From Nitrospirota bacterium (GTDB lineage Bacteria; Nitrospirota; JACRHJ01), in contig JAJYHX010000006.1 of the NCBI GenBank assembly GCA_021784575.1, positions 1-64,000 on the forward strand: a stretch of 64,000 nucleotides of DNA, written 5' to 3'. Below, one piece after another: positions 1-64,000 of this stretch. Below the pieces are notes generated by a model. The model ran no database searches, had not been told where the DNA came from, and saw only the letters and a program-made list of their open reading frames with translations. Numbering within the stretch: position 1 is the first letter of the stretch; every line of letters starts with the position of its first letter. Both the position numbers and the translations under genes were made by a program.

Positions 1-59
1 CGGATCGCCTCTTCCTTGAACTCCCGGCTAAACTTACGCCTTACCTCCTTCTCGCTCAT
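1..59 (-). mobile_element. IS3-type transposase OrfA, N-terminal fragment cut by the window edge
   Basis: The complement of positions 1-59 reads MSEKEVRRKFSREFKEEAIR-like, the typical start of the small helix-turn-helix OrfA of IS3-family transposases (the first-strand DNA-binding subunit made before frameshifting into OrfB). The ATG at 57-59 has a strong ribosome site (GGAGG at about 66-72) at normal spacing. Only about 19 codons are inside the window. The family call is by recognition of this short N-terminus plus the adjacent terminal repeat, so it is good at family level only. Confidence 0.75.
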
Positions 60-96
60 GAACTCACCTCCAAGTCAGTAGATTACTACTTGCTTT

Positions 97-127
97 TCGG
101 TGTGTCCACTAAATCAGGGCAAAGTCA
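97..127. repeat. Terminal inverted repeat (end) of the IS3-like element
   Basis: Read on the minus strand the sequence begins TGACTTTGCCCTGATTTAGT and continues into GGACAC, in the style of IS3-family ends (TG at the tip, GGAC-type box inside). The element edge is placed at 127, where the flanking open frame starts. The other end lies outside the window, so the target duplication cannot be checked. Confidence 0.6.
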
Positions 128-391
128 CTTGATTACACAGAATTTATAGTTTCACCCGCGGAATGGGATAGGCAGCCGGGATTTGCAATAATAGGTTCAT
201 TAAGCGAAATGATTAGTTCGCATTTCAATTACTTGACAGCAAAAGAAGGGAGTATTCATAAATTAACACCGAATCAGCAACCAGATGAATTAAGTATTCT
301 TATCCCACAGGACTACAGAGGAAAGGTGCTGAGACTCTGGCGTTTTGATTTGAAACCAAATTACGATGATGGAAAAAGTCTTCGTACATAA
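128..391 (+). pseudogene. C-terminal remnant of a gene truncated by the IS insertion
   Basis: The frame is open from the IS edge at 128 to the stop at 389-391 (87 residues), with a possible internal ATG at 209 but no convincing ribosome site before it. The visible peptide (around SPAEWDRQPGFAIIGS and IPQDYRGKVLRLWRFDL) is not low-complexity and does not look like a random frame. I do not recognise the family. The simplest reading is that the IS inserted into a longer gene and left its 3' part here. An alternative is a short independent ORF from 209. Confidence 0.45.
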
Positions 392-430
392 ACATTAAGC
401 TGTCTAACATAGGTGCGGCAGGAAACAATT

Positions 431-1360
431 ATGGATGACCGGAAAAACAACACCAGTGCGCTTATTCCGTCTAACAAACATGATTTAATCAAACGCAATA
501 CCAATCTCGCTAAAAGAGGATTGGAACTCTTATCCCACGAAATTATTGTAGTAGCCTCAGATGGTCCCTCTCCTCTTATATCTGCTGCTAAAAAAGGCCT
601 CCTTGACGTAGTCAGGGAGTTAATCAATAATGGCGCAGGTGTGAATGCTAAAGAAGATGAACACGGTTGGACTGCTCTTAGGGCTGCGGCCTATGGAGGC
701 CATCTTGAAGTTGTCAGGGAACTTGTAAAACATGGTGCGGATGTTAATGCAAAAGAAGATGAGTATGGTTGGACTGCCCTTATGTATGCAGCCTGTGAAG
801 GACATATTGATGTTGCCAGGGAATTAATCGCCAATGGCGCGGATGTGAATGCAAAACTTAAAGACGGCAGTACCGCCCTGGCTTTAGGTGACCTCGATGT
901 TAATATGTTTTGGGAACTAATTGACCATGGTGCTGATGTGAATGCAACAGGCAGTGACGGTTGGACTGCCCTTATGTATGCCGCAAGCATCGGTCATCTT
1001 GAAGCTGTCAGGAAACTTATCAGCCGTGGCGCAGATGTAAACGCAAAAAACAAAAGTGGTTGGACTGCGCTTATGGATGCTGCCTGTGAAGGCCTTCTTG
1101 ACGTTGTGAAGGAACTAATACAACATGGCGCTGACGTGAACGCAAAGGATAGTGACAATCGGACCGCCCTTATGTTGGCTGCCGAAGAAGGTCATGTTGA
1201 TGTTGTCAGGAAACTACTCCGGCAGGGCGCTGATATGTTTGCAAAAGATAGCAACAACAGAACAGCCCTTATGTATGCTAACGGCAATCCTGATGTTGTA
1301 AAAGAGCTAACCATTTGGAGAAGATTGTGCCAGACGATAGATCGACTCGCACATGAATAA
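431..1360 (+). CDS. Ankyrin-repeat protein
   Basis: The protein has about 309 residues. After an N-terminal segment of about 45 residues come roughly eight tandem 31-33-residue ankyrin repeats built on the pattern WTALMYAA..GHLDVVRELI..GADVNAK. The fourth is degenerate and the last incomplete. Ankyrin stacks bind other proteins, and no catalytic domain or signal peptide is visible, so a cytoplasmic interaction role is inferred. The ATG at 431 is chosen over GTG 413 because AGGA lies 7 nt upstream. The stop overlaps the start of the next gene, a small membrane protein, which suggests co-expression. Base composition is clearly lower in GC than the rest of the window, which suggests acquisition. 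Confidence 0.85.
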   Translation: MDDRKNNTSALIPSNKHDLIKRNTNLAKRGLELLSHEIIVVASDGPSPLISAAKKGLLDVVRELINNGAGVNAKEDEHGWTALRAAAYGGHLEVVRELVKHGADVNAKEDEYGWTALMYAACEGHIDVARELIANGADVNAKLKDGSTALALGDLDVNMFWELIDHGADVNATGSDGWTALMYAASIGHLEAVRKLISRGADVNAKNKSGWTALMDAACEGLLDVVKELIQHGADVNAKDSDNRTALMLAAEEGHVDVVRKLLRQGADMFAKDSNNRTALMYANGNPDVVKELTIWRRLCQTIDRLAHE

Positions 1361-1691
1361 CATGTCAAAGAAAACATTTTTAGTGCATTTAATTCTCATC
1401 ATACTGGGCGTGCTTATCTTCTGGAAAAGTATGTCCGCTTATGAAGAAGCGAAAACGTACTTGACCCCTGCCAGCGTCAGCGTTTCCGGTTATACCAGAC
1501 AAGACGGAACATATGTCAATCCTTACAATCGTAGACCACCGGGTGGCGCAATGCATGATCGTCCCTATGAAAATGAAATATTCTTTTATAAGATGATCAT
1601 GGTAGTCGGGGGTGGTTTGGTAATTATTCCTACCGCTGGCTTTATAAGGCGCATTAAGACACAACAAAAGAATCCATCAAGAATTTCTTGA
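1353..1691 (+). CDS. Small two-helix membrane protein paired with the ankyrin protein
   Basis: The protein has 112 residues. A hydrophobic helix near residues 9-27 and another near 78-95 bracket an external-looking loop with the motif SGYTRQDGTYVNPYNRRPPG. That loop resembles the short GYTRKDGTYV-type segment found in many small secreted or membrane proteins of unknown function. The start overlaps the ankyrin stop by 8 nt, so translation is probably coupled. An alternative ATG lies at 1362. No function can be assigned. Membrane protein plus ankyrin partner is a frequent accessory-gene pairing. Confidence 0.7.
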   Translation: MNNMSKKTFLVHLILIILGVLIFWKSMSAYEEAKTYLTPASVSVSGYTRQDGTYVNPYNRRPPGGAMHDRPYENEIFFYKMIMVVGGGLVIIPTAGFIRRIKTQQKNPSRIS

Positions 1692-1839
1692 ATGGTTAAG
1701 CGCCCTTATCCTATCCCAGCAGAAAGTCCGCGCAAGTGGGTTATTTGCTTGCTAGGAGCATAGGCTACGCCCGGCTAGTTTAATCAACAATCCGACGTTC
1801 AATCTGATATTGCTATCCCGGGATCAATAGTTCTGGCAA

Positions 1840-2658
1840 TCACGATGTCGCTTCCGCATTCGCGCCAGCTCCACATGCCCCGCTCAGCCAATTAGATGCA
1901 TCACTCAGCGGACCGGGACCGTCGGGCCGCTTGATTCCCGGACCACATACAATTCCCAACAATATAATGCCATGACCGAACTGAGCCGAGTAGGAGAAGA
2001 AATCCTCCCTTTCTTTATAGCCCCAGCTATATCGGAAGCGATCTCCATAGTTCCTGATATTTGGACGCATGCCTACTGTCTGGTTTGGCAGAAGCGATGC
2101 AAGATACGCGGTCAAGTTTTTAGTCTCCGCGAGTTGCGGCTGGTATGAGGAAGTAAAGAATTTATGCTCCGGAATTAAAATCTTGCCGGTTTCATGAAAG
2201 TACAGAGCATGGGTTAGCTTTATGCCCATCACCTTAATCGCATCTTCCAAATCAGGTGGTGCACGGAATGTGTACGCCGCTGGTTTAGGTGTAATGATGG
2301 AACCTACTCGATGCACCGGATATGTTCTATCGGGTATGACTTCAGGATAATTGTTGTTAATGCCCTTCCGTAGTTTCTCCATCTTATTCAGATGTTCTTC
2401 CAGACTCATCTTCGATTCATCAAAATCAAAGACCATTGAATAGAAGCCGAAAATCTGATCTTGCTTCTTGGTCCCTTTGTTGCAGGCTTTACAAGCTGGT
2501 AATTCGAAACCATCAGGTGCATATCCATCTGGAAAGCAAGCCCGTGGCGGAACGTGATCGATCGTTGTGGAGGGATTGACTCCGCCGCAGAAATAGCAGT
2601 ACGGATATTCTTCCAGAAACTTTTGCCGTTTCTTCTTCTTTTGCTGGGACTCAGACAT
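1840..2658 (-). CDS. HNH-type nuclease domain protein
   Basis: The protein has 272 residues. The N-terminus is strongly basic (KKKKRQK), followed by a zinc-binding HNH core: CYFCGG near residues 21-26, the TIDHVPPR catalytic stretch, then CKACNKGTKKQD near 75-86. This arrangement (CxxC, DH, CxxCN) matches HNH endonuclease families that nick or cut DNA. The remaining 180 residues are unrecognised and could carry specificity. It is a lone gene facing the tmRNA 3' end, with no methylase or partner gene next to it, so restriction, homing or defence use is open. Confidence 0.7.
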   Translation of the reverse strand: MSESQQKKKKRQKFLEEYPYCYFCGGVNPSTTIDHVPPRACFPDGYAPDGFELPACKACNKGTKKQDQIFGFYSMVFDFDESKMSLEEHLNKMEKLRKGINNNYPEVIPDRTYPVHRVGSIITPKPAAYTFRAPPDLEDAIKVMGIKLTHALYFHETGKILIPEHKFFTSSYQPQLAETKNLTAYLASLLPNQTVGMRPNIRNYGDRFRYSWGYKEREDFFSYSAQFGHGIILLGIVCGPGIKRPDGPGPLSDASNWLSGACGAGANAEATS

Positions 2659-2833
2659 ACTCGTCTCGCCCTCGTCTTTTGTTACTCGAAATAATCACCG
2701 TACAGTGTAGCCTAATCAGACCTGTCGCCCAAGGTGATGCGTGCGCAGGCTCAAATAAAATTAGAGTTGGCCAAAGGTTTTAAAGAAAGGATTTAAAACT
2801 GGACTTGTGAACCATTTTGTGAACCTTTTGTGC

Positions 2834-2873
2834 ACCAAAAAACAGGCAGTTAAAAATTCTAACTACCTGTTTT
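2834..2873 (-). terminator. Intrinsic terminator of the tmRNA gene
   Basis: On the minus strand a 13-bp stem (AAACAGGTAGTTA with its complement, one G-U pair) closes a 7-nt loop and runs straight into a T-rich tail. It lies just downstream of the tmRNA CCA end. Confidence 0.85.
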
Positions 2874-2886
2874 TAAAGGGAAATTT

Positions 2887-3240
2887 TGGTGGAGGCGGCG
2901 GGAGTTGAACCCGCGTCCGAAAACCCTTGACATTGAGCCACTACATGCTTATCCGGCGTACGTTTAACCTCCTAAAGGCGCCCGCCGGCGGGCTCCTTGC
3001 TGGAGGCTGTCCCGGCCAAGGTCTCAGCCCGCCCTCGCGGGAAGGAAAGCGGGAAAAAGTCTGCGATTATGACGCCCTGCTCCAGGCTCCGCAAACCAAA
3101 GCCCGGAAGGGCGTTAGCCGCTTAAGCGGCTAAGGCGTACTCGTAGTTGTTGGCGAGTATGTTTGTCCACCTGGTTACGGGTCGGTGGAACCCGGCATGC
3201 AGCCCAAGCCTCGATGTTCCCGTCGAAGCCTGTCGCCCCC
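2887..3240 (-). ncRNA. ssrA: Transfer-messenger RNA (tmRNA)
   Basis: This is the ribosome-rescue RNA that tags stalled proteins for degradation. The 5' end GGGGGCGACAGGCTTCGACG pairs with the 3' acceptor CGCCUCC followed by A and an encoded CCA. The T-arm GGAGTTGAACCC complement is visible at the 3' end. The tag frame, read on the minus strand at about 3119-3151, gives ANNYEYALAA then a stop, ending in the expected ALAA degron. The length is 354 nt, normal for one-piece tmRNA. The 3' end borders an AT-richer accessory segment, and ssrA 3' ends are known integration sites. Confidence 0.97.
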
Positions 3241-3248
3241 ACTCTGGT

Positions 3249-3277
3249 ATTATAATAAAAATCGACATGTTTTGCAA
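3249..3277 (-). promoter_or_regulatory. Sigma-70 promoter of ssrA
   Basis: On the minus strand TTGCAA (3272-3277) is followed by 17 nt and TATAAT (3249-3254). The mature tmRNA 5' G lies 9 nt after the -10 box, so the start matches the RNA end well. Confidence 0.85.
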
Positions 3278-3303
3278 GGGCTGTCGTGTCGGCCCTTTTC
3301 AGG

Positions 3304-4020
3304 CTACCTGCCTTCACGTAGCATGTCCGCAAAGTATCCCGGCAGGCCGTTTTTAACAATGGCCGACGCGACCCGCTCGACGTCGTATGGCAGTCTTAAA
3401 AACTCCGATGCAACGGTTCTTCCCTTGATTTCAAGCAAGACGATACAGGCGCGGGAATCCCCGTCCCTGGGTTTTCCGACGCTTCCGGCGTTAATGAATA
3501 CCTTGCCGCCAATGTCTTTTCTGTAAGGCTTGTGCGTATGCCCGTAAACCATCACGTCCGCATCCGCCTTTGCGGCCATCCGCAAGAAAAAGCCGTTGTC
3601 TCTATCCTCGGTCCAGTACAGGTTGTTTTTGGTCGGTGTTGCGTGGAACAGCGCGATGTTAACGTCCTCGCAGGTAAAGGTTATCCTGAACGGCAGGCTT
3701 AGCAGATATTCTTTTGTTTTCTGAGTCGCGCGCTTCTTTGTCCAATTAAAACCCAGCCCCATCATCTCCGCCTGCATCTCGTTTTCATGCCGGCATCCGC
3801 AGTGTTCCTTATCCTTGCCGACGGTTTCATCGTAGTTCCCCTGCACGCCTTCGATATTATGCTCTGCAAGGAATTCCGCGACTTCGTTGACAAAGGGCGC
3901 ATAACCGCCGATGTCGCCAAGATGGTAGATTCTGTCGGTCTTACGCTCTATGGCCGCCCGGTATGCGGCCCCGAGGGCGTCGATATTGCCGTGTATATCT
4001 CCGAAGACCGCTATTCTCAT
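3304..4020 (-). CDS. Calcineurin-like metallophosphoesterase (YfcE/MJ0936-type)
   Basis: The protein has 238 residues. The dimetal phosphoesterase motifs appear in order: GDIHGN near residue 8, GDIGGY near 36, GNYDE near 62, and GHTHKP near 160 followed by INAGSVGKPRDGD. This set is typical of the YfcE/MJ0936 group of small phosphodiesterases. The physiological substrate is unknown. A CGCRHE insert near residue 73 carries extra Cys/His residues. It is the last gene of a minus-strand run behind chrA (20 nt gap), so it may be co-transcribed with the arsenic and chromate genes without sharing their function. Confidence 0.85.
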   Translation of the reverse strand: MRIAVFGDIHGNIDALGAAYRAAIERKTDRIYHLGDIGGYAPFVNEVAEFLAEHNIEGVQGNYDETVGKDKEHCGCRHENEMQAEMMGLGFNWTKKRATQKTKEYLLSLPFRITFTCEDVNIALFHATPTKNNLYWTEDRDNGFFLRMAAKADADVMVYGHTHKPYRKDIGGKVFINAGSVGKPRDGDSRACIVLLEIKGRTVASEFLRLPYDVERVASAIVKNGLPGYFADMLREGR

Positions 4021-4040
4021 GCCGCCTCAAGAAGAGAAAT

Positions 4041-5234
4041 TTACCTGACGATGCCAATGGTGCCGAGTGTGGCTCCTATGGCGAGGACCCATGCGGGATG
4101 CCACTGGAAACGCGCCAGCAGAAAAAGGGCTGTCGCCAGTAGACCCCAGGCGGCGATGTCGTGAAGTATCCCGGGCGACAGCAGCACGGCCGCACCTGCA
4201 ACCATGCCCACTACGGCAGGTGTTACGCCACCCATAAAATTCTTGAAATACCGAGCGTCCTTGAAGCGCGAATACTCGCGCGACATTAAGGTCATAAGTA
4301 TCATGGCGGGAGTAAACAGCGCAAGTGTGGCCGCAAGCGCACCCAATACGCCGTGAAGATGAAAACCGGCGAAGGTGGCCAGGACGGCGATTGGGCCCGG
4401 GGTAAGATTGCTGATTGCGACTCCGTCCACGAATTCTTTCTGCGTGAGCCATCCGAGCGCCCCCAGCCTCTGTTGGAGGATGGGTATCAGGACGAAACCG
4501 CCACCGAAAAAAATGAACCCGATTTTAAGAAATACCCATGCGATGTTAAATATGCCCGCAGATACGGAACCGACAGCCGGGAGCGCCGCTATCCCGGTAA
4601 CAGAGGCGCCTCCTCCGCCGGATGTCTGCGGCTTGTTCTGTTCCGCATTTTTCGGTGGTTTATCTTTGGTATTGATTCGCTTCCCGGCGATTAAGCCTAT
4701 AATGCCGGCACCCGCAAGGATATAGACTGCGTTTATCTTGAAAAGGGAGAGCGCAAGCGCAAGCGCCGCCATCAGTACGGACGGCCAGGAGCGAGCCGCC
4801 TTCCGCCCCATCGACCACGCCGCGACAAGTATAAGGGCGATTACTACGGGCCCCAAACCTCCTATGGCGCCCTGAAGCGCCGGGATTGCATGGAAGCTGA
4901 AATACAGCCAGGAGAGCAAAATTACAATTAGAACGGAAGGCGCCATGAACGCAAAAGCGCATGCAAGTCCACCCAACGTGCCGTATAGCCGGTTCCCGAC
5001 GAACAGGGCGGTATTCACGGCGAACGGGCCGAGCACCTGGCCAAGCCCCACCCCCTGGAGGAACTCCTCCGCCTCCAGCACGCGCCTTTTGCGGATGAGG
5101 TCCCGCTCCATCAGGGCAATTATCGCCATACCGCCGCCGAAGCCGATGGCTCCTATCTTCAGGAAGTCAAGGAGCAGGGCCGGCAGCGAAATTGCCGGCC
5201 TTGCTCCTTCGTTATGCAACGGTTCCCCGGTCAT
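4041..5234 (-). CDS. chrA: Chromate transporter, full-length two-domain type
   Basis: The protein has 397 residues and is an inner-membrane protein of the CHR family, which exports chromate (sulfate can compete). Two homologous halves are visible. Each starts with the family signature, FLKIGAIGFGGGMAII near residue 26 and FLKIGFIFFGGGFVLIP near 236, and each carries a GPFAV/GPIAV-type segment with several helices. The halves are joined by a hydrophilic Pro/Lys/Gly-rich linker. The gene lies 44 nt after fmdE in the ars operon. In a sulfate reducer such a protein might also handle other oxyanions, which is inference. Confidence 0.9.
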   Translation of the reverse strand: MTGEPLHNEGARPAISLPALLLDFLKIGAIGFGGGMAIIALMERDLIRKRRVLEAEEFLQGVGLGQVLGPFAVNTALFVGNRLYGTLGGLACAFAFMAPSVLIVILLSWLYFSFHAIPALQGAIGGLGPVVIALILVAAWSMGRKAARSWPSVLMAALALALSLFKINAVYILAGAGIIGLIAGKRINTKDKPPKNAEQNKPQTSGGGGASVTGIAALPAVGSVSAGIFNIAWVFLKIGFIFFGGGFVLIPILQQRLGALGWLTQKEFVDGVAISNLTPGPIAVLATFAGFHLHGVLGALAATLALFTPAMILMTLMSREYSRFKDARYFKNFMGGVTPAVVGMVAGAAVLLSPGILHDIAAWGLLATALFLLARFQWHPAWVLAIGATLGTIGIVR

Positions 5235-5278
5235 TACAAGCCGCCCTTTTTTGTTTGAGACACCGCCGGATGGAGAAT

Positions 5279-5905
5279 TTATGCAACACTTTTTCTGCCG
5301 GTAGCCTTCTCATAACATGGGATGCAGACCTTCTTTTCTCCAAGTATGCGCCCGTAAGGCTCCACGGTCATTTCCCCGCAGGATTCGCAAACAAAGGAAT
5401 TGAAGGAGTGAGGCGATTCTTCCCAATTATAGCTTGTTACCTCGCCGATGTTTATCAACATGTCGTCCGGGGCGTTCATAACACGTTCCACGAGAGGGTC
5501 TACAACCTCGTCCGGCACCTGTGAGGCCGGAATGCCTTTTTCGCGGTATTTTGTGAAGAACTCGGTCTTCCTGTTAGCTTCCATCGCCTCCGCCTTCGGC
5601 GCGACGCGCACTGCCCGGCCGGACTTCTTATCCACCAGCGTAACGCCCCATTTCCCGTAGTTGAGCTTCTTTATGTTCCCCTTGCCGAATGTGCATCCGG
5701 TAATCATCTGCACGCCGTCGGCGAAACATGTCGCGCAATGCGCATCGCCTATCTCCACAAGGGCTATCAACTGGCCGTCCCTGGCCCGTTCCACGCCCAG
5801 AGCGTTCATTGCCGCCCCGCCAACCCGAAGTCCCATAGGCATTGCGGGGCACTTGTGCCCGTGAAACATCAGTCCGGCTTCAAGATATTTCTTCGCGTCA
5901 GTCAT
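5279..5905 (-). CDS. FmdE-family protein with C-terminal zinc ribbon
   Basis: The protein has 208 residues. The N-terminal domain carries the FmdE hallmark HGHKCPAMPMGLRVG near residues 15-29 and the conserved DAHCATCFADGVQMITGCTFGKGN region near 54-77. The C-terminus has CESCGE near 172 and CIPCYE near 196, a zinc ribbon. FmdE was named from formylmethanofuran dehydrogenase operons, but most bacterial members stand alone and have no proven reaction. GGAGGTG precedes the ATG. The gene sits 29 nt behind acr3 in an arsenic operon with no molybdoenzyme nearby, so a metal-binding or metal-delivery role is only inferred. Confidence 0.85.
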   Translation of the reverse strand: MTDAKKYLEAGLMFHGHKCPAMPMGLRVGGAAMNALGVERARDGQLIALVEIGDAHCATCFADGVQMITGCTFGKGNIKKLNYGKWGVTLVDKKSGRAVRVAPKAEAMEANRKTEFFTKYREKGIPASQVPDEVVDPLVERVMNAPDDMLINIGEVTSYNWEESPHSFNSFVCESCGEMTVEPYGRILGEKKVCIPCYEKATGRKSVA

Positions 5906-5934
5906 GCTTCACCTCCGTGATGTTATTTGAGTTT

Positions 5935-7020
5935 TTAACGCAGGGGGCGTTTTATAAACCCGCCGCTTTGGCCGGCGCGGGGGCAGAAGAATCTCTTCCG
6001 GAAATACAGCGAGACGTTTACCAGGCCGATTAGCGCCGGGACCTCGACCAACGGCCCGATTACAGCCGCGAAAGCCGCACCTGAGTTTATCCCGAAAACG
6101 GCGACCGCGACGGCAATGGCAAGCTCGAAATTGTTTGACGCGGCGGTGAATGAAAGTGTCGCGGCCTGTTCGTATGTCGCGCCGATTTTAAAGCTCATGT
6201 AGAACGACACGAGGAACATGACGATGAAGTAAACAAGGAGCGGCGCGGCAATCCTCAGGACGTCGAGCGGCAGGCGGACGATATATTCCCCCTTGAGGGA
6301 GAACATGATAATTATTGTGAAAAGCAGCGCGACAAGCGTAATCGGGCCGATGCGCGGCGCAAACTCCCTCTCATACCACTCCCGCCCCCTGGCCCTTACC
6401 AACGTCAGGCGCGTAAGCATCCCGGCGATAAAGGGGATACCGAGATAAACGAAGACGCTCTTCGCTATCTGGCCCATGTTTACCTTTACCACCGCGCCGG
6501 AAAGACCAAACATCGGCGGGAGCACGGTTATGAACAGCCAGGCGTAGACGGAGTAGAACAGCACCTGGAATATGGAGTTGAAGGCGACGAGTCCGGCGGC
6601 ATATTCCCTGTCCCCGCAGGCGAGGTCGTTCCAGACGATTACCATGGCGATACACCGCGCAAGGCCGATCATGATAAGCCCGACCATGTATTCCGGATAA
6701 CCGCGCAAAAAAACCACCGCGAGGACAAACATGAGGGCAGGCCCGACAACCCAGTTCTGAACCAGCGACAGGCCGAGGACTTTTGTGTTCCTAAAGACGC
6801 GCCCCATTTCCTCGTACCGGACCTTCGCAAGCGGAGGATACATCATCAGGATAAGGCCTGCCGCAATGGGGATGGACGTGGTGCCGATCTGGAAGCGCGT
6901 AATTAAGCCGACCCAGCCCTTGAAGAGATAACCGGAACCGACGCCGACGGCCATTGCGAGGAATATCCAGAGCGTCAGATACCTGTCGAGGTACGACAGC
7001 CTGCCCGCTATGCCCTTCAT
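5935..7020 (-). CDS. acr3: Arsenite efflux permease, ACR3 family
   Basis: The protein has 361 residues from ATG 7018-7020, which overlaps the arsR stop by 4 nt (ATGA). The frame is open 13 codons further upstream, inside arsR, but the overlap start is the natural one. About ten transmembrane helices are visible, with the ACR3 landmarks [19 protein letters not shown] near residues 120-140 and the [16 protein letters not shown] segment near 298. This permease exports arsenite across the inner membrane. It is directly behind its regulator. No arsenate reductase gene is in the window. Confidence 0.93.
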
Positions 7021-7391
7021 CGACACCTTTCCTTTTCCGCGTCCTGCTTCAGTGCGCATACGTTTCCGCCCTTGGCAGCCCTGAATTCCAGAAGACGTCT
7101 CCTGTCATTGGAAACCTTTTCCCCTCCGGCGCCTTCGAGCGCGGTCGGCAGCAAAATCCGGCTCGTTATGGACGAGAAATCGAGGTCGTAATGGTTCCAC
7201 CGGCCCTTTTTACGGTCTTTAATGAACCCCGCCTCTTTCAGAATGGCCAGGTGAAAGGATACGTTCGGCTGATTCATCTCGAGCGCCGCGGTAATATCGC
7301 AGACGCAGAGTTCGCCGTTTTCCAGGAGTTTCAATATCCTGAGGCGCGTCTCGTCGGACAATGCCTTGAAAAGATATAGAGTCTTTTCCAA
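7017..7391 (-). CDS. arsR: ArsR-family arsenic-responsive repressor
   Basis: The protein has 124 residues with a winged-helix fold. The metal site motif ELCVCDI has Cys29 and Cys31, matching the ArsR type-I arsenite site, followed by the recognition helix region [18 protein letters not shown]. It represses the operon until As(III) binds. It is the first gene of arsR-acr3-fmdE-chrA-phosphoesterase and shares an ATGA overlap with acr3. The C-terminal tail has another Cys (residue 112) that could be a third ligand. Confidence 0.93.
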
Positions 7392-7421
7392 TTCCCTTGC
7401 TCAATAAATCAGTTGTTTTTT

Positions 7422-7452
7422 ATATTTAAATATTACTCGTTTGAAAAGTCAA
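7422..7452 (-). promoter_or_regulatory. arsR operon promoter with palindromic operator
   Basis: On the minus strand TTGACT (7447-7452) and TTAAAT (7424-7429) are 17 nt apart. A perfect 12-bp palindrome ATATTTAAATAT (7422-7433) covers the -10 box, a sensible position for ArsR binding. The operator assignment is inference from position and symmetry. Confidence 0.6.
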
Positions 7453-7476
7453 GCTGTTTTTAATATCATATAAAAT

Positions 7477-9939
7477 TTAACCGATAATCTTGAAAATCCG
7501 GGCCAGTTCGGCAAGGACTTCTTCCGGCGGTATGCCAGGCGGCGCGGCGAGGTATCGGGGTTCCCATACGGGGTTGAATTTTTCCTTGAATTCCCTGAGG
7601 GCGGGGGGCGAATCGAAGTGTTCCCGGTGGGCGTAGGGGAGGTCTTTCAAGGTGTTTTCGCCCTCTTTCAAATCGAGCGGCGCAGTTCCTAAGTTTAACC
7701 ATTTAAAGCCTTTTTCCGCTCCGTGGCGGTGAATCCCCGCCAGCAGGGGCATAAGCGCGCCGGCGCCGGGTCTTGAGCGTATAACTACCGGGAAAAGCAC
7801 GGATTTTTCTTTGCATTGCCATACGCGGGCGAGGGCGGCGATACCGTTTTTATAGAGCGCCGCGACGGGTAAATTTTTAACCAGAAGCCCTTCCGCGGGC
7901 CCTGATCCGTGCTCGAAAGACGCCCGCGCATCCGCCGGCAGCGCCGCCATTCCGCCCTCGAAATATCCGAATCCGAACCCCGCTTCCTCGGGGTAAACAA
8001 GCCCTTTTGCGCCGTCCGTTATAAGCGCCCTGGCCTCATCGGAAACCTTGGTCAGGGTCAATCCCATGTCGAGGTAGAACTGGCGGTTCTCGGACGGGAT
8101 TTCGTAAAACGCGGGCCTGGTCTCGCGGTTTGTGTATTCCATGAAGCGCCAGGCGAGCTCCGTCCTGGCGGAAGGCGGCCCGACCGGTTCGCCCAGGCAT
8201 ATATTCACTCTTTCGCCCTGCGCCACCGGCAGAAAGGCCCCCGGCTCTCCCGTAGACATGGCCCGGGCGTTCCCGCTGAAAACAAGGTGCGAAGGCGTCT
8301 GTCCGGAGCGGCAGGCAATCCCGGGCGCGTCGGGTATTTCCTCCATCCCGCGCGGGACGAGTCTCGGCGCTTTCCGGCCAAGAGCGGTTCCCGCAGCGAT
8401 GAATACAAGGGCCGCCGTCGCGCCGACGGTGGTCCGGAAGAACCTTGCCGCATTTGCGAAGTAGCCGAACTCAAGCCATATCTCCCGCGTGTAGTGGACA
8501 TGCCTGTAAATGAATAGTCCGACCGCGGCGGAGCTGATAATAACAAGCCCGGCGGCAACCAGCCAGGCCGTCGAAAGCGGCTGCGTCTTAAGCGGCGCAG
8601 TCCTGTAGAACAGCCTCGGAAACGGCAGGATACCGGCCAGGACGGCGAAAAGAAATATCGCTTCCTCGTAATCGAACGCCCGCATTAACGAAAATACAAT
8701 CCCGAAGAACAGCGCAAGGATAGACAGGGAGTAGGCGCTTTTGATGCGCCTCTGAAGGCCCCTTGCGAGAAACAGAAGGACGATGCCCGTGATGCCTGCC
8801 ATAATGTGCGCCGCCTCGACCGCCGGAAGCGGCAGCAGCGCCGCCAGCGCGGACATCCTGCCTGGGATGGCGGGCGCCGCGCCCGTTATGAGGAGTATCG
8901 CCCCGGCGGCGAATACGGCTATGCCGGCCAGGTCGGGGAGCAGGATCGGCGCGGCCCTGGAGGCCGAGAGCGCGGCGGTTTTAAAGAATTCCTTGTTCCG
9001 GAGCGCCTCCTGCGCGCCGAGCATGAGTATGCCGGCAATCAGCGGCAGGATATAGTAAATGCCCCTGTATACCAAAAGAGAGCCGAGGACAGAGGTCGGG
9101 GGCGCGTACGGAGAGAGCATTACGAGAGCCACCGTCTCGAATACGCCAAGGCCGCCGGGCGCCTGGCTTGCAAGGCCCGCAATCTGCGCGAACAGGAATA
9201 TGCCGATGAAGTCCGGGTACGGCAGGCGCAGGTCGTGCCGCAGGAGCACGAAGAGGACGCTGCCCGCGAGCAGCCAGTCGAGCGAGGATACGACTACCTG
9301 GGCCAGGCAGATGTCGAGGGACGGCACCTCGAACTCAATGCCGAAGACACGGACGGGTTTTTTCCTTATGAGGCATACGGCGAGGTAGGATAATACGACG
9401 AGCAGACATACAAGCCCGGCGGCGAAGTCCGACGACACCGGCAGATGAAGCCCCGGCGGGACGGGCGCGGGCCTTGACAGGAATATCAGAGTCCCTACGA
9501 AAGTAAACCCCGTCCAGAACGTGATGCCGTTGAACATCACGACCTTCGCCACATCGCCCGCGGAGAGCCCCCATGATGAATAGAGCCTGTACCGGACTCC
9601 GCCGCCGCTTATGGCCGAAGCGCCTATGCTGTGGCTTAGGGAGTAGGCGACATAAGACGCGAAGGCAGTCCTCCTGTATGCGAGCGTCCGGCGGATATAG
9701 CGGATGGAGATTGTGTCGTAGCCCGTGAGCACGAAATAGCCCGCGGCGGTGAGCAGGAGCGCCGTCATGACATCGTGCGCCGGCAGGTTTTTTATGTGCG
9801 CGATAATTTCGTGGTAGCTGTATTTCCTGAGGGCATGGCGAAGGACGAAGAGCGCGACAAGGAAGAGCGCCCCGCCAAGAAACGGCGCGAGCCTCGCCAG
9901 GATATTTTTCAGCCTGCTATGCCCAGGACTGTCCGACAT
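7477..9939 (-). CDS. mprF: MprF-like lysyl-/aminoacyl-phosphatidylglycerol synthase and flippase
   Basis: The protein has 820 residues. The N-terminal half is a many-helix membrane domain of the flippase type (GGGVRYRLYSSWGLSAGDVAKV near residue 106, AGLASQAPGGLGVFETVAL near 253). The C-terminal third is the soluble GNAT-like DUF2156 transferase domain that uses aminoacyl-tRNA to modify phosphatidylglycerol. The full bifunctional layout is present. Such enzymes reduce the net negative charge of the membrane and protect against cationic peptides. The start overlaps the 3' end of pyk by 23 nt, so both are probably on one transcript. Confidence 0.9.
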   Translation of the reverse strand: MSDSPGHSRLKNILARLAPFLGGALFLVALFVLRHALRKYSYHEIIAHIKNLPAHDVMTALLLTAAGYFVLTGYDTISIRYIRRTLAYRRTAFASYVAYSLSHSIGASAISGGGVRYRLYSSWGLSAGDVAKVVMFNGITFWTGFTFVGTLIFLSRPAPVPPGLHLPVSSDFAAGLVCLLVVLSYLAVCLIRKKPVRVFGIEFEVPSLDICLAQVVVSSLDWLLAGSVLFVLLRHDLRLPYPDFIGIFLFAQIAGLASQAPGGLGVFETVALVMLSPYAPPTSVLGSLLVYRGIYYILPLIAGILMLGAQEALRNKEFFKTAALSASRAAPILLPDLAGIAVFAAGAILLITGAAPAIPGRMSALAALLPLPAVEAAHIMAGITGIVLLFLARGLQRRIKSAYSLSILALFFGIVFSLMRAFDYEEAIFLFAVLAGILPFPRLFYRTAPLKTQPLSTAWLVAAGLVIISSAAVGLFIYRHVHYTREIWLEFGYFANAARFFRTTVGATAALVFIAAGTALGRKAPRLVPRGMEEIPDAPGIACRSGQTPSHLVFSGNARAMSTGEPGAFLPVAQGERVNICLGEPVGPPSARTELAWRFMEYTNRETRPAFYEIPSENRQFYLDMGLTLTKVSDEARALITDGAKGLVYPEEAGFGFGYFEGGMAALPADARASFEHGSGPAEGLLVKNLPVAALYKNGIAALARVWQCKEKSVLFPVVIRSRPGAGALMPLLAGIHRHGAEKGFKWLNLGTAPLDLKEGENTLKDLPYAHREHFDSPPALREFKEKFNPVWEPRYLAAPPGIPPEEVLAELARIFKIIG

Positions 9940-11338
9940 GATGCACCTTAAGGAGGTTCGTGCCGGAGCCGAACGGCACGCCGAGCGTTACCACTATGGC
10001 GTCTCCGTGCCGCGCCAGGCCGCAGCCCAGGGCCGCCCGCTCCACCTCGCGTATCATCGCGTCCGTGTCGCGCTCCTGCCGGACGAGCATCGGGATTACC
10101 CCGAAATAAAGCCTCATCCTCCTGAAAGTCTTCTCGGACGGCGTCGCGGCTATCACGGAAGTCCCGGGCCTGTATTTCGATATTCTGAGGGCCGTGTCCC
10201 CGCTCCTCGTGAAACAGATTATGGCCCTGGCGTTCAGGGCGTCCGCGCTCCGGCAGGCGGAAACGGCGATGACCTCCACCGGCGTTGCCGCCGTATCCGC
10301 ATGGTGGACGGACGAACCCGGCGCGGCTTTGGCCGCCTCCGCGTTCGCGGCTATCCTGTTCATCATCGTTGCCGCCGCGACGGGATATTTCCCCGACGCC
10401 GTCTCGCCGGAGAGCATCAGGGCGTCCGTGCCGTCAAGCACCGCTCCCGCAACGTCCGAGGCCTCGGCCCTTGTGGGCCGCGGGTTCCATATCATGGACT
10501 CCAGCATCTGCGTCGCGGTTATCACGGGTTTTTTCATCTCGTGGCAAAGCCTGATTATCCTCTTCTGGACGAACGGGACTTTCTCGAGAGGCATCTCCAC
10601 GCCGAGATCCCCGCGCGCCACCATAACGGCGTCGGAATTTCTTATAATCTCCTTTATCTCCCGAAGGGCCTCAGGGCGTTCTATCTTTGAAACCACCGGC
10701 ACGTCCGAACCCATCTCGGATATTTTGCGCTTGAGCATGAGCGGGTCGGAGGCCTTCCGGACAAATGACAGGGCGATGTAGTCCACATCCTCTTCCACCA
10801 GGAGCTTCAGGTCGTCGAAGTCCTTGCCGGTCATGGTGGGGAGTTCGAGCGGGAGGCCGGGGAAGTTCACCCCCTTGTGCTCCAGGAGGACGCCGCCCTT
10901 TACCACCCTCGCCTTGACCAGGCCCGCGGACGCCGAGATTACCTTAAGCTCCATCATCCCGTCGTCTATCAGAATGCGGGAGCCGCGCCTTAAATCGGCT
11001 CCGAGCCTTTCGTAACTTACGTGTATCCGCTCCGCGTCCCCGGTTGTATCCTCGGAGGTGAGAAATACCGTATTGCCCTCGCTCAGCCGCGCCTTTCCGC
11101 CCGCGAGCCTGCCTACCCGCACCTTGGGGCCGCCGAGGTCTCCCAGTATGCATAAAGGCTCCGCCCTGCCGGATTTCGTCAGGTTTCTTATCCGCCTTAT
11201 TAGCTCGCGTTTCTCCTCCGCGTCTCCGTGGGACATGTTCAGCCGGAACGTATCCACGCCCGCCTTTATAAGCCCAAGGAGCGTTTCTTCGCCGGCCGAT
11301 GCCGGACCGACCGTCGCGACAACTTTTGTTCGCGCCAT
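9917..11338 (-). CDS. pyk: Pyruvate kinase
   Basis: The protein has 473 residues, normal length for bacterial pyruvate kinase. It converts phosphoenolpyruvate and ADP to pyruvate and ATP. Visible motifs are the N-terminal TVGPAS, FRLNMSHGD near residue 32, SKIERPEAL near 217, the signature MVARGDLGVEMPLEKVPFVQK near 240, ATQMLESM near 275, and the C-terminal domain with GTNLLKVHHVG. It is transcribed away from the lipoprotein gene at 11.5 kb through overlapping promoters, and mprF follows directly. Confidence 0.96.
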   Translation of the reverse strand: MARTKVVATVGPASAGEETLLGLIKAGVDTFRLNMSHGDAEEKRELIRRIRNLTKSGRAEPLCILGDLGGPKVRVGRLAGGKARLSEGNTVFLTSEDTTGDAERIHVSYERLGADLRRGSRILIDDGMMELKVISASAGLVKARVVKGGVLLEHKGVNFPGLPLELPTMTGKDFDDLKLLVEEDVDYIALSFVRKASDPLMLKRKISEMGSDVPVVSKIERPEALREIKEIIRNSDAVMVARGDLGVEMPLEKVPFVQKRIIRLCHEMKKPVITATQMLESMIWNPRPTRAEASDVAGAVLDGTDALMLSGETASGKYPVAAATMMNRIAANAEAAKAAPGSSVHHADTAATPVEVIAVSACRSADALNARAIICFTRSGDTALRISKYRPGTSVIAATPSEKTFRRMRLYFGVIPMLVRQERDTDAMIREVERAALGCGLARHGDAIVVTLGVPFGSGTNLLKVHHVGQSWA

Positions 11339-11344
11339 AAATAA

Positions 11345-11396
11345 TTGAATCCCCTTGTGTTTGTGTGTTATACTCCCGTCTCAACAATTATAGCAA
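11345..11396. promoter_or_regulatory. Overlapping divergent promoters for pyk (-) and the FN3 lipoprotein (+)
   Basis: Plus strand: TTGAAT (11345-11350), 18 nt, TATACT (11369-11374). Minus strand: TTGCTA (complement of 11391-11396), 18 nt, TATAAC (complement of 11367-11372). The two -10 boxes share four base pairs, so polymerases should compete for the site. Confidence 0.6.
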
Positions 11397-11505
11397 CTGC
11401 CCGTCGTTCGGGAATGACGGACACGCGCGGCGCAATTGCGGGGGCGCAATTTATTTCGCCCGGCAGCCGCCTGTTCGCGTCTTTATTATATTTGGAGAAC
11501 CCCGT

Positions 11506-12579
11506 TTGAGGAAGAACTTTTTTTTAATCGCCGTCCTGACAGCCGCCTTGTTTGCTGTCTCATGCGGCAGGAAAGGGGACTTGATAATCCCCGGGACCGT
11601 GCTTCCAAGGCCCGTGACCGGCCTTTCCGTGGAGCTTAAGTCCGCCGCCGTGATACTCTCCTTTACTGCGCCCGACAAAAATACCAGAGACTATCCGATT
11701 GCCGACCTTGCCGGGTTTCTCGTGCTGCGCGCGGATGTTCCGACAGGCGGGACGGGCTGCCCCTGCGCGTTTGAAAAAGTTGGATACATAGACCTTGAAT
11801 ATCCAAAAGGCGCGGCGATAAACGGCAGAAAGGTCGTATGGGCGGACAGGACGGCCATCTTCGGCAGGAGATACGCTTACAGGGTGATGCCCATGAACAG
11901 GGACGGCTTTTACGGCCAGGCCGCGCAGACGCTCCCGGTGGATTTCCTCATGCCGCCGGAGAAAATATCGAAACTCACGGCCTCCGCGGGGAACATGACG
12001 GCCCTGCTCTCCTGGAGCATTCCCGCTAAAGACGAAGGCGGAAGGCCGATGAACGACCTGGCCGGGTATGATGTTTATCGGCGCGCAATGGGCGCAAAAA
12101 CGCAGACAAAAATAACCCCCCGGCCCGTAATGGAGAATAAATTTATCGACACCGGGCTTATAAACCGCAAGACCTATTGCTATTCCGTAACCGCTCTGAG
12201 GGGCAAGGAGCCGCCCCTGACGGAAGGAGATAAATCGGAAGAGGTGTGCGTCACGCCCGCCAAGACACAGGCCCCGCCCCCGCCTGCGGGGCTTCGGGCC
12301 GTGGGGGGCGAAGGGATGGTATTGCTTTCCTGGGAGCCGTCGTTCGAGCCGGACGTGGCCGGGTATAATATTTACCGGCGGGCCGAAGGAGAAAAGGCGT
12401 TCAAGAAACTGAGCCGGACGCTTGTCGCAAGGATAACATACACGGACAGGGACGTTACGCCGGGAGTCAGGTATACATATTATGTGACGGCGGTTGACAA
12501 TGCCGTTCCGCCGAACGAGAGCGCGCCCTCAAAGGAAGAAGAGGCCATCCCGCAGGCATTGCAGCCGGGGCAAAAATAA
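11506..12579 (+). CDS. Outer lipoprotein with fibronectin type III domains
   Basis: From TTG 11506 (GGAG 8 nt upstream) the protein has 357 residues and begins with a lipoprotein signal ending AVLTAALFAVSC, so Cys17 is the lipidated residue. The frame stays open upstream to 11365 but that part has no signal-like sequence. Three FN3-like beta repeats follow, marked by LSW.P...D.AGY.VYRR patterns near residues 170-195 and 270-295. FN3 lipoproteins usually act as surface or periplasmic scaffolds, and no enzyme domain is visible. The leader region 11400-11465 carries a GGGGCGCAA-type repeat. Confidence 0.8.
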   Translation: MRKNFFLIAVLTAALFAVSCGRKGDLIIPGTVLPRPVTGLSVELKSAAVILSFTAPDKNTRDYPIADLAGFLVLRADVPTGGTGCPCAFEKVGYIDLEYPKGAAINGRKVVWADRTAIFGRRYAYRVMPMNRDGFYGQAAQTLPVDFLMPPEKISKLTASAGNMTALLSWSIPAKDEGGRPMNDLAGYDVYRRAMGAKTQTKITPRPVMENKFIDTGLINRKTYCYSVTALRGKEPPLTEGDKSEEVCVTPAKTQAPPPPAGLRAVGGEGMVLLSWEPSFEPDVAGYNIYRRAEGEKAFKKLSRTLVARITYTDRDVTPGVRYTYYVTAVDNAVPPNESAPSKEEEAIPQALQPGQK

Positions 12580-12732
12580 TCGGCAGTAACCGGCAAGCCA
12601 GCCGTCATGGGCGCCGGGGCCGGATGGCCCGTCGCCTGTTGCGCGCAATATCAAAGATGTGAATGCGGTTGTCAACGCCTTTCACGCTGTTATTGCCCCT
12701 GCCTGTTGCGGCGCGAGTGCAACATAAAGACT

Positions 12733-12909
12733 CTACGGCCTTATGGAAGCCTCGCCGATGCGAGGCAGGCCGCCTTTCTCATACTCCCGGAAAAAGGCGG
12801 TGTAGGTTGCGTTAATCCCGTTCTTGACATGCGCCCCCAGCCGCCCTACAGGAAACCCCCTCTTTTTTGTCTTCAACGCAAGCCCTGAATTAGTCTGCCT
12901 ACCGTTCAT
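12733..12909 (-). CDS. Possible small basic protein, 58 residues
   Basis: A minus-strand frame from ATG 12907-12909 to TAG 12733-12735 is preceded by a near-perfect ribosome site (AAAGGAGATAAATG) and an AT-rich region suitable for a promoter. The product starts MNGRQTNSGLALKTKKRG and is strongly basic at the N-terminus. I do not recognise it. A perfect hairpin (GCCTCGC/GCGAGGC, 12751-12768) lies inside the 3' part, which could instead mark a decayed repeat. It is the only gene candidate in the 540-nt gap between the lipoprotein and the barrel gene. Confidence 0.35.
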   Translation of the reverse strand: MNGRQTNSGLALKTKKRGFPVGRLGAHVKNGINATYTAFFREYEKGGLPRIGEASIRP

Positions 12910-13121
12910 TTATCTCCTTTCGTAATGATAATTAATATTCTTATAACAATTAAACTCTTGCATGGAAGTGAATTTTTGTCAAGAAAATTAATATTTATGG
13001 TTTTTGTTATAATATTATGAGATTTGGTAAATTGGGGTATTTCAACTTATTGCTTTCCAAAAGATTTATGCAGAGCTAAAAAAACCTGCAAGCCTTTATC
13101 AAAATCAAAAGAGAGGCGGAG
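12910..13121. other. AT-rich intergenic leader before the outer membrane protein gene
   Basis: This stretch is very AT-rich with several TATAAT-like words (for example near 13010), so it probably carries promoters for the flanking divergent genes. No single -35/-10 pair with good spacing stands out. Confidence 0.4.
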
Positions 13122-13997
13122 ATGAGGGCGGTTGCGCTAATTACCTGTTTATTTGTGCTGACAATGGCGGCGCCTGTATTCGCGGAACAGGCGCAACCCT
13201 CCGGGGCCGGTGAAAACGGGCTTAAGATCTCTCTCGGATATGACGGGGCCTACATGCATTACTCGGAGGATCAGCCCTTCGGCGCCGGTGTGTTCGATAA
13301 AGAAAACGGCTGGATGAACGGACTGAGCGCCGAGATAAGGTACGACCGCGCGTTCTCTTATCCACTCTTCGCGCGGGTGGATTTCGACTACCTCGATTCC
13401 AACCACGTAAAATATATCGGTGGTTTGCAGACCGGCAACGGGACCATCGTTCCGTATAACGCAACAACCCCGGATGTATTTTACAAGACTGAGTTCGACT
13501 TCGGATACAAGGTATGGAACCCTGGGCGTTTCTCGCTGGCCCCCTATCTGGGCGTCGGCTACAGGGACTGGGTGCGCGGCCAGGATACGCTTCCGGACTA
13601 CAGGGAGACTTACACCTGGTGGTACGGTGCAATAGGCATGGAGGCCAGGTGCAGGGCAACAAAACGCCTTCTTGCCGGGGTTGACGCCGCGCTGTTTTTG
13701 CCCTTCGGCCAGGAGATGAGCACCAGCATCTCCCATACAATTGATCCTGCGACATTTCACATAAAGAGCCGCCCCGGCTGGCAGGTCGAAGTCCCGATAT
13801 CGTATGACATTTATACGACCGGAGCCGGGCGTTTCGCGGCGTTTGTGTTCCTTACGCCTTATTACGAGCGGTGGGATATAGGCCAATCGCAGACCATTAC
13901 TTTGACGGTAAACGGCCAACCGGTTGGCGCTGCCCTTGAGCCGGCGAGCCATACGGATCTCTACGGCGCGAAGGCCGGAATAGGCGTAAATTTCTAA
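13122..13997 (+). CDS. Outer membrane beta-barrel protein
   Basis: The protein has 291 residues. A classical signal peptide (residues 1-21, cutting after PVFA) precedes a chain of alternating amphipathic strands rich in Tyr, Trp and Gly. The protein ends in GVNF, where a terminal aromatic residue is the usual BAM recognition signal. Regular strand pairs such as FSLAPYLGVGYRDW and FDFGYKVW fit an 8-12-strand barrel. No protease or porin signature is certain, so the function is open (adhesion, small porin or omptin-like protein are possible). GGCGGAG precedes the ATG. A terminator follows. Confidence 0.8.
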   Translation: MRAVALITCLFVLTMAAPVFAEQAQPSGAGENGLKISLGYDGAYMHYSEDQPFGAGVFDKENGWMNGLSAEIRYDRAFSYPLFARVDFDYLDSNHVKYIGGLQTGNGTIVPYNATTPDVFYKTEFDFGYKVWNPGRFSLAPYLGVGYRDWVRGQDTLPDYRETYTWWYGAIGMEARCRATKRLLAGVDAALFLPFGQEMSTSISHTIDPATFHIKSRPGWQVEVPISYDIYTTGAGRFAAFVFLTPYYERWDIGQSQTITLTVNGQPVGAALEPASHTDLYGAKAGIGVNF

Positions 13998-14011
13998 GGC
14001 ATCCCTGAAAT

Positions 14012-14058
14012 AACCTGCCCCGGATTTGCAAAGCCCGGCGGGACAGGTTTTTGTTTTT
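14012..14058 (+). terminator. Terminator after the outer membrane protein gene
   Basis: AACCTG-CCCC pairs with GGG-A-CAGGTT (one bulge), followed by TTTTTGTTTTT. It separates the barrel gene from the sat leader. Confidence 0.75.
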
Positions 14059-14366
14059 CTTATGGCTCATCAGAAAATTTTATAATACTTTTCGATATAT
14101 AGGCGTTGTCCCTTAAGTTTCCACAAGTTATAGTTACGGGCCAGTTTGGCGCTTTCCTTTTATGCCTGCCGTTTATCCCCTCATTAATATTATTAATTGG
14201 AAACCTATATAGAAAGGATGTAAACTCCCCCTCCGTGAAGGGCCATGCGTATAAGCATGAACGGGGCAGGGGGCGCGTGCAGGTAGCGAACGGGCTGTTG
14301 ACGTGACCCCAAAACCCTTAGCACCAAGGTTTCTGACCGATTTAATAAAACAAGGAGGAAGTGAAG
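14059..14366 (+). promoter_or_regulatory. Long leader of sat with a candidate structured RNA
   Basis: There is no gene here. A candidate promoter is TTAATA (14184-14189), 16 nt, TATATA (14206-14211). Downstream lies a two-level hairpin. CCCCCU plus CCGU (14227-14236) pair with ACGG, a 3-nt bulge and AGGGGG (14261-14273), enclosing CATGC-GTATAA-GCATG (14244-14259). A second stem, AAACC with GGTTT, lies at about 14308-14329. AAGGAGG at 14352-14358 fixes the sat start. No known riboswitch class was recognised. Confidence 0.45.
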
Positions 14367-15581
14367 ATGGCGCTTGTTAATCCGCACGGAAAAGCAAAGA
14401 AACTGATGCCGCTTCTCCTGGAGGGGAAGGCACTGGAGACGGCGACAGCCGCCGCGAAGAAAATGGAGCAGGTCAAAATGACCTCCAGGGAGACCTCCGA
14501 CCTCATAATGATGGGCATCGGCGCGTTCACCCCGCTCACGGGCTTTATGACAAAGGCCGACTGGCAGGGCGTATGCGACAAGTTCGTCATGGCCGACGGC
14601 ACGTTCTTTCCCATTCCCATCACGCTCTCGACCGGCAAGGAGCAGGCCGGCAAGCTGAAGGTGGGCCAGGAAGTCGCGCTCGTGGACGGTGAGTCCGGCG
14701 AGCTTATGGGATCCATGACCATCAACGAGAAGTATTCGATAGACAAGGCCTACGAGTGCAAGGCCGTATTCACCACGACCGACCTTGAGCACCCCGGTGT
14801 CCAGAAGGTCATGGAGCAGGGCGACGTCAACCTCGCCGGGCCGGTGAAGGTCTTCTCCGAGGGCCACTATCCGGAGACCTACAAGGGCGTTTACATGAGG
14901 CCCGCCGAGACCAGGAAGCTCTTTGAAGAGAAGGGCTGGAGCACCGTTGCGGCCTTCCAGACCAGGAACCCGATGCACCGCTCCCACGAGTATCTTGCGA
15001 AGCTTGCGATAGAGATGCTCGACGGTTGCTGCATCCACATGCTCCTCGGCAAGCTCAAACCCGGCGACATACCGGCGGACGTAAGGCAGAAGGCCATAGA
15101 CGTCCTGGTTGACGAATATTTCACGAAGGACACCTGCGTCGTCTCCGGCTACCCGATGGAAATGCGCTATGCAGGCCCCAGGGAGGCGCTCCTGCACGCG
15201 CTCTTCAGGCAGAACTACGGCATGAGCCACCTGCTCGTTGGCCGCGACCACGCCGGCGTCGGCGACTACTACGGCCCCTTCGACGCCCACCACATCTTCG
15301 ACAAAATCCCCAAGGGCGCGCTGGAGACGCAGCCGATGAAGATAGACTGGACGTTCTACTGCAAGAAGTGCGACGGCATGGCCTCCATGAAGACCTGCCC
15401 GCACGGGAAGGAAGACAGGCTCATACTCTCCGGCACCAAGCTCCGCAAGATGCTCTCCGAGGGCGAAGAGGTTCCCGATCACTTCAGCCGGCCGGAGGTG
15501 CTTACCATCCTCAGGAAGTATTACGAGGGCCTGACGGAGAAGGTCGAGATAAAGATGCACCGTTTCGCGGAAGGCAAATAA
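14367..15581 (+). CDS. sat: Sulfate adenylyltransferase (dissimilatory ATP sulfurylase)
   Basis: The protein has 404 residues. It makes adenosine 5'-phosphosulfate (APS) and pyrophosphate from sulfate and ATP, the first step of sulfate reduction (reversible in sulfur oxidation). Motifs are [16 protein letters not shown] near residues 197-212 (QxRNPxHxxH), [20 protein letters not shown] near 292, and a Cys cluster [18 protein letters not shown] near 330-347, as in zinc-binding Sat of sulfate reducers. ATG 14367 is chosen over GTG 14361 because the ribosome site lies 8 nt upstream. It starts the sat-apr-qmo run. Confidence 0.97.
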
Positions 15582-15795
15582 CCCGGGACGGGCGCAGGCG
15601 GCATATGACCGGCGGGATGATTTAAAATCCGTCGTGCCACAAATTTAATACGAGCAACAGGATTGGTCACATAATTCTCTGATAAAAGGAGGTGGGAAGG
15701 AAGCAGATTTTTTCTTAGGGGGAGTTTGGACGCATTCAGTCTGAAGCCGGTTATACGGCTAAACGCAAACAGAAGATTTACAGGAGGAGGTTAAG

Positions 15796-16218
15796 ATGCC
15801 AAGTTGTGTAAACGTCGATAAATGTGACGGCTGCAAGGGCAAGGACAAGACTGCCTGTCAGTACATCTGCCCGAACGACCTTATGAAGCTGGACAGGAAC
15901 CTTATGAAGGCTTGGAACCAGGAGCCGGAAGCCTGCTGGGAGTGCTATTCCTGCGTGAAGATATGCCCCCAGAGCGCCATCGAAGTCAGGGCCTATGCGG
16001 ACATAGTCCCGTTGGGCGGCAGCGTTGTGCCTCTCAGGGGTTCGGACTCCATCATGTGGACCGTAAAGTTCCGCAACGGCAAGCTCAAGAGGTTCAAGTT
16101 CCCCATCAGGACCACCGCGGAAGGCTCCATAAAGCCTTACGAAGGTATGCCGGAGCCGGGCGACGTAAAGGACCAGCTCCTGTTTACCGAAACCGGGAAG
16201 ACATTGCCGAAGCTTTAA
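15796..16218 (+). CDS. aprB: Adenylylsulfate reductase, beta (iron-sulfur) subunit
   Basis: The protein has 140 residues. It carries the two [4Fe-4S] clusters that feed electrons to the AprA flavin. Cluster ligands are visible in CDGCKGKDKTACQYICP (residues 10-26) and CWECYSCVKICP (near 47-58). The C-terminal tail after residue 100 matches the extension that wraps around AprA in known structures. AGGAGGAGG precedes the ATG. The 214-nt gap from sat holds its own leader with a small hairpin around AGCCGG-TTATA-CGGCT, so a separate promoter is possible. aprA follows after 66 nt. Confidence 0.97.
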   Translation: MPSCVNVDKCDGCKGKDKTACQYICPNDLMKLDRNLMKAWNQEPEACWECYSCVKICPQSAIEVRAYADIVPLGGSVVPLRGSDSIMWTVKFRNGKLKRFKFPIRTTAEGSIKPYEGMPEPGDVKDQLLFTETGKTLPKL

Positions 16219-16284
16219 TTCAGAACAAACAGTCCATAAAAGCAGGGGCCGACCCCTGCGTCAGCCCTACAAGGAGGATTTGAT

Positions 16285-18213
16285 ATGTCCTTAGAGAGAG
16301 AAAGCTGCACGTCTTCATACTGTGAAGACCCGCAGATAGTAGAGATGGATACCGATATACTGCTCATCGGCGGCGGCATGGCGAATTGCGGAGCAGCGTT
16401 CGAGGTTATGCCCTGGGCCAAGAAGTTCGGCCTCAAGGTGACGCTTGTCGATAAGGCGGCGATGGATCGTTCCGGCGCGGTTGCGCAGGGCCTCTCCGCC
16501 ATAAACACCTACATGGGCGGACAGGATCCCGCCGACTACGTCCGCATGGTCAAGAACGACCTTATGGGCATCGTGCGCGACGACCTCATCTATGACGTGG
16601 GCCGCCATGTTGACGACTCCGTCCACATGTTCGAGAAGTGGGGCCTCCCCGTCTGGAAGCAGGCGGGCGACGAGGGCAAGCCGCTTGATAAGGGCGGCAA
16701 GTGCGTCCGCTCCGGCAAGTGGCAGATAATGATAAACGGCGAGTCCTACAAGGTTATCGTCGCCGAGGCCGCGAAGAAGGCCCTTGGCGAAGAAAACATC
16801 TTTGAGAGGGTGTTCATCGTCAAGCTCATCCTGGACGAGAAGGAAGACAACAGGATCGCGGCGGCAGTCGGCTTCTCCACCCGCGAGAACAAGATATACT
16901 ACATCCGCGCCAACGCCATGTTGCTTGCCGCCGGCGGCGCCGTCAACATCTTCAGGCCGCGTTCCGTCGCGGAAGGCATGGGCCGCGCTTGGTACCCGGT
17001 ATGGAACGCCGGCTCCACCTACACGATGGCAGCCCAGGTCGGCGCGGAGCTTACGATGATGGAAAACCGTTTCGTGCCCGCCCGCTTCAAGGACGGCTAC
17101 GGCCCGGTCGGCGCGTGGTTCCTGCTCTTCAAGGCGAAGGCCACCAACGCCAAGGGCGAGGACTACATGACCACAAACGGCGAGATGCTCAAGGACTATC
17201 CGCCCTACGGTCTCGCCGCAGTCCCGGCCACCTGCCTCAGGAACCACCTGATGCTGAAAGAGATGAAGGAGGGCCGCGGCCCGATATACATGGACACCGC
17301 CACCGCGATGAAGAACCTCTCGGCGACGATGGACGAGAAGCAGGTAAAGCACCTCGAAGCCGAGGCGTGGGAAGACTTCCTCGATATGTGCGTCGGCCAG
17401 GCGGGTCTCTGGGCCGGCATGAACATCCAGCCGGAAGTCATCGGCTCCGAGCTTATGCCGACCGAGCCGTACATGCTTGGCAGCCACTCCGGCTGCTGCG
17501 GCATCTGGGTCTCCGGCCCCGAGGACATAGCTCCCGCCGAGTGGCAGTGGGGCTATAACAGAATGACCACCGTCAAAGGCCTCTTCACGGCTGGTGACGG
17601 CGTCGGCGCCTCCGGCCACAAGTTCTCCTCCGGCTCTCACGCCGAAGGGCGCATAGCGGCGAAGGCGATGGTGAAGTTCGTCCTGGACAACAAGGGCTTC
17701 AAGCAGACCATCTCCAAGAGCGGCAAGGAGTTCGCGGCTGAGATACAGAAGCCGTTCAGGACGTTCGAGCAGTTCAAGAACGTCACCACGGACGACTACG
17801 TCAACCCGAACTACATCAGGCCGAAGATGCTCATGTACCGCCTGAACAAGATCATGGACGAGTATGTCGCCGGAACCTCCACCTACTACATCACCTCCGG
17901 CAAGCTGATGAACCGGGCGCTGGAGCTTCTCACCTGGCTTAAGGAGGACTCCGATAAGATGGCTGCAAAAGACCTCCACGAGCTGATGAGGTGCTGGGAG
18001 AACTACCACCGCATCTGGACCGCCGAGGCGCACCTCCGCCACATCCTCTTCAGGGAAGAGACCCGTTACCCCGGCTTCTTCTACAGGTCGGACTTCCCGA
18101 AACTGGACGAGACGAACTGGAAGTGCTTCGTGAACTCGAAGTACAACCCCAAGACGAACGAGTGGGAGATGAAGAAGGTCCCGCACAAGGACCTCGTCCC
18201 GCTTACGAAGTAA
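16285..18213 (+). CDS. aprA: Adenylylsulfate reductase, alpha (flavoprotein) subunit
   Basis: The protein has 642 residues, normal for dissimilatory AprA. It reduces APS to sulfite and AMP (reversibly) in the cytoplasm. The FAD-binding start is TDILLIGGGMANCGAAFE near residue 18, then DRSGAVAQGLSAINTYMGG near 62, and the substrate-channel region GSHSGCCGIWVSGPED near 400. The C-terminal part carries the conserved RWENYHR-like (MRCWENYHR) segment. ACAAGGAGG precedes the ATG. Electrons come from the Qmo complex encoded directly downstream. Confidence 0.98.
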   Translation: MSLERESCTSSYCEDPQIVEMDTDILLIGGGMANCGAAFEVMPWAKKFGLKVTLVDKAAMDRSGAVAQGLSAINTYMGGQDPADYVRMVKNDLMGIVRDDLIYDVGRHVDDSVHMFEKWGLPVWKQAGDEGKPLDKGGKCVRSGKWQIMINGESYKVIVAEAAKKALGEENIFERVFIVKLILDEKEDNRIAAAVGFSTRENKIYYIRANAMLLAAGGAVNIFRPRSVAEGMGRAWYPVWNAGSTYTMAAQVGAELTMMENRFVPARFKDGYGPVGAWFLLFKAKATNAKGEDYMTTNGEMLKDYPPYGLAAVPATCLRNHLMLKEMKEGRGPIYMDTATAMKNLSATMDEKQVKHLEAEAWEDFLDMCVGQAGLWAGMNIQPEVIGSELMPTEPYMLGSHSGCCGIWVSGPEDIAPAEWQWGYNRMTTVKGLFTAGDGVGASGHKFSSGSHAEGRIAAKAMVKFVLDNKGFKQTISKSGKEFAAEIQKPFRTFEQFKNVTTDDYVNPNYIRPKMLMYRLNKIMDEYVAGTSTYYITSGKLMNRALELLTWLKEDSDKMAAKDLHELMRCWENYHRIWTAEAHLRHILFREETRYPGFFYRSDFPKLDETNWKCFVNSKYNPKTNEWEMKKVPHKDLVPLTK

Positions 18214-18513
18214 ACAGGGTTTGTCTAACCTGGCCAGGCCCGCCTTGCGGCGGGCCCCGCCTGATTGGACGAGCGGGGGCAAAAGTGGCGGCGCCAAAGA
18301 TTACGCCGTCATTCCCGCCCCGGACGTGTGCGAACCGGGGCAGGTTGCATGGGAAATTCAGGCGGCGGGTTATGCCCCGGGTCGTTTTGAATTGTCAATC
18401 TGGAGCCGGGGCAGGCTATAGAAGGAATCCATGTGGCGGGGGCGGGCGTATCCGGACGCCGAGGAGTATCAGGGCCGGTAGAGCGCGTGGAACATTATGA
18501 ATGGAGAGGCTGT
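18214..18513. other. aprA-qmoA spacer with a strong hairpin
   Basis: No gene is seen in this 300-nt spacer. A perfect 8-bp GC hairpin (GGCCCGCC-TTGC-GGCGGGCC, 18237-18256) lies 23 nt after the aprA stop, without a U-tract. It may stabilise the apr mRNA end or mark a processing site rather than terminate. The qmoA frame is open back to 18433 but the convincing start is 18514. Confidence 0.5.
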
Positions 18514-19761
18514 ATGGCGGAGAACAAAAGCATCCTGGTCGTTGGCGGCGGAATAAGCGGGATTTCCGTGGCCGTCGAAGCGGCGGAAGTGGGGTACAAG
18601 GTTCATCTTGTCGAAAGGAACGCGTACCTGGGCGGAAGGGTGGCCCAGCTCAACAAATACTTTCCCAAGCTGTGCCCGCCCTATTGCGGCCTGGAGATAA
18701 ATTTCAGGCGTATCAGGCCCAATCCCGATATCGACGTCCTTACGATGAGCGAAGTCGTGAATGTGCAGGGCGATCCCGGGAATTTTACTGTCACGATAAA
18801 AACCAACCCGCGCTATGTCAATTCGGCCTGCACAGCCTGCGGCAAGTGCGCGGAGGTCTGCCCGGCTGAGCGCGTAAACGGCTTCAACTACGGCATGAAC
18901 AAGACGAAGGCGGCATACCTTCCGCACACCCTGGCATTCCCCATGAAATATGCCATTGACCGCTCGGCGTGCGCATCCGGTTGCAAGGCCTGCGAAGAGG
19001 CCTGCAAATACGGGGCAGTCGAGCTTGGCCAGCAGCCGGCGACCGCCGAACTCAAAGTCGGCACAATAGTCTACGCAACCGGCTGGAAGCCGTACGACAT
19101 GGGGAACCTGAAGCTCCTTGGCGAAGGGAAGATGAAGAACGTCATCTCGAACGTCATGATGGAGCGTCTCGCTTCTCCGGGCGGGCCGACCGGCGGGAAG
19201 ATACTCAGGCCGTCGGACGGCAGGGAGGCCAAGGTTGTAGGGTTCGTCCAGTGCGCCGGGAGCAGGGACGAAAACCACCTCTCGCACTGCTCCTCCGTCT
19301 GCTGCATGGCCTCGATAAAGCAGGCATTCTATCTTCGCGACCAGTATGCGGACTCGAAGGCGGAGATATTCTACATAGACTTAAGGACGCCCGGGCGCTA
19401 CGAGAAGTTCCTGAACAGGGCGCAGGCCGACGAGAACATAAAATTCACCAAGGGCAAGGTCGCGGCGGTATCCGAAGACCCGTCCACGGGTGATGTAACT
19501 GTCGAGCTGGAAGACGTGCTCGCCGGGACAAAGAGGAAGGCTACGGTGGACATGCTGGTGCTCGCCACCGGCATGGAGCCTGAAATGAAGGGAAGCACGG
19601 GCGCGGCTTCGATAAATCAGGACGGGTTCGCCCTGGCCGATCTTCAGAAGCCGGGGATATATTCTACAGGGGTGGCCAAGAGCCCGGTGGACGTTATGAC
19701 GTCCATACAGGATGCGGCCGGGACGGCTCTCAAGGCGATGCAGTCGATAGTCAGGAGTTAG
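18514..19761 (+). CDS. qmoA: Quinone-interacting membrane-bound oxidoreductase subunit QmoA
   Basis: The protein has 415 residues and is a soluble flavoprotein related to HdrA. It begins KSILVVGGGISGISVAVEAAEVGY (FAD Rossmann fold), then LGGRVAQLNKYFPKLCPPYCG near residue 44, a [4Fe-4S] set CTACGKCAEVCP near 109, and CASGCKACEEACKYG near 151. Qmo passes electrons from the quinone pool to APS reductase. ATG 18514 has GGAGAGG upstream; an upstream extension of 27 codons is arginine/glycine-rich and unlike the family. qmoB begins 4 nt after the stop. Confidence 0.95.
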   Translation: MAENKSILVVGGGISGISVAVEAAEVGYKVHLVERNAYLGGRVAQLNKYFPKLCPPYCGLEINFRRIRPNPDIDVLTMSEVVNVQGDPGNFTVTIKTNPRYVNSACTACGKCAEVCPAERVNGFNYGMNKTKAAYLPHTLAFPMKYAIDRSACASGCKACEEACKYGAVELGQQPATAELKVGTIVYATGWKPYDMGNLKLLGEGKMKNVISNVMMERLASPGGPTGGKILRPSDGREAKVVGFVQCAGSRDENHLSHCSSVCCMASIKQAFYLRDQYADSKAEIFYIDLRTPGRYEKFLNRAQADENIKFTKGKVAAVSEDPSTGDVTVELEDVLAGTKRKATVDMLVLATGMEPEMKGSTGAASINQDGFALADLQKPGIYSTGVAKSPVDVMTSIQDAAGTALKAMQSIVRS

Positions 19762-19765
19762 CCAT

Positions 19766-22054
19766 ATGGACAGGAAACTTGGTATTTATCTTTGCTCCGG
19801 ATGCGGCATATCCGATGCCGTTGATATGGAGAGGATCGAGAAGGTGGCCTCGGGAGAGCTGAAAGCGGCCTCGTGCGCGGTGAACCCTTTCCTCTGCGGG
19901 AAGGAAGGCTCCGCAAAAATAGCCGCAGACGTCAAAGACGGCGTGAATACCGTCGTAATCGGCGCTTGTTCGCCCAGGGTCATGTACGACGTCTTCGACT
20001 TTGGCCCCCAGACGGTGCTCGAAAGGGTGAACCTGCGGGAACACGTCGCCTGGTCTCAGCCGGGTGCGGAAATCAAGACGGAGGGCGAGGGGGCGGAAGG
20101 GGGCCAGGGAAGCGCAAAACTGGTCTACACTGAATCGACCCAGATGATGGCGGCTGACTATCTCCGCATGGGCGTCGCGAAGGCGATGAAGGCGGAGCCG
20201 CCGGAGCCTCTCAGGCAGGAACTGACAAAGGCCGTCCTGGTCGTCGGCGGCGGCGTGACAGGCATGAGGGCCGCGCTGGATGCTTCCATTATGGGATACA
20301 AGGCCGTCCTGGTCGAGAAGACCGGCGCGCTTGGCGGCTGGAACGCAAAGTCGTTCATGCAGCTTCCGACCACGGGCGACTTCTCCAAGGCGGAAGAACC
20401 GATTGCCGGCGAACTCATAGCGCAGGTTCGCGCCGACGGCAATATAAAGGTGTATCTCAACGCAGAGGTTACGAAGACCGCGGGCGCGCCGGGGATGTAC
20501 GATGTCACCATAACCTCCGGCGGCGCCGAGGCGCAGGAAAAGATAGGCACCATCATCATGGCGGTCGGCTGGCAGCCCTACGACCCCGCGAACCTCGCGG
20601 ACAAGTACGGCTACGGCAACCTCGTGAACGTGATAACGAGCGTCCAGCTCGAGGAGATGGCAAAGGACGGCTCCATCAAGAGACCGTCCGACGGCAAGGC
20701 CCCGGGCAGCGTGCTGTTCATACAGTGCGCAGGCTCGCGCGACCCGCAGCACCTCCCCTACTGTTCTTCCACGTGTTGCGCGACATCGCTTAGACAGGCC
20801 GGCTATATCCGCCAGGCCTCGGGCGAGGCAAAGGCGATAATCGTCTATAAGGACATGCGCACGCCGGGCCTCTACGAAAACTACTACAAACAAGCCCAGA
20901 ACGACCCCGGCATATTCCTTACAAAGGGCGAGGTTACGGGCATAACGGAGGAAGGTAGCGGGAACCTCCTGGTCGAGGTCTCGGACAGCTTCCTGGGCGA
21001 AAAGGTGGGGATAAGGGCGGACCTCGTGGTGCTTGCCACGGGCATGGTCCCGAACACGAAGCCTCTCGACAGGGCATCCAACGAACTGCCCGTCAGGACT
21101 CTTGCGATGGACTACGACGACCAGGCCAAGGGCGTAAAGCCCCTGACGCCCGCGCCGGTGCTGAACCTCCAATACCGCCAGGGGCCTGAAGTCCCGACGC
21201 TTGAATACGGCTTCACGGACTCCCACTATATCTGTTTCCCCTACGAGACCCAGAGGACGGGCATCTACGCCGCAGGCGCGGTGCACTCCCCGATGGGCGT
21301 GGCCGAGGCGCTTAGGGACGCATCCGGCGCCGCCATGAAGGCCATACAGTGCGTGGAGCTTACGTCGAGAGGCGCGGCGGTGCATCCGAGGGCGGGCGAC
21401 ATGACCTACCCGGAGTTCCGCCTGGAGTCCTGCACACAGTGCAAACGCTGTACGGAGGAATGTCCGTTTTCCACGCTGGACGAAGACGAGAAGGGCACGC
21501 CGAAGCCGAACCCGACCCGCTGCCGCCGCTGCGGCGTGTGCATGGGCGCGTGCCCCCAGAGGATAATATCTTTTAAGAACTACTCCGTTGACATCATAGG
21601 TTCCATGATCAAGGCGGTGGACGTGCCCTCGGACGACGACTCGCAGATGCGTTTTATCTGCCTAATGTGCGAAAACGACGCATACCCCGCGCTCGATATG
21701 CTGGGCATTAACCGCTTGAAATACCACAACAACCTGCGTATAGTGCCCGTCAGGTGCCTGGGCTCCGTCAACGTCGTCTGGATAGCGGACGCCCTCTCGC
21801 GCGGAGTGGACGGCATAATCATGGCCGGCTGCAAGTTCGGCGAGGACTACCAGTGCCACTTCATCAAGGGTTCCGAGCAGTGCAGCAAGAGGATGGACAA
21901 TGTGCAGGAGACGCTCCAGAGGCTTTCGCTCGAGAAGGAGCGCGTCCAGCAGATACAGGTTACCGCCTCGGATTACGCCCAGCTTCCCGCGATGCTGGAC
22001 AAAATAGTCGAAGGCATAAAATCCATGGGCCCCAACCCATTCAAGGGCTTTTAG
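19766..22054 (+). CDS. qmoB: Quinone-interacting membrane-bound oxidoreductase subunit QmoB
   Basis: The protein has 762 residues and is HdrA-like with a C-terminal MvhD-like domain. In order it shows a Cys-rich start (LCSGCGISD), an HdrA part around GACSPR, an FAD fold (VLVVGGGVTGMRAALDA near residue 156), a double [4Fe-4S] module (CTQCKRCTEECP near 556 and CRRCGVCMGACP near 582), and the MvhD-type region CKFGEDYQCHFIKGSEQC near 690. It links QmoA to the membrane subunit. It is tightly packed between qmoA (4 nt) and qmoC. Confidence 0.95.
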   Translation: MDRKLGIYLCSGCGISDAVDMERIEKVASGELKAASCAVNPFLCGKEGSAKIAADVKDGVNTVVIGACSPRVMYDVFDFGPQTVLERVNLREHVAWSQPGAEIKTEGEGAEGGQGSAKLVYTESTQMMAADYLRMGVAKAMKAEPPEPLRQELTKAVLVVGGGVTGMRAALDASIMGYKAVLVEKTGALGGWNAKSFMQLPTTGDFSKAEEPIAGELIAQVRADGNIKVYLNAEVTKTAGAPGMYDVTITSGGAEAQEKIGTIIMAVGWQPYDPANLADKYGYGNLVNVITSVQLEEMAKDGSIKRPSDGKAPGSVLFIQCAGSRDPQHLPYCSSTCCATSLRQAGYIRQASGEAKAIIVYKDMRTPGLYENYYKQAQNDPGIFLTKGEVTGITEEGSGNLLVEVSDSFLGEKVGIRADLVVLATGMVPNTKPLDRASNELPVRTLAMDYDDQAKGVKPLTPAPVLNLQYRQGPEVPTLEYGFTDSHYICFPYETQRTGIYAAGAVHSPMGVAEALRDASGAAMKAIQCVELTSRGAAVHPRAGDMTYPEFRLESCTQCKRCTEECPFSTLDEDEKGTPKPNPTRCRRCGVCMGACPQRIISFKNYSVDIIGSMIKAVDVPSDDDSQMRFICLMCENDAYPALDMLGINRLKYHNNLRIVPVRCLGSVNVVWIADALSRGVDGIIMAGCKFGEDYQCHFIKGSEQCSKRMDNVQETLQRLSLEKERVQQIQVTASDYAQLPAMLDKIVEGIKSMGPNPFKGF

Positions 22055-22064
22055 GAGGATGACA

Positions 22065-23216
22065 ATGAACGGGACAATTATTGAGCCTGATCTCGGGTTT
22101 ATAAAAGGCTTGACGGCTTCCGGGGCCGAATCCCTGAAAAAATGTTATCAGTGCGCGACATGCTCCGTTGTCTGCAAGATAGCCCCCGAAGGAAGCCCGT
22201 TCCCGCGGAAGGAAATGATATGGGCGCAGTGGGGGCTCAAGGACAAGCTCGCCGCCGACCCGGACGTGTGGCTCTGCCACAACTGCGGGGACTGCACCGC
22301 CAACTGCCCGCGCGGCGCAAAGCCAGGCGATGTCCTCGGCGCGCTCAGGCAGGCGACTATCGAGAAATACGCCATGATAAAGCCGCTTGCGTCTCTCGGA
22401 AGCAGTTTCGCCGCGCAGCTCATAGTTGCGGCGATGGTCATAGCCGGCCTGCTCTTGGCCGTCGGGCACACGAACGTCCTCGCGAACTACCATTCGGTCG
22501 GCAAGGACGGCAAGCTGCGTATCATCTTCAACAACTTCATCCCGACCCACGACATAGACAAGCTCTTCGTGCCGCTCTTCCTCCTCGGCGTGCTGACGGC
22601 AATATACGGGATAAAGAAATTCTGGAACGACATCTGCGATGCCGCCGGGCTTGGAAAATATACCGGCAGGAACGCGCTGCCGAGCATCCTTCCCACAATC
22701 GGCCAGGTGCTGAAACACAATGTCTTCGCCTCGTGCGGCGAGAACAAGGACAGGAAAACCCCGCACATGCTGACGCTCTTCGCCTTCATCGCCCTTTTTA
22801 TCACAACGAACTGGGCGGTGTTTTACCTCTACGTGCTCGGATGGAAGCCGGGAGACTACTCATCTCTGGCCAATCCCCTGAAATGGCTCGGCAACGCCGG
22901 CGCAATCATGCTTATATCGGGTTCTTACCTGCTCATCAGGAACCGCAGGGCAAAGTCCTCGAAGCAGACGAGTTCCAACTTCGACTGGAACCTGCTGTAT
23001 CTTGTCTTCTTCATCGGCATAACCGGCCTTGGGGCGGAGGCATTCAGGCTTGTCGGGTCGTACGCGGAAGCGCAGATACTATATGTCACGCACCTCGTAT
23101 TTATCGCGCAGCTCTTCATATTCGCGCCCTATTCCAAGCTCGCGCACATGTTCTACCGCACCACCGCGATGGTCTTCGCCAGGCACACCGGTAGGGATCT
23201 GAGGGTGGCGGCATAA
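22065..23216 (+). CDS. qmoC: Quinone-interacting membrane-bound oxidoreductase subunit QmoC
   Basis: The protein has 383 residues and is a natural fusion of an HdrC-like ferredoxin domain and an HdrE-like cytochrome b membrane domain. The N-terminus has CYQCATCSVVCKIAP near 25-39 and CHNCGDCTANCPRG near 71-84. From about residue 115 come about six transmembrane helices with His residues suited to haem binding. This is the quinone-facing anchor of Qmo. ATG 22065 is preferred over 22059, which directly abuts AGGAGG. A strong terminator follows at 23342. Confidence 0.95.
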   Translation: MNGTIIEPDLGFIKGLTASGAESLKKCYQCATCSVVCKIAPEGSPFPRKEMIWAQWGLKDKLAADPDVWLCHNCGDCTANCPRGAKPGDVLGALRQATIEKYAMIKPLASLGSSFAAQLIVAAMVIAGLLLAVGHTNVLANYHSVGKDGKLRIIFNNFIPTHDIDKLFVPLFLLGVLTAIYGIKKFWNDICDAAGLGKYTGRNALPSILPTIGQVLKHNVFASCGENKDRKTPHMLTLFAFIALFITTNWAVFYLYVLGWKPGDYSSLANPLKWLGNAGAIMLISGSYLLIRNRRAKSSKQTSSNFDWNLLYLVFFIGITGLGAEAFRLVGSYAEAQILYVTHLVFIAQLFIFAPYSKLAHMFYRTTAMVFARHTGRDLRVAA

Positions 23217-23245
23217 AGCGGGAACTGGTTTCGGGCGACGGTATA

Positions 23246-23340
23246 GCAGGTTTTAGGTTGCGGGCATGTGAGCAAAAGAGTCTCCGAGGCCCATCGCGTT
23301 CTTAATGCATGGCAGGTTTTCGGTTACAGGGATATGAACA
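23246..23340. repeat. Imperfect 31-nt direct repeat after qmoC
   Basis: Two copies starting GCAGGTTTT(A/C)GGTT begin at 23246 and 23312 (66 nt apart) and stay similar for about 31 nt. Both lie between the qmoC stop and its terminator. The role is unknown. Confidence 0.5.
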
Positions 23341-23341
23341 G

Positions 23342-23369
23342 ACGGGAGGCGGATGCCTCCCGTTTTTTT
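23342..23369 (+). terminator. Terminator of the qmo genes
   Basis: A perfect stem ACGGGAGGC-GGAT-GCCTCCCGT is followed by seven T residues. It ends the sat-apr-qmo region before the convergent small gene. Confidence 0.92.
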
Positions 23370-23383
23370 GCGGGAATGGCGGG

Positions 23384-23632
23384 CTAATTGCCGGCTTTCT
23401 TGGCCTGAGCCGCCTGCGCTTCGCCCATCTTCTTCGCTATGGGCACGGCAAGTTTTGTAACCTCCTCCGGCACGTCTTCGTTTAATACCCAATATAAAGC
23501 CGTCATATAAGTCGCCTGCCTGGCCACCTTAAAGAAATCCTCCGGCTGCACCTGGCTCTTGGCCGTAAAGTCCCTCAGGGCCTCCAGGCTGTCCTGTATC
23601 TTTGCGCGTATTTCGGTTTCGTTTCTTGTCAT
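23384..23632 (-). CDS. Hypothetical 82-residue cytoplasmic protein
   Basis: This is a short helical protein with no signal peptide, cysteines or membrane helix, and it ends in an Ala/Lys-rich tail (GEAQAAQAKKAGN). AAAGGAGAGATA precedes the ATG, so translation is likely. It lies convergent to qmoC and upstream faces an AT-rich 220-nt spacer shared with the HD-GYP gene. The family was not recognised and no link to sulfur metabolism can be shown beyond position. Confidence 0.7.
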   Translation of the reverse strand: MTRNETEIRAKIQDSLEALRDFTAKSQVQPEDFFKVARQATYMTALYWVLNEDVPEEVTKLAVPIAKKMGEAQAAQAKKAGN

Positions 23633-23856
23633 TATCTCTCCTTTGGGCTAAAAAGTTCCGAATTTTTAACAAAAAATCTAATTTTTAAAGCTGCCGTCAT
23701 CAACCTTTGATAATAAAGACACGCCCGCCGTTTGTCAAGAAATCATAATTATTTTAAGGTGAAATACACTAAAAACAACAGATAATTTATTTTGTTTAAA
23801 ATATATGGTAATATTTAAATTGTTCAGAACCGTAAACCTCAAAACAGGAGAAGCCT

Positions 23857-25173
23857 ATGAATAATTTGAAGCGCAATAAATCGCTCAATGACTTTGCGGC
23901 GGCATTCAGGTTCTCGATGCTCGCGATATACACTATACCCATGTTTGTAATCGCCTATGTTTACATCCAATACATATATCCCATGTTCTCCACCGAGAGC
24001 GGCGACAAGGCTATAGGGGTAATGGCGGTGCTCGTCCTCGCCGTTGTGCTTTCCCTGCTCGGGCTGGCGCATCTGTCAAAGACCTTCAAGAAGGAAGGCG
24101 ATACGCTGATGCGTCTCGACGAGCGGATGCGGATTTTTATGAATGCGACAAAACGCTTCGAGGAGGTCGGATACTCCGACCTGCTTATAGATTCCATCGC
24201 GGACTCTGCCAGGGAGGTATTGGATGCGGAGGCGAGTTCGCTCCTTTTGTTCAACAAGGAAGGCCTCCTGAGGGTGGAGTATGTCGAAGGCTCGAAGGCC
24301 GCGGCGTGCGCGATGAAGGGCAGGACGATTCAGCCGGGGCAGGGCATAGCAGGCTGGGCGGCCAAAGAGAGGCGGCCTGTAATAGTAAACGACGTAAAAT
24401 CCGACCCGCGCTTCGATGAGAAGCTGGAAAGGGAATGCAGGCTTAATAGCAAAGCCGTGATGTGCGCGCCGCTTGTCTTCGGCGGGCGGAATTTCGGCGT
24501 CCTGGAGGTCATAAACAAGCGGGACGGCGCCGACTTTTCGGAAGGCGACTTAAAGACCCTGGTCTCTCTCGCGGAAAGGGCGGCCTCGGCGATCCACCGA
24601 GTAAGAACGGAAGAGGAAATGAAATCGGACCTTGTCCACATGTTCGATATACTTATGGTAGCGATTGACAACTACATGCCTGAAAAAAAGGGCCATTCGA
24701 GAAGGGTATCCCGTTACGCCGTCAAGCTTGCCAAGAGCCTCGGACTCGGGGAAGAGGATGTAAAGAAGGTTTATTTCGGAGCGCTTCTGCACGACGTGGG
24801 TTTTCTGAAGTTCGATATAGTGGAAAACCAGATTAAAAAAAGAAGCAGGTTCCATCCGCAGATAGGGGCGGATATGATTAAGGACATAACACAGTGGAAG
24901 GATATTGTGCCTATAGTCCTGCAGCACCACGAGCATTACGACGGCACCGGCTATCCAGCCGGGCTTAGAGGCAGCGACATCTCGCTCGGCGCAAGGATTG
25001 TCGGCCTCGCCGAGGCATTCGACGCCATGACAAGCCCGGAGAGTTATAAACCCGCCGTGAGTTTCGAGCAGGCCATTGAAGAGATAAAGGCGTCATCCGG
25101 AAAGCAGTTCGACCCGGAGGCGGCGGACATTCTGCTCAGAACGTTCAGGAAGGAAGACGTAATCGATATGTGA
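23857..25173 (+). CDS. Membrane GAF-HD-GYP regulator (probable cyclic-di-GMP phosphodiesterase)
   Basis: The protein has 438 residues. Two transmembrane helices (about residues 18-42 and 53-73) are followed by a coiled linker, a GAF sensor domain (about 95-245, GIAGWAAKERRPVIVNDV) and an HD-GYP domain (about 255-435). HD-GYP residues are visible: HSRRVSRYA, LLHDVGFLKFD, RSRFHPQIGADM, QHHEHYDGTGYP and ARIVGLAEAFDAMTS. HD-GYP proteins hydrolyse cyclic-di-GMP. GAF domains bind small ligands or haem, but which one is unclear. CAGGAGAAGCC precedes the ATG. It is a single gene. Confidence 0.9.
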   Translation: MNNLKRNKSLNDFAAAFRFSMLAIYTIPMFVIAYVYIQYIYPMFSTESGDKAIGVMAVLVLAVVLSLLGLAHLSKTFKKEGDTLMRLDERMRIFMNATKRFEEVGYSDLLIDSIADSAREVLDAEASSLLLFNKEGLLRVEYVEGSKAAACAMKGRTIQPGQGIAGWAAKERRPVIVNDVKSDPRFDEKLERECRLNSKAVMCAPLVFGGRNFGVLEVINKRDGADFSEGDLKTLVSLAERAASAIHRVRTEEEMKSDLVHMFDILMVAIDNYMPEKKGHSRRVSRYAVKLAKSLGLGEEDVKKVYFGALLHDVGFLKFDIVENQIKKRSRFHPQIGADMIKDITQWKDIVPIVLQHHEHYDGTGYPAGLRGSDISLGARIVGLAEAFDAMTSPESYKPAVSFEQAIEEIKASSGKQFDPEAADILLRTFRKEDVIDM

Positions 25174-25189
25174 AGGCAAAAAACACGCC

Positions 25190-26719
25190 CTACTTCTTCA
25201 GTTCCTTTTTCAATATCTTGCCGGCAGCGTTTGTCGGAAGGGCGTCCATGAACACCACGCGGCGCGGAAGCTTGTATAGCGCAAGACGCTCCTTAAGGAA
25301 CGACTTAAGCTCTTTTTCGGTCGCGGCGCGGCCTTCGTGCAGGGATACGAAGGCCTTCGGAACCTCTCCGCGGCCCTCGTCCAAGACCCCTACCACGGCG
25401 GCCTGGCGCACAGCGGGATGGGCGTAGAGCGCCTCCTCGATTTCCCTCGGATAGATATTCATGCCGTGCGATATTATAAGGTCCTTCTTCCTGTCCACTA
25501 TGAATATGTATCCGTCCACGTCGATGCGGCCCAGGTCGCCCGTATGAAGCCAGCCGTTTTTTAATGTCTCGGCCGTCGCTTCGGGCGCATTCAGGTATTC
25601 CCTCATGACGTTTGGCCCGCGGACGGCAATCTCGCCAACCTGCCCGCGCGGCAGTTCCGAGCCGTCCTCCGAGAGTATGCGCGCCTCCACGCCGGGCAGG
25701 GGCAGGCCGACGGAACCGGGCTTTCGCGCGCCGTCAAGCGGATTGCACGAGACGACCGGAGACGCCTCTGTCAGGCCGTATCCCTCCAGGAGCGGGATGG
25801 GATAGTTTTTTCCCCAGCGCGCAAGCGTATCCTGTGAAAGCGGGGCCGCGCCGCTCACGCAGAGCCGAAGCGGCAGGAGCCTCAATATCAGCCGTGGGAA
25901 GCGCCTCATCGACAGGAGGTTGTACACCGGCGGGATGGCTATGAAAAAAGACGCGCGGCCGAATATCACGGCCTTTATGACATTCGAGAAGGGTTTCACG
26001 GAGCGAAGGATTATTACGCTCGCCCCGACGGTTAAAGGCAGAAGCAGGCATACCATAAACGAAAACGCATGGAACATGGGTAGAAAAAGCAGAAAACGAT
26101 CCCTTCTCGTGACCTTGAACATATCTATACAGGAACGGGCGTTTGAAAGGAGGTTATCGTGCGTCAGCACGACGCCCTTGGGTTTTCCGGTCGTCCCGGA
26201 GGTGTAGAGAATGGCGGCGACCGGTTGACCGGCCTCATCGCCCTCACCCGGCGCTAAAGCTCCACCCTCTCCCGCAAGGGGCGAGGGGTTATCGTAAAGG
26301 CGCAATTTACCGCGCCCGCGAGCCAACTCTTCAAAAGCGCCCCCGGTTGAGATAATCTCTATGCCGCGCAGGTTCTTTGTCAAATCCATGAATTCCGGAG
26401 ACGTTACGAGTATTTTTGCCCCGCAGTCGGAAAGGATATATTCTATTTCCGGCGCTGTAAGGAAGGTATTCAGGGGGACGGCTGCGGCCCCGGCCTTGAC
26501 AATACCGAAGTATGCGACGGCGAATTCCGGCGAGTTGTTGAGCAGGATTGCGACAGCCCCGCCTCTTTTAATGCCAAGGGACGAAAGCGAGCCGGCAAAA
26601 GCCGAAGTCAGGCCGTCGAGCTCGCGGTAGGAAATCTTCCGGCCTTCAAACGAAAGCGCCGTCCTGGAAGGGTATTTTTTTGCGGTTAACTCAAGCTGTC
26701 CGCCAAGCGTAATGCTCAG
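25190..26719 (-). CDS. Acyl-CoA synthetase (AMP-forming), probable CTG start, with in-frame repeat insertion
   Basis: The protein has 509 residues if it starts at CTG 26717-26719. The adenylate-forming motifs are complete: YTSGTTGKPKGVVLTHDN, GYGLTEASPV, TGDLGRIDVDGYIFIVDRKKD, and the catalytic Lys in NAAGKILKKELKK. It would activate a fatty or other carboxylic acid to acyl-CoA. No ATG, GTG or TTG occurs in frame between the upstream TAG and codon 111, yet those codons encode a normal N-terminus (KYPSRTALSFEGRKISYREL, AVAYFGIVKAGA). CTG has AAAGGA 7 nt upstream. Before the P-loop, about residues 134-168 (PSPLAGEGG, PGEGDEAGQP) are encoded by intergenic-type repeats. It ends convergent with the HD-GYP gene. 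Confidence 0.85.
   Translation of the reverse strand: MSITLGGQLELTAKKYPSRTALSFEGRKISYRELDGLTSAFAGSLSSLGIKRGGAVAILLNNSPEFAVAYFGIVKAGAAAVPLNTFLTAPEIEYILSDCGAKILVTSPEFMDLTKNLRGIEIISTGGAFEELARGRGKLRLYDNPSPLAGEGGALAPGEGDEAGQPVAAILYTSGTTGKPKGVVLTHDNLLSNARSCIDMFKVTRRDRFLLFLPMFHAFSFMVCLLLPLTVGASVIILRSVKPFSNVIKAVIFGRASFFIAIPPVYNLLSMRRFPRLILRLLPLRLCVSGAAPLSQDTLARWGKNYPIPLLEGYGLTEASPVVSCNPLDGARKPGSVGLPLPGVEARILSEDGSELPRGQVGEIAVRGPNVMREYLNAPEATAETLKNGWLHTGDLGRIDVDGYIFIVDRKKDLIISHGMNIYPREIEEALYAHPAVRQAAVVGVLDEGRGEVPKAFVSLHEGRAATEKELKSFLKERLALYKLPRRVVFMDALPTNAAGKILKKELKK
26215..26322. repeat. Composite of three dispersed repeats inside the acyl-CoA synthetase gene
   Basis: From left to right: the mini-palindrome CCGGTTGACCGGC (26221-26233), a CCCTCTCCC/GGGGCGAGGGG palindrome (about 26262-26288), and a GGCGCAATTTACCGCGCCC element (about 26298-26316). 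All three types recur elsewhere in intergenic DNA of this window. Their combined length keeps the reading frame. Confidence 0.75.
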
Positions 26720-26807
26720 TTGAGGATCCTTTCGCTAAAAGGCCGTGGAATGTGTTCGTGGAAAAACAAGAACGGACGTGATTCGTGTTCGTAAAATCTA
26801 AATTTTT

Positions 26808-26853
26808 AAATTTCACCACGAACACGTGTTTTATCTTCACGAACACGTGTTCT
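26808..26853. repeat. Short tandem repeat CACGAACACGTGTT(T/C)TAT
   Basis: Two copies lie close together just after the 84-residue gene's stop region, and related words (CGTGTTCGTGATTCGTG) recur at 26775-26795 and 34966-34985. AACACGTGTT is palindromic, so this may be a small dispersed repeat or a binding site. Confidence 0.5.
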
Positions 26854-27106
26854 ATGCTTTTCCTCCCGGCCTCTCAGGTTTCTGAGCCCTCGCGGCCTCC
26901 ATGGCCCTGGCGGCCTTGTCGAAATCCTCCGGATGCACAAGTATTTTTATCTCGCCGATATTCCCGATGGAAACCGGTATCTGGGAGATCCTGGACGACT
27001 CGATGCGGCATGAAATGCCTTCATTCTCCAGAAAACCCCGGATAATCGTGGCCTCGGATTCGTCATAAGTAGTGTAAATGTCCGTCCACCGCTCTTTTTT
27101 TTCCAT
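26852..27106 (-). CDS. DUF2007-type small signal-transducing-like protein
   Basis: The protein has 84 residues. The core WTDIYTTYDESEATIIRGFLENEGISCRIES and the later IKILVHPEDFDKAARAM match the DUF2007 family, a small ferredoxin-like fold of unknown function, often fused to or near signalling proteins. A charged C-terminal tail follows. It stands alone between the acyl-CoA synthetase and the aldolase, transcribed away from the latter. The ATG lies behind a weak purine-rich site (GGGGAGGGG about 7 nt upstream). Confidence 0.75.
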   Translation of the reverse strand: MEKKERWTDIYTTYDESEATIIRGFLENEGISCRIESSRISQIPVSIGNIGEIKILVHPEDFDKAARAMEAARAQKPERPGGKA

Positions 27107-27203
27107 AGGCCCCTCCCCAAAAGCGAATTATATGCGTCTCAAAGACATACTGCAAGGAAAAGCTTGAAATTCCACTCGCCGACCATTATATTATAACATC
27201 CGG

Positions 27204-27232
27204 TTGGCAAAACCCGCCCTGCCTGCTATAAT
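27204..27232 (+). promoter_or_regulatory. Sigma-70 promoter of the aldolase operon
   Basis: TTGGCA (27204-27209), 17 nt, TATAAT (27227-27232). The gene start is 56 nt downstream with AGGAGG at normal spacing. Confidence 0.85.
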
Positions 27233-27287
27233 ATTGATTTTACGCTACATTCTTTCGCATTTACATATTCCACTATTAGGAGGGGTT

Positions 27288-28379
27288 ATGGGACTTACGC
27301 AGAACGCGCAAAAGCTGATGGACAGAAGGCCGCCGCAGGTAACGAAGAAACTGGGGAACGGCGCAAAGGCCCTCCTGGTTTCCTCCGACCCTATATTCCG
27401 CGCGCTCCGTGAGCACAAGGTAATAATCATGGCCTGCAATACGCGCATAAAACACGTCATACCCGGGATCATGCGGGCGGCTGAAGACCTGGACGCGATT
27501 GTCGCATTCGAGCTTGCGAAGTCGGAAGGGAACCTTAAGGGCGGGTATACCGGGATGGACCCGTATATATTCTTCGACACCCTTATGGACTATGCCGAAA
27601 GGACGAAGTTCACGAAGCCGTTCTTCATCCACGGCGACCACGTAACGACGAAATCGAAGGACCCGGAGATAATCGCGGACTCCAGGGCGCTCATCAAGGC
27701 GGAGCTCGACGCCGGATATACCTCCATCGCCATAGACGCCTCGTTCAACCAGATACCGGATAACATCATCGTTACGACCACCCTTGGCAAGGACGTCATG
27801 GCGGCGGGCGCGGGGCTGGAGGTCGAGGTGGGCGAGATAAAGTCCGTCGGCTACGAGGGCGAGATAACGACTGTCGAGGAAGGCGTTGACTTTATCTCCG
27901 GCCTTGAGGCAGGCGGCGTAAGGCCGAACCTGCTTGCCGTAAATAACGGCTCCAAGCACGGGAACTACCTGCCGGGCGAGGAAGTCCATATCGACCTGAA
28001 ACGCACGGGAGAGGTGTATAACGCCATAAAGAAGTGGGGCGTGAACATTGCCCAGCACGGCATCACCGGCACCCCGCTTGAACTGGTCGGCCAGTTCGCG
28101 GACTACGGCATCAGGAAGGGCAACGTCGGCACGAACTGGCAGAACATCGCCCACCAGGGCCTGCCCGCCGACCTCATGCAGGCCATGCGCGACTGGGCGA
28201 AGAAAGAGAACAAGGACATAAAGTTCGCCACAAAGCAGTTCTATAAGGAAATCGACAACATCCCGGAAGCGAGCAAAAAGAAAATCGAGCAGACGGCGTA
28301 CGATTCGGCGATTGCGTTCATCACGGCCTTCCGCGCGAAGGGAACGGCGGCGCTGTTCCTGGAGAGCGGGGTGGTTTAA
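27288..28379 (+). CDS. Class II fructose-bisphosphate aldolase family protein
   Basis: The protein has 363 residues and a TIM-barrel class II aldolase fold. Zinc-ligand regions are recognisable: FIHGDHV near residue 113, the Glu-rich AAGAGLEVEVGEIKSVG near 170-186, AVNNGSKHGNY near 220 and NIAQHGITGTPLE near 254. It probably condenses or cleaves fructose 1,6-bisphosphate with triose phosphates, though ketose-bisphosphate specificity within this family varies. ATG 27288 is supported by TTAGGAGGGG. The next gene (TldD/PmbA type) starts on the last base of its stop. Confidence 0.85.
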   Translation: MGLTQNAQKLMDRRPPQVTKKLGNGAKALLVSSDPIFRALREHKVIIMACNTRIKHVIPGIMRAAEDLDAIVAFELAKSEGNLKGGYTGMDPYIFFDTLMDYAERTKFTKPFFIHGDHVTTKSKDPEIIADSRALIKAELDAGYTSIAIDASFNQIPDNIIVTTTLGKDVMAAGAGLEVEVGEIKSVGYEGEITTVEEGVDFISGLEAGGVRPNLLAVNNGSKHGNYLPGEEVHIDLKRTGEVYNAIKKWGVNIAQHGITGTPLELVGQFADYGIRKGNVGTNWQNIAHQGLPADLMQAMRDWAKKENKDIKFATKQFYKEIDNIPEASKKKIEQTAYDSAIAFITAFRAKGTAALFLESGVV

Positions 28380-29698
28380 TGCTCCAATACATTACCGATG
28401 CTCTGAAAGCGCGCAAAGACTTTTCCGCCTGGCAGGTGATGAAGGCGGCAAAACGCAGCCACCAGCTCTTCCTCATCCGCGGGGACGTGGAATCCGTCCG
28501 GCGCGTGGACACGGTGAAATATTACGTTACCGTGCATCAGGAGCGGGAAGAGGCCGGGAAGAAGGTCCTGGGCGAGTCGAGCTTTGTATTCCTCGAGGGC
28601 GACGACATCGCCCCGAAGCTCGACCTCGCATCCGAGATGGCATCCCGCGTATCGAACCAGCCCTGGCTTCTGCCCGGACCCGACCAGAGATTCATGGGCG
28701 CGGAGATAAAGGACAATTCGATTGCCGTCAGCCCGGACAAGATAATCCGGAAGGTAAAGGAGGAAATACTGCATACCGTGGAGGGGCTTGAGGCCGGTCT
28801 GCCCGAGGCCGGTCTGCCGGCTGTGCGGCTTTCGTCCTCGGAGCTTTTCGCGGACTATACCGAATATGAGCTTGTAAACTCGCTCGGCCTGAATGTCTCT
28901 TCCGCGGATACCGAGATGCTCTTCGACTTCGTCCTTCTGACAGGCGAAGGGCACGGCGAGGTGGAGTCTTCCGGGTTCAAAACCTGCCGGTTTTACAAAG
29001 ACCTGCATGTCGGTGAGACGCTTCGGAAGTATGCGCAGTACGCGCGTGATTCACTCACGGCGGCCCTGCCGGATAACAGGAAGGCGGACGTGGTCTTCGC
29101 CGAGGAGGCCCTGGATACGCTTTTCAACGCCTTCATCGCCCACGCCGGAGGGTCGTCGGCATACCAGGGCTGGAGCAGGTTCGAGAAGGACAGGCCCGCA
29201 ATAGAGAATCCGGAGGGCGAGCTCCTGACCATGTTTTCCAACCCCCAGCTTCCCGGAATGATGAAAAGCGGGCCCTTCGACGACACCGGCCTCGCAAGGA
29301 AGCGCGTGGAGGTTATCCGGGAGAACATATTCAAAAAGCGGACGCTCGACAAGCGATACTCGGACTACCTGGGCCAAGAGCCGACGGGCGCGTTTGCCAA
29401 TGTGGAGGTGGAGACGGGGGCCGGTAAAATGGACGAATTGCTGTCCGACGGAACCTATTTATTGCTCCGTTTCTCCACGTTCGAGCCGAACCCCGTAACC
29501 GGGAACTTCTCCGGCGAGATACGCACGGGCTATCGCGTCGAGGGCGGTAAACGCATACCGATCAAGGGCGGGAGCGTCTCCGGCGTCATCCAGGACGCCT
29601 TCCGCCGGGCGTGGTTCTCCTCCGAGAAGGTTACCCGCGCAGCCTACCGAGGCCCCGCCGGCGTGAAGCTAATGGGACTGGATTTGGCGGGAGAGTAG
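28379..29698 (+). CDS. TldD/PmbA family protein (TldE-like)
   Basis: The protein has 439 residues. The C-terminal two thirds carry family landmarks: PGMMKSGPFDDTGLARKR, then DELLSDGTYLLLRFSTFEPNPVTGNFSGEIRTGYR near 365-395 and PIKGGSVSGVIQDAF near 403. TldD/TldE form a heterodimeric metalloprotease that trims unfolded or leader peptides. The HExxxH zinc site belongs to TldD and none is seen here, so this is the TldE-like partner. It overlaps the aldolase stop (TAATG). Residues near 138-146 contain a repeated EAGLP encoded by tandem GAGGCCGGTCTGCC copies. Confidence 0.8.
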   Translation: MLQYITDALKARKDFSAWQVMKAAKRSHQLFLIRGDVESVRRVDTVKYYVTVHQEREEAGKKVLGESSFVFLEGDDIAPKLDLASEMASRVSNQPWLLPGPDQRFMGAEIKDNSIAVSPDKIIRKVKEEILHTVEGLEAGLPEAGLPAVRLSSSELFADYTEYELVNSLGLNVSSADTEMLFDFVLLTGEGHGEVESSGFKTCRFYKDLHVGETLRKYAQYARDSLTAALPDNRKADVVFAEEALDTLFNAFIAHAGGSSAYQGWSRFEKDRPAIENPEGELLTMFSNPQLPGMMKSGPFDDTGLARKRVEVIRENIFKKRTLDKRYSDYLGQEPTGAFANVEVETGAGKMDELLSDGTYLLLRFSTFEPNPVTGNFSGEIRTGYRVEGGKRIPIKGGSVSGVIQDAFRRAWFSSEKVTRAAYRGPAGVKLMGLDLAGE

Positions 29699-29749
29699 TT
29701 CCAAGTTATACATTAACTCCCCAAAAGTTAATCGCCCGTCTTCTATAAG

Positions 29750-29778
29750 TTGCTTTTTCCAAATTAAAAAACTATAAT
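29750..29778 (+). promoter_or_regulatory. Sigma-70 promoter of alaS
   Basis: TTGCTT (29750-29755), 17 nt, TATAAT (29773-29778), with a leader of about 60 nt before the TTG start. Confidence 0.85.
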
Positions 29779-29843
29779 CTTCCTTGGATGTTAGGGGGGC
29801 AGGCCCTCCTTTTGCCGAATTCCGTTATAAGGAGACATAAACC

Positions 29844-32486
<2,643 letters not shown>

Positions 32487-32505
32487 ATAATTCCGGAGGT
32501 GGCCC

Positions 32506-32832
32506 ATGATGTATGACATGGTAAGGAAGGCGCTTCTCGCCGGGCTTGGAATGCAGGAGAAGGTCAAGGAGTTTGTAGACGACCTCGTTAAAAAGGGCGA
32601 GCTTAACGAGCGCGAGGGCGCGAAGCTGATGAAGGAGTGGATGGAGCGTGCGAAAAGCTCGACGGATGACATGGGCAGAATGGCCTCGGATGGTCTCGGA
32701 GCGGCGTTCGACAAGATGAACCTGGCGAGCCGGGACGAGATGAACGCGCTGTCCAGGAAGGTCCAGCAGCTCTCCGTCCGTGTAAAGAAGCTGGAGGCGG
32801 AGATAAAGACAGGTCACGAGGACGTTGCGTAA
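32506..32832 (+). CDS. Phasin-like (PhaF/PhaI-type) coiled-coil protein
   Basis: The protein has 108 residues. The N-terminus MYDMVRKALLAGLGMQEKVKEFVDDLVKKGELNEREGAKL matches the polyhydroxyalkanoate granule-associated (phasin) domain. A heptad coiled coil follows from about residue 65 to the end (LSRKVQQLSVRVKKLEAEIK). Such proteins coat granules, but many members occur in bacteria without a PHA synthase and may act as scaffolds. GGAGG lies 7 nt before the ATG. The UbiB kinase gene follows after 6 nt, so they are probably co-transcribed. Confidence 0.75.
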   Translation: MMYDMVRKALLAGLGMQEKVKEFVDDLVKKGELNEREGAKLMKEWMERAKSSTDDMGRMASDGLGAAFDKMNLASRDEMNALSRKVQQLSVRVKKLEAEIKTGHEDVA

Positions 32833-32838
32833 ATATAA

Positions 32839-34536
32839 ATGCCCTTAAGCTCATTTATTCTCGGACGACGCTACAAGAATATAGCCAGGCTCAGGCACAT
32901 CGCCCAGGTATTCCTGGGCAAGGGTTTCGGTCATATAATCGCCCAGGCGGGGCTTTCGCGCGCCCTTCCGTTCCGCCGCAGGTTCGCAAAGGCAATCCCG
33001 GAGCCTGAGAGAAGCTCCATCCCGTCCCGGCTCCGCGAGGCGTTCGAGGAGCTTGGCCCCACCTTCATAAAGCTCGGACAGGTCCTGTCGGGCCGTCCGG
33101 ACCTCATCACCGCCCTCTACGCAAACGAATTCAAAAAGCTCCAGGACGAAGTGCCGCCGTTCCCGTTCGATGAGGCCAGGGCCATAATCGAGACGGAGCT
33201 TGGCGCGCCGCTCGAAGAACTCTTCGCCTCCTTCGAGAAGACTCCGGCCGCAGCCGCATCCATAGCCCAGGTGTACTATGCGACCCTCCCGGACGGCACG
33301 GAAACGGTCGTGAAGGTGCAGAGGCCGAATATCCAGGAAAACATAGAGCAGGACATCCAGATTATGAGGGCGGTCGCGGCGCTCCTCGAAAAGCATGTCC
33401 CGGAGGCGCGCGTATACAACCCGACCGCAATAGTCGAGGAGTTCGCCCGCACCGTGCGCCGCGAGATGGACTTCGGCATGGAGGCGGACAACGCGCTGAA
33501 GCTCGCGGAAAGCTTCAGAGACAGCAAGACGATATACATACCCCGCATATTCGGCGCCCATTCCAGCAAAAAGGTGCTGACGATGGAGAGGCTGACCGGG
33601 ATACGGATAGACATGGTGGCCGAGCTCGACGCCGCGGGGTTCGACCGCCATGTCCTCGCAAATAACGGCACGAACGCATTCTTCAAGCAGGTCTTCGACG
33701 ACGGATTCTTCCATGCGGACCCGCACCCCGGCAATATGTTCGTTATGGCTGACGGCAGGATAGGGCTGGTGGATTTCGGCATTGTCGGAAGGCTCTCGGA
33801 GGAAAACCGCGAGGTGATAGCGGACACGTTCCTTGCCCTTGTCAACAAGGACTTCGACAAGCTCGTGCGGCAGTATATAGACATGGGTTTCGTCTCGGAC
33901 GACGCAGACCTCGATGACTTCAAGCGCGGGTTCAAGGCGGATCTGGTTGACCTCATAGAGCCGCTCTATGCCAAGAGGCTGGGACAGATAAAGCTCTCCG
34001 ACTACCTTGAGCGGATTACCGCATTGGCGACAAAACACGGGCTTCGGTTCCCGCGCGAGCTCATACTCATGAACAAGGCGCTTCTTACCATGGAAGGCCT
34101 TGGAAGAGAGCTCGACCCGGACTTCGACGTCATGGAGGCGGCGCGGCCCTACGCCCATAAGCTGGTGGCCGGGAAATACGCGCCCGGGAAGATTGCGAAG
34201 AAGATCGGGCGGGTCGCCGAAGACCAGGCGGACTTCTACCTGCACCTGCCGCGCCACTTGAGGACGATTATCAGGAAGATAATCAAGGAAGACCTGAAGA
34301 TGAACCTGGAGATAGTTCACCTCCAGAGGTTCATCACGGAGTTCGACCGCTCCACGAACAGGGTGTCCTTCGCGCTTATAATCACCGGGATAATAATCGC
34401 CTCCTCGGTCATAATACACGCGGGCAGGGGCAAGCTCATGTTCGGCTATCCCTCGCTTGGAATCGTCGGCTACCTCGTCGCGGTATTTCTCGGACTGTGG
34501 CTCGTCTGGGGCATAATCCGCTCCGGAAGGCTGTAA
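32839..34536 (+). CDS. ubiB: UbiB/AarF (ABC1/ADCK) family atypical kinase
   Basis: The protein has 565 residues. ABC1-kinase motifs are LGPTFIKLGQVLSGRPDLI near residue 73 (KxGQ), AAAASIAQVY near 136, VKVQRPN near 154, the catalytic region FFHADPHPGNMFV near 292 and LVDFGIVG near 312. Two C-terminal helices anchor it in the membrane. Family members support quinone biosynthesis through ATPase or lipid-kinase activity. A menaquinone-based respiratory chain feeding Qmo would be a plausible client, which is inference. ruvX overlaps its stop. Confidence 0.9.
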   Translation: MPLSSFILGRRYKNIARLRHIAQVFLGKGFGHIIAQAGLSRALPFRRRFAKAIPEPERSSIPSRLREAFEELGPTFIKLGQVLSGRPDLITALYANEFKKLQDEVPPFPFDEARAIIETELGAPLEELFASFEKTPAAAASIAQVYYATLPDGTETVVKVQRPNIQENIEQDIQIMRAVAALLEKHVPEARVYNPTAIVEEFARTVRREMDFGMEADNALKLAESFRDSKTIYIPRIFGAHSSKKVLTMERLTGIRIDMVAELDAAGFDRHVLANNGTNAFFKQVFDDGFFHADPHPGNMFVMADGRIGLVDFGIVGRLSEENREVIADTFLALVNKDFDKLVRQYIDMGFVSDDADLDDFKRGFKADLVDLIEPLYAKRLGQIKLSDYLERITALATKHGLRFPRELILMNKALLTMEGLGRELDPDFDVMEAARPYAHKLVAGKYAPGKIAKKIGRVAEDQADFYLHLPRHLRTIIRKIIKEDLKMNLEIVHLQRFITEFDRSTNRVSFALIITGIIIASSVIIHAGRGKLMFGYPSLGIVGYLVAVFLGLWLVWGIIRSGRL

Positions 34537-34979
34537 TGGGTGAGGTTTTGCGTGTCATCGGACTTGATCTTGGCGAAAAGACCATAGGCGTCGCGGTATC
34601 GGATGGGCTTGGGATAACGGCCCAGGGCGTATGCGTCATAAGACGGCAGTCCAAAGAAAAAGATTTTGCGGCCCTTGCAAAAATTATTGCCGAATACGAC
34701 ATAAATAGTATTATAATCGGGCTTCCTATGAATATGAACGGCTCGCTGGGGCCGCAGGCGGAAAAGGCGCTTGCATTCGCCGGGGCGGCAAGGCAGCGTT
34801 TCGGCCTGCCGGTCGAGACGACCGACGAGAGGCTCACCACGGCGCTTGTCCAGAAGGCTCTCATAGAGGGCGGCGCCTCGCGCGCGAAGAGGAAGACGGT
34901 AATCGACATGCTCGCGGCGCAGGTAATCCTCCAGGGCTGGCTGGACAGGAAAAGACGCGAACAAAAAACGTGTTCGTGA
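34536..34979 (+). CDS. ruvX: YqgF/RuvX-type Holliday junction resolvase
   Basis: The protein has 147 residues. The RNase H-like fold shows VIGLDLGEKTIGVAVSD near residue 6 (first acidic residue), IIGLPMNMNGSLGPQA near 67, and TTDERLTTALVQKAL near 98 with later D residues in KTVIDMLAAQVILQGWLD. It processes the 5' end of pre-16S rRNA in E. coli and resembles Holliday junction resolvases. It starts on the final base of the ubiB stop (TAATG). A longer frame from 34497 lies within ubiB and is not favoured. Confidence 0.92.
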   Translation: MGEVLRVIGLDLGEKTIGVAVSDGLGITAQGVCVIRRQSKEKDFAALAKIIAEYDINSIIIGLPMNMNGSLGPQAEKALAFAGAARQRFGLPVETTDERLTTALVQKALIEGGASRAKRKTVIDMLAAQVILQGWLDRKRREQKTCS

Positions 34980-35040
34980 TTCGTGGGTTCCCGGCCGACT
35001 CATACGGGAAATTACGCATTGAAGTTTCTTTAGGCGCTGG

Positions 35041-36909
35041 ATGAAGTCCTTTTACGCTACAGGCAAGAAGACATGTTTTTTTTTGCTGTTGCTGGCCGCC
35101 GCGGCAATCCCCGCCGCCTGCGCGCACCATCCGGCCGCGCCCTCCGTCATGCCCGCCGCCGTAAGGCAGGCCCCGGCCTCGCATAAAAAATCCGCTCCCG
35201 ATATAAACTGGGTTCAGTGGTCGAGCGCCGCATTTGCAAGGGCCAGGGCCGAGGACAGGCTGGTATTCATCGAAATATCTTCGAGGTGGAGCGCATGGCA
35301 TGGACAGCTCGACAAAAGCCTATCCTCAGACCCGGCGGCTGCACAGACAATAGAAAAGGATTACATACCGATATACGTGGATGCCGACAGAAGGCCCGAC
35401 ATATACGCCCGGTATGGGCGGCGGGGGTTGCCTTCCCTGTCCGTTCTGAACCCGGGCGGCTACGTCCTTGCCGTCGCTTCCGCCATGACGGAGCCGGAGC
35501 TTAAAAACCTGCTCGTCACGCTCGCAAGGAATTACGCGGGGAACAAGGCCGTCATAGACAAGGCTCTGAAGGCCTCCTCGGAAGCCCCGCGCGCGGAAAA
35601 GCCGGTGGAATCGTATCCCATAAACATACTGCCGTCAATCTCTCTTTCGGCCCTGGCTGGGGTATGGGACAACTCCTACGGAGGCATAGGGAACGGGAAG
35701 AAGTTCCCCATGCCGGACATGCTCGACTTCCTGACATATCTCTCGGCGCACCCGGAGTTCTGGAAGGGAACCGACCCGGCTCCGCTTGCCAGGGCCGCGC
35801 TCGACGGCATGGCGGCGGGTCTTTACGACGGTTCCGAGGGAGGGTTTTACAGGTATTCGGACACGCCGGACTGGAGAAGCCCGCACAAGGAGAAGCTCCT
35901 GGGTTTAAACGCGGGACTTATGTCTGCCTATTTCGCCGCGTACGAACAATATAAAAACAGGAAATACCTCGAAGTCGGAAAGTCCTGCGCCCGTTTCCTC
36001 GACGAATATCTCCTGGATAGAAAAGCGGGCGCGTTCATGAACAGCAGGAGCGCAGGCCCCGGCGTTTCGGGTCCCGGCGCCGGGATAACGACGGACGGGA
36101 CGCTCTTCGCGGACGCAAACGGGGGGGCGGCCCTGGCCTTCCTTGAGGCGTACCGGGCGACGGGCAAAAAGGAATATCTGAAGACGGCGCTAAGCGCGCT
36201 GGATTATATAATGGATAATCTATATAATAAGAATATGGGCGTCCTGCATTACAGGGGCGCGGACAGGAATGTGCTGGCCCTGTCCGACCAGGTCATGCCG
36301 GGCCTTGCGGCGGCGCGCGCATATGAAGCCACCGCGGATAAAAAATACCTGGACTTCGCCGTGAAGGTTGCGGGAATTTGCGATAGGGAATTTTACGACC
36401 CCAAGGGACTCGGTTACTATGGCTTCTGGTATGCTTCCAGGCCAATCGGCCTGCTCGGTAACAGAAAGAAGCCGCAGGATGAGAACGCAAGGATGAGCGA
36501 GCTTTTGCTCAAGCTTCATTTCCTTGCCGGACGCGGCGGATACGAAAGCCGGGCGAGGGAGACGCTGCTCCCTTTTATACCGGCCATCCGGAAATACCCG
36601 GCATGGTCCGCCCCGGCGGCCCTTGCCGCGGCGAGGATATGCTCCAGGACTTACGAGTTCTACGTAACGGGCAGGGAGTCGGCCCCGGGGTTTTCGGAGC
36701 TGCTCAGGAAATCCTATAAGTTCGGGTGCCCGGACAGGGTGGTTGTGCCGCTCGACACGACGATTGACAAAGACCGGCTCGACCGCCTGGGCTACAAGCC
36801 CGGGAAAACGTCCATACTTTACGTGTGTTCGGAAGACGTCTGTTTTCCGCCTGTCAGGCCGGGAGAGAGCATGGAGAAGGTCCGCGCGCTTCTTGAGAAG
36901 CCGCGGTAA
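35041..36909 (+). CDS. YyaL/DUF255-like lipoprotein lacking the CxxC of its thioredoxin-like domain
   Basis: The protein has 622 residues. A lipoprotein signal (LLLLAAAAIPAAC, Cys27) leads into a thioredoxin-like domain (about 55-170), then an (alpha/alpha)6-type barrel of the spermatogenesis-associated 20/YyaL group (VWDNSYGGIGNGKKFPMPDMLDF near 207; GLYDGSEGGFYRYSDTPDW near 260). In the usual family the segment is STCHWCHVM. Here residues 81-87 read SRWSAWH, so both redox cysteines are gone. Family members are normally cytoplasmic, while this one is exported. Function is unknown. A 62-residue ScdA-N gene follows. Confidence 0.8.
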   Translation: MKSFYATGKKTCFFLLLLAAAAIPAACAHHPAAPSVMPAAVRQAPASHKKSAPDINWVQWSSAAFARARAEDRLVFIEISSRWSAWHGQLDKSLSSDPAAAQTIEKDYIPIYVDADRRPDIYARYGRRGLPSLSVLNPGGYVLAVASAMTEPELKNLLVTLARNYAGNKAVIDKALKASSEAPRAEKPVESYPINILPSISLSALAGVWDNSYGGIGNGKKFPMPDMLDFLTYLSAHPEFWKGTDPAPLARAALDGMAAGLYDGSEGGFYRYSDTPDWRSPHKEKLLGLNAGLMSAYFAAYEQYKNRKYLEVGKSCARFLDEYLLDRKAGAFMNSRSAGPGVSGPGAGITTDGTLFADANGGAALAFLEAYRATGKKEYLKTALSALDYIMDNLYNKNMGVLHYRGADRNVLALSDQVMPGLAAARAYEATADKKYLDFAVKVAGICDREFYDPKGLGYYGFWYASRPIGLLGNRKKPQDENARMSELLLKLHFLAGRGGYESRARETLLPFIPAIRKYPAWSAPAALAAARICSRTYEFYVTGRESAPGFSELLRKSYKFGCPDRVVVPLDTTIDKDRLDRLGYKPGKTSILYVCSEDVCFPPVRPGESMEKVRALLEKPR

Positions 36910-36925
36910 GCGAGGCGGGAAGGAC

Positions 36926-37114
36926 ATGGAAAACAAGATTACTCCGGAGATGAGCATAAACGAAATAATCAGGAAATATCCCAATACCATGGGTGTATTC
37001 AACCGCTTTAACGTGGACTCGTGCTGCGGCGGCGCAAGAAGCCTCAGGTCCGTCGCCGAAGAGGACAGGGTAGACCTCCGCGAGCTTGTCGATGCGCTAA
37101 GGAAAGCGGCCTGA
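36926..37114 (+). CDS. ScdA/RIC N-terminal-domain (DUF542-like) small protein
   Basis: The protein has 62 residues. NEIIRKYPNTMGVFNRFNVDSCCGGARSLRSVAEE is the DUF542 (ScdA N-terminal) pattern: a helix, then a Cys-Cys pair, then GG. In ScdA/YtfE this domain precedes the di-iron hemerythrin domain that repairs nitrosative damage to iron-sulfur clusters. Here it is free-standing. Stand-alone versions occur widely in anaerobes and may be redox or sulfur-handling. The start ATG 36926 follows GGGAAGGAC. It is 16 nt after the lipoprotein gene, so probably co-transcribed. Confidence 0.8.
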   Translation: MENKITPEMSINEIIRKYPNTMGVFNRFNVDSCCGGARSLRSVAEEDRVDLRELVDALRKAA

Positions 37115-37252
37115 GCATTATTTCCGGGCGGTTTTACCGGGTTGGGACAGTTTTGGGATAACTGGGGCAGAAAGGCCACAACAGGGGTTGCCCCGGCGAT
37201 TTATTTTATATCTCAATATTAATATTTTCAACGAGTTAGAAAGTTCTCCCTT

Positions 37253-37268
37253 TGGCAACCCTTTTGCA
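37253..37268 (+). promoter_or_regulatory. Sigma-54 (-24/-12) promoter
   Basis: TGGCAACCCTTTTGCA matches the sigma-54 pattern TGGCAC-N5-TTGCA with one mismatch and exact GG-N10-GC spacing (37254-37255 and 37266-37267). The expected start, about 12 nt downstream, leaves a 35-nt leader before the receiver gene. Confidence 0.7.
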
Positions 37269-37313
37269 AGCATCTGATGTACGGGCCTATAACAGGCCTT
37301 TAAACAGGTGCTT

Positions 37314-37745
37314 ATGGCAAAAGTCAACTCCGGGGACGGAGGCTGGTTTTTCGGCGGCGGAGTTCTCGTCGGAAGCTACGACACCGGCGCGGTTGAAACC
37401 ATAAAGGGATTCATAGCCGCCAGGTACAAGAGAGAGGTAACCGGCGTCACCGAGGCCTCGGAGCTTATCCTGGAGGTAATTGGCCGGGACCTCGACCTCG
37501 TTATACTTGACACCAACCTTAAAGGCCTGCCGCCCGCCAAGACCGTCCAGATAGTAAAGAAGTGCAGGCCGCGCCTGCCGGTTATCGTCATCTCGGACGA
37601 CTACACGATCGATACCGGGAGCAGGATAATGGAGCAGGGAGTTTTTTATTATATGTACAAGCCCGTCGAGATGGACAAGCTGTGCGAAGTGGTGGAGCGG
37701 GCGCTTATGAAGCGGGCAAGGGAAAATCTTGGCGCCGCGGGATGA
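37314..37745 (+). CDS. Orphan response-regulator receiver-domain protein
   Basis: The protein has 143 residues and is a CheY-like single receiver domain without an output domain. LDLVILDTNLKGLPP carries the likely phosphoacceptor Asp, VIVISDD gives the beta-4 strand, and YYMYKPVEMDKL the conserved Lys-Pro. The N-terminal GSYDTGAVETIKG replaces the usual double acidic pocket, so metal binding may be altered. Start 37314 is preferred over GTG 37308. A sigma-54-type promoter lies upstream, and the tusA-dsrEFH operon follows with its own promoter. The role is unknown. Confidence 0.75.
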   Translation: MAKVNSGDGGWFFGGGVLVGSYDTGAVETIKGFIAARYKREVTGVTEASELILEVIGRDLDLVILDTNLKGLPPAKTVQIVKKCRPRLPVIVISDDYTIDTGSRIMEQGVFYYMYKPVEMDKLCEVVERALMKRARENLGAAG

Positions 37746-37751
37746 AAGATG

Positions 37752-37781
37752 TTGAAGGGGGATTGGTTCCGGTAGTATAAT
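37752..37781 (+). promoter_or_regulatory. Sigma-70 promoter of the tusA-dsrEFH operon
   Basis: TTGAAG (37752-37757), 18 nt, TATAAT (37776-37781), about 50 nt before the tusA start. Confidence 0.65.
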
Positions 37782-37832
37782 TTTCTGCCGGATTGATGGC
37801 ACACAGATTTATTACAGAAACGGAGGTGAGTG

Positions 37833-38063
37833 ATGGCGAGCTTTGAACTGGACGTGAAGGGGGAAGTCTGCCCGTATGCGACGGTGAAGACAAAGAAGTT
37901 CATAAACTCCAAGATGGCTTCCGGGGATCAGGTTATGGTTATACTGGACTACCCGCTCTCGTCCGAAGAAATACCGAGGTGGGCCGCCGAGGCCGGACAC
38001 AAGGTGTTGGGCGTCGACAAGGCGGGCGACGCAGTCTGGAAAATAACAATTCAAAAAGCTTAG
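37833..38063 (+). CDS. tusA: TusA-family sulfur carrier
   Basis: The protein has 76 residues. FELDVKGEVCPYATVKTKKFI shows the TusA/SirA fold with persulfide Cys13 followed by Pro (CPYA instead of the common CPxP). TusA proteins accept sulfane sulfur and hand it to DsrEFH or other acceptors. ATG 37833 has GGAGG at the right distance; the GTG just before it is too close. It is the first of four packed genes (tusA, dsrE-, dsrF- and dsrH-like), so a sulfur-relay role is well supported by context. Confidence 0.85.
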   Translation: MASFELDVKGEVCPYATVKTKKFINSKMASGDQVMVILDYPLSSEEIPRWAAEAGHKVLGVDKAGDAVWKITIQKA

Positions 38064-38076
38064 GAGGTATCCGTAG

Positions 38077-38400
38077 ATGGCCGGGAACAAGCTTGGGATC
38101 CTGCTCACGACCAGCCCGGAGAGCGAGGACAGGCATACTGTCGTCAAACTCTGCGAGGCGGCCCTGGAGTCTGGCAGGGAAGTGCAGATATTCATGATGT
38201 GCGACGGCGTATACAACTCGTACACCGAACCCCTTGTCGGGCTTATCCCGAAGGGGGTGCAGATATCGGAGTGTCATCACAACGCCGGAGAGAGAAAGAT
38301 TCCGGAGGAGCACGAGAAGGCCGTGGGAGTCAATTCCGCGAGCCAGTACATATTCTCCGGGATAATCTCCGACGTTGACAGATTAATCACGTTCTGCTAA
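38077..38400 (+). CDS. DsrE/TusD-like sulfurtransferase subunit
   Basis: The protein has 107 residues with a DsrE/F-like alpha/beta fold: KLGILLTTSPESEDRHTVVKLCEAALESGREVQIFMMCDGVYNS, then a Cys in GVQISECHHNAGERK (residue 66), which lines up with the active Cys position of DsrE/TusD. Additional Cys residues are at 42 and at the very C-terminus (107). It would receive sulfur from TusA in the adjacent gene. AGGAGG precedes the ATG. It is related to but distinct from the better-known sulfur-oxidiser DsrE. Confidence 0.8.
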   Translation: MAGNKLGILLTTSPESEDRHTVVKLCEAALESGREVQIFMMCDGVYNSYTEPLVGLIPKGVQISECHHNAGERKIPEEHEKAVGVNSASQYIFSGIISDVDRLITFC

Positions 38401-38414
38401 GAGGAGGGATACAA

Positions 38415-38762
38415 ATGGGCGACAACCTGGTAACTATGATGAGGCGCTCTCCCTTCTCCACCGTGAGGAACTTCGAGGCCCTTCGCTCGTGCGTTGGCCT
38501 TTCGATGGGGGACGCGCCGCTTACGATGCTCTTTGTCGAGGACGGTATATATACGCTTTCGGCGAAGGGGAAGCCGGTGCTGGACGGTTTCGACTGGAAC
38601 AAGCACCTCGAGATGCTGAAGGAGCTTGATTTCCAGTTCGTCGTGGAGAAGGAGTCCGCGGACGAGCGCGGCGTTAAGGAATTCAACTGGGAGCCTTTGG
38701 TGATGTCCAGGGAGCAGGTAGCCGCGCTCCTCAAGGACGCCAAGGCCGTTATCACATACTAA
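38415..38762 (+). CDS. DsrF/TusC-like subunit
   Basis: The protein has 115 residues. RSPFSTVRNFEALRSCVGLSMGDAPLTMLFVEDGIYTL follows the DsrF/TusC pattern of an N-terminal strand-helix and an FxxDG turn. The C-terminus DAKAVITY resembles the ends of its neighbours. In DsrEFH complexes this subunit is structural and its Cys is not essential. GAGGAGGG precedes the ATG, and gaps to the flanking genes are 14 and 9 nt, consistent with one transcript. Confidence 0.8.
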   Translation: MGDNLVTMMRRSPFSTVRNFEALRSCVGLSMGDAPLTMLFVEDGIYTLSAKGKPVLDGFDWNKHLEMLKELDFQFVVEKESADERGVKEFNWEPLVMSREQVAALLKDAKAVITY

Positions 38763-38771
38763 GGGGGAGCG

Positions 38772-39023
38772 ATGAAGATACTGCACATGGTAAGACGAAA
38801 GGGAGACGCGCTTCCCCTTCAGATGGCGGATTCACAGAGGAAGGCGGGGGACGACGTCAAGATTGTCTTCCTGCAGGACGCCGTGTTCTCCTGCAAGGGC
38901 GACGGGACGAGCGTCTGCTGCGCCGAGGACGCCGACGCGCGCGGCGTCTCCTGCGGCAACAAGGTGGACTACAAGGGCATAGTCGATATGATATTCGACG
39001 CCGACAGCGTCATCAACTGGTAA
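38772..39023 (+). CDS. DsrH/TusB-like subunit
   Basis: The protein has 83 residues. MKILHMVRRKGDALPLQMADSQRKAGDDVKIVFLQDAVFSC matches the small DsrH/TusB fold, with Cys41 at the site usually carrying the DsrH cysteine, plus extra Cys at 49, 50 and 61. It ends DADSVINW, a typical DsrH-like C-terminus. AGGGGGAGCG precedes the ATG. It completes a tusA-dsrEFH-like set and is followed by a bidirectional terminator. Confidence 0.8.
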   Translation: MKILHMVRRKGDALPLQMADSQRKAGDDVKIVFLQDAVFSCKGDGTSVCCAEDADARGVSCGNKVDYKGIVDMIFDADSVINW

Positions 39024-39115
39024 ACGTGCAAGTGGAGACGGGATGTAAACCGCACCCTGTGTTTTCGATAGGCGTAGAGGCGCGATTTATCGCGCCCGCG
39101 CGCCCTTGATTGCGT

Positions 39116-39151
39116 AATAAAGGCCGTCAGGAAACCCTGGCGGCCTTTATT
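39116..39151. terminator. Bidirectional terminator between dsrH-like and the thioredoxin-like gene
   Basis: A long stem (AATAAAGGCCGTCAGG paired with CCCTGGCGGCCTTTATT, minor mismatch) with A/T-rich shoulders on both sides separates two convergent genes. Confidence 0.8.
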
Positions 39152-39152
39152 G

Positions 39153-39410
39153 TCAGTGAACTATTGCCTGCTTCACTTCCTCCGCCGCCGGGACGACCCC
39201 GCGCCACGCGCTGACAGGCTCGTCTTCGCCGTTTACCACCATCATCGTCGGCGTGGACATGACGCCGTAGAACACGCCCTCGGCCAGCCCTTCCGCCGTC
39301 TCCATTGAGTATTCCTGGACTTCGATTCCGTCTTCCTTGAGCTTCCCCGCGACAATCTTCGCCGCCGGGCACTTGCTGCATCCGTCCTTTACGAACACCT
39401 TGACATTCAT
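39153..39410 (-). CDS. Small thioredoxin/glutaredoxin-like protein
   Basis: The protein has 85 residues. VKVFVKDGCSKCPAAKIVAGKLKEDGIEV has the redox CSKC motif at residues 11-14, and MSTPTMMVV carries the cis-proline. This is the compact thioredoxin-like fold seen next to class III ribonucleotide reductases in anaerobes. It lies downstream of nrdD on the same strand, so it could serve as a reductant or redox partner, which is inferred from position. The ATG at 39410 follows AAGGAG at 11 nt. The upstream open frame is repeat-derived. Confidence 0.8.
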   Translation of the reverse strand: MNVKVFVKDGCSKCPAAKIVAGKLKEDGIEVQEYSMETAEGLAEGVFYGVMSTPTMMVVNGEDEPVSAWRGVVPAAEEVKQAIVH

Positions 39411-39462
39411 CTTGAAAAACTCTCCTTTCGTGAGGCTGTATGGAAGTTGGCAGTGCGTAATA

Positions 39463-39614
39463 CTCGGATGGTGCGTGGCGCTCAAGCGGCGCTTAAGGCT
39501 AAAGGATTGCGTGTCGCTATGTATAATTCGCCGTGCTCGGATGGTGCGTGGCGCTCGGATAAATCGTGGTGCTAAGAGAAAACTCCAAGCCCGGAGAGTG
39601 ATGGTGCGAGGCGC
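39463..39614. repeat. 21-nt direct repeats upstream of the thioredoxin-like gene
   Basis: CTCGGATGGTGCGTGGCGCT occurs at 39463 and again at 39536 (73 nt apart), with a weaker third copy (GATGGTGCGAGGCGCC) at 39599-39614. They fill the 268-nt gap between nrdD and the small redox gene. Confidence 0.65.
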
Positions 39615-39623
39615 CAAGAGTCT

Positions 39624-39670
39624 TAATAACGCCCCATCGTTCCCCTTCTTAATCTTAAGAGGGGGATGAA
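39624..39670. repeat. Dispersed palindrome, CCCCCTCTTAAGA type, copy 1
   Basis: The pattern TAACGCCCC..TTCCCC.TCTTA followed by TCTTAAGAGGGGG is shared with copies at 43980-44026 and 54801-54846. It forms a long imperfect hairpin just past the nrdD stop. Confidence 0.8.
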
Positions 39671-39678
39671 TGAAAATT

Positions 39679-41907
39679 TTATTCCCCCGCCAGGACGGTC
39701 TCCGGCTCTTTCTGCTCCTCGCTCGCCGACCCCTGATACCCGGCCCCCGGCCCCTCTTTCCTTAAGAACGGCTCGTTCCTGAAGCGGTCTTTAAGCTCGC
39801 CAAGCTTACCCTTGTTCCAGGACGACACCTTCGTGAAATATCCGGTTATGCGCGTGATGGCGTCCACATCGCCGGAGCCGCAGGACGGGCAGGACTCGTG
39901 TATCCCGCGTGTCGTCTTTCCGCAGCCGTCGCAGGCCGTGAACTCCGGGGAGAGCGCGACCTGGTCGTTTTGGGTATTCCTGAATATCTTCTCCACGAAG
40001 TTTGCGACCGACTCAGCCGACGGCTCCGCCTCGCCAAGCCAGATGTGCGTGAGCGAACCGGCCTCTATCATCGGATGGAAAAGCCCTTCCGTGCGCACGC
40101 GGGTAATCGGCCCGACATTCGCCGAAACCGGGATGTAGGTCGAGTTCGTGTAGTAGACCGTGCCCCTTGAAATGTCGCCCTTTACGGCGTGGCCCGAAGC
40201 CGGGGAGTGGTAGCGCAGGTCGAGCTTTGCGAAACGGTGCGCGGTGGACTCCGCGGGCGTCTGCTCAAGGACGAAGCGCATACCGTGCTTCTCCGCCAGC
40301 CGCTCCGTGAGGAGCTTCATCTGCGCGATTATCTTAAGGCCGTATTTCACGTATGGTGCGCCTTCGTGCATCTCATGGCCGGTATGCACCTTCACCATCT
40401 CGTTTAAGCCCACCATGCCGATAAGGTATGATACCCGGTTCATCCGTAGGTACGGCGCGCCGTCCCTGTTCATCGTAAGGAGCGCGAGCGGGCCGTCTTC
40501 GCCGAAGGACAGGAGCCGCTCGATGAAGTAGCGTTTCTGCATGTGCGCCCTGGCCGCCGTCTCCATTCGCTCGGCAAGCCCCCTGAAAAGCTCCGACTCC
40601 GAACCGTTCGCCTCGTATGCTATCCGGGGCAGGTTTATCGTCACGTTCTGGAGCGCGGAGTATCTCATCTTCCAGGGTTCTCTCGCGTCCTCGAAATCCT
40701 GCTTCTCCAGCTTGAAGGACAACCGGCAGCACTCGGAGATCTTCGCCGTCTCGCCCCTGTCGAAGACATAGTAGGTGTTGCCCATCTTCGCGGAACATCT
40801 TGCGATATGCGTTAGGAAATCCTTATGCCCCGGCGTATTGAAGAACTTCTCCGTTATGTGCACGAGCGGCTTCGGGAAGAAGAACGGCCTGCCCATGCCG
40901 TCTCCCTCCATGTAGACGTCGAAGAGCGCCCACAGGAGCTTCCTTGCCCATTCCCCGTATTCTCCGTAGCTCTTGCCCGTATACCTTCCGCCGGGGCCGA
41001 TGGCGGGGACGGTCTCGAAATGCCTGGGGATTTCCCAGTAGAGGTTGATGTCGGAGAATATCGCCTGGCCGCCCCTTGCGACCGCCTGCTGGGAGTATTC
41101 GAAGATGATCATCTGGGCGAGCTGGTGTATCCCGGCGTCGCTCATGCCCTCGATGTATGGGGCGAAGAAGAGGTTCACGGCGTCCCAGCCTATCGCGCCC
41201 GCGAAGTGGCTCTGGAGCGCGGCGGAGAACTTCACCATGTGCGCGAGCAGGACTTCCGCGTGTTTCGCGGGCCTGGCGACGGAGAGAGAGTTCGGCATGG
41301 CAAGCCCGAACTTCTTCACGTATTCGAGCGACTGGCCGGAGCAATAGGGCCGGTCTATGAACCCCAGGTCGTGCAGGTGTATAGCCCCGCGCATGTGCGC
41401 GTCGGAGACGTCCTCGGAGAATACCTCGTGCAGCGCGTAGTCCTTCTTGATGCTCTCGGCGAGGGTGAGGTTCGTCGCCTCCGGCCCGTGCGGGATGTTC
41501 GCGTTCTCCTTGTTCTGGCAGAGTATGAGCCGCTCGACATCGTAGAGCGGAACGCCCAGGCGCATGTGTTTCCTGCGCGCGGACTCAAGGCCGTATTCGA
41601 CGAGCTTCGCGTCCACGAGCTCGCGCACCAGCGCCGCCGTGAGCTTACGTATCCTCGCCGCGGTTATCACGCGCTCGACTTCAAGGGATATGGCGTCCGC
41701 GGTGGCCCGGTCTATGGAGGTCTCCCGGACAAGCGCGTCGACAATCCTCGCGCGGTTCCAGGTAACCACCTGGTCGTCCGAAGTCCGGACGAAGAGCGCC
41801 ATGTCGGTAGTCTCGCCGGCGAAAAGGTCCGGCTCCGACGGTTGACCGGTCCCGGACGGCAGACCGGCGTCAAATGGCGTAAGGGTCAAATCTTCAGGGC
41901 CGAACAT
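39679..41907 (-). CDS. nrdD: Anaerobic (class III) ribonucleoside-triphosphate reductase
   Basis: The protein has 742 residues. It converts ribonucleotides to deoxyribonucleotides by a glycyl radical. An N-terminal ATP-cone (VVTWNRARIVDALVRE near residue 46) is followed by the large barrel. The C-terminal zinc site CDGCGK/CPSCG precedes RITGYF, whose Gly is the radical site. ATG 41907 has AGGAGG close upstream; the longer frame to 41970 is not favoured. Residues 13-27 (FDAGLPSGTGQPSEP) come from a repeat. Two NrdR boxes lie upstream. No nrdG activase gene is in the window. Confidence 0.95.
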   Translation of the reverse strand: MFGPEDLTLTPFDAGLPSGTGQPSEPDLFAGETTDMALFVRTSDDQVVTWNRARIVDALVRETSIDRATADAISLEVERVITAARIRKLTAALVRELVDAKLVEYGLESARRKHMRLGVPLYDVERLILCQNKENANIPHGPEATNLTLAESIKKDYALHEVFSEDVSDAHMRGAIHLHDLGFIDRPYCSGQSLEYVKKFGLAMPNSLSVARPAKHAEVLLAHMVKFSAALQSHFAGAIGWDAVNLFFAPYIEGMSDAGIHQLAQMIIFEYSQQAVARGGQAIFSDINLYWEIPRHFETVPAIGPGGRYTGKSYGEYGEWARKLLWALFDVYMEGDGMGRPFFFPKPLVHITEKFFNTPGHKDFLTHIARCSAKMGNTYYVFDRGETAKISECCRLSFKLEKQDFEDAREPWKMRYSALQNVTINLPRIAYEANGSESELFRGLAERMETAARAHMQKRYFIERLLSFGEDGPLALLTMNRDGAPYLRMNRVSYLIGMVGLNEMVKVHTGHEMHEGAPYVKYGLKIIAQMKLLTERLAEKHGMRFVLEQTPAESTAHRFAKLDLRYHSPASGHAVKGDISRGTVYYTNSTYIPVSANVGPITRVRTEGLFHPMIEAGSLTHIWLGEAEPSAESVANFVEKIFRNTQNDQVALSPEFTACDGCGKTTRGIHESCPSCGSGDVDAITRITGYFTKVSSWNKGKLGELKDRFRNEPFLRKEGPGAGYQGSASEEQKEPETVLAGE

Positions 41908-42021
41908 GGTTCCTCCTTGCAGATGCTTGTCCGACGGGGGGCCAAAAAACATATCCAACAGGTAGTCCACAGGCTTTCCAAAGCCTGCCAGTGTTCAAAT
42001 CCCCAGCCTTGTCCACAGGAT

Positions 42022-42069
42022 ATTCAATATGTTGAGCCACGAGAATATTTATAGCACAATATATTGTGG
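42022..42069 (-). promoter_or_regulatory. Paired NrdR boxes upstream of nrdD
   Basis: Box 1 contains CAATATGTTG (42025-42034) and box 2 CAATATATTG (42057-42066), within the known NrdR consensus acaCwAtATaTwGtgt. Their centres are 32 bp apart, three helical turns, as in established NrdR sites. Confidence 0.9.
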
Positions 42070-42178
42070 TTGTCAATAAAATTTTTATCCTCTTGACATA
42101 AACCCCCTTTTGTGAGAAAAAATATGGGGTTTTAGGGTATTGTCAATCTACCGTGTACAGATGAGAAAGGGGACTGAA

Positions 42179-42772
42179 ATGACAAGGGGAGCCAGGAAGG
42201 TTGCGGTTTTTCTCACGGTTGCGGCCTTGATAGCCATGATACCAATAGGGTGCGCCAAGAAGCCGCCGCAGACAGTGCAGGGGCTTTTGAATGCGGGAAA
42301 GACCGCGTACAGGGAGGGCCATTATCAGAAATCGCTCGAGTTTTTTACCGAGGCGGCGAAGCTTAATCCGCAGGATCCGGAGGCCCATTTCTTCCTTGGC
42401 AACATCCTCTCGATAACGGGGAAGAAACAGGAAGCCATTGCAGAGTATAATAAATCCATACTTATCGCGCCCAACGTGCCCCAGCCGTATTACAACAAGG
42501 GCAACGCCTACGCCATGCTTGGCGATAACCAGCAGGCCCTCGATGCGTTCAACGAGGCCATAAAGATAAACCCCAAATACGTTAGGGCGTATTACAACAA
42601 GGCGCTTATACTTTCGCGCATGGGCAAGAAAAAGGAGGCCCAGGAGACGTTCACGGAGGCGCGCTCCCTGGCCCCGCTCGGCCCGAACGGCCAGCCTGAA
42701 GCCGGTCAACCGGCGGCTCCCGCCCAGCCGCAGCAGGCTCCCGGCGCCGCCCCGGCACCGCCGGCCAAATGA
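42179..42772 (+). CDS. TPR lipoprotein
   Basis: The protein has 197 residues. The signal peptide ends AALIAMIPIGC, so Cys is lipidated. Three to four tetratricopeptide repeats follow (GHYQKSLEFFTEAAKLNPQDPEAHFFLGNIL, AIAEYNKSILIAPNVPQPYYNKGNAY, ALDAFNEAIKINPKYVRAYYNKAL). The C-terminus is an Ala/Pro/Gln-rich tail in which QPEAGQPAAP is encoded by the mini-palindrome at 42701-42714. TPR lipoproteins act as assembly scaffolds in the envelope. The stop overlaps the next gene's start (ATGA), so they are coupled. Start 42179 is supported by AAAGGGG. Confidence 0.85.
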   Translation: MTRGARKVAVFLTVAALIAMIPIGCAKKPPQTVQGLLNAGKTAYREGHYQKSLEFFTEAAKLNPQDPEAHFFLGNILSITGKKQEAIAEYNKSILIAPNVPQPYYNKGNAYAMLGDNQQALDAFNEAIKINPKYVRAYYNKALILSRMGKKKEAQETFTEARSLAPLGPNGQPEAGQPAAPAQPQQAPGAAPAPPAK

Positions 42773-43548
42773 GGCCCGTCTCCTCGGGGAAGACCGACAG
42801 GGGCGGGAAGAGGCTTAAAAACGAAGACAGCATAGGGGTTTTCGACGACCTGGGGCTGTATGTCGTCGCCGACGGCATGGGCGGTCACGCCGCCGGAGAG
42901 GTGGCGAGCAATACCGCAGTGGAGGCCGTCAAGGCGTGGATCGAATCCGGGCAGGATGAGGCGCCTGTGGCCGACCGTGAGGCCGGGTCAGGGTCTGCCG
43001 ACGCCGGGCAGAGGCTTCTTCAGGCAATAAACTTTGCCAACGGAGAGGTACTGAAAAAGGCCCTGTCCGACCCGCGGCTGAAGGGGATGGGCACGACCAT
43101 CGCGGCGGTTTTGCTTGGGAAGGACGAAGGCAGCGGGGTCCGGAGCCGGTCAGCCGGCCTCGCGCACGCAGGGGATTCGAGGATTTATCTCTTCAGAAAC
43201 GGGGAGTTGAGCAGGCTTACGCGGGATCATTCGCTGGTCGAGGACCTGGTCGCCGATGGCCGGATAACCCCCGTCCAGGCAAGGGTTCACCCGTTCCGGA
43301 ACGTCGTAACGCGCGCGCTTGGGACGAAGGAAGACACGCAGGCGGACATATCATACCTCGTCCCGGAGCCCGGCGACATGCTCCTTTTGTGCAGCGACGG
43401 CCTGACCGGGATGCTCGAAGACCTTAAAATCTCGGAGATTCTGGCCTTGGGCGCCGGTTCGCCCTTCGTTTGCGCGGACGCGCTCGTAAGGGCCGCGAAC
43501 GAGGCCGGAGGCGACGACAACATCTCCGTAGTCGTTTTAAAGTTCTGA
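42769..43548 (+). CDS. PP2C-type serine/threonine phosphatase
   Basis: The protein has 259 residues. The Stp1/PrpC motifs are present: TDRGGKRLKNEDS near 9-21, LYVVADGMGGHAAGEVAS near 31-48, GMGTTIAAVLL near 104, LAHAGDSRIYLFRNGELSRLTRDHSLV near 126, DMLLLCSDGLTGML near 204 and GGDDNISVVV near 246. It should dephosphorylate Ser/Thr phosphoproteins in the cytoplasm. No partner Ser/Thr kinase gene is in the window. Residues near 64-80 (APVADREAGSGSADAGQ) and 125 look repeat-derived. Confidence 0.92.
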   Translation: MRPVSSGKTDRGGKRLKNEDSIGVFDDLGLYVVADGMGGHAAGEVASNTAVEAVKAWIESGQDEAPVADREAGSGSADAGQRLLQAINFANGEVLKKALSDPRLKGMGTTIAAVLLGKDEGSGVRSRSAGLAHAGDSRIYLFRNGELSRLTRDHSLVEDLVADGRITPVQARVHPFRNVVTRALGTKEDTQADISYLVPEPGDMLLLCSDGLTGMLEDLKISEILALGAGSPFVCADALVRAANEAGGDDNISVVVLKF

Positions 43549-43680
43549 ATGTTCCACGCGGAACATAAAAAACGATGGTTCCCGAAATAAATCCTTATTT
43601 ATCAATGGGTTGAAAATCGGCGGCCTGTCTGTCAATAACTGTTTATCGATTGTATAACCCGTTGTAAAACAAGTATAATC

Positions 43681-43863
43681 CCCGCACACCCTTTTTGGCC
43701 TGAAATTGCCCGAAAACGGCCCGTTTTCGAGCCGCTTTCGATACCGCCGAGGAAATGCTAAATTTCATCCTTTTTATTTTAATAATCAACTGGTTGCACG
43801 ACTAATCCGGAATAGCCGCTGACAATGAACTTCGCCTACCGATGAGGATTGCTCACGGGTGTT
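43681..43863 (+). repeat. 185-bp dispersed element, copy 1
   Basis: It is closely similar to the complement of 54881-55065: shared blocks include TTTTTGGCCTGAAATTGCC, AAAACGGCCCGTTTTCGAGC, ACTAATCCGGAATAGCC and CGATGAGGATTGCTCACGGG. No ORF was recognised in it. Confidence 0.85.
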
Positions 43864-43979
43864 CGAGTCGTTTTATGAGTAAAGCCGGGCGCAATGAATT
43901 GCGCCCCTACGATGAGCAGGCGGGGGAATGAAATGCAAAAGGTGGATTCTTCGCGGAGTTCAGAATGACGGGCTACCTT

Positions 43980-44026
43980 CATCCCCCTCTTAAGATAAGA
44001 GGGGGAACGAGGGGGCGTTATGACAA
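43980..44026. repeat. Dispersed palindrome, CCCCCTCTTAAGA type, copy 2
   Basis: CATCCCCCTCTTAAGATAAG leads into AGGGGGAACGAGGGGGCGTT and then TATGACAACT. It matches copies at 39624-39670 and 54801-54846. Confidence 0.85.
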
Positions 44027-44346
44027 CTGTGGATGGCGGCGAACCCTCTCCCGGCCTTCGGCCACCCTCTCCCATGAAAGGGAGAGGGGTAACTTCCGGG
44101 CGCAAGTGAACTCGCGCCCATACGATTAGCACCGGCGTGGTGATGACAGCCTGTCTCCTTATCCCCTTTTCGTGTATAACCGGTGAGCAGCAGGGGCGGG
44201 GATAACAGGGATTTGCCGATGGGCGCGTTTCCATTGCATGGGCGGTTTTTATGGCCCGGCACGGCCCGTCTCTCGCGCTTCAGGTAACCGTTTTCACTTT
44301 AAAATGGTATACTTATTTATGAGAGCAACATGGAAGGAGGGTATCT

Positions 44347-44514
44347 ATGATACTCGAACTGAACCAAAAGGAAAAAGAGATTCTGGACAAGGTCCTTCAT
44401 CATTTTGAAGAGGAGTTGAAGGGCGAGATCGTCAAGACCGACGCAAAGGATTTCAGGAAATACCTCCACGCAGAGGAAGATGTGGTAAGGGATCTGCTGA
44501 AAAAGGTAGCCTGA
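44347..44514 (+). CDS. Conserved-looking 55-residue helical protein
   Basis: It starts MILELNQKEKEILDKVL and continues with charged helices to LLKKVA. AAGGAGGGTATCT gives an excellent ribosome site and TATACT lies about 35 nt upstream. Short proteins of this form (MILEL...EKE.L...L...L.DL..EI..TD...FR..L) are frequent in anaerobic Gram-negative genomes, with no known function. No cysteines, signal or membrane helix are present. Confidence 0.75.
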   Translation: MILELNQKEKEILDKVLHHFEEELKGEIVKTDAKDFRKYLHAEEDVVRDLLKKVA

Positions 44515-44561
44515 AAGCCGCCGGGTTCATGTTTTCACGGGACGCGGGGGGGCAGGCGGGA

Positions 44562-45410
44562 TTACTCCTTCAGCCGGGGGTTCAGCGCGTCCTGCAACCC
44601 CTCGCCGAGGAGGTTGTAGCCCAGGACGGTGATGAGTATCGCCATGCCGGGGAAGAGGCTGAGCCACCAGGCGATCTCGATATTGTCCTTGCCCGCCGTG
44701 AGCATGTTGCCCCACGACGGCGTGGGCGGCTGGACGCCAAGCCCCAGAAACGACAGCGAGGACTCGACAAGTATCGCCCCGCCGATGCCCAATACCGCCG
44801 ATACGAGCACCGGCGCCATCGCGTTCGGGAGGATGTGCCGGAAGATTATGCGCATGTCGCGCGCACCGACGGCCTTCGACGCCATAACGAAATCCCGCTC
44901 TTTTAACGTCAGGAACTCCGCCCGCACGAGCCTTGAAACCCCCATCCAGCTCGTGACGCCGATGATGACCATTATGTTCCAGATGGACGGCCCGAGTATG
45001 GCGATTACCGCGAGGATAAGGAATATCGTCGGGAAGCAGAGCATGATGTCGGTGAACCGCATCAGCACGCTGTCCAGCCAGCCGCCGTAGTAGCCCGCAA
45101 GCGCCCCGATTACTATGCCGATTACCGTGGCTATGCCAACCGCGACAAACCCCACCAGAAGCGAGATGCGCGCGCTGTATATCATCCTTGAGAGCACGTC
45201 CCGGCCAAGGTCGTCCGTCCCGAAGAGGTGGGCGCCGGAGGGCGGCAGGAGGATGTCGTTTGTGTGTATTGTGTAGGGGCTGTGCGGGGCGATGAGCGGC
45301 GCGAAGACTGCTGTGAGAAAAAGTAAGAGTATCACCGCCGCGCCGGCCAGGGCCAGTGGACTCCTGCTGAAACGGTATGCGAAATCGGAAAGGAGCGTGG
45401 ATTTTTCCAT
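44562..45410 (-). CDS. Dipeptide/oligopeptide ABC transporter permease (DppC/OppC type)
   Basis: The protein has 282 residues. An N-terminal helix and an OppC-type segment (FAPLIAPHSPY, LLPPSGAHLFGTDDLGRDVLSRMIYSARISLLVGF) precede five helices. The EAA-like loop WMGVSRLVRAEFLTLKERDFVMASKAVGARDMRIIFRHILPN contacts the ATPase. It imports peptides or related solutes with a DppB partner, two ATPases and a binding protein. None of those is adjacent; a family-5 binding lipoprotein lies 11 kb away. It ends near a repeat-rich region. Confidence 0.92.
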   Translation of the reverse strand: MEKSTLLSDFAYRFSRSPLALAGAAVILLLFLTAVFAPLIAPHSPYTIHTNDILLPPSGAHLFGTDDLGRDVLSRMIYSARISLLVGFVAVGIATVIGIVIGALAGYYGGWLDSVLMRFTDIMLCFPTIFLILAVIAILGPSIWNIMVIIGVTSWMGVSRLVRAEFLTLKERDFVMASKAVGARDMRIIFRHILPNAMAPVLVSAVLGIGGAILVESSLSFLGLGVQPPTPSWGNMLTAGKDNIEIAWWLSLFPGMAILITVLGYNLLGEGLQDALNPRLKE

Positions 45411-45544
45411 AGTGATAATTCTACATTATCGGCGTGGCATGTCAATTTTTTTTGCAAGGGCGCTTCCTGCTTGTCGTTCTGAGCTAAGCGAAGAATCCAA
45501 AGCCGACCTTGAATATTTAAAAGTCCGCCGTCTTAAATTTTTCC

Positions 45545-45573
45545 TTGAAAATTTGATTTCCGGGTGGTATATT
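45545..45573 (+). promoter_or_regulatory. Sigma-70 promoter of hsp20
   Basis: TTGAAA (45545-45550), 17 nt, TATATT (45568-45573). The -10 box overlaps the first two bases of the CIRCE element. Confidence 0.85.
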
Positions 45574-45598
45574 AGCACTCGGTGGGCGAGAGTGCTAA
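45572..45598 (+). promoter_or_regulatory. CIRCE element (HrcA operator)
   Basis: TTAGCACTC (45572-45580), a 9-nt spacer and GAGTGCTAA (45590-45598) form a perfect CIRCE inverted repeat, here immediately downstream of the -10 box and controlling hsp20. Confidence 0.97.
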
Positions 45599-45732
45599 AG
45601 TTGACGGGGTAAAGCAGGCGCGAACGCCAAGGCCGCGCCGGAATGCAACCGGAAGCTGTAGCCGCCGCAACCGTGACCGTAGCCGCCCGATTCATCGGGC
45701 ATAATTGACCCCTAAGGAAGGAGGCTTCACTT

Positions 45733-46179
45733 ATGACGCTCGCAAAATGGGACCCGGTAAGGAACCTCGTTTCGCTCCAGGAGCGGATGAACAGGCTCTT
45801 CGAGGACAGCATGAAGTCCCCGGAAGACCCTATGGACAGGGGCGCGTGGTCGCCTCCCGTTGACATATACGAGACGGAGAAGGACATAGTCGTCTCCGCG
45901 GAGCTTCCCGGCATCGACCAGAAGGACGTGGATGTCGAAGTCCGCGAGGGCGTCCTGACGATAAAAGGGGAGAGGCGGTTTATGAAGGACGTGAAGGAGG
46001 AGAGCTACCACCGCGTGGAGCGCTCGTACGGCAGGTTCTCCCGCGTCTTCGCGCTGCCGAAGAACGTCGAGACGGAAAAGGTTTCGGCGCACTACGACAA
46101 GGGCGTGCTGGAAGTGAGGCTTCCGAAATCTGCAAAGTCGCAGGCTCATACCGTGAAGATAGAGACGAACGAGAAGTGA
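45733..46179 (+). CDS. Small heat-shock protein, Hsp20/alpha-crystallin family
   Basis: The protein has 148 residues. The N-terminal WDPVRNLVSLQERMNRLFED is followed by the alpha-crystallin domain from about residue 38: PPVDIYETEKDIVVSAELPGIDQKDVDVEV, LTIKGERR, YGRFSRVFALP and GVLEVRLPK. It is an ATP-independent chaperone that holds unfolding proteins. AAGGAAGGAGG precedes the ATG. The 135-nt leader after CIRCE contains a CGCCCGATTCATCGGGC repeat (45686-45702). Regulation by HrcA is read directly from the CIRCE site. Confidence 0.95.
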   Translation: MTLAKWDPVRNLVSLQERMNRLFEDSMKSPEDPMDRGAWSPPVDIYETEKDIVVSAELPGIDQKDVDVEVREGVLTIKGERRFMKDVKEESYHRVERSYGRFSRVFALPKNVETEKVSAHYDKGVLEVRLPKSAKSQAHTVKIETNEK

Positions 46180-46218
46180 ATTCGTCATTGCGAGGGGCTG
46201 CAAGCGACGCGGCAATTT

Positions 46219-46269
46219 GTAGGGGCGCAATTTTATTGCGCCCGCGGGCGCGATGAATCTCGCCCCTAC
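46219..46269. repeat. 51-bp imperfect palindrome, GTAGGGGCGCAA type
   Basis: GTAGGGGCGCAATTTTATTG at the left faces CGCGATGAATCTCGCCCCTAC at the right around a GCGCCCGCGGGCGC core. Shorter copies of one arm lie at about 11440, 26298, 39072, 43886, 44097, 47268 and 56511. Confidence 0.8.
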
Positions 46270-46304
46270 AACCGGGGTTACGAAACAATGCTTACAATGA
46301 CGTT

Positions 46305-47270
46305 ATGTTAAAAATGGGTATTTTGAAAAGCAAACTGTTTGTCTTGTTCTTTGCCCTCGTTTTCGCCCTGCCAGCCGCGGCTTTTGGGGCGGCTCAAGGC
46401 TCGTACCGGCTCTCGCTTCAGGCGAAGGCCAGCCGGGGCGAAGTCGCAAAGGGGGAGACGTTTTCCTATACCCTTACGGTAATCGAAGAGGGCGAGACGG
46501 ACGCGCCTTTCAGCCTCTCGCCGCCGGATTTCTCCGGCTTCAACGTAACCGGCGAGTATTCCTCGCAGTCCACGCGCATCATAAACAACCGCGAACGGAC
46601 GGTAACGGAAGAAGAATACCGGCTGTCCTCCAGCCTTGCGGGCGAACACCTTATCCCGCCTGCCAGAGCCGTTGTCGCCGACCCGAAGACGGGGAAAGAA
46701 GTCGAGTTCAAGTCCAACCCCGTAAAGGTCAACGTGACCGAACACGGTCCGGGGATACTGAAAGGTCTTCGGAACGACATCCGCGACATCAGGGGGCCGA
46801 TGTCCTTCCTGGAGCGGATAAAGATATTCTTCTACATAATGACCGCGCTGGTCGTCCTGGGATTTGTCCTCATTATTGCGCTTATCGTCTACATGGCGCG
46901 TCGCAGTAAGAAGAAACGCTCTGTCGCACCTGTCGCTCCCGCGGCCCAGGTTATCGGCCCGAGGGAAGAGGCGCTCAAGGCGCTCGACGCGGCTGATGTA
47001 TTGAAGGCCGACTCGAAGGCTTACTATTCCGTAATATCCGAGGTCATGCGCAAATATCTGCGCGCGGCGCACAACATCCCCGCGACCGAGGCCACGACGG
47101 CGGAGATTGTGCAGGCCGTAAAAAGCTCTACCATCCCCGCCTCCGCATATGATAAACTTCGTGAAATCCTGGAAGAGGCGGACCTGGTGAAATTCGCCAA
47201 GTATGCGCCGACGGAGGAAGAGAAGACAAAGTATATGGAGAAGGCGCGGGGACTGATAAGGGCGATGTAG
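46305..47270 (+). CDS. BatD-like membrane protein
   Basis: The protein has 321 residues. It has a signal peptide (about 1-28), an extracytoplasmic beta domain with the BatD-type pattern GETFSYTLTVIEEG..APFSLSPPDFSGFNV (about 45-80), one transmembrane helix (about 184-205, FYIMTALVVLGFVLIIALIVYMARR), and a cytoplasmic helical tail with YYSVISEVMRKYLRAAHNIPATEATTAEIVQ. That tail is usual in BatD/DUF4381 proteins next to MoxR ATPases. The start is uncertain (46305 or 46314) and no clear ribosome site is visible. The TAG stop lies within a GTAGGGGCGCAA repeat. Confidence 0.75.
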   Translation: MLKMGILKSKLFVLFFALVFALPAAAFGAAQGSYRLSLQAKASRGEVAKGETFSYTLTVIEEGETDAPFSLSPPDFSGFNVTGEYSSQSTRIINNRERTVTEEEYRLSSSLAGEHLIPPARAVVADPKTGKEVEFKSNPVKVNVTEHGPGILKGLRNDIRDIRGPMSFLERIKIFFYIMTALVVLGFVLIIALIVYMARRSKKKRSVAPVAPAAQVIGPREEALKALDAADVLKADSKAYYSVISEVMRKYLRAAHNIPATEATTAEIVQAVKSSTIPASAYDKLREILEEADLVKFAKYAPTEEEKTKYMEKARGLIRAM

Positions 47271-47406
47271 GGGCGCAATTCATTGGGCCCGCGCAAGACA
47301 TGATGGCGCGGGGGGAATGACTTAATCGGGAAGCCATGTTTTATGGTTTTAAAATCGCCCGATGAATCGGGCAGCTACAATTCGGTTAAAGAAAAGAGAA
47401 TTTAAC

Positions 47407-48393
47407 ATGACTCCCGACTTAAAAGAACTCTCTGAAAAAATCTCCGCGCACTCGCGCATACTCGATAATATTCGGGGCGAGGTGCGCAAGGTCATCGTCG
47501 GGCAGGAAAAGATGCTCGACAGGCTCCTTGTGGGCCTGCTTACGCGCGGGCACATACTCCTCGAAGGCGTGCCGGGGCTGGCCAAGACGCTCTGCATAAA
47601 GTCCCTCGCGTCCGCGCTGAACCTCGATTTCTCGCGCATACAGTTCACGCCCGACCTGCTCCCCGCCGACCTCATCGGCACGCGCGTATACAGCCAGGCC
47701 TCCGGAGACTTCTCCACCAAAAAGGGCCCGATATTCACGAACCTGCTGCTTGCCGACGAGATTAACCGCGCGCCGGCGAAGGTGCAGTCCGCGCTCCTTG
47801 AGGTCATGCAGGAGATGCAGGTGACAATAGGCCCGGACAGCTTCAGGCTTGGTCACCCGTTCCTTGTAATGGCCACGCAGAACCCCATCGAGAGCGAGGG
47901 GACGTACCGCCTGCCGGAGGCGCAGGTGGACAGGTTCATGCTGAAGGTGAAGGTGGGCTATCCCTCGAAGGAAGAGGAACTCGAGATAATAAACAGGATG
48001 TCGGCGGGCGGCGAGATACCCGTCGGCAAGGTTGCGGAAGCAAGCGAGATATTCCTATGCCGGGAGCTTGTCGATTCCGTCTACGTGGACGAGAAGCTGA
48101 AGCGGTATATAGTCGATTTGATCTTCGCCACGCGAGACCCGGAGGCCCACGGCCTGGATATGAAGAACCTCATCGAATACGGCGCGTCTCCAAGGGCGTC
48201 CATATATCTGACGCTCGCGGCCAAAGCCGAGGCCATGATGAACGGGCGCGCCTACGCCACGCCGGACGACGTGAAGGAGATGGCCCCGGACGTCCTGCGG
48301 CACAGGATTACCATGACCTACGAGGCCGAGGCCGAAGACGTAACGCCGGAGTCGATTATCGGCAGGATACTCGCCAAAGTCCCGACGCCGTAA
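47407..48393 (+). CDS. MoxR-family AAA+ ATPase
   Basis: The protein has 328 residues. Walker A is LLEGVPGLAKTL near residue 55, Walker B LLLADEINRAPAKVQSALLEVMQE near 113, and sensor 1 LVMATQNPIESEGTYRLPEAQVDRF near 153. The lid domain ends PESIIGRILAKVP. MoxR ATPases remodel or activate partner proteins, commonly with DUF58 and von Willebrand factor A proteins. Here only the BatD-like gene precedes it, 136 nt away, and no DUF58 or VWA gene follows. ATG 47407 is chosen by homology, because the upstream 15 codons are repeat-derived. Confidence 0.93.
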   Translation: MTPDLKELSEKISAHSRILDNIRGEVRKVIVGQEKMLDRLLVGLLTRGHILLEGVPGLAKTLCIKSLASALNLDFSRIQFTPDLLPADLIGTRVYSQASGDFSTKKGPIFTNLLLADEINRAPAKVQSALLEVMQEMQVTIGPDSFRLGHPFLVMATQNPIESEGTYRLPEAQVDRFMLKVKVGYPSKEEELEIINRMSAGGEIPVGKVAEASEIFLCRELVDSVYVDEKLKRYIVDLIFATRDPEAHGLDMKNLIEYGASPRASIYLTLAAKAEAMMNGRAYATPDDVKEMAPDVLRHRITMTYEAEAEDVTPESIIGRILAKVPTP

Positions 48394-48407
48394 GCTCCGG
48401 GTGAGGG

Positions 48408-49205
48408 TTACACTATCGGAACGCGCCCGTGTCCGGCGGGCCGGGCGTTCCGGATGGCGTTCGATATGAATTTTTTCGCCGCGCGGACGGCGCCCGGGAC
48501 CGTCAGGCCTTTCGCAAGCCCCGCCGTGACCGCCGCGGAATAGACGCAGCCCGCGCCGTGCAGTTCCTTCTCTATGCGCCGCGCGGAGAAGCGCGTAAAG
48601 TTTTCCCCGTCGAACAGCAAATCAACGGCATGTCCGCCGCCCCCGCCGCCTGCGGGCATGTGCCCGCCCTTTATCAGCACGTTCTTCGGCCCAAGCCGCC
48701 GGATTATGCGCGCGGCCTCCTCCGCGTCTTCGATGTTCTTTATCTCTATGCCGGAGAGCGCCTCCGCCTCGGCGACATTCGGCATGACGACAAGCGCAAG
48801 CGGTAAAAGCCCGCCCGTCAGCGCGTCCTGCGCGTCTCTTTTCAGGAGCCTCTTCCCGCTCGAAGAAATCATTACAGGGTCGATTACGAGATTTACGAGC
48901 CCGTGTTCCTTCACGGCATCGGCGGCGGCGGACACGGCCCCGGCGGAATAGAGCATCCCGGTCTTGACGGCGTCCGGGCGGATGTCGGAGATTAGCGCGT
49001 CGAGCTCGTCTTTTATCCGGCGTGCGGGCCGAGGGCCGACGGATAATACCCCGACCGTGTTCTGCGCCGTCAGGGCCGCCTGCACGGCCATCCCGTATAC
49101 GCCCATGAGCGTGAATGTCTTGACATCCGCCAGTATCCCGGCCCCGCCGGAAGGGTCGAAACCCGCTATGGAGAGCGCGGTATTGCGCTCGGCCGTTCCG
49201 CGCAT
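48408..49205 (-). CDS. thiD: Hydroxymethylpyrimidine/phosphomethylpyrimidine kinase
   Basis: The protein has 265 residues. It phosphorylates the thiamin pyrimidine precursor twice. Motifs are LSIAGFDPSGGAGILADVKTF near residue 11, YGMAVQAALTAQNT near 36, DPVMISSSGKRLL near 117, and the C-terminal DLLFDGENFTRFSA...LHGAGCVYSAAVTAGLAKG that holds the ATP-site GxGC. ATG 49205 has AAGGAGG 7 nt upstream. It is a single gene, convergent with moxR and divergent from tadA. Confidence 0.95.
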   Translation of the reverse strand: MRGTAERNTALSIAGFDPSGGAGILADVKTFTLMGVYGMAVQAALTAQNTVGVLSVGPRPARRIKDELDALISDIRPDAVKTGMLYSAGAVSAAADAVKEHGLVNLVIDPVMISSSGKRLLKRDAQDALTGGLLPLALVVMPNVAEAEALSGIEIKNIEDAEEAARIIRRLGPKNVLIKGGHMPAGGGGGGHAVDLLFDGENFTRFSARRIEKELHGAGCVYSAAVTAGLAKGLTVPGAVRAAKKFISNAIRNARPAGHGRVPIV

Positions 49206-49335
49206 TGCGGTTCCTCCTTGCGATGTCGTGCAGGACAAAGGCTTCAATGCCGCTCCAAAAATTGTTACAATCGCAGATTACTATATGGTAATATGGCATG
49301 TCAAGCTGGTAGACCGGTTTCGGAGGCGGCGGAGC

Positions 49336-49785
49336 GTGACGGATAATGAATTTATGAGGATTGCATTGGACGAGGCGCGGGCCGCGCTTTCCGAGGGCGA
49401 AGTCCCGGTGGGCGCGGTTGTCGCCGTCGGCGGAGAGGTAATCTCGCGGGCGCATAACCGGCGCGAGGCGGCAAACGACCCGACCGCTCACGCCGAGGTG
49501 CTGGCGCTCCGGGAGGCCGGGATGAGGCTCGGAAGCTGGCGGATGGCGGATGCGGCGGTCTACATCACGAAGGAGCCGTGCGTCATGTGCGCCGGGGCGC
49601 TCATGCACGCCCGCGTTGCAAGGGTAATCTACGGCGCGCCCGACCCGAAATACGGCGCGGCCTGGAGCTTGTATAACATCCTTGAAGACGAGCGCCTGAA
49701 CCACCGCGCGGTCGTGAAGGCGGGCGTCCTGGGGGAGGAGTGCCTCAGCCTGCTCAGGGAGTTTTTCGAGAAGAAACGAGCATAA
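49336..49785 (+). CDS. tadA: tRNA-specific adenosine deaminase
   Basis: The protein has 149 residues with a GTG start. It deaminates adenosine 34 of tRNA-Arg to inosine. Zinc and catalytic motifs are HAEVLALREAG near 54 and EPCVMCAGALMHARV near 83, and the family tail AAWSLYNILEDERLNHRAVVKAGVLGEECLSLLREFF is intact. The frame is open far upstream but TDNEFMRIALDEARAAL is the usual N-terminus. GGAGG at 49322-49326 lies within a mini-palindrome copy (GGTAGACCGGTTTCGG). Confidence 0.93.
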   Translation: MTDNEFMRIALDEARAALSEGEVPVGAVVAVGGEVISRAHNRREAANDPTAHAEVLALREAGMRLGSWRMADAAVYITKEPCVMCAGALMHARVARVIYGAPDPKYGAAWSLYNILEDERLNHRAVVKAGVLGEECLSLLREFFEKKRA

Positions 49786-49792
49786 GATTGTC

Positions 49793-49861
49793 ATTCCCGC
49801 GAAAGCGGGAATCCAGGAAGTTCAAATTCCTGGGCCTGGGCCCCCGTTTTCACGGGGGCGA
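49793..49861. repeat. ATTCCCGCGAAAGCGGGAAT palindrome and a C/G hairpin
   Basis: ATTCCCGCGAAAGCGGGAAT (49793-49812) is a perfect palindromic stem followed by AATCCAGG, a repeat type widespread in bacteria. A second hairpin, CCCCCGTTTTCACGGGGGC, follows at 49842-49860. Together they lie in the tadA-symporter gap and could also stop transcription weakly. Confidence 0.75.
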
Positions 49862-49912
49862 CAGACTAAAAAACAACGGGCTTCCCAGAATAGATAACGA
49901 CAAGGTTCAGTG

Positions 49913-51649
49913 ATGGGTCTCGGTTTAATTGACTGGCTGATAATCGGCGCGTTCATGGCGCTGTCCGTCGGCGTGGGGGTCATCTTCACGAAGCGCGCGT
50001 CCGGCTCGCTCTCCGAGTTCTTCCTATCGGGCCGGGCGATGCCCTGGTGGCTCGCCGGGACTTCGATGGTCGCCACGACGTTCTCCGCGGACACGCCGCT
50101 CTACATCACCTCTCTAATCCGCACGAAGGGCATCTACGAGAACTGGCAGTGGTGGTGCTTTCTCCTGTCCGGTATGCTCTCCGTGTTCTTCTTCGCAAGG
50201 CTCTGGAGGCGCGCGGGCGTTATTACAGATGTCGAGCTGACCGAGATGCGCTACTCGGGGAAAGAGGCCGCCGCGCTCCGGGGATTCCGCGCGATATATT
50301 TCGCCGTAGCGATACACACGATAATCAAGGCGCAGATAATCCTTGCGATGTCGAAGATTATGGACGTGTTCTTCGGCGTCGGCAAGTGGCAGGCAATCGC
50401 CATTTCATTCGGGATAACGATTTTCTATTCCATGCTCTCTGGCTTCTGGGGCGTGATACTTACGGACTTCTTCCAGTTCATCCTTGCCATGACGGGCGCA
50501 ATCGCGCTCGCGGTAATCGCGGTAAGACACGCCGGGGGCCTTGGCGGCCTCGAGGGGCGCATACATTCGCTATACCCCGCCGCGCATTACACGGACTTCT
50601 TCCCGCCGACAAACGGGCATCTCTTCGGCCCCGCCGTCCTTGCGTTCATCGCGTACATGGGGCTTTCGTGGTGGTCGAAATATTCCTCGGACGGCGGCGG
50701 CGTTATTGTGCAGAGGATGGCGTCGTGCAGGAACGAGCGGCACGCGCTCATCGGGACGCTCTTCTTCAACGCCGTCAACTACGCCGTGCGCTCCTGGCCG
50801 TGGATACTCGCCGCGCTTGCGTCGCTCATACTCTTCCCCGTCGCGGCCGGACAGGACCCGGACATCTTCTACCCCGTCATGGCCAGGGACCTCATGCCCG
50901 TCGGCCTGAAGGGGCTTATGGTCGCGTCATTCTTCGCCGCGTTCATGGCGTCCATGAGCACGTATTTGAACCTCTCCTCGGCCTATTTCGTCAACGACTT
51001 CTACAAGCGCTTTTTGGTGAAAGGCCGGCCGGACAGGCACTACGTGAACGTCTCACGCGCGGCGACGGTCGTATTGTCCCTCATCACCGCATACGTCGCA
51101 TACCGCGCGACGTCCATCGTCGGCGTCTTCAAGTTCCTTATCGCCTTCGGGAGCGGCACCGGGCTTATTTACCTCGTGCGGTGGTACTGGTGGCGCGTGA
51201 ACGCATGGAGCGAGATCGCCGCGATGCTTACATCGACAATCGTATCCATAACGGTTTATCAGTTATACGGGTGGATGCCGTTCTACGAGAAGCTCTTCAT
51301 CATCATATCCGTCTCCACGGCGGTATGGGTGGCCGTCACGTTCCTTACGAAACCGACCGACGAGGCGAGGCTTGTAGAGTTCTATAAAAAGGCCGCGCCG
51401 GGCGGCCCAGGCTGGAGGCATATCGAAAAGAAAATCGCCGAGCCTCACACGCGCGGGAAGTCCATCGCCGGGGACGTCATACACTTCACGCTCGGGACGG
51501 TGATGGTCTACGGATACACCCTGGGCATAGGGAAGCTCCTGCTGGGGCACTCCGCCGAGGGGATATTCTGGTGCATATCCGCCGTGCTGGCGACGGCGCT
51601 CCTCTATTCCGGGCTTACAAGGCGCGGCTGGGACAAGGTCTACGAGTAG
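49913..51649 (+). CDS. Sodium:solute symporter (SSS family)
   Basis: The protein has 578 residues and about 13-14 transmembrane helices. DWLIIGAFMALSVGVGVIFTKRA, then SGSLSEFFLSGRAMPWWLAGTSMVATTFSADTPL near residues 32-65 is the SSS hallmark. Later GFWGVILTDFFQFILAMTGA and FFAAFMASMSTYLNLSSAYFVNDFYKRF fit the family core. It takes up an organic solute with sodium. The substrate cannot be told from sequence. AAGG is the only weak ribosome site before ATG 49913. It is a single gene. Confidence 0.9.
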   Translation: MGLGLIDWLIIGAFMALSVGVGVIFTKRASGSLSEFFLSGRAMPWWLAGTSMVATTFSADTPLYITSLIRTKGIYENWQWWCFLLSGMLSVFFFARLWRRAGVITDVELTEMRYSGKEAAALRGFRAIYFAVAIHTIIKAQIILAMSKIMDVFFGVGKWQAIAISFGITIFYSMLSGFWGVILTDFFQFILAMTGAIALAVIAVRHAGGLGGLEGRIHSLYPAAHYTDFFPPTNGHLFGPAVLAFIAYMGLSWWSKYSSDGGGVIVQRMASCRNERHALIGTLFFNAVNYAVRSWPWILAALASLILFPVAAGQDPDIFYPVMARDLMPVGLKGLMVASFFAAFMASMSTYLNLSSAYFVNDFYKRFLVKGRPDRHYVNVSRAATVVLSLITAYVAYRATSIVGVFKFLIAFGSGTGLIYLVRWYWWRVNAWSEIAAMLTSTIVSITVYQLYGWMPFYEKLFIIISVSTAVWVAVTFLTKPTDEARLVEFYKKAAPGGPGWRHIEKKIAEPHTRGKSIAGDVIHFTLGTVMVYGYTLGIGKLLLGHSAEGIFWCISAVLATALLYSGLTRRGWDKVYE

Positions 51650-51656
51650 AAGTTCC

Positions 51657-51685
51657 TTGACGGCTCTGTGAAAAATGTGTAATAA
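51657..51685 (+). promoter_or_regulatory. Sigma-70 promoter of the vapBC-like pair
   Basis: TTGACG (51657-51662), 17 nt, TAATAA (51680-51685), 23 nt before the antitoxin ATG. Confidence 0.65.
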
Positions 51686-51708
51686 TCGTGTGTATAAAAG
51701 AGGTGTAT

Positions 51709-51948
51709 ATGAAGCGCGTAAACATAATGATAAAAGATGAAGACGTGGCCTACCTCAAAAAGAAGGCCGAGAGGGAGAAGAAGCGCGGCATCTCGGCGGT
51801 AATCCGGGAGTATATCGAGCAGGACAGGATACCCGGGAGGATGGAGAAGGACGACCCCATTTTTAATATAATCGGCATCGGGAAAAGCGACGGCAAAGTC
51901 AATTCCGAAAACTACAGGGAATTTCTTTACGGGAAGAGGAAACGTTGA
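51709..51948 (+). CDS. Ribbon-helix-helix antitoxin (VapB-like)
   Basis: The protein has 79 residues. KRVNIMIKDEDVAYLKKKAEREKKRGISAVIREYIEQ is a ribbon-helix-helix DNA-binding fold (strand, helix, helix). The C-terminal half (FNIIGIGKSDGKVNSENYREFLYGKRKR) is typical of the part that wraps the PIN toxin. ATG 51709 has AAAGAGGTG upstream. The stop overlaps the toxin start (TTGA). Such pairs autoregulate their promoter. Confidence 0.85.
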   Translation: MKRVNIMIKDEDVAYLKKKAEREKKRGISAVIREYIEQDRIPGRMEKDDPIFNIIGIGKSDGKVNSENYREFLYGKRKR

Positions 51949-52346
51949 GGAGGCTTTTCGCAGACACCTCCGGCTGGTTCTCGCTCTTCGACCGGGCGGA
52001 CTTGAATTTCAGCCGCGCGGTTTCATTTTTCAAGGCAAACAGCCTGCCTCTTGTTACAACAAATTACATATTCGCCGAGACCGTGACACTTCTGACATAC
52101 AGACTTGGGCACAGATACGCGCAGGAGTTCGGGGACAAGCTGCTGTCGAGCAATTCGGTATTTTTATACAGGACAGGCGCGGACGACGAGTTTCGCGCAT
52201 GGGAATACTTTAAAAAATATTCGGATAAGGACTACAGCTATGCCGACTGCGTGAGCTTTATCGTAATGAAAAAATTCATGATAAAAGAGGCCTTCACTTT
52301 CGACAGGCATTTCAGCCAGGCCGGTTTCAGAACGGTTCCGGATTAA
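51945..52346 (+). CDS. PIN-domain ribonuclease toxin (VapC-like)
   Basis: The protein has 133 residues. PIN-domain acidic residues are visible: FADTSGWFSLFD (first Asp), NYIFAETVTLL (Glu), SYADCVSFIVMKKF (Asp) and FTFDRHFSQAGF (last Asp). These four chelate Mg and cut RNA, usually tRNA or rRNA. It starts with TTG overlapping the antitoxin stop, supporting coupled translation. Together with the upstream RHH gene it forms a complete toxin-antitoxin pair. Confidence 0.9.
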   Translation: MRRLFADTSGWFSLFDRADLNFSRAVSFFKANSLPLVTTNYIFAETVTLLTYRLGHRYAQEFGDKLLSSNSVFLYRTGADDEFRAWEYFKKYSDKDYSYADCVSFIVMKKFMIKEAFTFDRHFSQAGFRTVPD

Positions 52347-52349
52347 CGG

Positions 52350-52700
52350 ATGTCGCGGTTGCCCGGCAGGATCAAACGCGAGAAGGACTGCGTGGCGAGG
52401 ATGACGGAGATATACTGCCATGACATGCACGGCGGCCTGAGCCGCGGCGGACTGGGCGGGTTGTGCGACGGGTGCAGGGAGCTCCTTGATTATGCCTATA
52501 CCCGCATAGACAAGTGCGTATTCGGCGCAAAGAAAAGCACGTGCGCGAAATGCGCGATACACTGCTATAACAAGGAAATGCGCGCCCGGATAAAGGAAGT
52601 GATGCGCCACTCCGGGCCGAAGATGACATACAGGCACCCGTGGCTTTCGCTGATGCACTTCTTTGACGGGTTCGGAAAAACTTCGGGAAGAAGAGATTAG
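52350..52700 (+). CDS. YgbA/NO-stimulated-promoter family Cys-rich protein
   Basis: The protein has 116 residues. The arrangement KREKDCVARMTEIYCHDMHG, LCDGCRELLDYAYTRIDKCVFGAKKSTCAKCAIHCYNKEMRARIKEVMRHSGPKMTYRHPWLS matches the YgbA_NO family, whose E. coli member is under NsrR control and linked to recovery from nitrosative stress. About seven Cys residues suggest metal or cluster binding. It follows vapC by 3 nt and the glycosyltransferase starts 40 nt after its stop, so transcription may be shared by accident of packing. Confidence 0.8.
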   Translation: MSRLPGRIKREKDCVARMTEIYCHDMHGGLSRGGLGGLCDGCRELLDYAYTRIDKCVFGAKKSTCAKCAIHCYNKEMRARIKEVMRHSGPKMTYRHPWLSLMHFFDGFGKTSGRRD

Positions 52701-52740
52701 GACTCAGTTCCTCTCCAACGTGCGGTTCAAGGCAGAAACT

Positions 52741-53820
52741 ATGCGCGGCCTGACAGTCCTTTTTACAGAGTCATCCCGGAACTTCGGCGGGCAGGAGAGG
52801 CGTCTGCTTGCGGAGGCGCGCCTTATGATAGAAGCGGGCCACCGGGCGGAGATTGCCTGCCCGCGGGAGAGCGCGCTTTTTGGAAGGGCCGTTTCCGCCG
52901 GAGTGCCCGTACACCCTGTCCCGATGCGCTCGTCGCTCTGGCCGCCCGCGCTCGTATCCCTCCTCGCCCTGCTGATAAAGCTCAAGCCGGACGTTATCTA
53001 TTCCCATTCCGGGCACGACTCCTGGCTCGGCGGGATTACAGGGACGCTGACGGGGACTCCGCTCGTCCGCTGCCGCGACCTTCTCACGCCGGTTCGCTCA
53101 AGGACGGCGTACATGCTTCCGCGCCGCGTGCTCGCCTGCTCCGGAGCCGTAAAAAAACAGCTGGTTGATGCCGGCGTCCCGGAAGACAAGATATTCGTCA
53201 GTTATCCGCATATCGACACCGCGCGGTTCTCGCGCGTGGACGAGGCTTCGCGGGCCGCCGTGCGGCGGGAACTTAATCTCGGCGGGCGCTTTCCGGTCGT
53301 CTTCTGCGCCGGAGAGTTCCGCCCGGAGAAGCGGCAGGAAGACCTTGTCCGGGCGATGGAGCTTATTCTCCCGGAATTCCCTTCGGCGCTGCTCGTGCTG
53401 GCCGGGCGCGGCAGGAGAATGGAAGCCGTCCGGGAAATCGCGCGCGAGTCAGGCGTGGAGGAACGGGTCCGGTTCCTCGGAGAGCGGGAGGATATACCGG
53501 CTCTGCTTTCGGCGGCGGACATCTACGCATTCCCTTCGGACATCGAGCCCTTCGGAATGGCCCCCGTCGAGGCGATGGCCGCGGGAGTGCCGGTAGTCGC
53601 CTCCGGGACGGGCGGTCTTGTCGAGATTCTCGAAGACGGCAAATACGGCATTTCTGTTCCGCCGCGCAGTCCCGAGGCTATTGCCGCCGCCATCGCAAGG
53701 CTCGCAAGGGACGAGGCCTTGAGGAAATCCCTCTCCGCCGCCGGCAGGAAGCGCGCGGGTCTCTTTGATTCCGGCATTGCCATTGAGCGGCTTACAGGTC
53801 ATTTCCGGGAGGTAGTGTGA
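52741..53820 (+). CDS. Glycosyltransferase family 4 (GT-B fold)
   Basis: The protein has 359 residues from ATG 52741; the 26 earlier codons of the open frame overlap the previous gene and are unlikely. TVLFTESSRNFGGQERRLLAEARLM is the N-terminal donor-fold start. The C-terminal domain has FCAGEFRPEKRQEDLVRAM near 195 and the nucleotide-sugar motif EPFGMAPVEAMAAGVPVVASGTGGLVEIL near 267. It likely transfers a sugar to a lipid or polysaccharide at the membrane. Its stop overlaps the nagA start (GTGA). Confidence 0.9.
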   Translation: MRGLTVLFTESSRNFGGQERRLLAEARLMIEAGHRAEIACPRESALFGRAVSAGVPVHPVPMRSSLWPPALVSLLALLIKLKPDVIYSHSGHDSWLGGITGTLTGTPLVRCRDLLTPVRSRTAYMLPRRVLACSGAVKKQLVDAGVPEDKIFVSYPHIDTARFSRVDEASRAAVRRELNLGGRFPVVFCAGEFRPEKRQEDLVRAMELILPEFPSALLVLAGRGRRMEAVREIARESGVEERVRFLGEREDIPALLSAADIYAFPSDIEPFGMAPVEAMAAGVPVVASGTGGLVEILEDGKYGISVPPRSPEAIAAAIARLARDEALRKSLSAAGRKRAGLFDSGIAIERLTGHFREVV

Positions 53821-54737
53821 AATTTATCGACCTCCATACCCACGGCCTTGCAGGTTTCGGCTCGCGCTCCGAAAGGCCGGAGGACTACCTCGGAATGTCC
53901 GCCGCCATGAAAGCGCACGGGACGGACGCATTCCTTCCGACGCTCTTCCCAGGCCCCGCGGATGCGATGCGCGCCCGTCTCGCGGCTGTAAAAAAAGCTA
54001 TGGAGGAGCGGGGAAGCGGTGGGGCGGAAATCCTCGGCGCGAACCTCGAGGGGCCGTTCGTGAACCCGCTTAGGAAAGGCGCGCTTGGGCCGGATGCCCC
54101 GGCAGACCGTCTTCAACCGGTAGACCGGCTTCGGGCCGATGAAATTTTCCAGATGCCTTCAGTCGAGAATCTGAAGCGGATCATCGATGGCTTTGAGGAC
54201 ATTGTAAAGGTTATCACAATCGCGCCGGAGCTTCCGGGCGCGCTTCGGGTAATCGAGTTCTGCGCGGATAACGGCATCATGGTGAACATGGGCCACTCCG
54301 AGGCCGATTTCGGGCAGGCCGGGGACGGCGCGAAGGCCGGGGCGAAGGGGGTTACGCACCTCTTCAACGCGATGTCCGGCCTGCACCACAGAACCCCCGG
54401 ACTTGCGGCATATGCGCTAATGGACGACGATTTATACGTCGAGATTATAGCCGACGGCGCGCACGTCCACCCGGAGATGCTGAAACTCGTCCTGAAACTC
54501 AAGCCGCCGGAGAGAATCCTGCTTGTCTCGGATTCGCTCGCGCAGGCAAAGACTCCCGCGCACCCCGAAGCCTCTCCGATTTATCTCCCGGCAGAGGCCG
54601 GGCGCCCCGCGACACTCGCGGGCGGAGGACTTGCGCTCATGGAATGCGTGGAGCGTATGACGCGCCTTGCGGGCACGCCGCAAGAGTCCGCGCAAAGGTT
54701 CGCGTCGGAAAACCCGGGAAGATTCCTGAAAGTTTGA
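53817..54737 (+). CDS. nagA: N-acetylglucosamine-6-phosphate deacetylase, barrel-only form
   Basis: The protein has 306 residues with a GTG start overlapping the previous stop. The metal and active-site motifs are FIDLHTHGLAGF near residue 3, NLEGPFVNP near 75, MGHSEADFGQA near 157, THLFNAMSGLHHR near 180 and VSDSLAQAK near 237 (catalytic Asp). Usual NagA is about 380 residues with a beta-sandwich formed by both ends. This protein starts at the barrel's first strand and stops after NPGRFLKV, so the sandwich is missing. LQPVDRLRADE (near 100) is repeat-derived. Confidence 0.85.
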   Translation: MKFIDLHTHGLAGFGSRSERPEDYLGMSAAMKAHGTDAFLPTLFPGPADAMRARLAAVKKAMEERGSGGAEILGANLEGPFVNPLRKGALGPDAPADRLQPVDRLRADEIFQMPSVENLKRIIDGFEDIVKVITIAPELPGALRVIEFCADNGIMVNMGHSEADFGQAGDGAKAGAKGVTHLFNAMSGLHHRTPGLAAYALMDDDLYVEIIADGAHVHPEMLKLVLKLKPPERILLVSDSLAQAKTPAHPEASPIYLPAEAGRPATLAGGGLALMECVERMTRLAGTPQESAQRFASENPGRFLKV

Positions 54738-54800
54738 TTTGCTGTTCCGGACCCCCGGCTTTGTGCGCGGCCCAGTGCCGACTCCGCGAAGAATCCGCAG

Positions 54801-54846
54801 TTGTCATAACGCCCCCTCGTTCCCCCTCTTATCTTAAGAGGGGGAC
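54801..54846. repeat. Dispersed palindrome, CCCCCTCTTAAGA type, copy 3
   Basis: TTGTCATAACGCCCCCTCGT leads into TCCCCCTCTTATCTTAAGAG and GGGGA. It is inverted relative to copy 2 and almost identical to it. Confidence 0.85.
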
Positions 54847-54880
54847 GAATGGTGATGTTGTTTGCTAATACCTAAACCCA

Positions 54881-55065
54881 AACGCCCGTGAGCAATCCTC
54901 ATCGATAGGCGCAGTTCATTGTCAGTGGCTATTCCGGATTAGTGATACAACCTACTGATAAATAAAAATAAAAATGAGAAAAAATAGCGTTTTTCGGGCG
55001 GTATATAAAGCGGCTCGAAAACGGGCCGTTTTCTGGCAATTTCAGGCCAAAAAGGTGGTGCGGGG
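54881..55065 (-). repeat. 185-bp dispersed element, copy 2 (inverted)
   Basis: It is the complement of the element at 43681-43863, with high identity over most of the length. Together the two copies form an inverted pair flanking about 11 kb. Confidence 0.85.
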
Positions 55066-55194
55066 AAGGCGTGATTTTTTTTATGGGGATTTATAAATTC
55101 CTCTTATTCCACAATGTATTACGGTTTATATAAATATCGGTTGATATATAAAAACCGTTTTTGCAACCGCTTGAAAAATCAAGGAATTTTTTTC

Positions 55195-55223
55195 TTGACA
55201 TAAGCCCCCAAAACCAATAAACT
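55195..55223 (+). promoter_or_regulatory. Promoter giving a probably leaderless tpiA transcript
   Basis: TTGACA (55195-55200), 17 nt, TAAACT (55218-55223). The ATG begins at 55232, only 8 nt after the -10 box, and no ribosome site is present. Confidence 0.7.
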
Positions 55224-55231
55224 GAAAAGTC

Positions 55232-55993
55232 ATGTCCCGAAAAGCAGTCATCGCGGCAAACTGGAAGATGCATATGACCGTGCCCGAAGCCCAGGGGCTT
55301 GTGCGCGGGATTCTGCCCTCGTGCAAAGGCAAAAAAGACGTGGAGGTCATCGTCGCCCCGCCCTTCACCGCGCTTCATGCAACTGCCGGTGAAATAAAGG
55401 GAAAAGGCATAGGCCTCGCCGCGCAGAACATGCATTTCGAGCCGAAGGGCGCTTTCACCGGGGAGGTCTCGGCGGCCATGCTGAAGGACGCCGGATGCAC
55501 CCACGTCATCCTCGGCCACTCCGAGCGCAGACAGTATTTCTGCGAGACGGACGCGGGCGTGAACAGGAAGGTGAAAACCGCGCTTTCAGAAGGACTTGCG
55601 CCGATTATGTGCATCGGGGAATCCCTTGAGGAAAGGGAGGCCGGAGCAACATTCAAGGTGATAGAAACTCAATTAAACGGCGGACTTGGCGGGCTTTCGC
55701 CCGAGGAGACAAAGCAGGTGATTGTCGCCTACGAGCCGGTCTGGGCGATAGGCACGGGCAGGACGGCCTCTCCCGCCCAGGCGCAGGAAGTCCATGCTTT
55801 TATTAGGGAAAAACTCTCGGCGGCGTTCGGGGAAAAGGCCGCTTCGGGCATCCGGATATTATACGGCGGGAGCGTAACGCCCGATAATATAAAGAGTTTA
55901 ATGGCAATGGAAGACATAGACGGCGCGCTCGTGGGCGGAGCAAGCCTCAAGGCGGAATCGTTCTCCGCCATTGTAAATTATTCGGAGGGATAA
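55232..55993 (+). CDS. tpiA: Triosephosphate isomerase
   Basis: The protein has 253 residues, full length. It interconverts dihydroxyacetone phosphate and glyceraldehyde 3-phosphate. Motifs are AANWKMHMTVPEAQ near 8 (catalytic Lys), HVILGHSERRQYF near 91 (catalytic His), AYEPVWAIGTGRTASP near 166 (catalytic Glu and loop 6), and ILYGGSVTPDNIKSL near 210. secG starts directly after the stop, a frequent bacterial arrangement. Confidence 0.97.
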   Translation: MSRKAVIAANWKMHMTVPEAQGLVRGILPSCKGKKDVEVIVAPPFTALHATAGEIKGKGIGLAAQNMHFEPKGAFTGEVSAAMLKDAGCTHVILGHSERRQYFCETDAGVNRKVKTALSEGLAPIMCIGESLEEREAGATFKVIETQLNGGLGGLSPEETKQVIVAYEPVWAIGTGRTASPAQAQEVHAFIREKLSAAFGEKAASGIRILYGGSVTPDNIKSLMAMEDIDGALVGGASLKAESFSAIVNYSEG

Positions 55994-56428
55994 ATGATTG
56001 TTTTTCTTATACTAATCCACGTAATCGTCTGCGCGGCGGTCGTCCTTGTCGTGCTTTTGCAGCAGGGCGAAGGGGCCAATATCGGCGCGACGTTCGGCTC
56101 CGGCGGCTCTCAGACCATCTTCGGGAGCAGGGGTTCGGGCAATTTCCTGACAAAGCTTACCGCCGTCGCGGGCGCGATATTTATGATAACCTCCATCCTG
56201 CTGGCGAAAGTCGAGTCCCGCGCCTCGACTTCTTCGGTTGTGAAGGTGCCCGCCGGGAACACGGCCACTATGCCCGTGCCGCAGAGAGGCGCTCCATTCG
56301 TCCCGACAGCTCCGGCAGGCAAGCCCGGCGTCCCTGCCGCGCCCGCAACCGGCAAGGCATCTGCCCCGGCCGCTGCGGCGAAACCGGCAGCCGGTCAACC
56401 GCCTGCGCCTATTAAAAAGGGGCAATAA
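55994..56428 (+). CDS. secG: Preprotein translocase subunit SecG
   Basis: The protein has 144 residues. Two transmembrane helices (about 3-21 and 56-74) enclose the conserved loop LLQQGEGANIGATFGSGGSQTIFGSRGSGNFLTKLTA. SecG assists the SecYEG channel. After residue 80 comes a long Ala/Pro-rich cytoplasmic tail, longer than in E. coli SecG, whose KPAAGQPPAP part is encoded by a mini-palindrome copy (56390-56403). It starts directly behind the tpiA stop. Confidence 0.93.
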   Translation: MIVFLILIHVIVCAAVVLVVLLQQGEGANIGATFGSGGSQTIFGSRGSGNFLTKLTAVAGAIFMITSILLAKVESRASTSSVVKVPAGNTATMPVPQRGAPFVPTAPAGKPGVPAAPATGKASAPAAAAKPAAGQPPAPIKKGQ

Positions 56429-56591
56429 ACCCGGGGCGGGGATGACATGCGAAAGGTGGATTATTCGCGCTGCCAAGAATGACGGGTGTGGAGATGCGGC
56501 GCGGGAATGACGGGCGCAACTTGCGCCCCTGCAATGCACGGCGGCGGTTCGGGGCTCCTTTGCGGGCCTCTTTTGTTTTGGGAGAGGGCGG

Positions 56592-58190
56592 TTGAAGAAG
56601 ATTGCAATATCGGCCATTTGCGCGCTTCTCATAGCCTCGGCGTGCGGAAGAAAGCGGGAGAGCGGGTTCGTCCGGGACCCGAACTACCTCAAGGTCGCCA
56701 TGAGCGCGGACGCTAAAAGACTCATCCCGATGCTGGCGACCGACGGCCCCTCGGCGGACATATCCGGCCTGATATTCCAGGGGCTTACGAAATACGACAA
56801 GAACATAAAAATTGTCGGAGACCTGGCGAAAAGCTGGGACATATCGAAAGATGGGCTGGTAATAACCTTTCACCTTCACAGACACGTGAAATGGCAGGAC
56901 GGCGCGCCCTTCACGGCCGCGGACGTCCTCTTTACATACAAGGTCCTCCGGGACCCGAACACCGCCACGCCCTACAGCGACGACCTGGGGCCTGTCGAGA
57001 AGGTCGAGGCGCCGGACCCGTACACCGTGCGCGTGACGTATAAAAAGCCTTTCGCGCCCGCGCTCGGAGCCTGGGGCATGGGCATTATCCCGGAACACCT
57101 CCTGAAAGGGAAAAACATAAACAACGACCCCTTCAACCGCCATCCCGTCGGGACATACATGTTCAAGATGAACCAGTGGATTACGGGCAACAGGATTGTC
57201 CTGGACGCATACAACGGCTATTTCAGGGGCGGGCCGCACATAGACAAATACGTCTCCCGGATTATCCCCGACCAGGCGACGCAGTTCCTGGAGCTGAAGA
57301 CCGGAGGGATTGACATGATGGACCTGACCCCGCTCCAGTATTCCAGGGAGACGGATTCGTCGTCCATGAAACGCCGCTTCCAAAAGCTGCACTACCCCGC
57401 GTTCGCCTACGACTACCTTGGTTATAACCTGACGAATCCCCTCTTTCAGGACAGGCGCGTGCGGCAGGCGCTCTCTTACGCGATAGACCAGAAGGGGATC
57501 ATACAGGGCGTGCTCCTGGGATTGGGCACGCCGTGCACCGGCCCGTTCCTCCCCGGTTCCTGGGCGTATAACAAGGACGTGAAGGGATACCCGTATAACC
57601 CGGAAAAGGCCAGGGCGCTGCTTAAGGAGGCGGGCTGGACGCCGGGGCCGGACGGAGTGCTGACAAAGGACGGAAGGCGGTTTAAGTTCACGATACTCGT
57701 GAACCAGTCCAACAAGCAGCGCGAGATGGCGGCGGAGATCATCCAGCAGGATTTGGCGAAGGTCGGCGTGAAGGTTAAGATAACCGCGCTTGAGTGGCAG
57801 GCGCTCCTGAACGACTTCATAGACAAGAAGCGCTTCGAGGCGACTCTCATGGGCTGGGGGCTCGGGCCCGACCCCGATATATACGACATCTGGGATTCGT
57901 CAAAGACGAAGGATGGGGAGTTCAATTTCATAAGCTATAAAAACCCGGAGGTGGACAAGCTCCTTGTCGAGGGACGGGAGACGTTCGACTTCAAAAAGAG
58001 GCAGGAGATATACCGCAGAATCCACGCCATAATCTCCGACGACGCGGCCTGCACGTTCCTGTACGTCCCGGACGCCCTGCCGATTATAAACAGGCGGTTC
58101 AAGGGCGTCAAAGAGGCGCCGCTCGGCATAACGTATAACCTCCGGGAGTGGTATGTGCCGAAAGACCACGGGGAATGGTATACGGAGTAA
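56592..58190 (+). CDS. Peptide-type ABC transporter substrate-binding lipoprotein (family 5)
   Basis: The protein has 532 residues. The signal ICALLIASAC makes Cys18 the lipid site. Family-5 landmarks are IFQGLTKYDKNIKIVGDLAKSWDISKDGLVITFHL near 61-95, DGAPFTAADVLFTYKVLRDPNT near 103, and GYNLTNPLFQDRRVRQALSYAIDQKGII near 276. It binds oligopeptides or related solutes outside the inner membrane. The TTG start has GGGAGAGG upstream. No permease gene adjoins it. The DppC-like permease at 44.6-45.4 kb is a candidate partner. Confidence 0.92.
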   Translation: MKKIAISAICALLIASACGRKRESGFVRDPNYLKVAMSADAKRLIPMLATDGPSADISGLIFQGLTKYDKNIKIVGDLAKSWDISKDGLVITFHLHRHVKWQDGAPFTAADVLFTYKVLRDPNTATPYSDDLGPVEKVEAPDPYTVRVTYKKPFAPALGAWGMGIIPEHLLKGKNINNDPFNRHPVGTYMFKMNQWITGNRIVLDAYNGYFRGGPHIDKYVSRIIPDQATQFLELKTGGIDMMDLTPLQYSRETDSSSMKRRFQKLHYPAFAYDYLGYNLTNPLFQDRRVRQALSYAIDQKGIIQGVLLGLGTPCTGPFLPGSWAYNKDVKGYPYNPEKARALLKEAGWTPGPDGVLTKDGRRFKFTILVNQSNKQREMAAEIIQQDLAKVGVKVKITALEWQALLNDFIDKKRFEATLMGWGLGPDPDIYDIWDSSKTKDGEFNFISYKNPEVDKLLVEGRETFDFKKRQEIYRRIHAIISDDAACTFLYVPDALPIINRRFKGVKEAPLGITYNLREWYVPKDHGEWYTE

Positions 58191-58279
58191 AGTTATGGGT
58201 AATGTATACGCGACAAATCGGCGGCATTATTTGTTCGCTCTCGGAAGGTTCCTTCGGGTAAATGTAAGGCTCGTTCGCT

Positions 58280-58319
58280 ATGCCAGAAAAACTCGCTTTG
58301 CTCAGACAGTTTCTGGCAT
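58280..58319. repeat. Inverted repeat ATGCCAGAAA / TTTCTGGCAT
   Basis: A 10-bp perfect stem encloses ACTCGCTTTGCTCAGACAG, a word pattern common in dispersed repeats. It lies in the 220-nt gap between the binding protein and the ABC exporter. There is no T-tract, so a terminator role is doubtful. Confidence 0.6.
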
Positions 58320-58409
58320 GGCCGCTCACATTCGCCAACATTTACCATCTCAGTCGCCTTATGTTCGCTCGCAAATATGCCGCCGATTTTTGAGGAGCCG
58401 CTCAAATAG

Positions 58410-59381
58410 ATGTCCAATATTACCGTCAACTCATTAGTCAGGAAGTTCGGCGCCGTGACGGCGGTGGACGGCATCTCGTTCTCCGTCGAGCCGGGCGAGG
58501 TGTTCGGCTTCCTGGGGCCGAACGGCGCGGGGAAATCCACCACAATATCTATCCTCTGCACGCTCCTGGCCCCGACCTCCGGGGAGGCGTCCGTCGGCGG
58601 ATTCGACTGTGTGAGGGACGCGGACGCCGTGCGCCGCTCAATAGGCATAATCTTCCAGGACCCGACACTCGACAACGGCCTCACGGCCTTCGAGAACCTG
58701 CTCTTCCACGCCTACCTCTACGGGCTTGACCGAAGGACGGCGAGGAAGCGGATAGACGACGCGCTCTCGCTTGTCGGGCTTTCCGGCAGGAAGAACGAGC
58801 TTGTCCGGAAGTTCTCCGGCGGCATGAAGAGGCGTCTTGAGATAGCCCGCGGCATTCTGAATTATCCCAAGGTGCTCTTCATGGACGAGCCGACGATAGG
58901 GCTCGACCCCCAGACCAGGAACATGATATGGGAGTTCATACGCGAGCTGAAGAAGAACACCGGCATCACCGTATTTATGACGACGCATTACCTCGAAGAG
59001 GCGGAGTTCTGCGACAGGATTGCAATCATTGACACGGGCAGGATAATAGCCTCCGGCACGCCGGCGGAGCTTAAGGCCGGGCTTCAGGGGGACACCCTTA
59101 AGCTCTCGGCGATCGACCCGAATGGCCTGATGATGGAAATCCGGGAGAAATTCGGAATGGAGCCGAAGATTACGGACGGCGGCATCACGCTTACGGTAAA
59201 ACAGGGGGACGAAATACTCCCCGCGCTTATCAAGGGGCTTTCCACGAAGATAACCGCCGTGAGCATGACAAGCCCGACGCTGAACGACGTGTTCCTGTCT
59301 CTTACCGGCAAGAATATACGCGAGGAAGGCTCCGACCCTTACGGCCCGGTGCGCTCATACGTCAGACACGGAGGCCATTGA
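58410..59381 (+). CDS. ABC transporter ATP-binding protein (DrrA type)
   Basis: The protein has 323 residues. Walker A FLGPNGAGKSTTISIL near 34, Q-loop IIFQDPTLDNGL near 78, ABC signature KFSGGMKRRLEIARGIL near 132, Walker B KVLFMDEPTIGLDPQT near 152 and the switch MTTHYLEEAEFCDRIAIID near 190 are all present. The C-terminal extension is typical of DrrA/daunorubicin-type exporters. GAGGAG precedes the ATG. The permease gene overlaps its stop by one base, so they form a two-gene efflux system of unknown substrate. Confidence 0.93.
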   Translation: MSNITVNSLVRKFGAVTAVDGISFSVEPGEVFGFLGPNGAGKSTTISILCTLLAPTSGEASVGGFDCVRDADAVRRSIGIIFQDPTLDNGLTAFENLLFHAYLYGLDRRTARKRIDDALSLVGLSGRKNELVRKFSGGMKRRLEIARGILNYPKVLFMDEPTIGLDPQTRNMIWEFIRELKKNTGITVFMTTHYLEEAEFCDRIAIIDTGRIIASGTPAELKAGLQGDTLKLSAIDPNGLMMEIREKFGMEPKITDGGITLTVKQGDEILPALIKGLSTKITAVSMTSPTLNDVFLSLTGKNIREEGSDPYGPVRSYVRHGGH

Positions 59382-60163
59382 TGGCGAACCTCGCGCACGA
59401 GATCAAGGCGATATACGTGATTTCCTACCGGGAGCTTAAGAAGTTCATCCGGGAGCGAAGCCGGATAATGGGCACGATGGCCCGGCCCATACTGTGGCTC
59501 TTCGTCGTGGGCGGCGGGATGAGCAGGCTCGTCAGGCCCGTGGGCGGCGTAAGCTACACCCAGTTCATCTTCCCCGGCATGATAGGCATGACCATACTCT
59601 TCGCGTCCATATTCTCCGCAATCTCAATCGTCTGGGACAGGGAGTTCGGGTTCCTCAAGGAGATACTCGTCGCGCCGATCTCCAGGTTTTCCGTCGTTGT
59701 CGGCAAGGCGATGGCCGGGACGTCCATATCCATGCTCCAGGTGCTGATACTCCTTATATTCGTCCCTGTGCTGGGGATCAAGTTGAACGTATTACAGTTC
59801 CTGCTTTTGTTCGTTTCGTCGGGGATGCTCGCCTTTTCGCTTACCTGTTTCGGCATACTCGTGGCCTCGCGCATGACCTCCTACGAGGGCTTCAACATCA
59901 TTATGAACTTCCTCGTCATGCCGATGTTCTTCCTCTCCGGGGCGATGTATCCTGTAAAGCTCATGCCGCCGGTCCTGCGGGAGATAACATACGCAAACCC
60001 ACTGACTTACGGCGTGGACGGCCTGAAGAACATACTACTGGCGGGCGCGTCCGGGACACCCATGGGGCCTGAATATCCCGCCCTTGTCGATTTCGCCGTC
60101 GTGGCGGGCTTCCTGGCCGTTACGGCCGTCCTGTCGAATTTGTCCTTCAGGAGGGCCGCCTGA
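59381..60163 (+). CDS. ABC-2 type permease (DrrB type)
   Basis: The protein has 260 residues and six transmembrane helices. RELKKFIRERSRIMGTMARPILWLFVVGGG starts the ABC-2 domain. SRFSVVVGKAMAGTSISMLQVLILLI and NFLVMPMFFLSGAMYPVKLMPPVLREITYANPLTYGVDGLKNILL are the characteristic middle and late segments. It forms the membrane channel for the upstream ATPase. The start overlaps the ATPase stop (TGATG) and GGAGG lies a few bases upstream. Confidence 0.92.
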   Translation: MANLAHEIKAIYVISYRELKKFIRERSRIMGTMARPILWLFVVGGGMSRLVRPVGGVSYTQFIFPGMIGMTILFASIFSAISIVWDREFGFLKEILVAPISRFSVVVGKAMAGTSISMLQVLILLIFVPVLGIKLNVLQFLLLFVSSGMLAFSLTCFGILVASRMTSYEGFNIIMNFLVMPMFFLSGAMYPVKLMPPVLREITYANPLTYGVDGLKNILLAGASGTPMGPEYPALVDFAVVAGFLAVTAVLSNLSFRRAA

Positions 60164-60192
60164 TTGACTTCCCTGCCCCGTTGTTTTAAAAT
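60164..60192 (+). promoter_or_regulatory. Promoter giving a probably leaderless thiF transcript
   Basis: TTGACT (60164-60169), 17 nt, TAAAAT (60187-60192). The ATG at 60201 lies 8 nt after the -10 box and there is no ribosome site. Confidence 0.7.
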
Positions 60193-60200
60193 CTAATTAA

Positions 60201-61007
60201 ATGATCCGGATAAAAGTAAACGAGCGGTTCTTCGAGTTCAAGGAACCGCCAAAGCTCATGGAGGTTCGCGCCCGGCTAAAACCCGGCTCGGAGCTGACCA
60301 TCCTGAACGGCTTCCCCACACAGGAAAACCCTGTCCTGCGCGATGGGGACAGCATCGTTTTCATCAGGAAGGGAACCATACCGTCCAGGGACGAGCTTGA
60401 GTCCCTGATGATGGCGCGCCATACGCCCGGCGTGCACGCGGTGGTAAAAAAGGCCCGCATCGGGATTGCCGGGCTTGGCGGGCTTGGCTCCGCCGTGGCC
60501 GTCGCCCTGGCCAGGATTGGCGTGGGTGAGCTTATAATCGCGGACTTCGACGTTGTCGAGCCGAGCAACTTAAACCGCCAGCAGTATTTCGTAGATCAGA
60601 TTGGCAGGCCCAAGACGGAGGCGATGGAGGAAAACCTGAGAAGGATAAACCCGTACGTAAGGGTAACCTCGCACAAGGAGATACTGACCGTGGAGAATAT
60701 CCCGAAGTATTTCTGCAAGGTTGACGCGCTCGTCGAGGCGTTCGACACGGCGGAGTCCAAGGCCATGCTCCTGAATACTATGGCCGAGCGCTGCCCGGAC
60801 GTGCCGGTGGTGGCCGCCTCGGGCGTCGCGGGGCACGGGCCTTCCAACTCCATAAAGACCATGCCGTTCGGGAAATATTTCATAGTGGGAGACCAGGAGA
60901 CGGAGGCGGCGACCGGCATGGGGCTGATGGCGCCCCGTGTGGGCATCGCGGCGCATCACCAGGCGAACTGCGTGCTGAGGATACTGCTGGGCGAGCCGGG
61001 AGAGTGA
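60201..61007 (+). CDS. thiF: ThiS-like/ThiF fusion, E1-like adenylyltransferase
   Basis: The protein has 268 residues. The N-terminal 65 residues look like a ThiS ubiquitin fold (MIRIKVNERFFEFKEPPKLM, LTILNGFPTQENPVLRDGDSIVFIRKG) but no C-terminal Gly-Gly is available because the chain continues. From about residue 86 it is a ThiF/MoeB Rossmann domain: GIAGLGGLGSAVAVALARIGVGELIIADFDVVEPSNLNRQQY. It lacks the zinc CxxC pairs of larger ThiF. It would adenylate a sulfur carrier for thiamin thiazole synthesis, but no thiS, thiG or thiS-like free carrier gene is near. A radical SAM gene follows. Confidence 0.85.
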   Translation: MIRIKVNERFFEFKEPPKLMEVRARLKPGSELTILNGFPTQENPVLRDGDSIVFIRKGTIPSRDELESLMMARHTPGVHAVVKKARIGIAGLGGLGSAVAVALARIGVGELIIADFDVVEPSNLNRQQYFVDQIGRPKTEAMEENLRRINPYVRVTSHKEILTVENIPKYFCKVDALVEAFDTAESKAMLLNTMAERCPDVPVVAASGVAGHGPSNSIKTMPFGKYFIVGDQETEAATGMGLMAPRVGIAAHHQANCVLRILLGEPGE

Positions 61008-61039
61008 GTTACTTTCTTTTCGGGTGAAAAGAAAGTAAC
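61008..61039. repeat. GTTACTTTCTTTTC hairpin repeat
   Basis: GTTACTTTCTTTTC pairs with GAAAAGAAAGTAAC around a 4-nt loop, starting right after the thiF stop. This palindrome is a well-known type of dispersed repeat and has no T-tract on this strand. Confidence 0.75.
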
Positions 61040-61130
61040 CAAAGAAAAGCCGGACAGTTTAAGGGGAGAGTATTCTCAGAGAAAAATCATCTTGAACGTA
61101 AAATAGAACGGTCGCAGTTAAAGCGGTATT

Positions 61131-62561
61131 GTGAATAATAATTTTTCGGAGAGAATGCTCTCCCCGAGAACGGGACAAAAGAGTAACGGGGTTTCGGAGG
61201 CGTTATTGGAGAATTTTCTGCGTGACGTGGAGGACGCGCTTGGGAATGCGGAGGCGCCGTCTTCCTCCGAGCTCGACGACATACTCTCCCTCGCGGGAGA
61301 GCTTAAAGGGCTTCCGCTTTCCGACGCGGCGAGGCTTCTCATGGCCGGGGGCGAAGACGCCCTCCGTGCCATATGCGATAAGGCGGCGGAGGTAAAATCC
61401 GCCGTGTTCGGCCCGCGGGTTGTGTTGTTCGCCCCGCTTTATCTCTCCAATTACTGCTCGAACGACTGCCTGTATTGCGGGTTCAGGAAATCGAACGCCA
61501 TCGCCCGCAGGAAGGCGCTCTCGCCCGACGAGGCCGTGGAGCAGGCGAAGATTCTCTCACGTCTCGGCTTCAAGAGGATTATACTTGTCGCGGGCGAGCA
61601 CCCGCGTTACTCCGGCGTGGATTACCTGATAAAGACCGCAAAGGAGATATATTCCCGCACCGACGTGCGGATACTGCACGTAAACTCCGCGCCGGTCTCC
61701 GTGGAGGACTTCAGGAGGCTCAAGTCCGCGGGCTACGGCGTCTACCAGTGCTTCCAGGAGACCTACCACAAAGACAGCTACAAGGTCCTTCACCCGACCG
61801 GGAAGAAGTCCGACTTCCTATACCGGCTTTCCGTTATGGACAGGGCGCTTGAAGCCGGTTTCGGGGACGTTGGCATAGGCCCGCTGCTGGGGCTTTACGA
61901 TTACCGCTACGACGCCCTTGCCGCGATTGCGCACTCGAAGCGCCTTGAGGCGAAATTCGGCGCCTGCGCGCATACCATCTCCGTGCCGCGCCTGAGGCCC
62001 GCCGAGGGCGCGGAGGTGAAGGACGCGCCGTATCCCGTGAGCGACGGGGATTTCAGGAAGATTGTCGCGGTCTACAGGCTTTCCGTCCCGCAGGCGGGCG
62101 TGGTGGTCTCCACGCGCGAGCCGGCGAAGCTCCGCGAGCAGTGCCTCATGTGCGGCGCGTCGCAGATTTCCGCAGGGTCGTCCACCGAGCCTGGCGGTTA
62201 CGACGGGCGGGAGAAAAGCACGTCGCAGTTCTATCTTGGCGACATAAGGCCGCTGCCGGAGATGGCGCGGGTGATAGCCGAAATGGGGCTTCTGCCGTCG
62301 CTCTGCACGGCGTGCTACAGGAGCGGGCGGCAGGGGAGCAATTACCTGCGCGCCGCCCGGTCGGGGAATCTGGACGAACTCTGCACGGCGAACGCGCTTC
62401 TCTCCCTGAAGGAATATCTGCTCGACGCAAGACCCGAAGGACGGGAGATTATGGAAGCTTCCCTGAACCGCTTCCTGGATGAATTCAAAGGCCCGCTAAA
62501 GGAAGACCTGAAACGCAGGATGGAAATGATAGCAAACGGCGAAAGGGATATTCATTACTAA
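61131..62561 (+). CDS. HydG/ThiH-like radical SAM tyrosine lyase, HydG-type C-terminus
   Basis: The protein has 476 residues. The radical SAM cluster CX3CX2C is Cys109, Cys113 and Cys116 (LSNYCSNDCLYCGFRK). A C-terminal CX2CX22C (Cys392, Cys395, Cys418: CTACYRSGRQG, DELC) is the signature of the second cluster of HydG, which makes the CO and CN of the [FeFe]-hydrogenase cofactor from tyrosine, and is absent from ordinary ThiH. No hydE, hydF or hydrogenase gene is near, and the neighbour is a ThiF. The start is uncertain: GTG 61131 lacks a ribosome site, while ATG 61155 has GGAGAG just upstream. Confidence 0.85.
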   Translation: MNNNFSERMLSPRTGQKSNGVSEALLENFLRDVEDALGNAEAPSSSELDDILSLAGELKGLPLSDAARLLMAGGEDALRAICDKAAEVKSAVFGPRVVLFAPLYLSNYCSNDCLYCGFRKSNAIARRKALSPDEAVEQAKILSRLGFKRIILVAGEHPRYSGVDYLIKTAKEIYSRTDVRILHVNSAPVSVEDFRRLKSAGYGVYQCFQETYHKDSYKVLHPTGKKSDFLYRLSVMDRALEAGFGDVGIGPLLGLYDYRYDALAAIAHSKRLEAKFGACAHTISVPRLRPAEGAEVKDAPYPVSDGDFRKIVAVYRLSVPQAGVVVSTREPAKLREQCLMCGASQISAGSSTEPGGYDGREKSTSQFYLGDIRPLPEMARVIAEMGLLPSLCTACYRSGRQGSNYLRAARSGNLDELCTANALLSLKEYLLDARPEGREIMEASLNRFLDEFKGPLKEDLKRRMEMIANGERDIHY

Positions 62562-62566
62562 TTTCC

Positions 62567-62595
62567 TTGTGTTGCCCCGCTCCCTTTGATAAAAT
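62567..62595 (+). promoter_or_regulatory. Promoter giving a probably leaderless HAD-phosphatase transcript
   Basis: TTGTGT (62567-62572), 17 nt, TAAAAT (62590-62595), with the ATG at 62602 only 6 nt further and no ribosome site. Confidence 0.65.
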
Positions 62596-62601
62596 TCCCG
62601 C

Positions 62602-63285
62602 ATGTTCCCGAAGAACCTCATAATCGACTGCGACGACACGCTCTGGGAAAACAACCGCTTCTTTCTGGACGCGCACGAGAGGTTCGTGTCCCTGATGGAG
62701 GCGCGCGGCTATTCCCGCGAGCGGGCGAACAGCCTGCTCCTCCGGCTTGAGATGGAGAACGTGTCGCGCTACGGCTACGGGGCGAGGAGCCAGGCGATGT
62801 CCATGGCGGACGTCTACCGTCTGCTGGAGCCGGAGCCGGACGAAGCGGTCTTGCGGACAATCGATAAAATAGGCGAGAGCGTCTTCCATCACCCCGTGTG
62901 CCTGCTTCCCGGCGTCGAGGAGACGGTGCCGAAGCTCGCCGGCCGGTATACGATGGTTATGTACACGAAGGGCAACCCGGAAGAGCAGCTCGGGAAAATT
63001 GAAAAATCCCCGCTTCGGGAGTATTTCCACCATGTCCGGGTCGTGCCGGAAAAGGACCGGCGCGCCTTCCGGGGCGTATTGGACGAACTGGGGCTGCTGC
63101 CCGACGAGACATGGATGATTGGAGATTCGCCCCGCTCGGACATCATCCCGGCCGTGGAAAACGGCGTCCGCTCCGTCTTCATCCCGTTTTCCATGACCTG
63201 GCAGCACGAGCACACCACCCTCCCTCCCTCGGAACATATCATAACCGTCGAACATTTCGGAAACCTGGAAGCCCTCCTGCTATAA
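62602..63285 (+). CDS. HAD-superfamily hydrolase
   Basis: The protein has 227 residues. HAD motif I is IIDCDDTLWENN near residue 7 (nucleophile and acid Asp), motif II TMVMYTKGNPE near 116, motif III a Lys near 150, and motif IV WMIGDSPRSDIIPAVENG near 173. A helical cap lies between residues 20 and 95. It is probably a small-molecule phosphatase, with the substrate not deducible. Its stop overlaps the start of the histidine kinase gene (TAATG), so the two are probably co-translated. Confidence 0.9.
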   Translation: MFPKNLIIDCDDTLWENNRFFLDAHERFVSLMEARGYSRERANSLLLRLEMENVSRYGYGARSQAMSMADVYRLLEPEPDEAVLRTIDKIGESVFHHPVCLLPGVEETVPKLAGRYTMVMYTKGNPEEQLGKIEKSPLREYFHHVRVVPEKDRRAFRGVLDELGLLPDETWMIGDSPRSDIIPAVENGVRSVFIPFSMTWQHEHTTLPPSEHIITVEHFGNLEALLL

Positions 63286-64000
63286 TGCCGAAACCCCGGA
63301 AACCCCAGAACACGCAAGGCCGGCCGGCCATGCCCGAAGCGGCCCCAGCCGCCGGTCGACCGGCTTCAGCCCTCCCGGAGACGGGAAGCGCGGAGTATTA
63401 CGAGGAAATCCTGTATGCGATCCCGGAAGGGGTAATGGTATTCGACGGCGGTTTGAGGCTCGTTAGCGCGAACCGCTCCGCGCACGAGCTCGCCATGCCC
63501 TCGTCCGAGGCAATCGGCAGAACTGCCGGCGAAGCCTTCGACAGGGGCAACCGGGGACTGGCCGAGCTTGTCTCGCGCACGCTCGCCTCGGGCAGGCCGC
63601 ATACGGGCTATACGACGGAGTTTATAAGGCCGGACGCGACGGGCATCCCCGTGGAGGCGTCCGCCTCGCCAATCGAGGGGCCGGACGGGCAGACGCTCGG
63701 TGTCGCGCTCTCGCTCCGGGAGGCGTCGCGCCTCAGGGAACTCGAAGAAGCCATCAAGAAATCCGAGCGGCTGGCGTATCTCGGCACCATGGCGGCGTCC
63801 GTCGCGCACGAGCTGAGGAACCCTCTTGGCGGCATCAAGGGCGCCTCACAGCTTCTCATGGAGGAGATAAAGGGCCTTCCGGTTGAAGAGTCTCTCTCCG
63901 AATACCTGGGCGTTATCATAAAGCAGGTGGACAGGCTCACGGGGATACTTGAGTCGCTCCGGGGCCTCTCGCGGCCCGGGCTTCCAAAGACCGCCAAGCT
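63285..64000 (+). CDS. PAS sensor histidine kinase (NtrB-like), partial at window end
   Basis: The first 238 residues are present and the gene runs off the window. After a Pro/Ala-rich N-terminus (with AAGRPAS encoded by the mini-palindrome at 63351-63364) comes a PAS domain (about 38-140, YEEILYAIPEGVMVFDGGLRLVSANRSA). Then comes the HisKA helix with the phospho-acceptor in LAYLGTMAASVAHELRNPLGGIKGASQLL. The HELRNPLGGI form is typical of NtrB-type kinases that work with sigma-54 activators. No membrane helix is seen so far, so it is probably cytoplasmic. Confidence 0.88.
   Translation, partial: MPKPRKPQNTQGRPAMPEAAPAAGRPASALPETGSAEYYEEILYAIPEGVMVFDGGLRLVSANRSAHELAMPSSEAIGRTAGEAFDRGNRGLAELVSRTLASGRPHTGYTTEFIRPDATGIPVEASASPIEGPDGQTLGVALSLREASRLRELEEAIKKSERLAYLGTMAASVAHELRNPLGGIKGASQLLMEEIKGLPVEESLSEYLGVIIKQVDRLTGILESLRGLSRPGLPKTAK

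Follow-up and report, generated by a model that had tools for sequence, protein, structure and literature searches.

How do repeats of the kind that usually lie between genes come to sit inside an enzyme gene without breaking it? The question is raised by an acyl-CoA synthetase gene in the window, the whole 64-kb stretch of DNA analysed here, which is the first part of contig C8 in a 2.1-Mb Nitrospirota MAG (G000; 96.7% complete). The nearest named relatives of G000 are Nitrospirae MAGs. The original prediction placed three dispersed repeats, fused in frame, just before the ATP-binding loop of the encoded protein, and all three were found there at 26215-26322 within an open frame (Table 1). 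We consider it very probable that small mobile palindromes use the linker before the P-loop as a landing site, and that they became fixed because they were tolerated.

Table 1. Coordinates of the acyl-CoA synthetase gene, its repeat-derived linker and the associated repeats in the window
Feature	Position	Strand	Description
Acyl-CoA synthetase gene	25193..26734	minus	PF00501 (AMP-binding) and PF13193; full-length orthologs; 514 codons open; stop codon at 25190-25192
Repeat-derived linker	26215..26322	minus	Codons 138-173, directly before the P-loop motif AILYTSGTTGKPKG; pLDDT and dN/dS evidence
Element A in gene	26294..26317	+	GTAAAGGCGCAATTTACCGCGCCC; decayed copy with GTAA tag; minus strand encodes GRGKLRLY
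Element B in gene	26241..26288	+	Composite of CCCTCACCC, GGCGCTAAAGCTCC mini-hairpin and CCCTCTCCC hairpin; minus strand encodes about NPSPLAGEGGALAPGEG
Element B hairpin	26265-26287		CCCTCTCCCGCAAGGGGCGAGGG; part of the longer composite 26241-26288
Element C mini-palindrome	26221..26232	no strand	CCGGTTGACCGG; within minus-strand codons for EAGQP
Nearest intact A outside the gene	43887..43910	minus	GTAGGGGCGCAATTCATTGCGCCC on the minus strand

An acyl-CoA synthetase gene with three repeats in frame

The gene product has the domains and the motif of an acyl-CoA synthetase. Both Pfam domains are recognised (E = 2.9e-94 for PF00501 and 6.2e-22 for PF13193), the closest NCBIfam model, long-chain-fatty-acid--CoA ligase NF004837, scores above the model's cut-off, and the P-loop motif YTSGTTGKPKG is intact, placing the protein within the family. 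The linker in front of this motif is composed of a GTAG-tagged palindrome (A), a composite palindrome with the core CCCTCTCCC (B) and a mini-palindrome, CCGGTNNACCGG (C), and the reading frame is open across all three. The B element in the gene is identical to dispersed copies over 26 nt and 85% identical over 47-48 nt.

The 5' end of the gene reaches further than the ATG-initiated ORF implies, as the open frame (25193-26734) begins near a CTG. This CTG, within 26717-26737, occupies the position at which the related genomes G001 and G002 carry a TTG start; a stop codon lies just upstream, with an AAAGGA motif in between. None of ATG, GTG and TTG occurs at this end of the gene in G000; the CTG either acts as start codon itself or is a start codon lost to mutation.

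Element A has the features of a GTAG-tagged REP

Copies of A and B were counted by pattern searches combined with reading of the stretches around the matches. The A pattern, GGGCGCAATNNATTGCGCC, gave 50 forward matches in G000 at up to two mismatches, and none when reversed as a control. Forward matches numbered 29, 14, 15, 42 and 66 in the related genomes G001 to G005, respectively; across 55 other genomes of the phylum A was absent or rare, with 0-7 matches at up to one mismatch. The palindrome has arms of about 9-10 bp and an unpaired GTAG at one end. On the tagged side, at least three of the four tag letters are present in 39 of the 51 copies read (all four in 25), and the opposite side scores 0-2 letters, so that the tag is found at one end only. 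Most copies of A and B lie outside Pfam-supported genes, few of the A copies read being inside one. A is thus a mostly intergenic palindrome with about 50 copies, and its sequence features point to a REP of the GTAG-tagged type.

Elements B and C differ in where they are found

The B pattern, CCCTC[TG]CCC-N5-GGGAGAGGG, matched G000 25 times and its controls not at all. Together with GGCGC..GCGCC and CCCTCACCC, B can build a longer composite. Each of the three elements had been predicted to recur in intergenic DNA nearby. This holds for A, which has a further intergenic copy at 47271 besides the one in Table 1, and for the B core (44044, 44065, 44080 and 56580), but not for C, whose remaining copies in the window fall within open reading frames, and in at least two cases within Pfam-supported genes. 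The window contains four copies of C (0.13 expected), a count that none of 100 shuffles reaches; the 251 kb read contain nine. Neither a GTAG nor a CGTC tag was seen by eye in the copies of B and C that were read.

C copies (GCCGGTNNACCGGC) were found mostly in ORFs, at 42702, 54117 and 63352 in the window and at L153:2807, L159:2386, L177:2116 and 2215, and L185:1565 elsewhere. Six of these eight copies encode x-A-G-x-P-A, in linkers or tails. The hosts of this peptide are a TPR protein, the N-termini of a histidine kinase and of an outer membrane efflux protein, an RNase H linker and an E2 linker.

Relatives carry empty, filled and intermediate forms of the linker

Comparison with orthologs, which had been proposed as a check, separates species with and without the repeats. 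At the codons where the window has GGGCGCGGTAAATTGCGCCTTTAC (translated GRGKLRLY), G001 has a perfect 24-nt A with an intact GTAG tag, GGGCGCAATGAATTGCGCCCCTAC (translated GRNELRPY), and G002 carries a further decayed copy of A. In G005, which belongs to the same family and another genus, and in more distant orthologs, the linker contains neither A nor B and its residues are unrelated. This distribution indicates that A entered the linker before the genus radiated. G000, G002 and G004 all carry B, the latter two as a short form (the G004 contig breaks within the linker), and G001 has neither B nor the residues it encodes. Because the four-gene tree is (G002,G003),(G000,(G001,G004)), the simplest history would be a single ancestral gain of B with loss in G001, followed by enlargement in G000. 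Among the orthologs compared, none that lacks the repeats has the same amino acids at this place, the pattern that the original prediction had named as evidence against it.

The size of the gain, given earlier as about 35 residues, needs to be divided into two quantities. The repeat-derived stretch is indeed about 30-35 residues long, but the net gain is smaller. The linker measures 60 aa in G000. Corresponding lengths are 44 for G001, 50 for G002 and 74 for G005; eight relatives from another family, f5, have 42-47 aa, and enzymes further removed have 36-68. It is therefore longer in G000 by 16 aa than in G001, by 10 than in G002 and by 13-18 than in the eight f5 relatives (10-18 against most relatives), and shorter than in G005. 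Since lengths span 36-74 aa across the whole family, the site tolerates length change; for the same reason, linker length is by itself no proof of insertion.

This variability raises the question of whether the linker is simply fast-evolving, low-complexity coding sequence in which G+C-rich drift has produced palindromes by chance. Such an origin would be in keeping with the range of lengths, with relaxed constraint on the linker (dN/dS 0.45-0.6) and with coding-strand RNA that folds like shuffled sequence (z = -0.98). However, a 24-nt exact match including the GTAG tag, as in G001, is expected about 1e-12 times per such linker from base composition, and the agreement of B with its dispersed copies described above is also at odds with chance. 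Given this 24-nt match and the zero counts of the reversed-pattern controls in G000, we reject chance palindromes, an explanation that we regard as extremely improbable, in favour of insertion of mobile palindromes.

The enzyme is retained and its linker is predicted to be disordered

An AlphaFold2 model built from a 21-sequence alignment has a mean pLDDT of 86; the sole stretches with values under 50 are residues 1-5 and 141-168. Outside the linker, the model matches solved acyl-CoA synthetases with Z of about 50. In comparisons of G000 with G001 or G002, dN/dS is 0.10 for the core, which is thus under purifying selection, and 0.45-0.6 for the linker. Because of the predicted disorder, the fold match and the difference in dN/dS between core and linker, the enzyme appears to be retained, with a linker that is nearly free to drift. 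The open frame and the constrained core agree with the original proposal that intergenic-type repeats entered a coding region without breaking it.

These data also bear on whether the insertion inactivated the gene, or whether the linker is an artefact of MAG assembly. Two observations would be in line with such an explanation: the gene in the window begins without the TTG of G001 and G002, or an ATG or GTG in its place, and the G004 contig breaks off in this very linker. Against it, related in-frame sequences occupy the same place in separate assemblies, the core dN/dS is 0.10 and the model folds confidently, which makes inactivation or artefact very improbable.

A role for the repeats within the gene, either as an mRNA hairpin pacing translation between the N-terminal subdomain and the P-loop or as a DNA binding site, could account for the survival of an intact A in G001 since the genus split, and REPs elsewhere are thought to serve as RNA hairpins (PMC3733652). 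However, the tag and arms of A have decayed in the window, B is missing in G001 and enlarged in G000, and the amino acids of the linker evolve fast. Since shuffled sequences fold as well as the coding-strand RNA of the linker, a stable mRNA hairpin is unsupported; the plus strand gave z = -2.5, but it is not the mRNA sense. We therefore find retention for an in-gene role very improbable, and favour tolerated insertion.

Similar insertions are found in other proteins

The suggested search for similar in-frame insertions at loops gave positive results in MoeA, KdsA and RmlD, so that, with the acyl-CoA synthetase, four conserved genes carry in-frame insertions that are absent from orthologs. In MoeA, G000 alone carries a B-type repeat insert (153-185) of about 32 net residues; the flanks are joined, leaving an empty site, in G001-G005, G018, G052 and the solved MoeA 1uz5. 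The insert in KdsA (KDO-8-phosphate synthase, identified by PDB matches) is absent in G003, G005, G018 and G052 and in solved relatives. G001 and G004 have a short B hairpin at this site, and in G000 a further repeat is nested in the B hairpin, for about 38 net residues altogether. RmlD has gained about 23 net residues from A plus flanks in all five genus members, and lacks them in G005.

Repeats also make up linkers between domains. The linker of an E2 acyltransferase contains B-like and C elements. In a fusion of Endonuclease V with an HhH-GPD DNA glycosylase domain, the interdomain linker consists of B-type repeats in G000, G001, G002, G004 and G005, and in G001, G002 and G004 it is additionally built from a GTCATTCTGAGCGAAG-GAAGAATC repeat. 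Both genera of the family have this fusion (L175:849-2303, equivalent to G000:C10:58298-59752), and the intergenic-type repeats in its linker differ from species to species.

Not every match was accepted. WaaA (kdo transferase; L156:1492, and L223 in G004) has an A-like palindrome in G000 that is perfect in G004. It was rejected as a clean insertion, the net length gain being only about 2 aa; A may have replaced native codons here, which would add replacement of native sequence to insertion. A match to A in an AI-2E transporter (L155) was taken as native codons without a tag. LarC/Ni_insertion (L138), an ABC gene (L183) and others were left out, as the element precedes the domain and possibly the start. 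RsmD (L171) and a trehalohydrolase-like gene (L158) are likely further insertions on the basis of Pfam.

A broader reading of these cases is that the genus routinely builds loops and linkers by stepwise, nested capture of palindromes, that C, often encoding x-A-G-x-P-A, has been propagated chiefly as a linker module that is translated, and that intergenic repeats became the EndoV-HhH linker. We think this unlikely. If it is true, these elements would form a family that owes its success to being translatable.

A possible course of insertion

Under the preferred reading of tolerated insertion, A, as a GTAG-tagged REP, would have entered the linker before the genus split, and the B palindrome would have followed, with a longer, apparently nested B plus C in the window's species. 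The inserts would have persisted where they kept the frame, had no stop codon in the frame used and landed in a disordered, length-tolerant loop, with the inserted sequence decaying afterwards under weak constraint. Fixation would then be a matter of filtering, the survivors being stop-free, frame-preserving inserts in loops. Of this course, the repeats and their copy number, the empty and filled sites in relatives, the open frame, the predicted disorder and the constraint pattern were observed. Movement of A by RAYT-type single-strand transposition, using a Y1 enzyme, and neutrality of the insertions for the enzyme are both presumed.

A search of G000 for a Y1_Tnp/RAYT gene gave no match. G001 and G003 each have one Y1_Tnp gene and G005 has two; their flanks contain neither A nor B, with the exception of a single GCCCCTAC 8-mer close to one of the G005 genes. 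No target-site duplication was demonstrated at the insertions.

Relation to known repeat families

Intragenic GTAG REPs have been described by Di Nocera et al. (2013; PMC3733652), who report dimers or groups encoding 20-30 aa, with linkers or loops suggested as locations. The GTAG tag defines one of two REP superfamilies, with stems of 6-13 bp and a small loop. The repeats studied here resemble these in having GTAG at one end, a short stem and small loop, a mostly intergenic distribution with a minority in ORFs, and grouped inserts encoding 20-30 aa at loops or linkers. They differ in that no RAYT gene flanked by A was found, and in that the copies of B and C that were read show no GTAG tag. 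The empty sites in sister species and the nested growth go beyond that description. The text of PMC3733652 makes no mention of Nitrospira.

Rickettsia palindromic elements (Ogata 2000, 2002, as cited in PMC10969869) are described there as about 150 bp long, with a conserved encoded peptide. Like them, the present repeats are palindromic, lie in frame in unrelated metabolic genes and are apparently tolerated. By that description they differ in having units of about 24-50 nt, piled up from two or three families, and we do not claim membership. The RU-type small mobile sequences of enterobacteria (Delihas 2007; PMC2759123) are likewise mobile repeats with open frames that form part of annotated genes; those are MITE-like units of 103-168 bp and not short GTAG-tagged palindromes.

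REPs inside genes are therefore already established, as are Rickettsia palindromic elements and the translated small mobile sequences of enterobacteria; the value of the present case lies in nested growth together with empty sites in sister species. We found no earlier report of intragenic REPs in Nitrospirota in the open-access literature. The source of insertions that grow protein loops and linkers is seldom visible. Because one genus holds donor repeats, empty sites and intermediates (in KdsA, the short B of G001 and G004 and the nested form of G000), the rates, tolerated positions and decay of repeat-derived peptides become measurable.

Other repeats in the window

Two regions, 43679-44034 and 54793-55066, hold long inverted copies of 57-113 nt (80-96% complementary) that include TTCATCCCCCTCTTAAGATAAGAGGGGG and AATCCGCAGTTGTCAT-like repeats and make up a larger family of composite repeats. 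At 562-1269, a unit of about 99-102 nt (33-34 codons) is repeated in tandem, and these repeats are probably of the ankyrin type.
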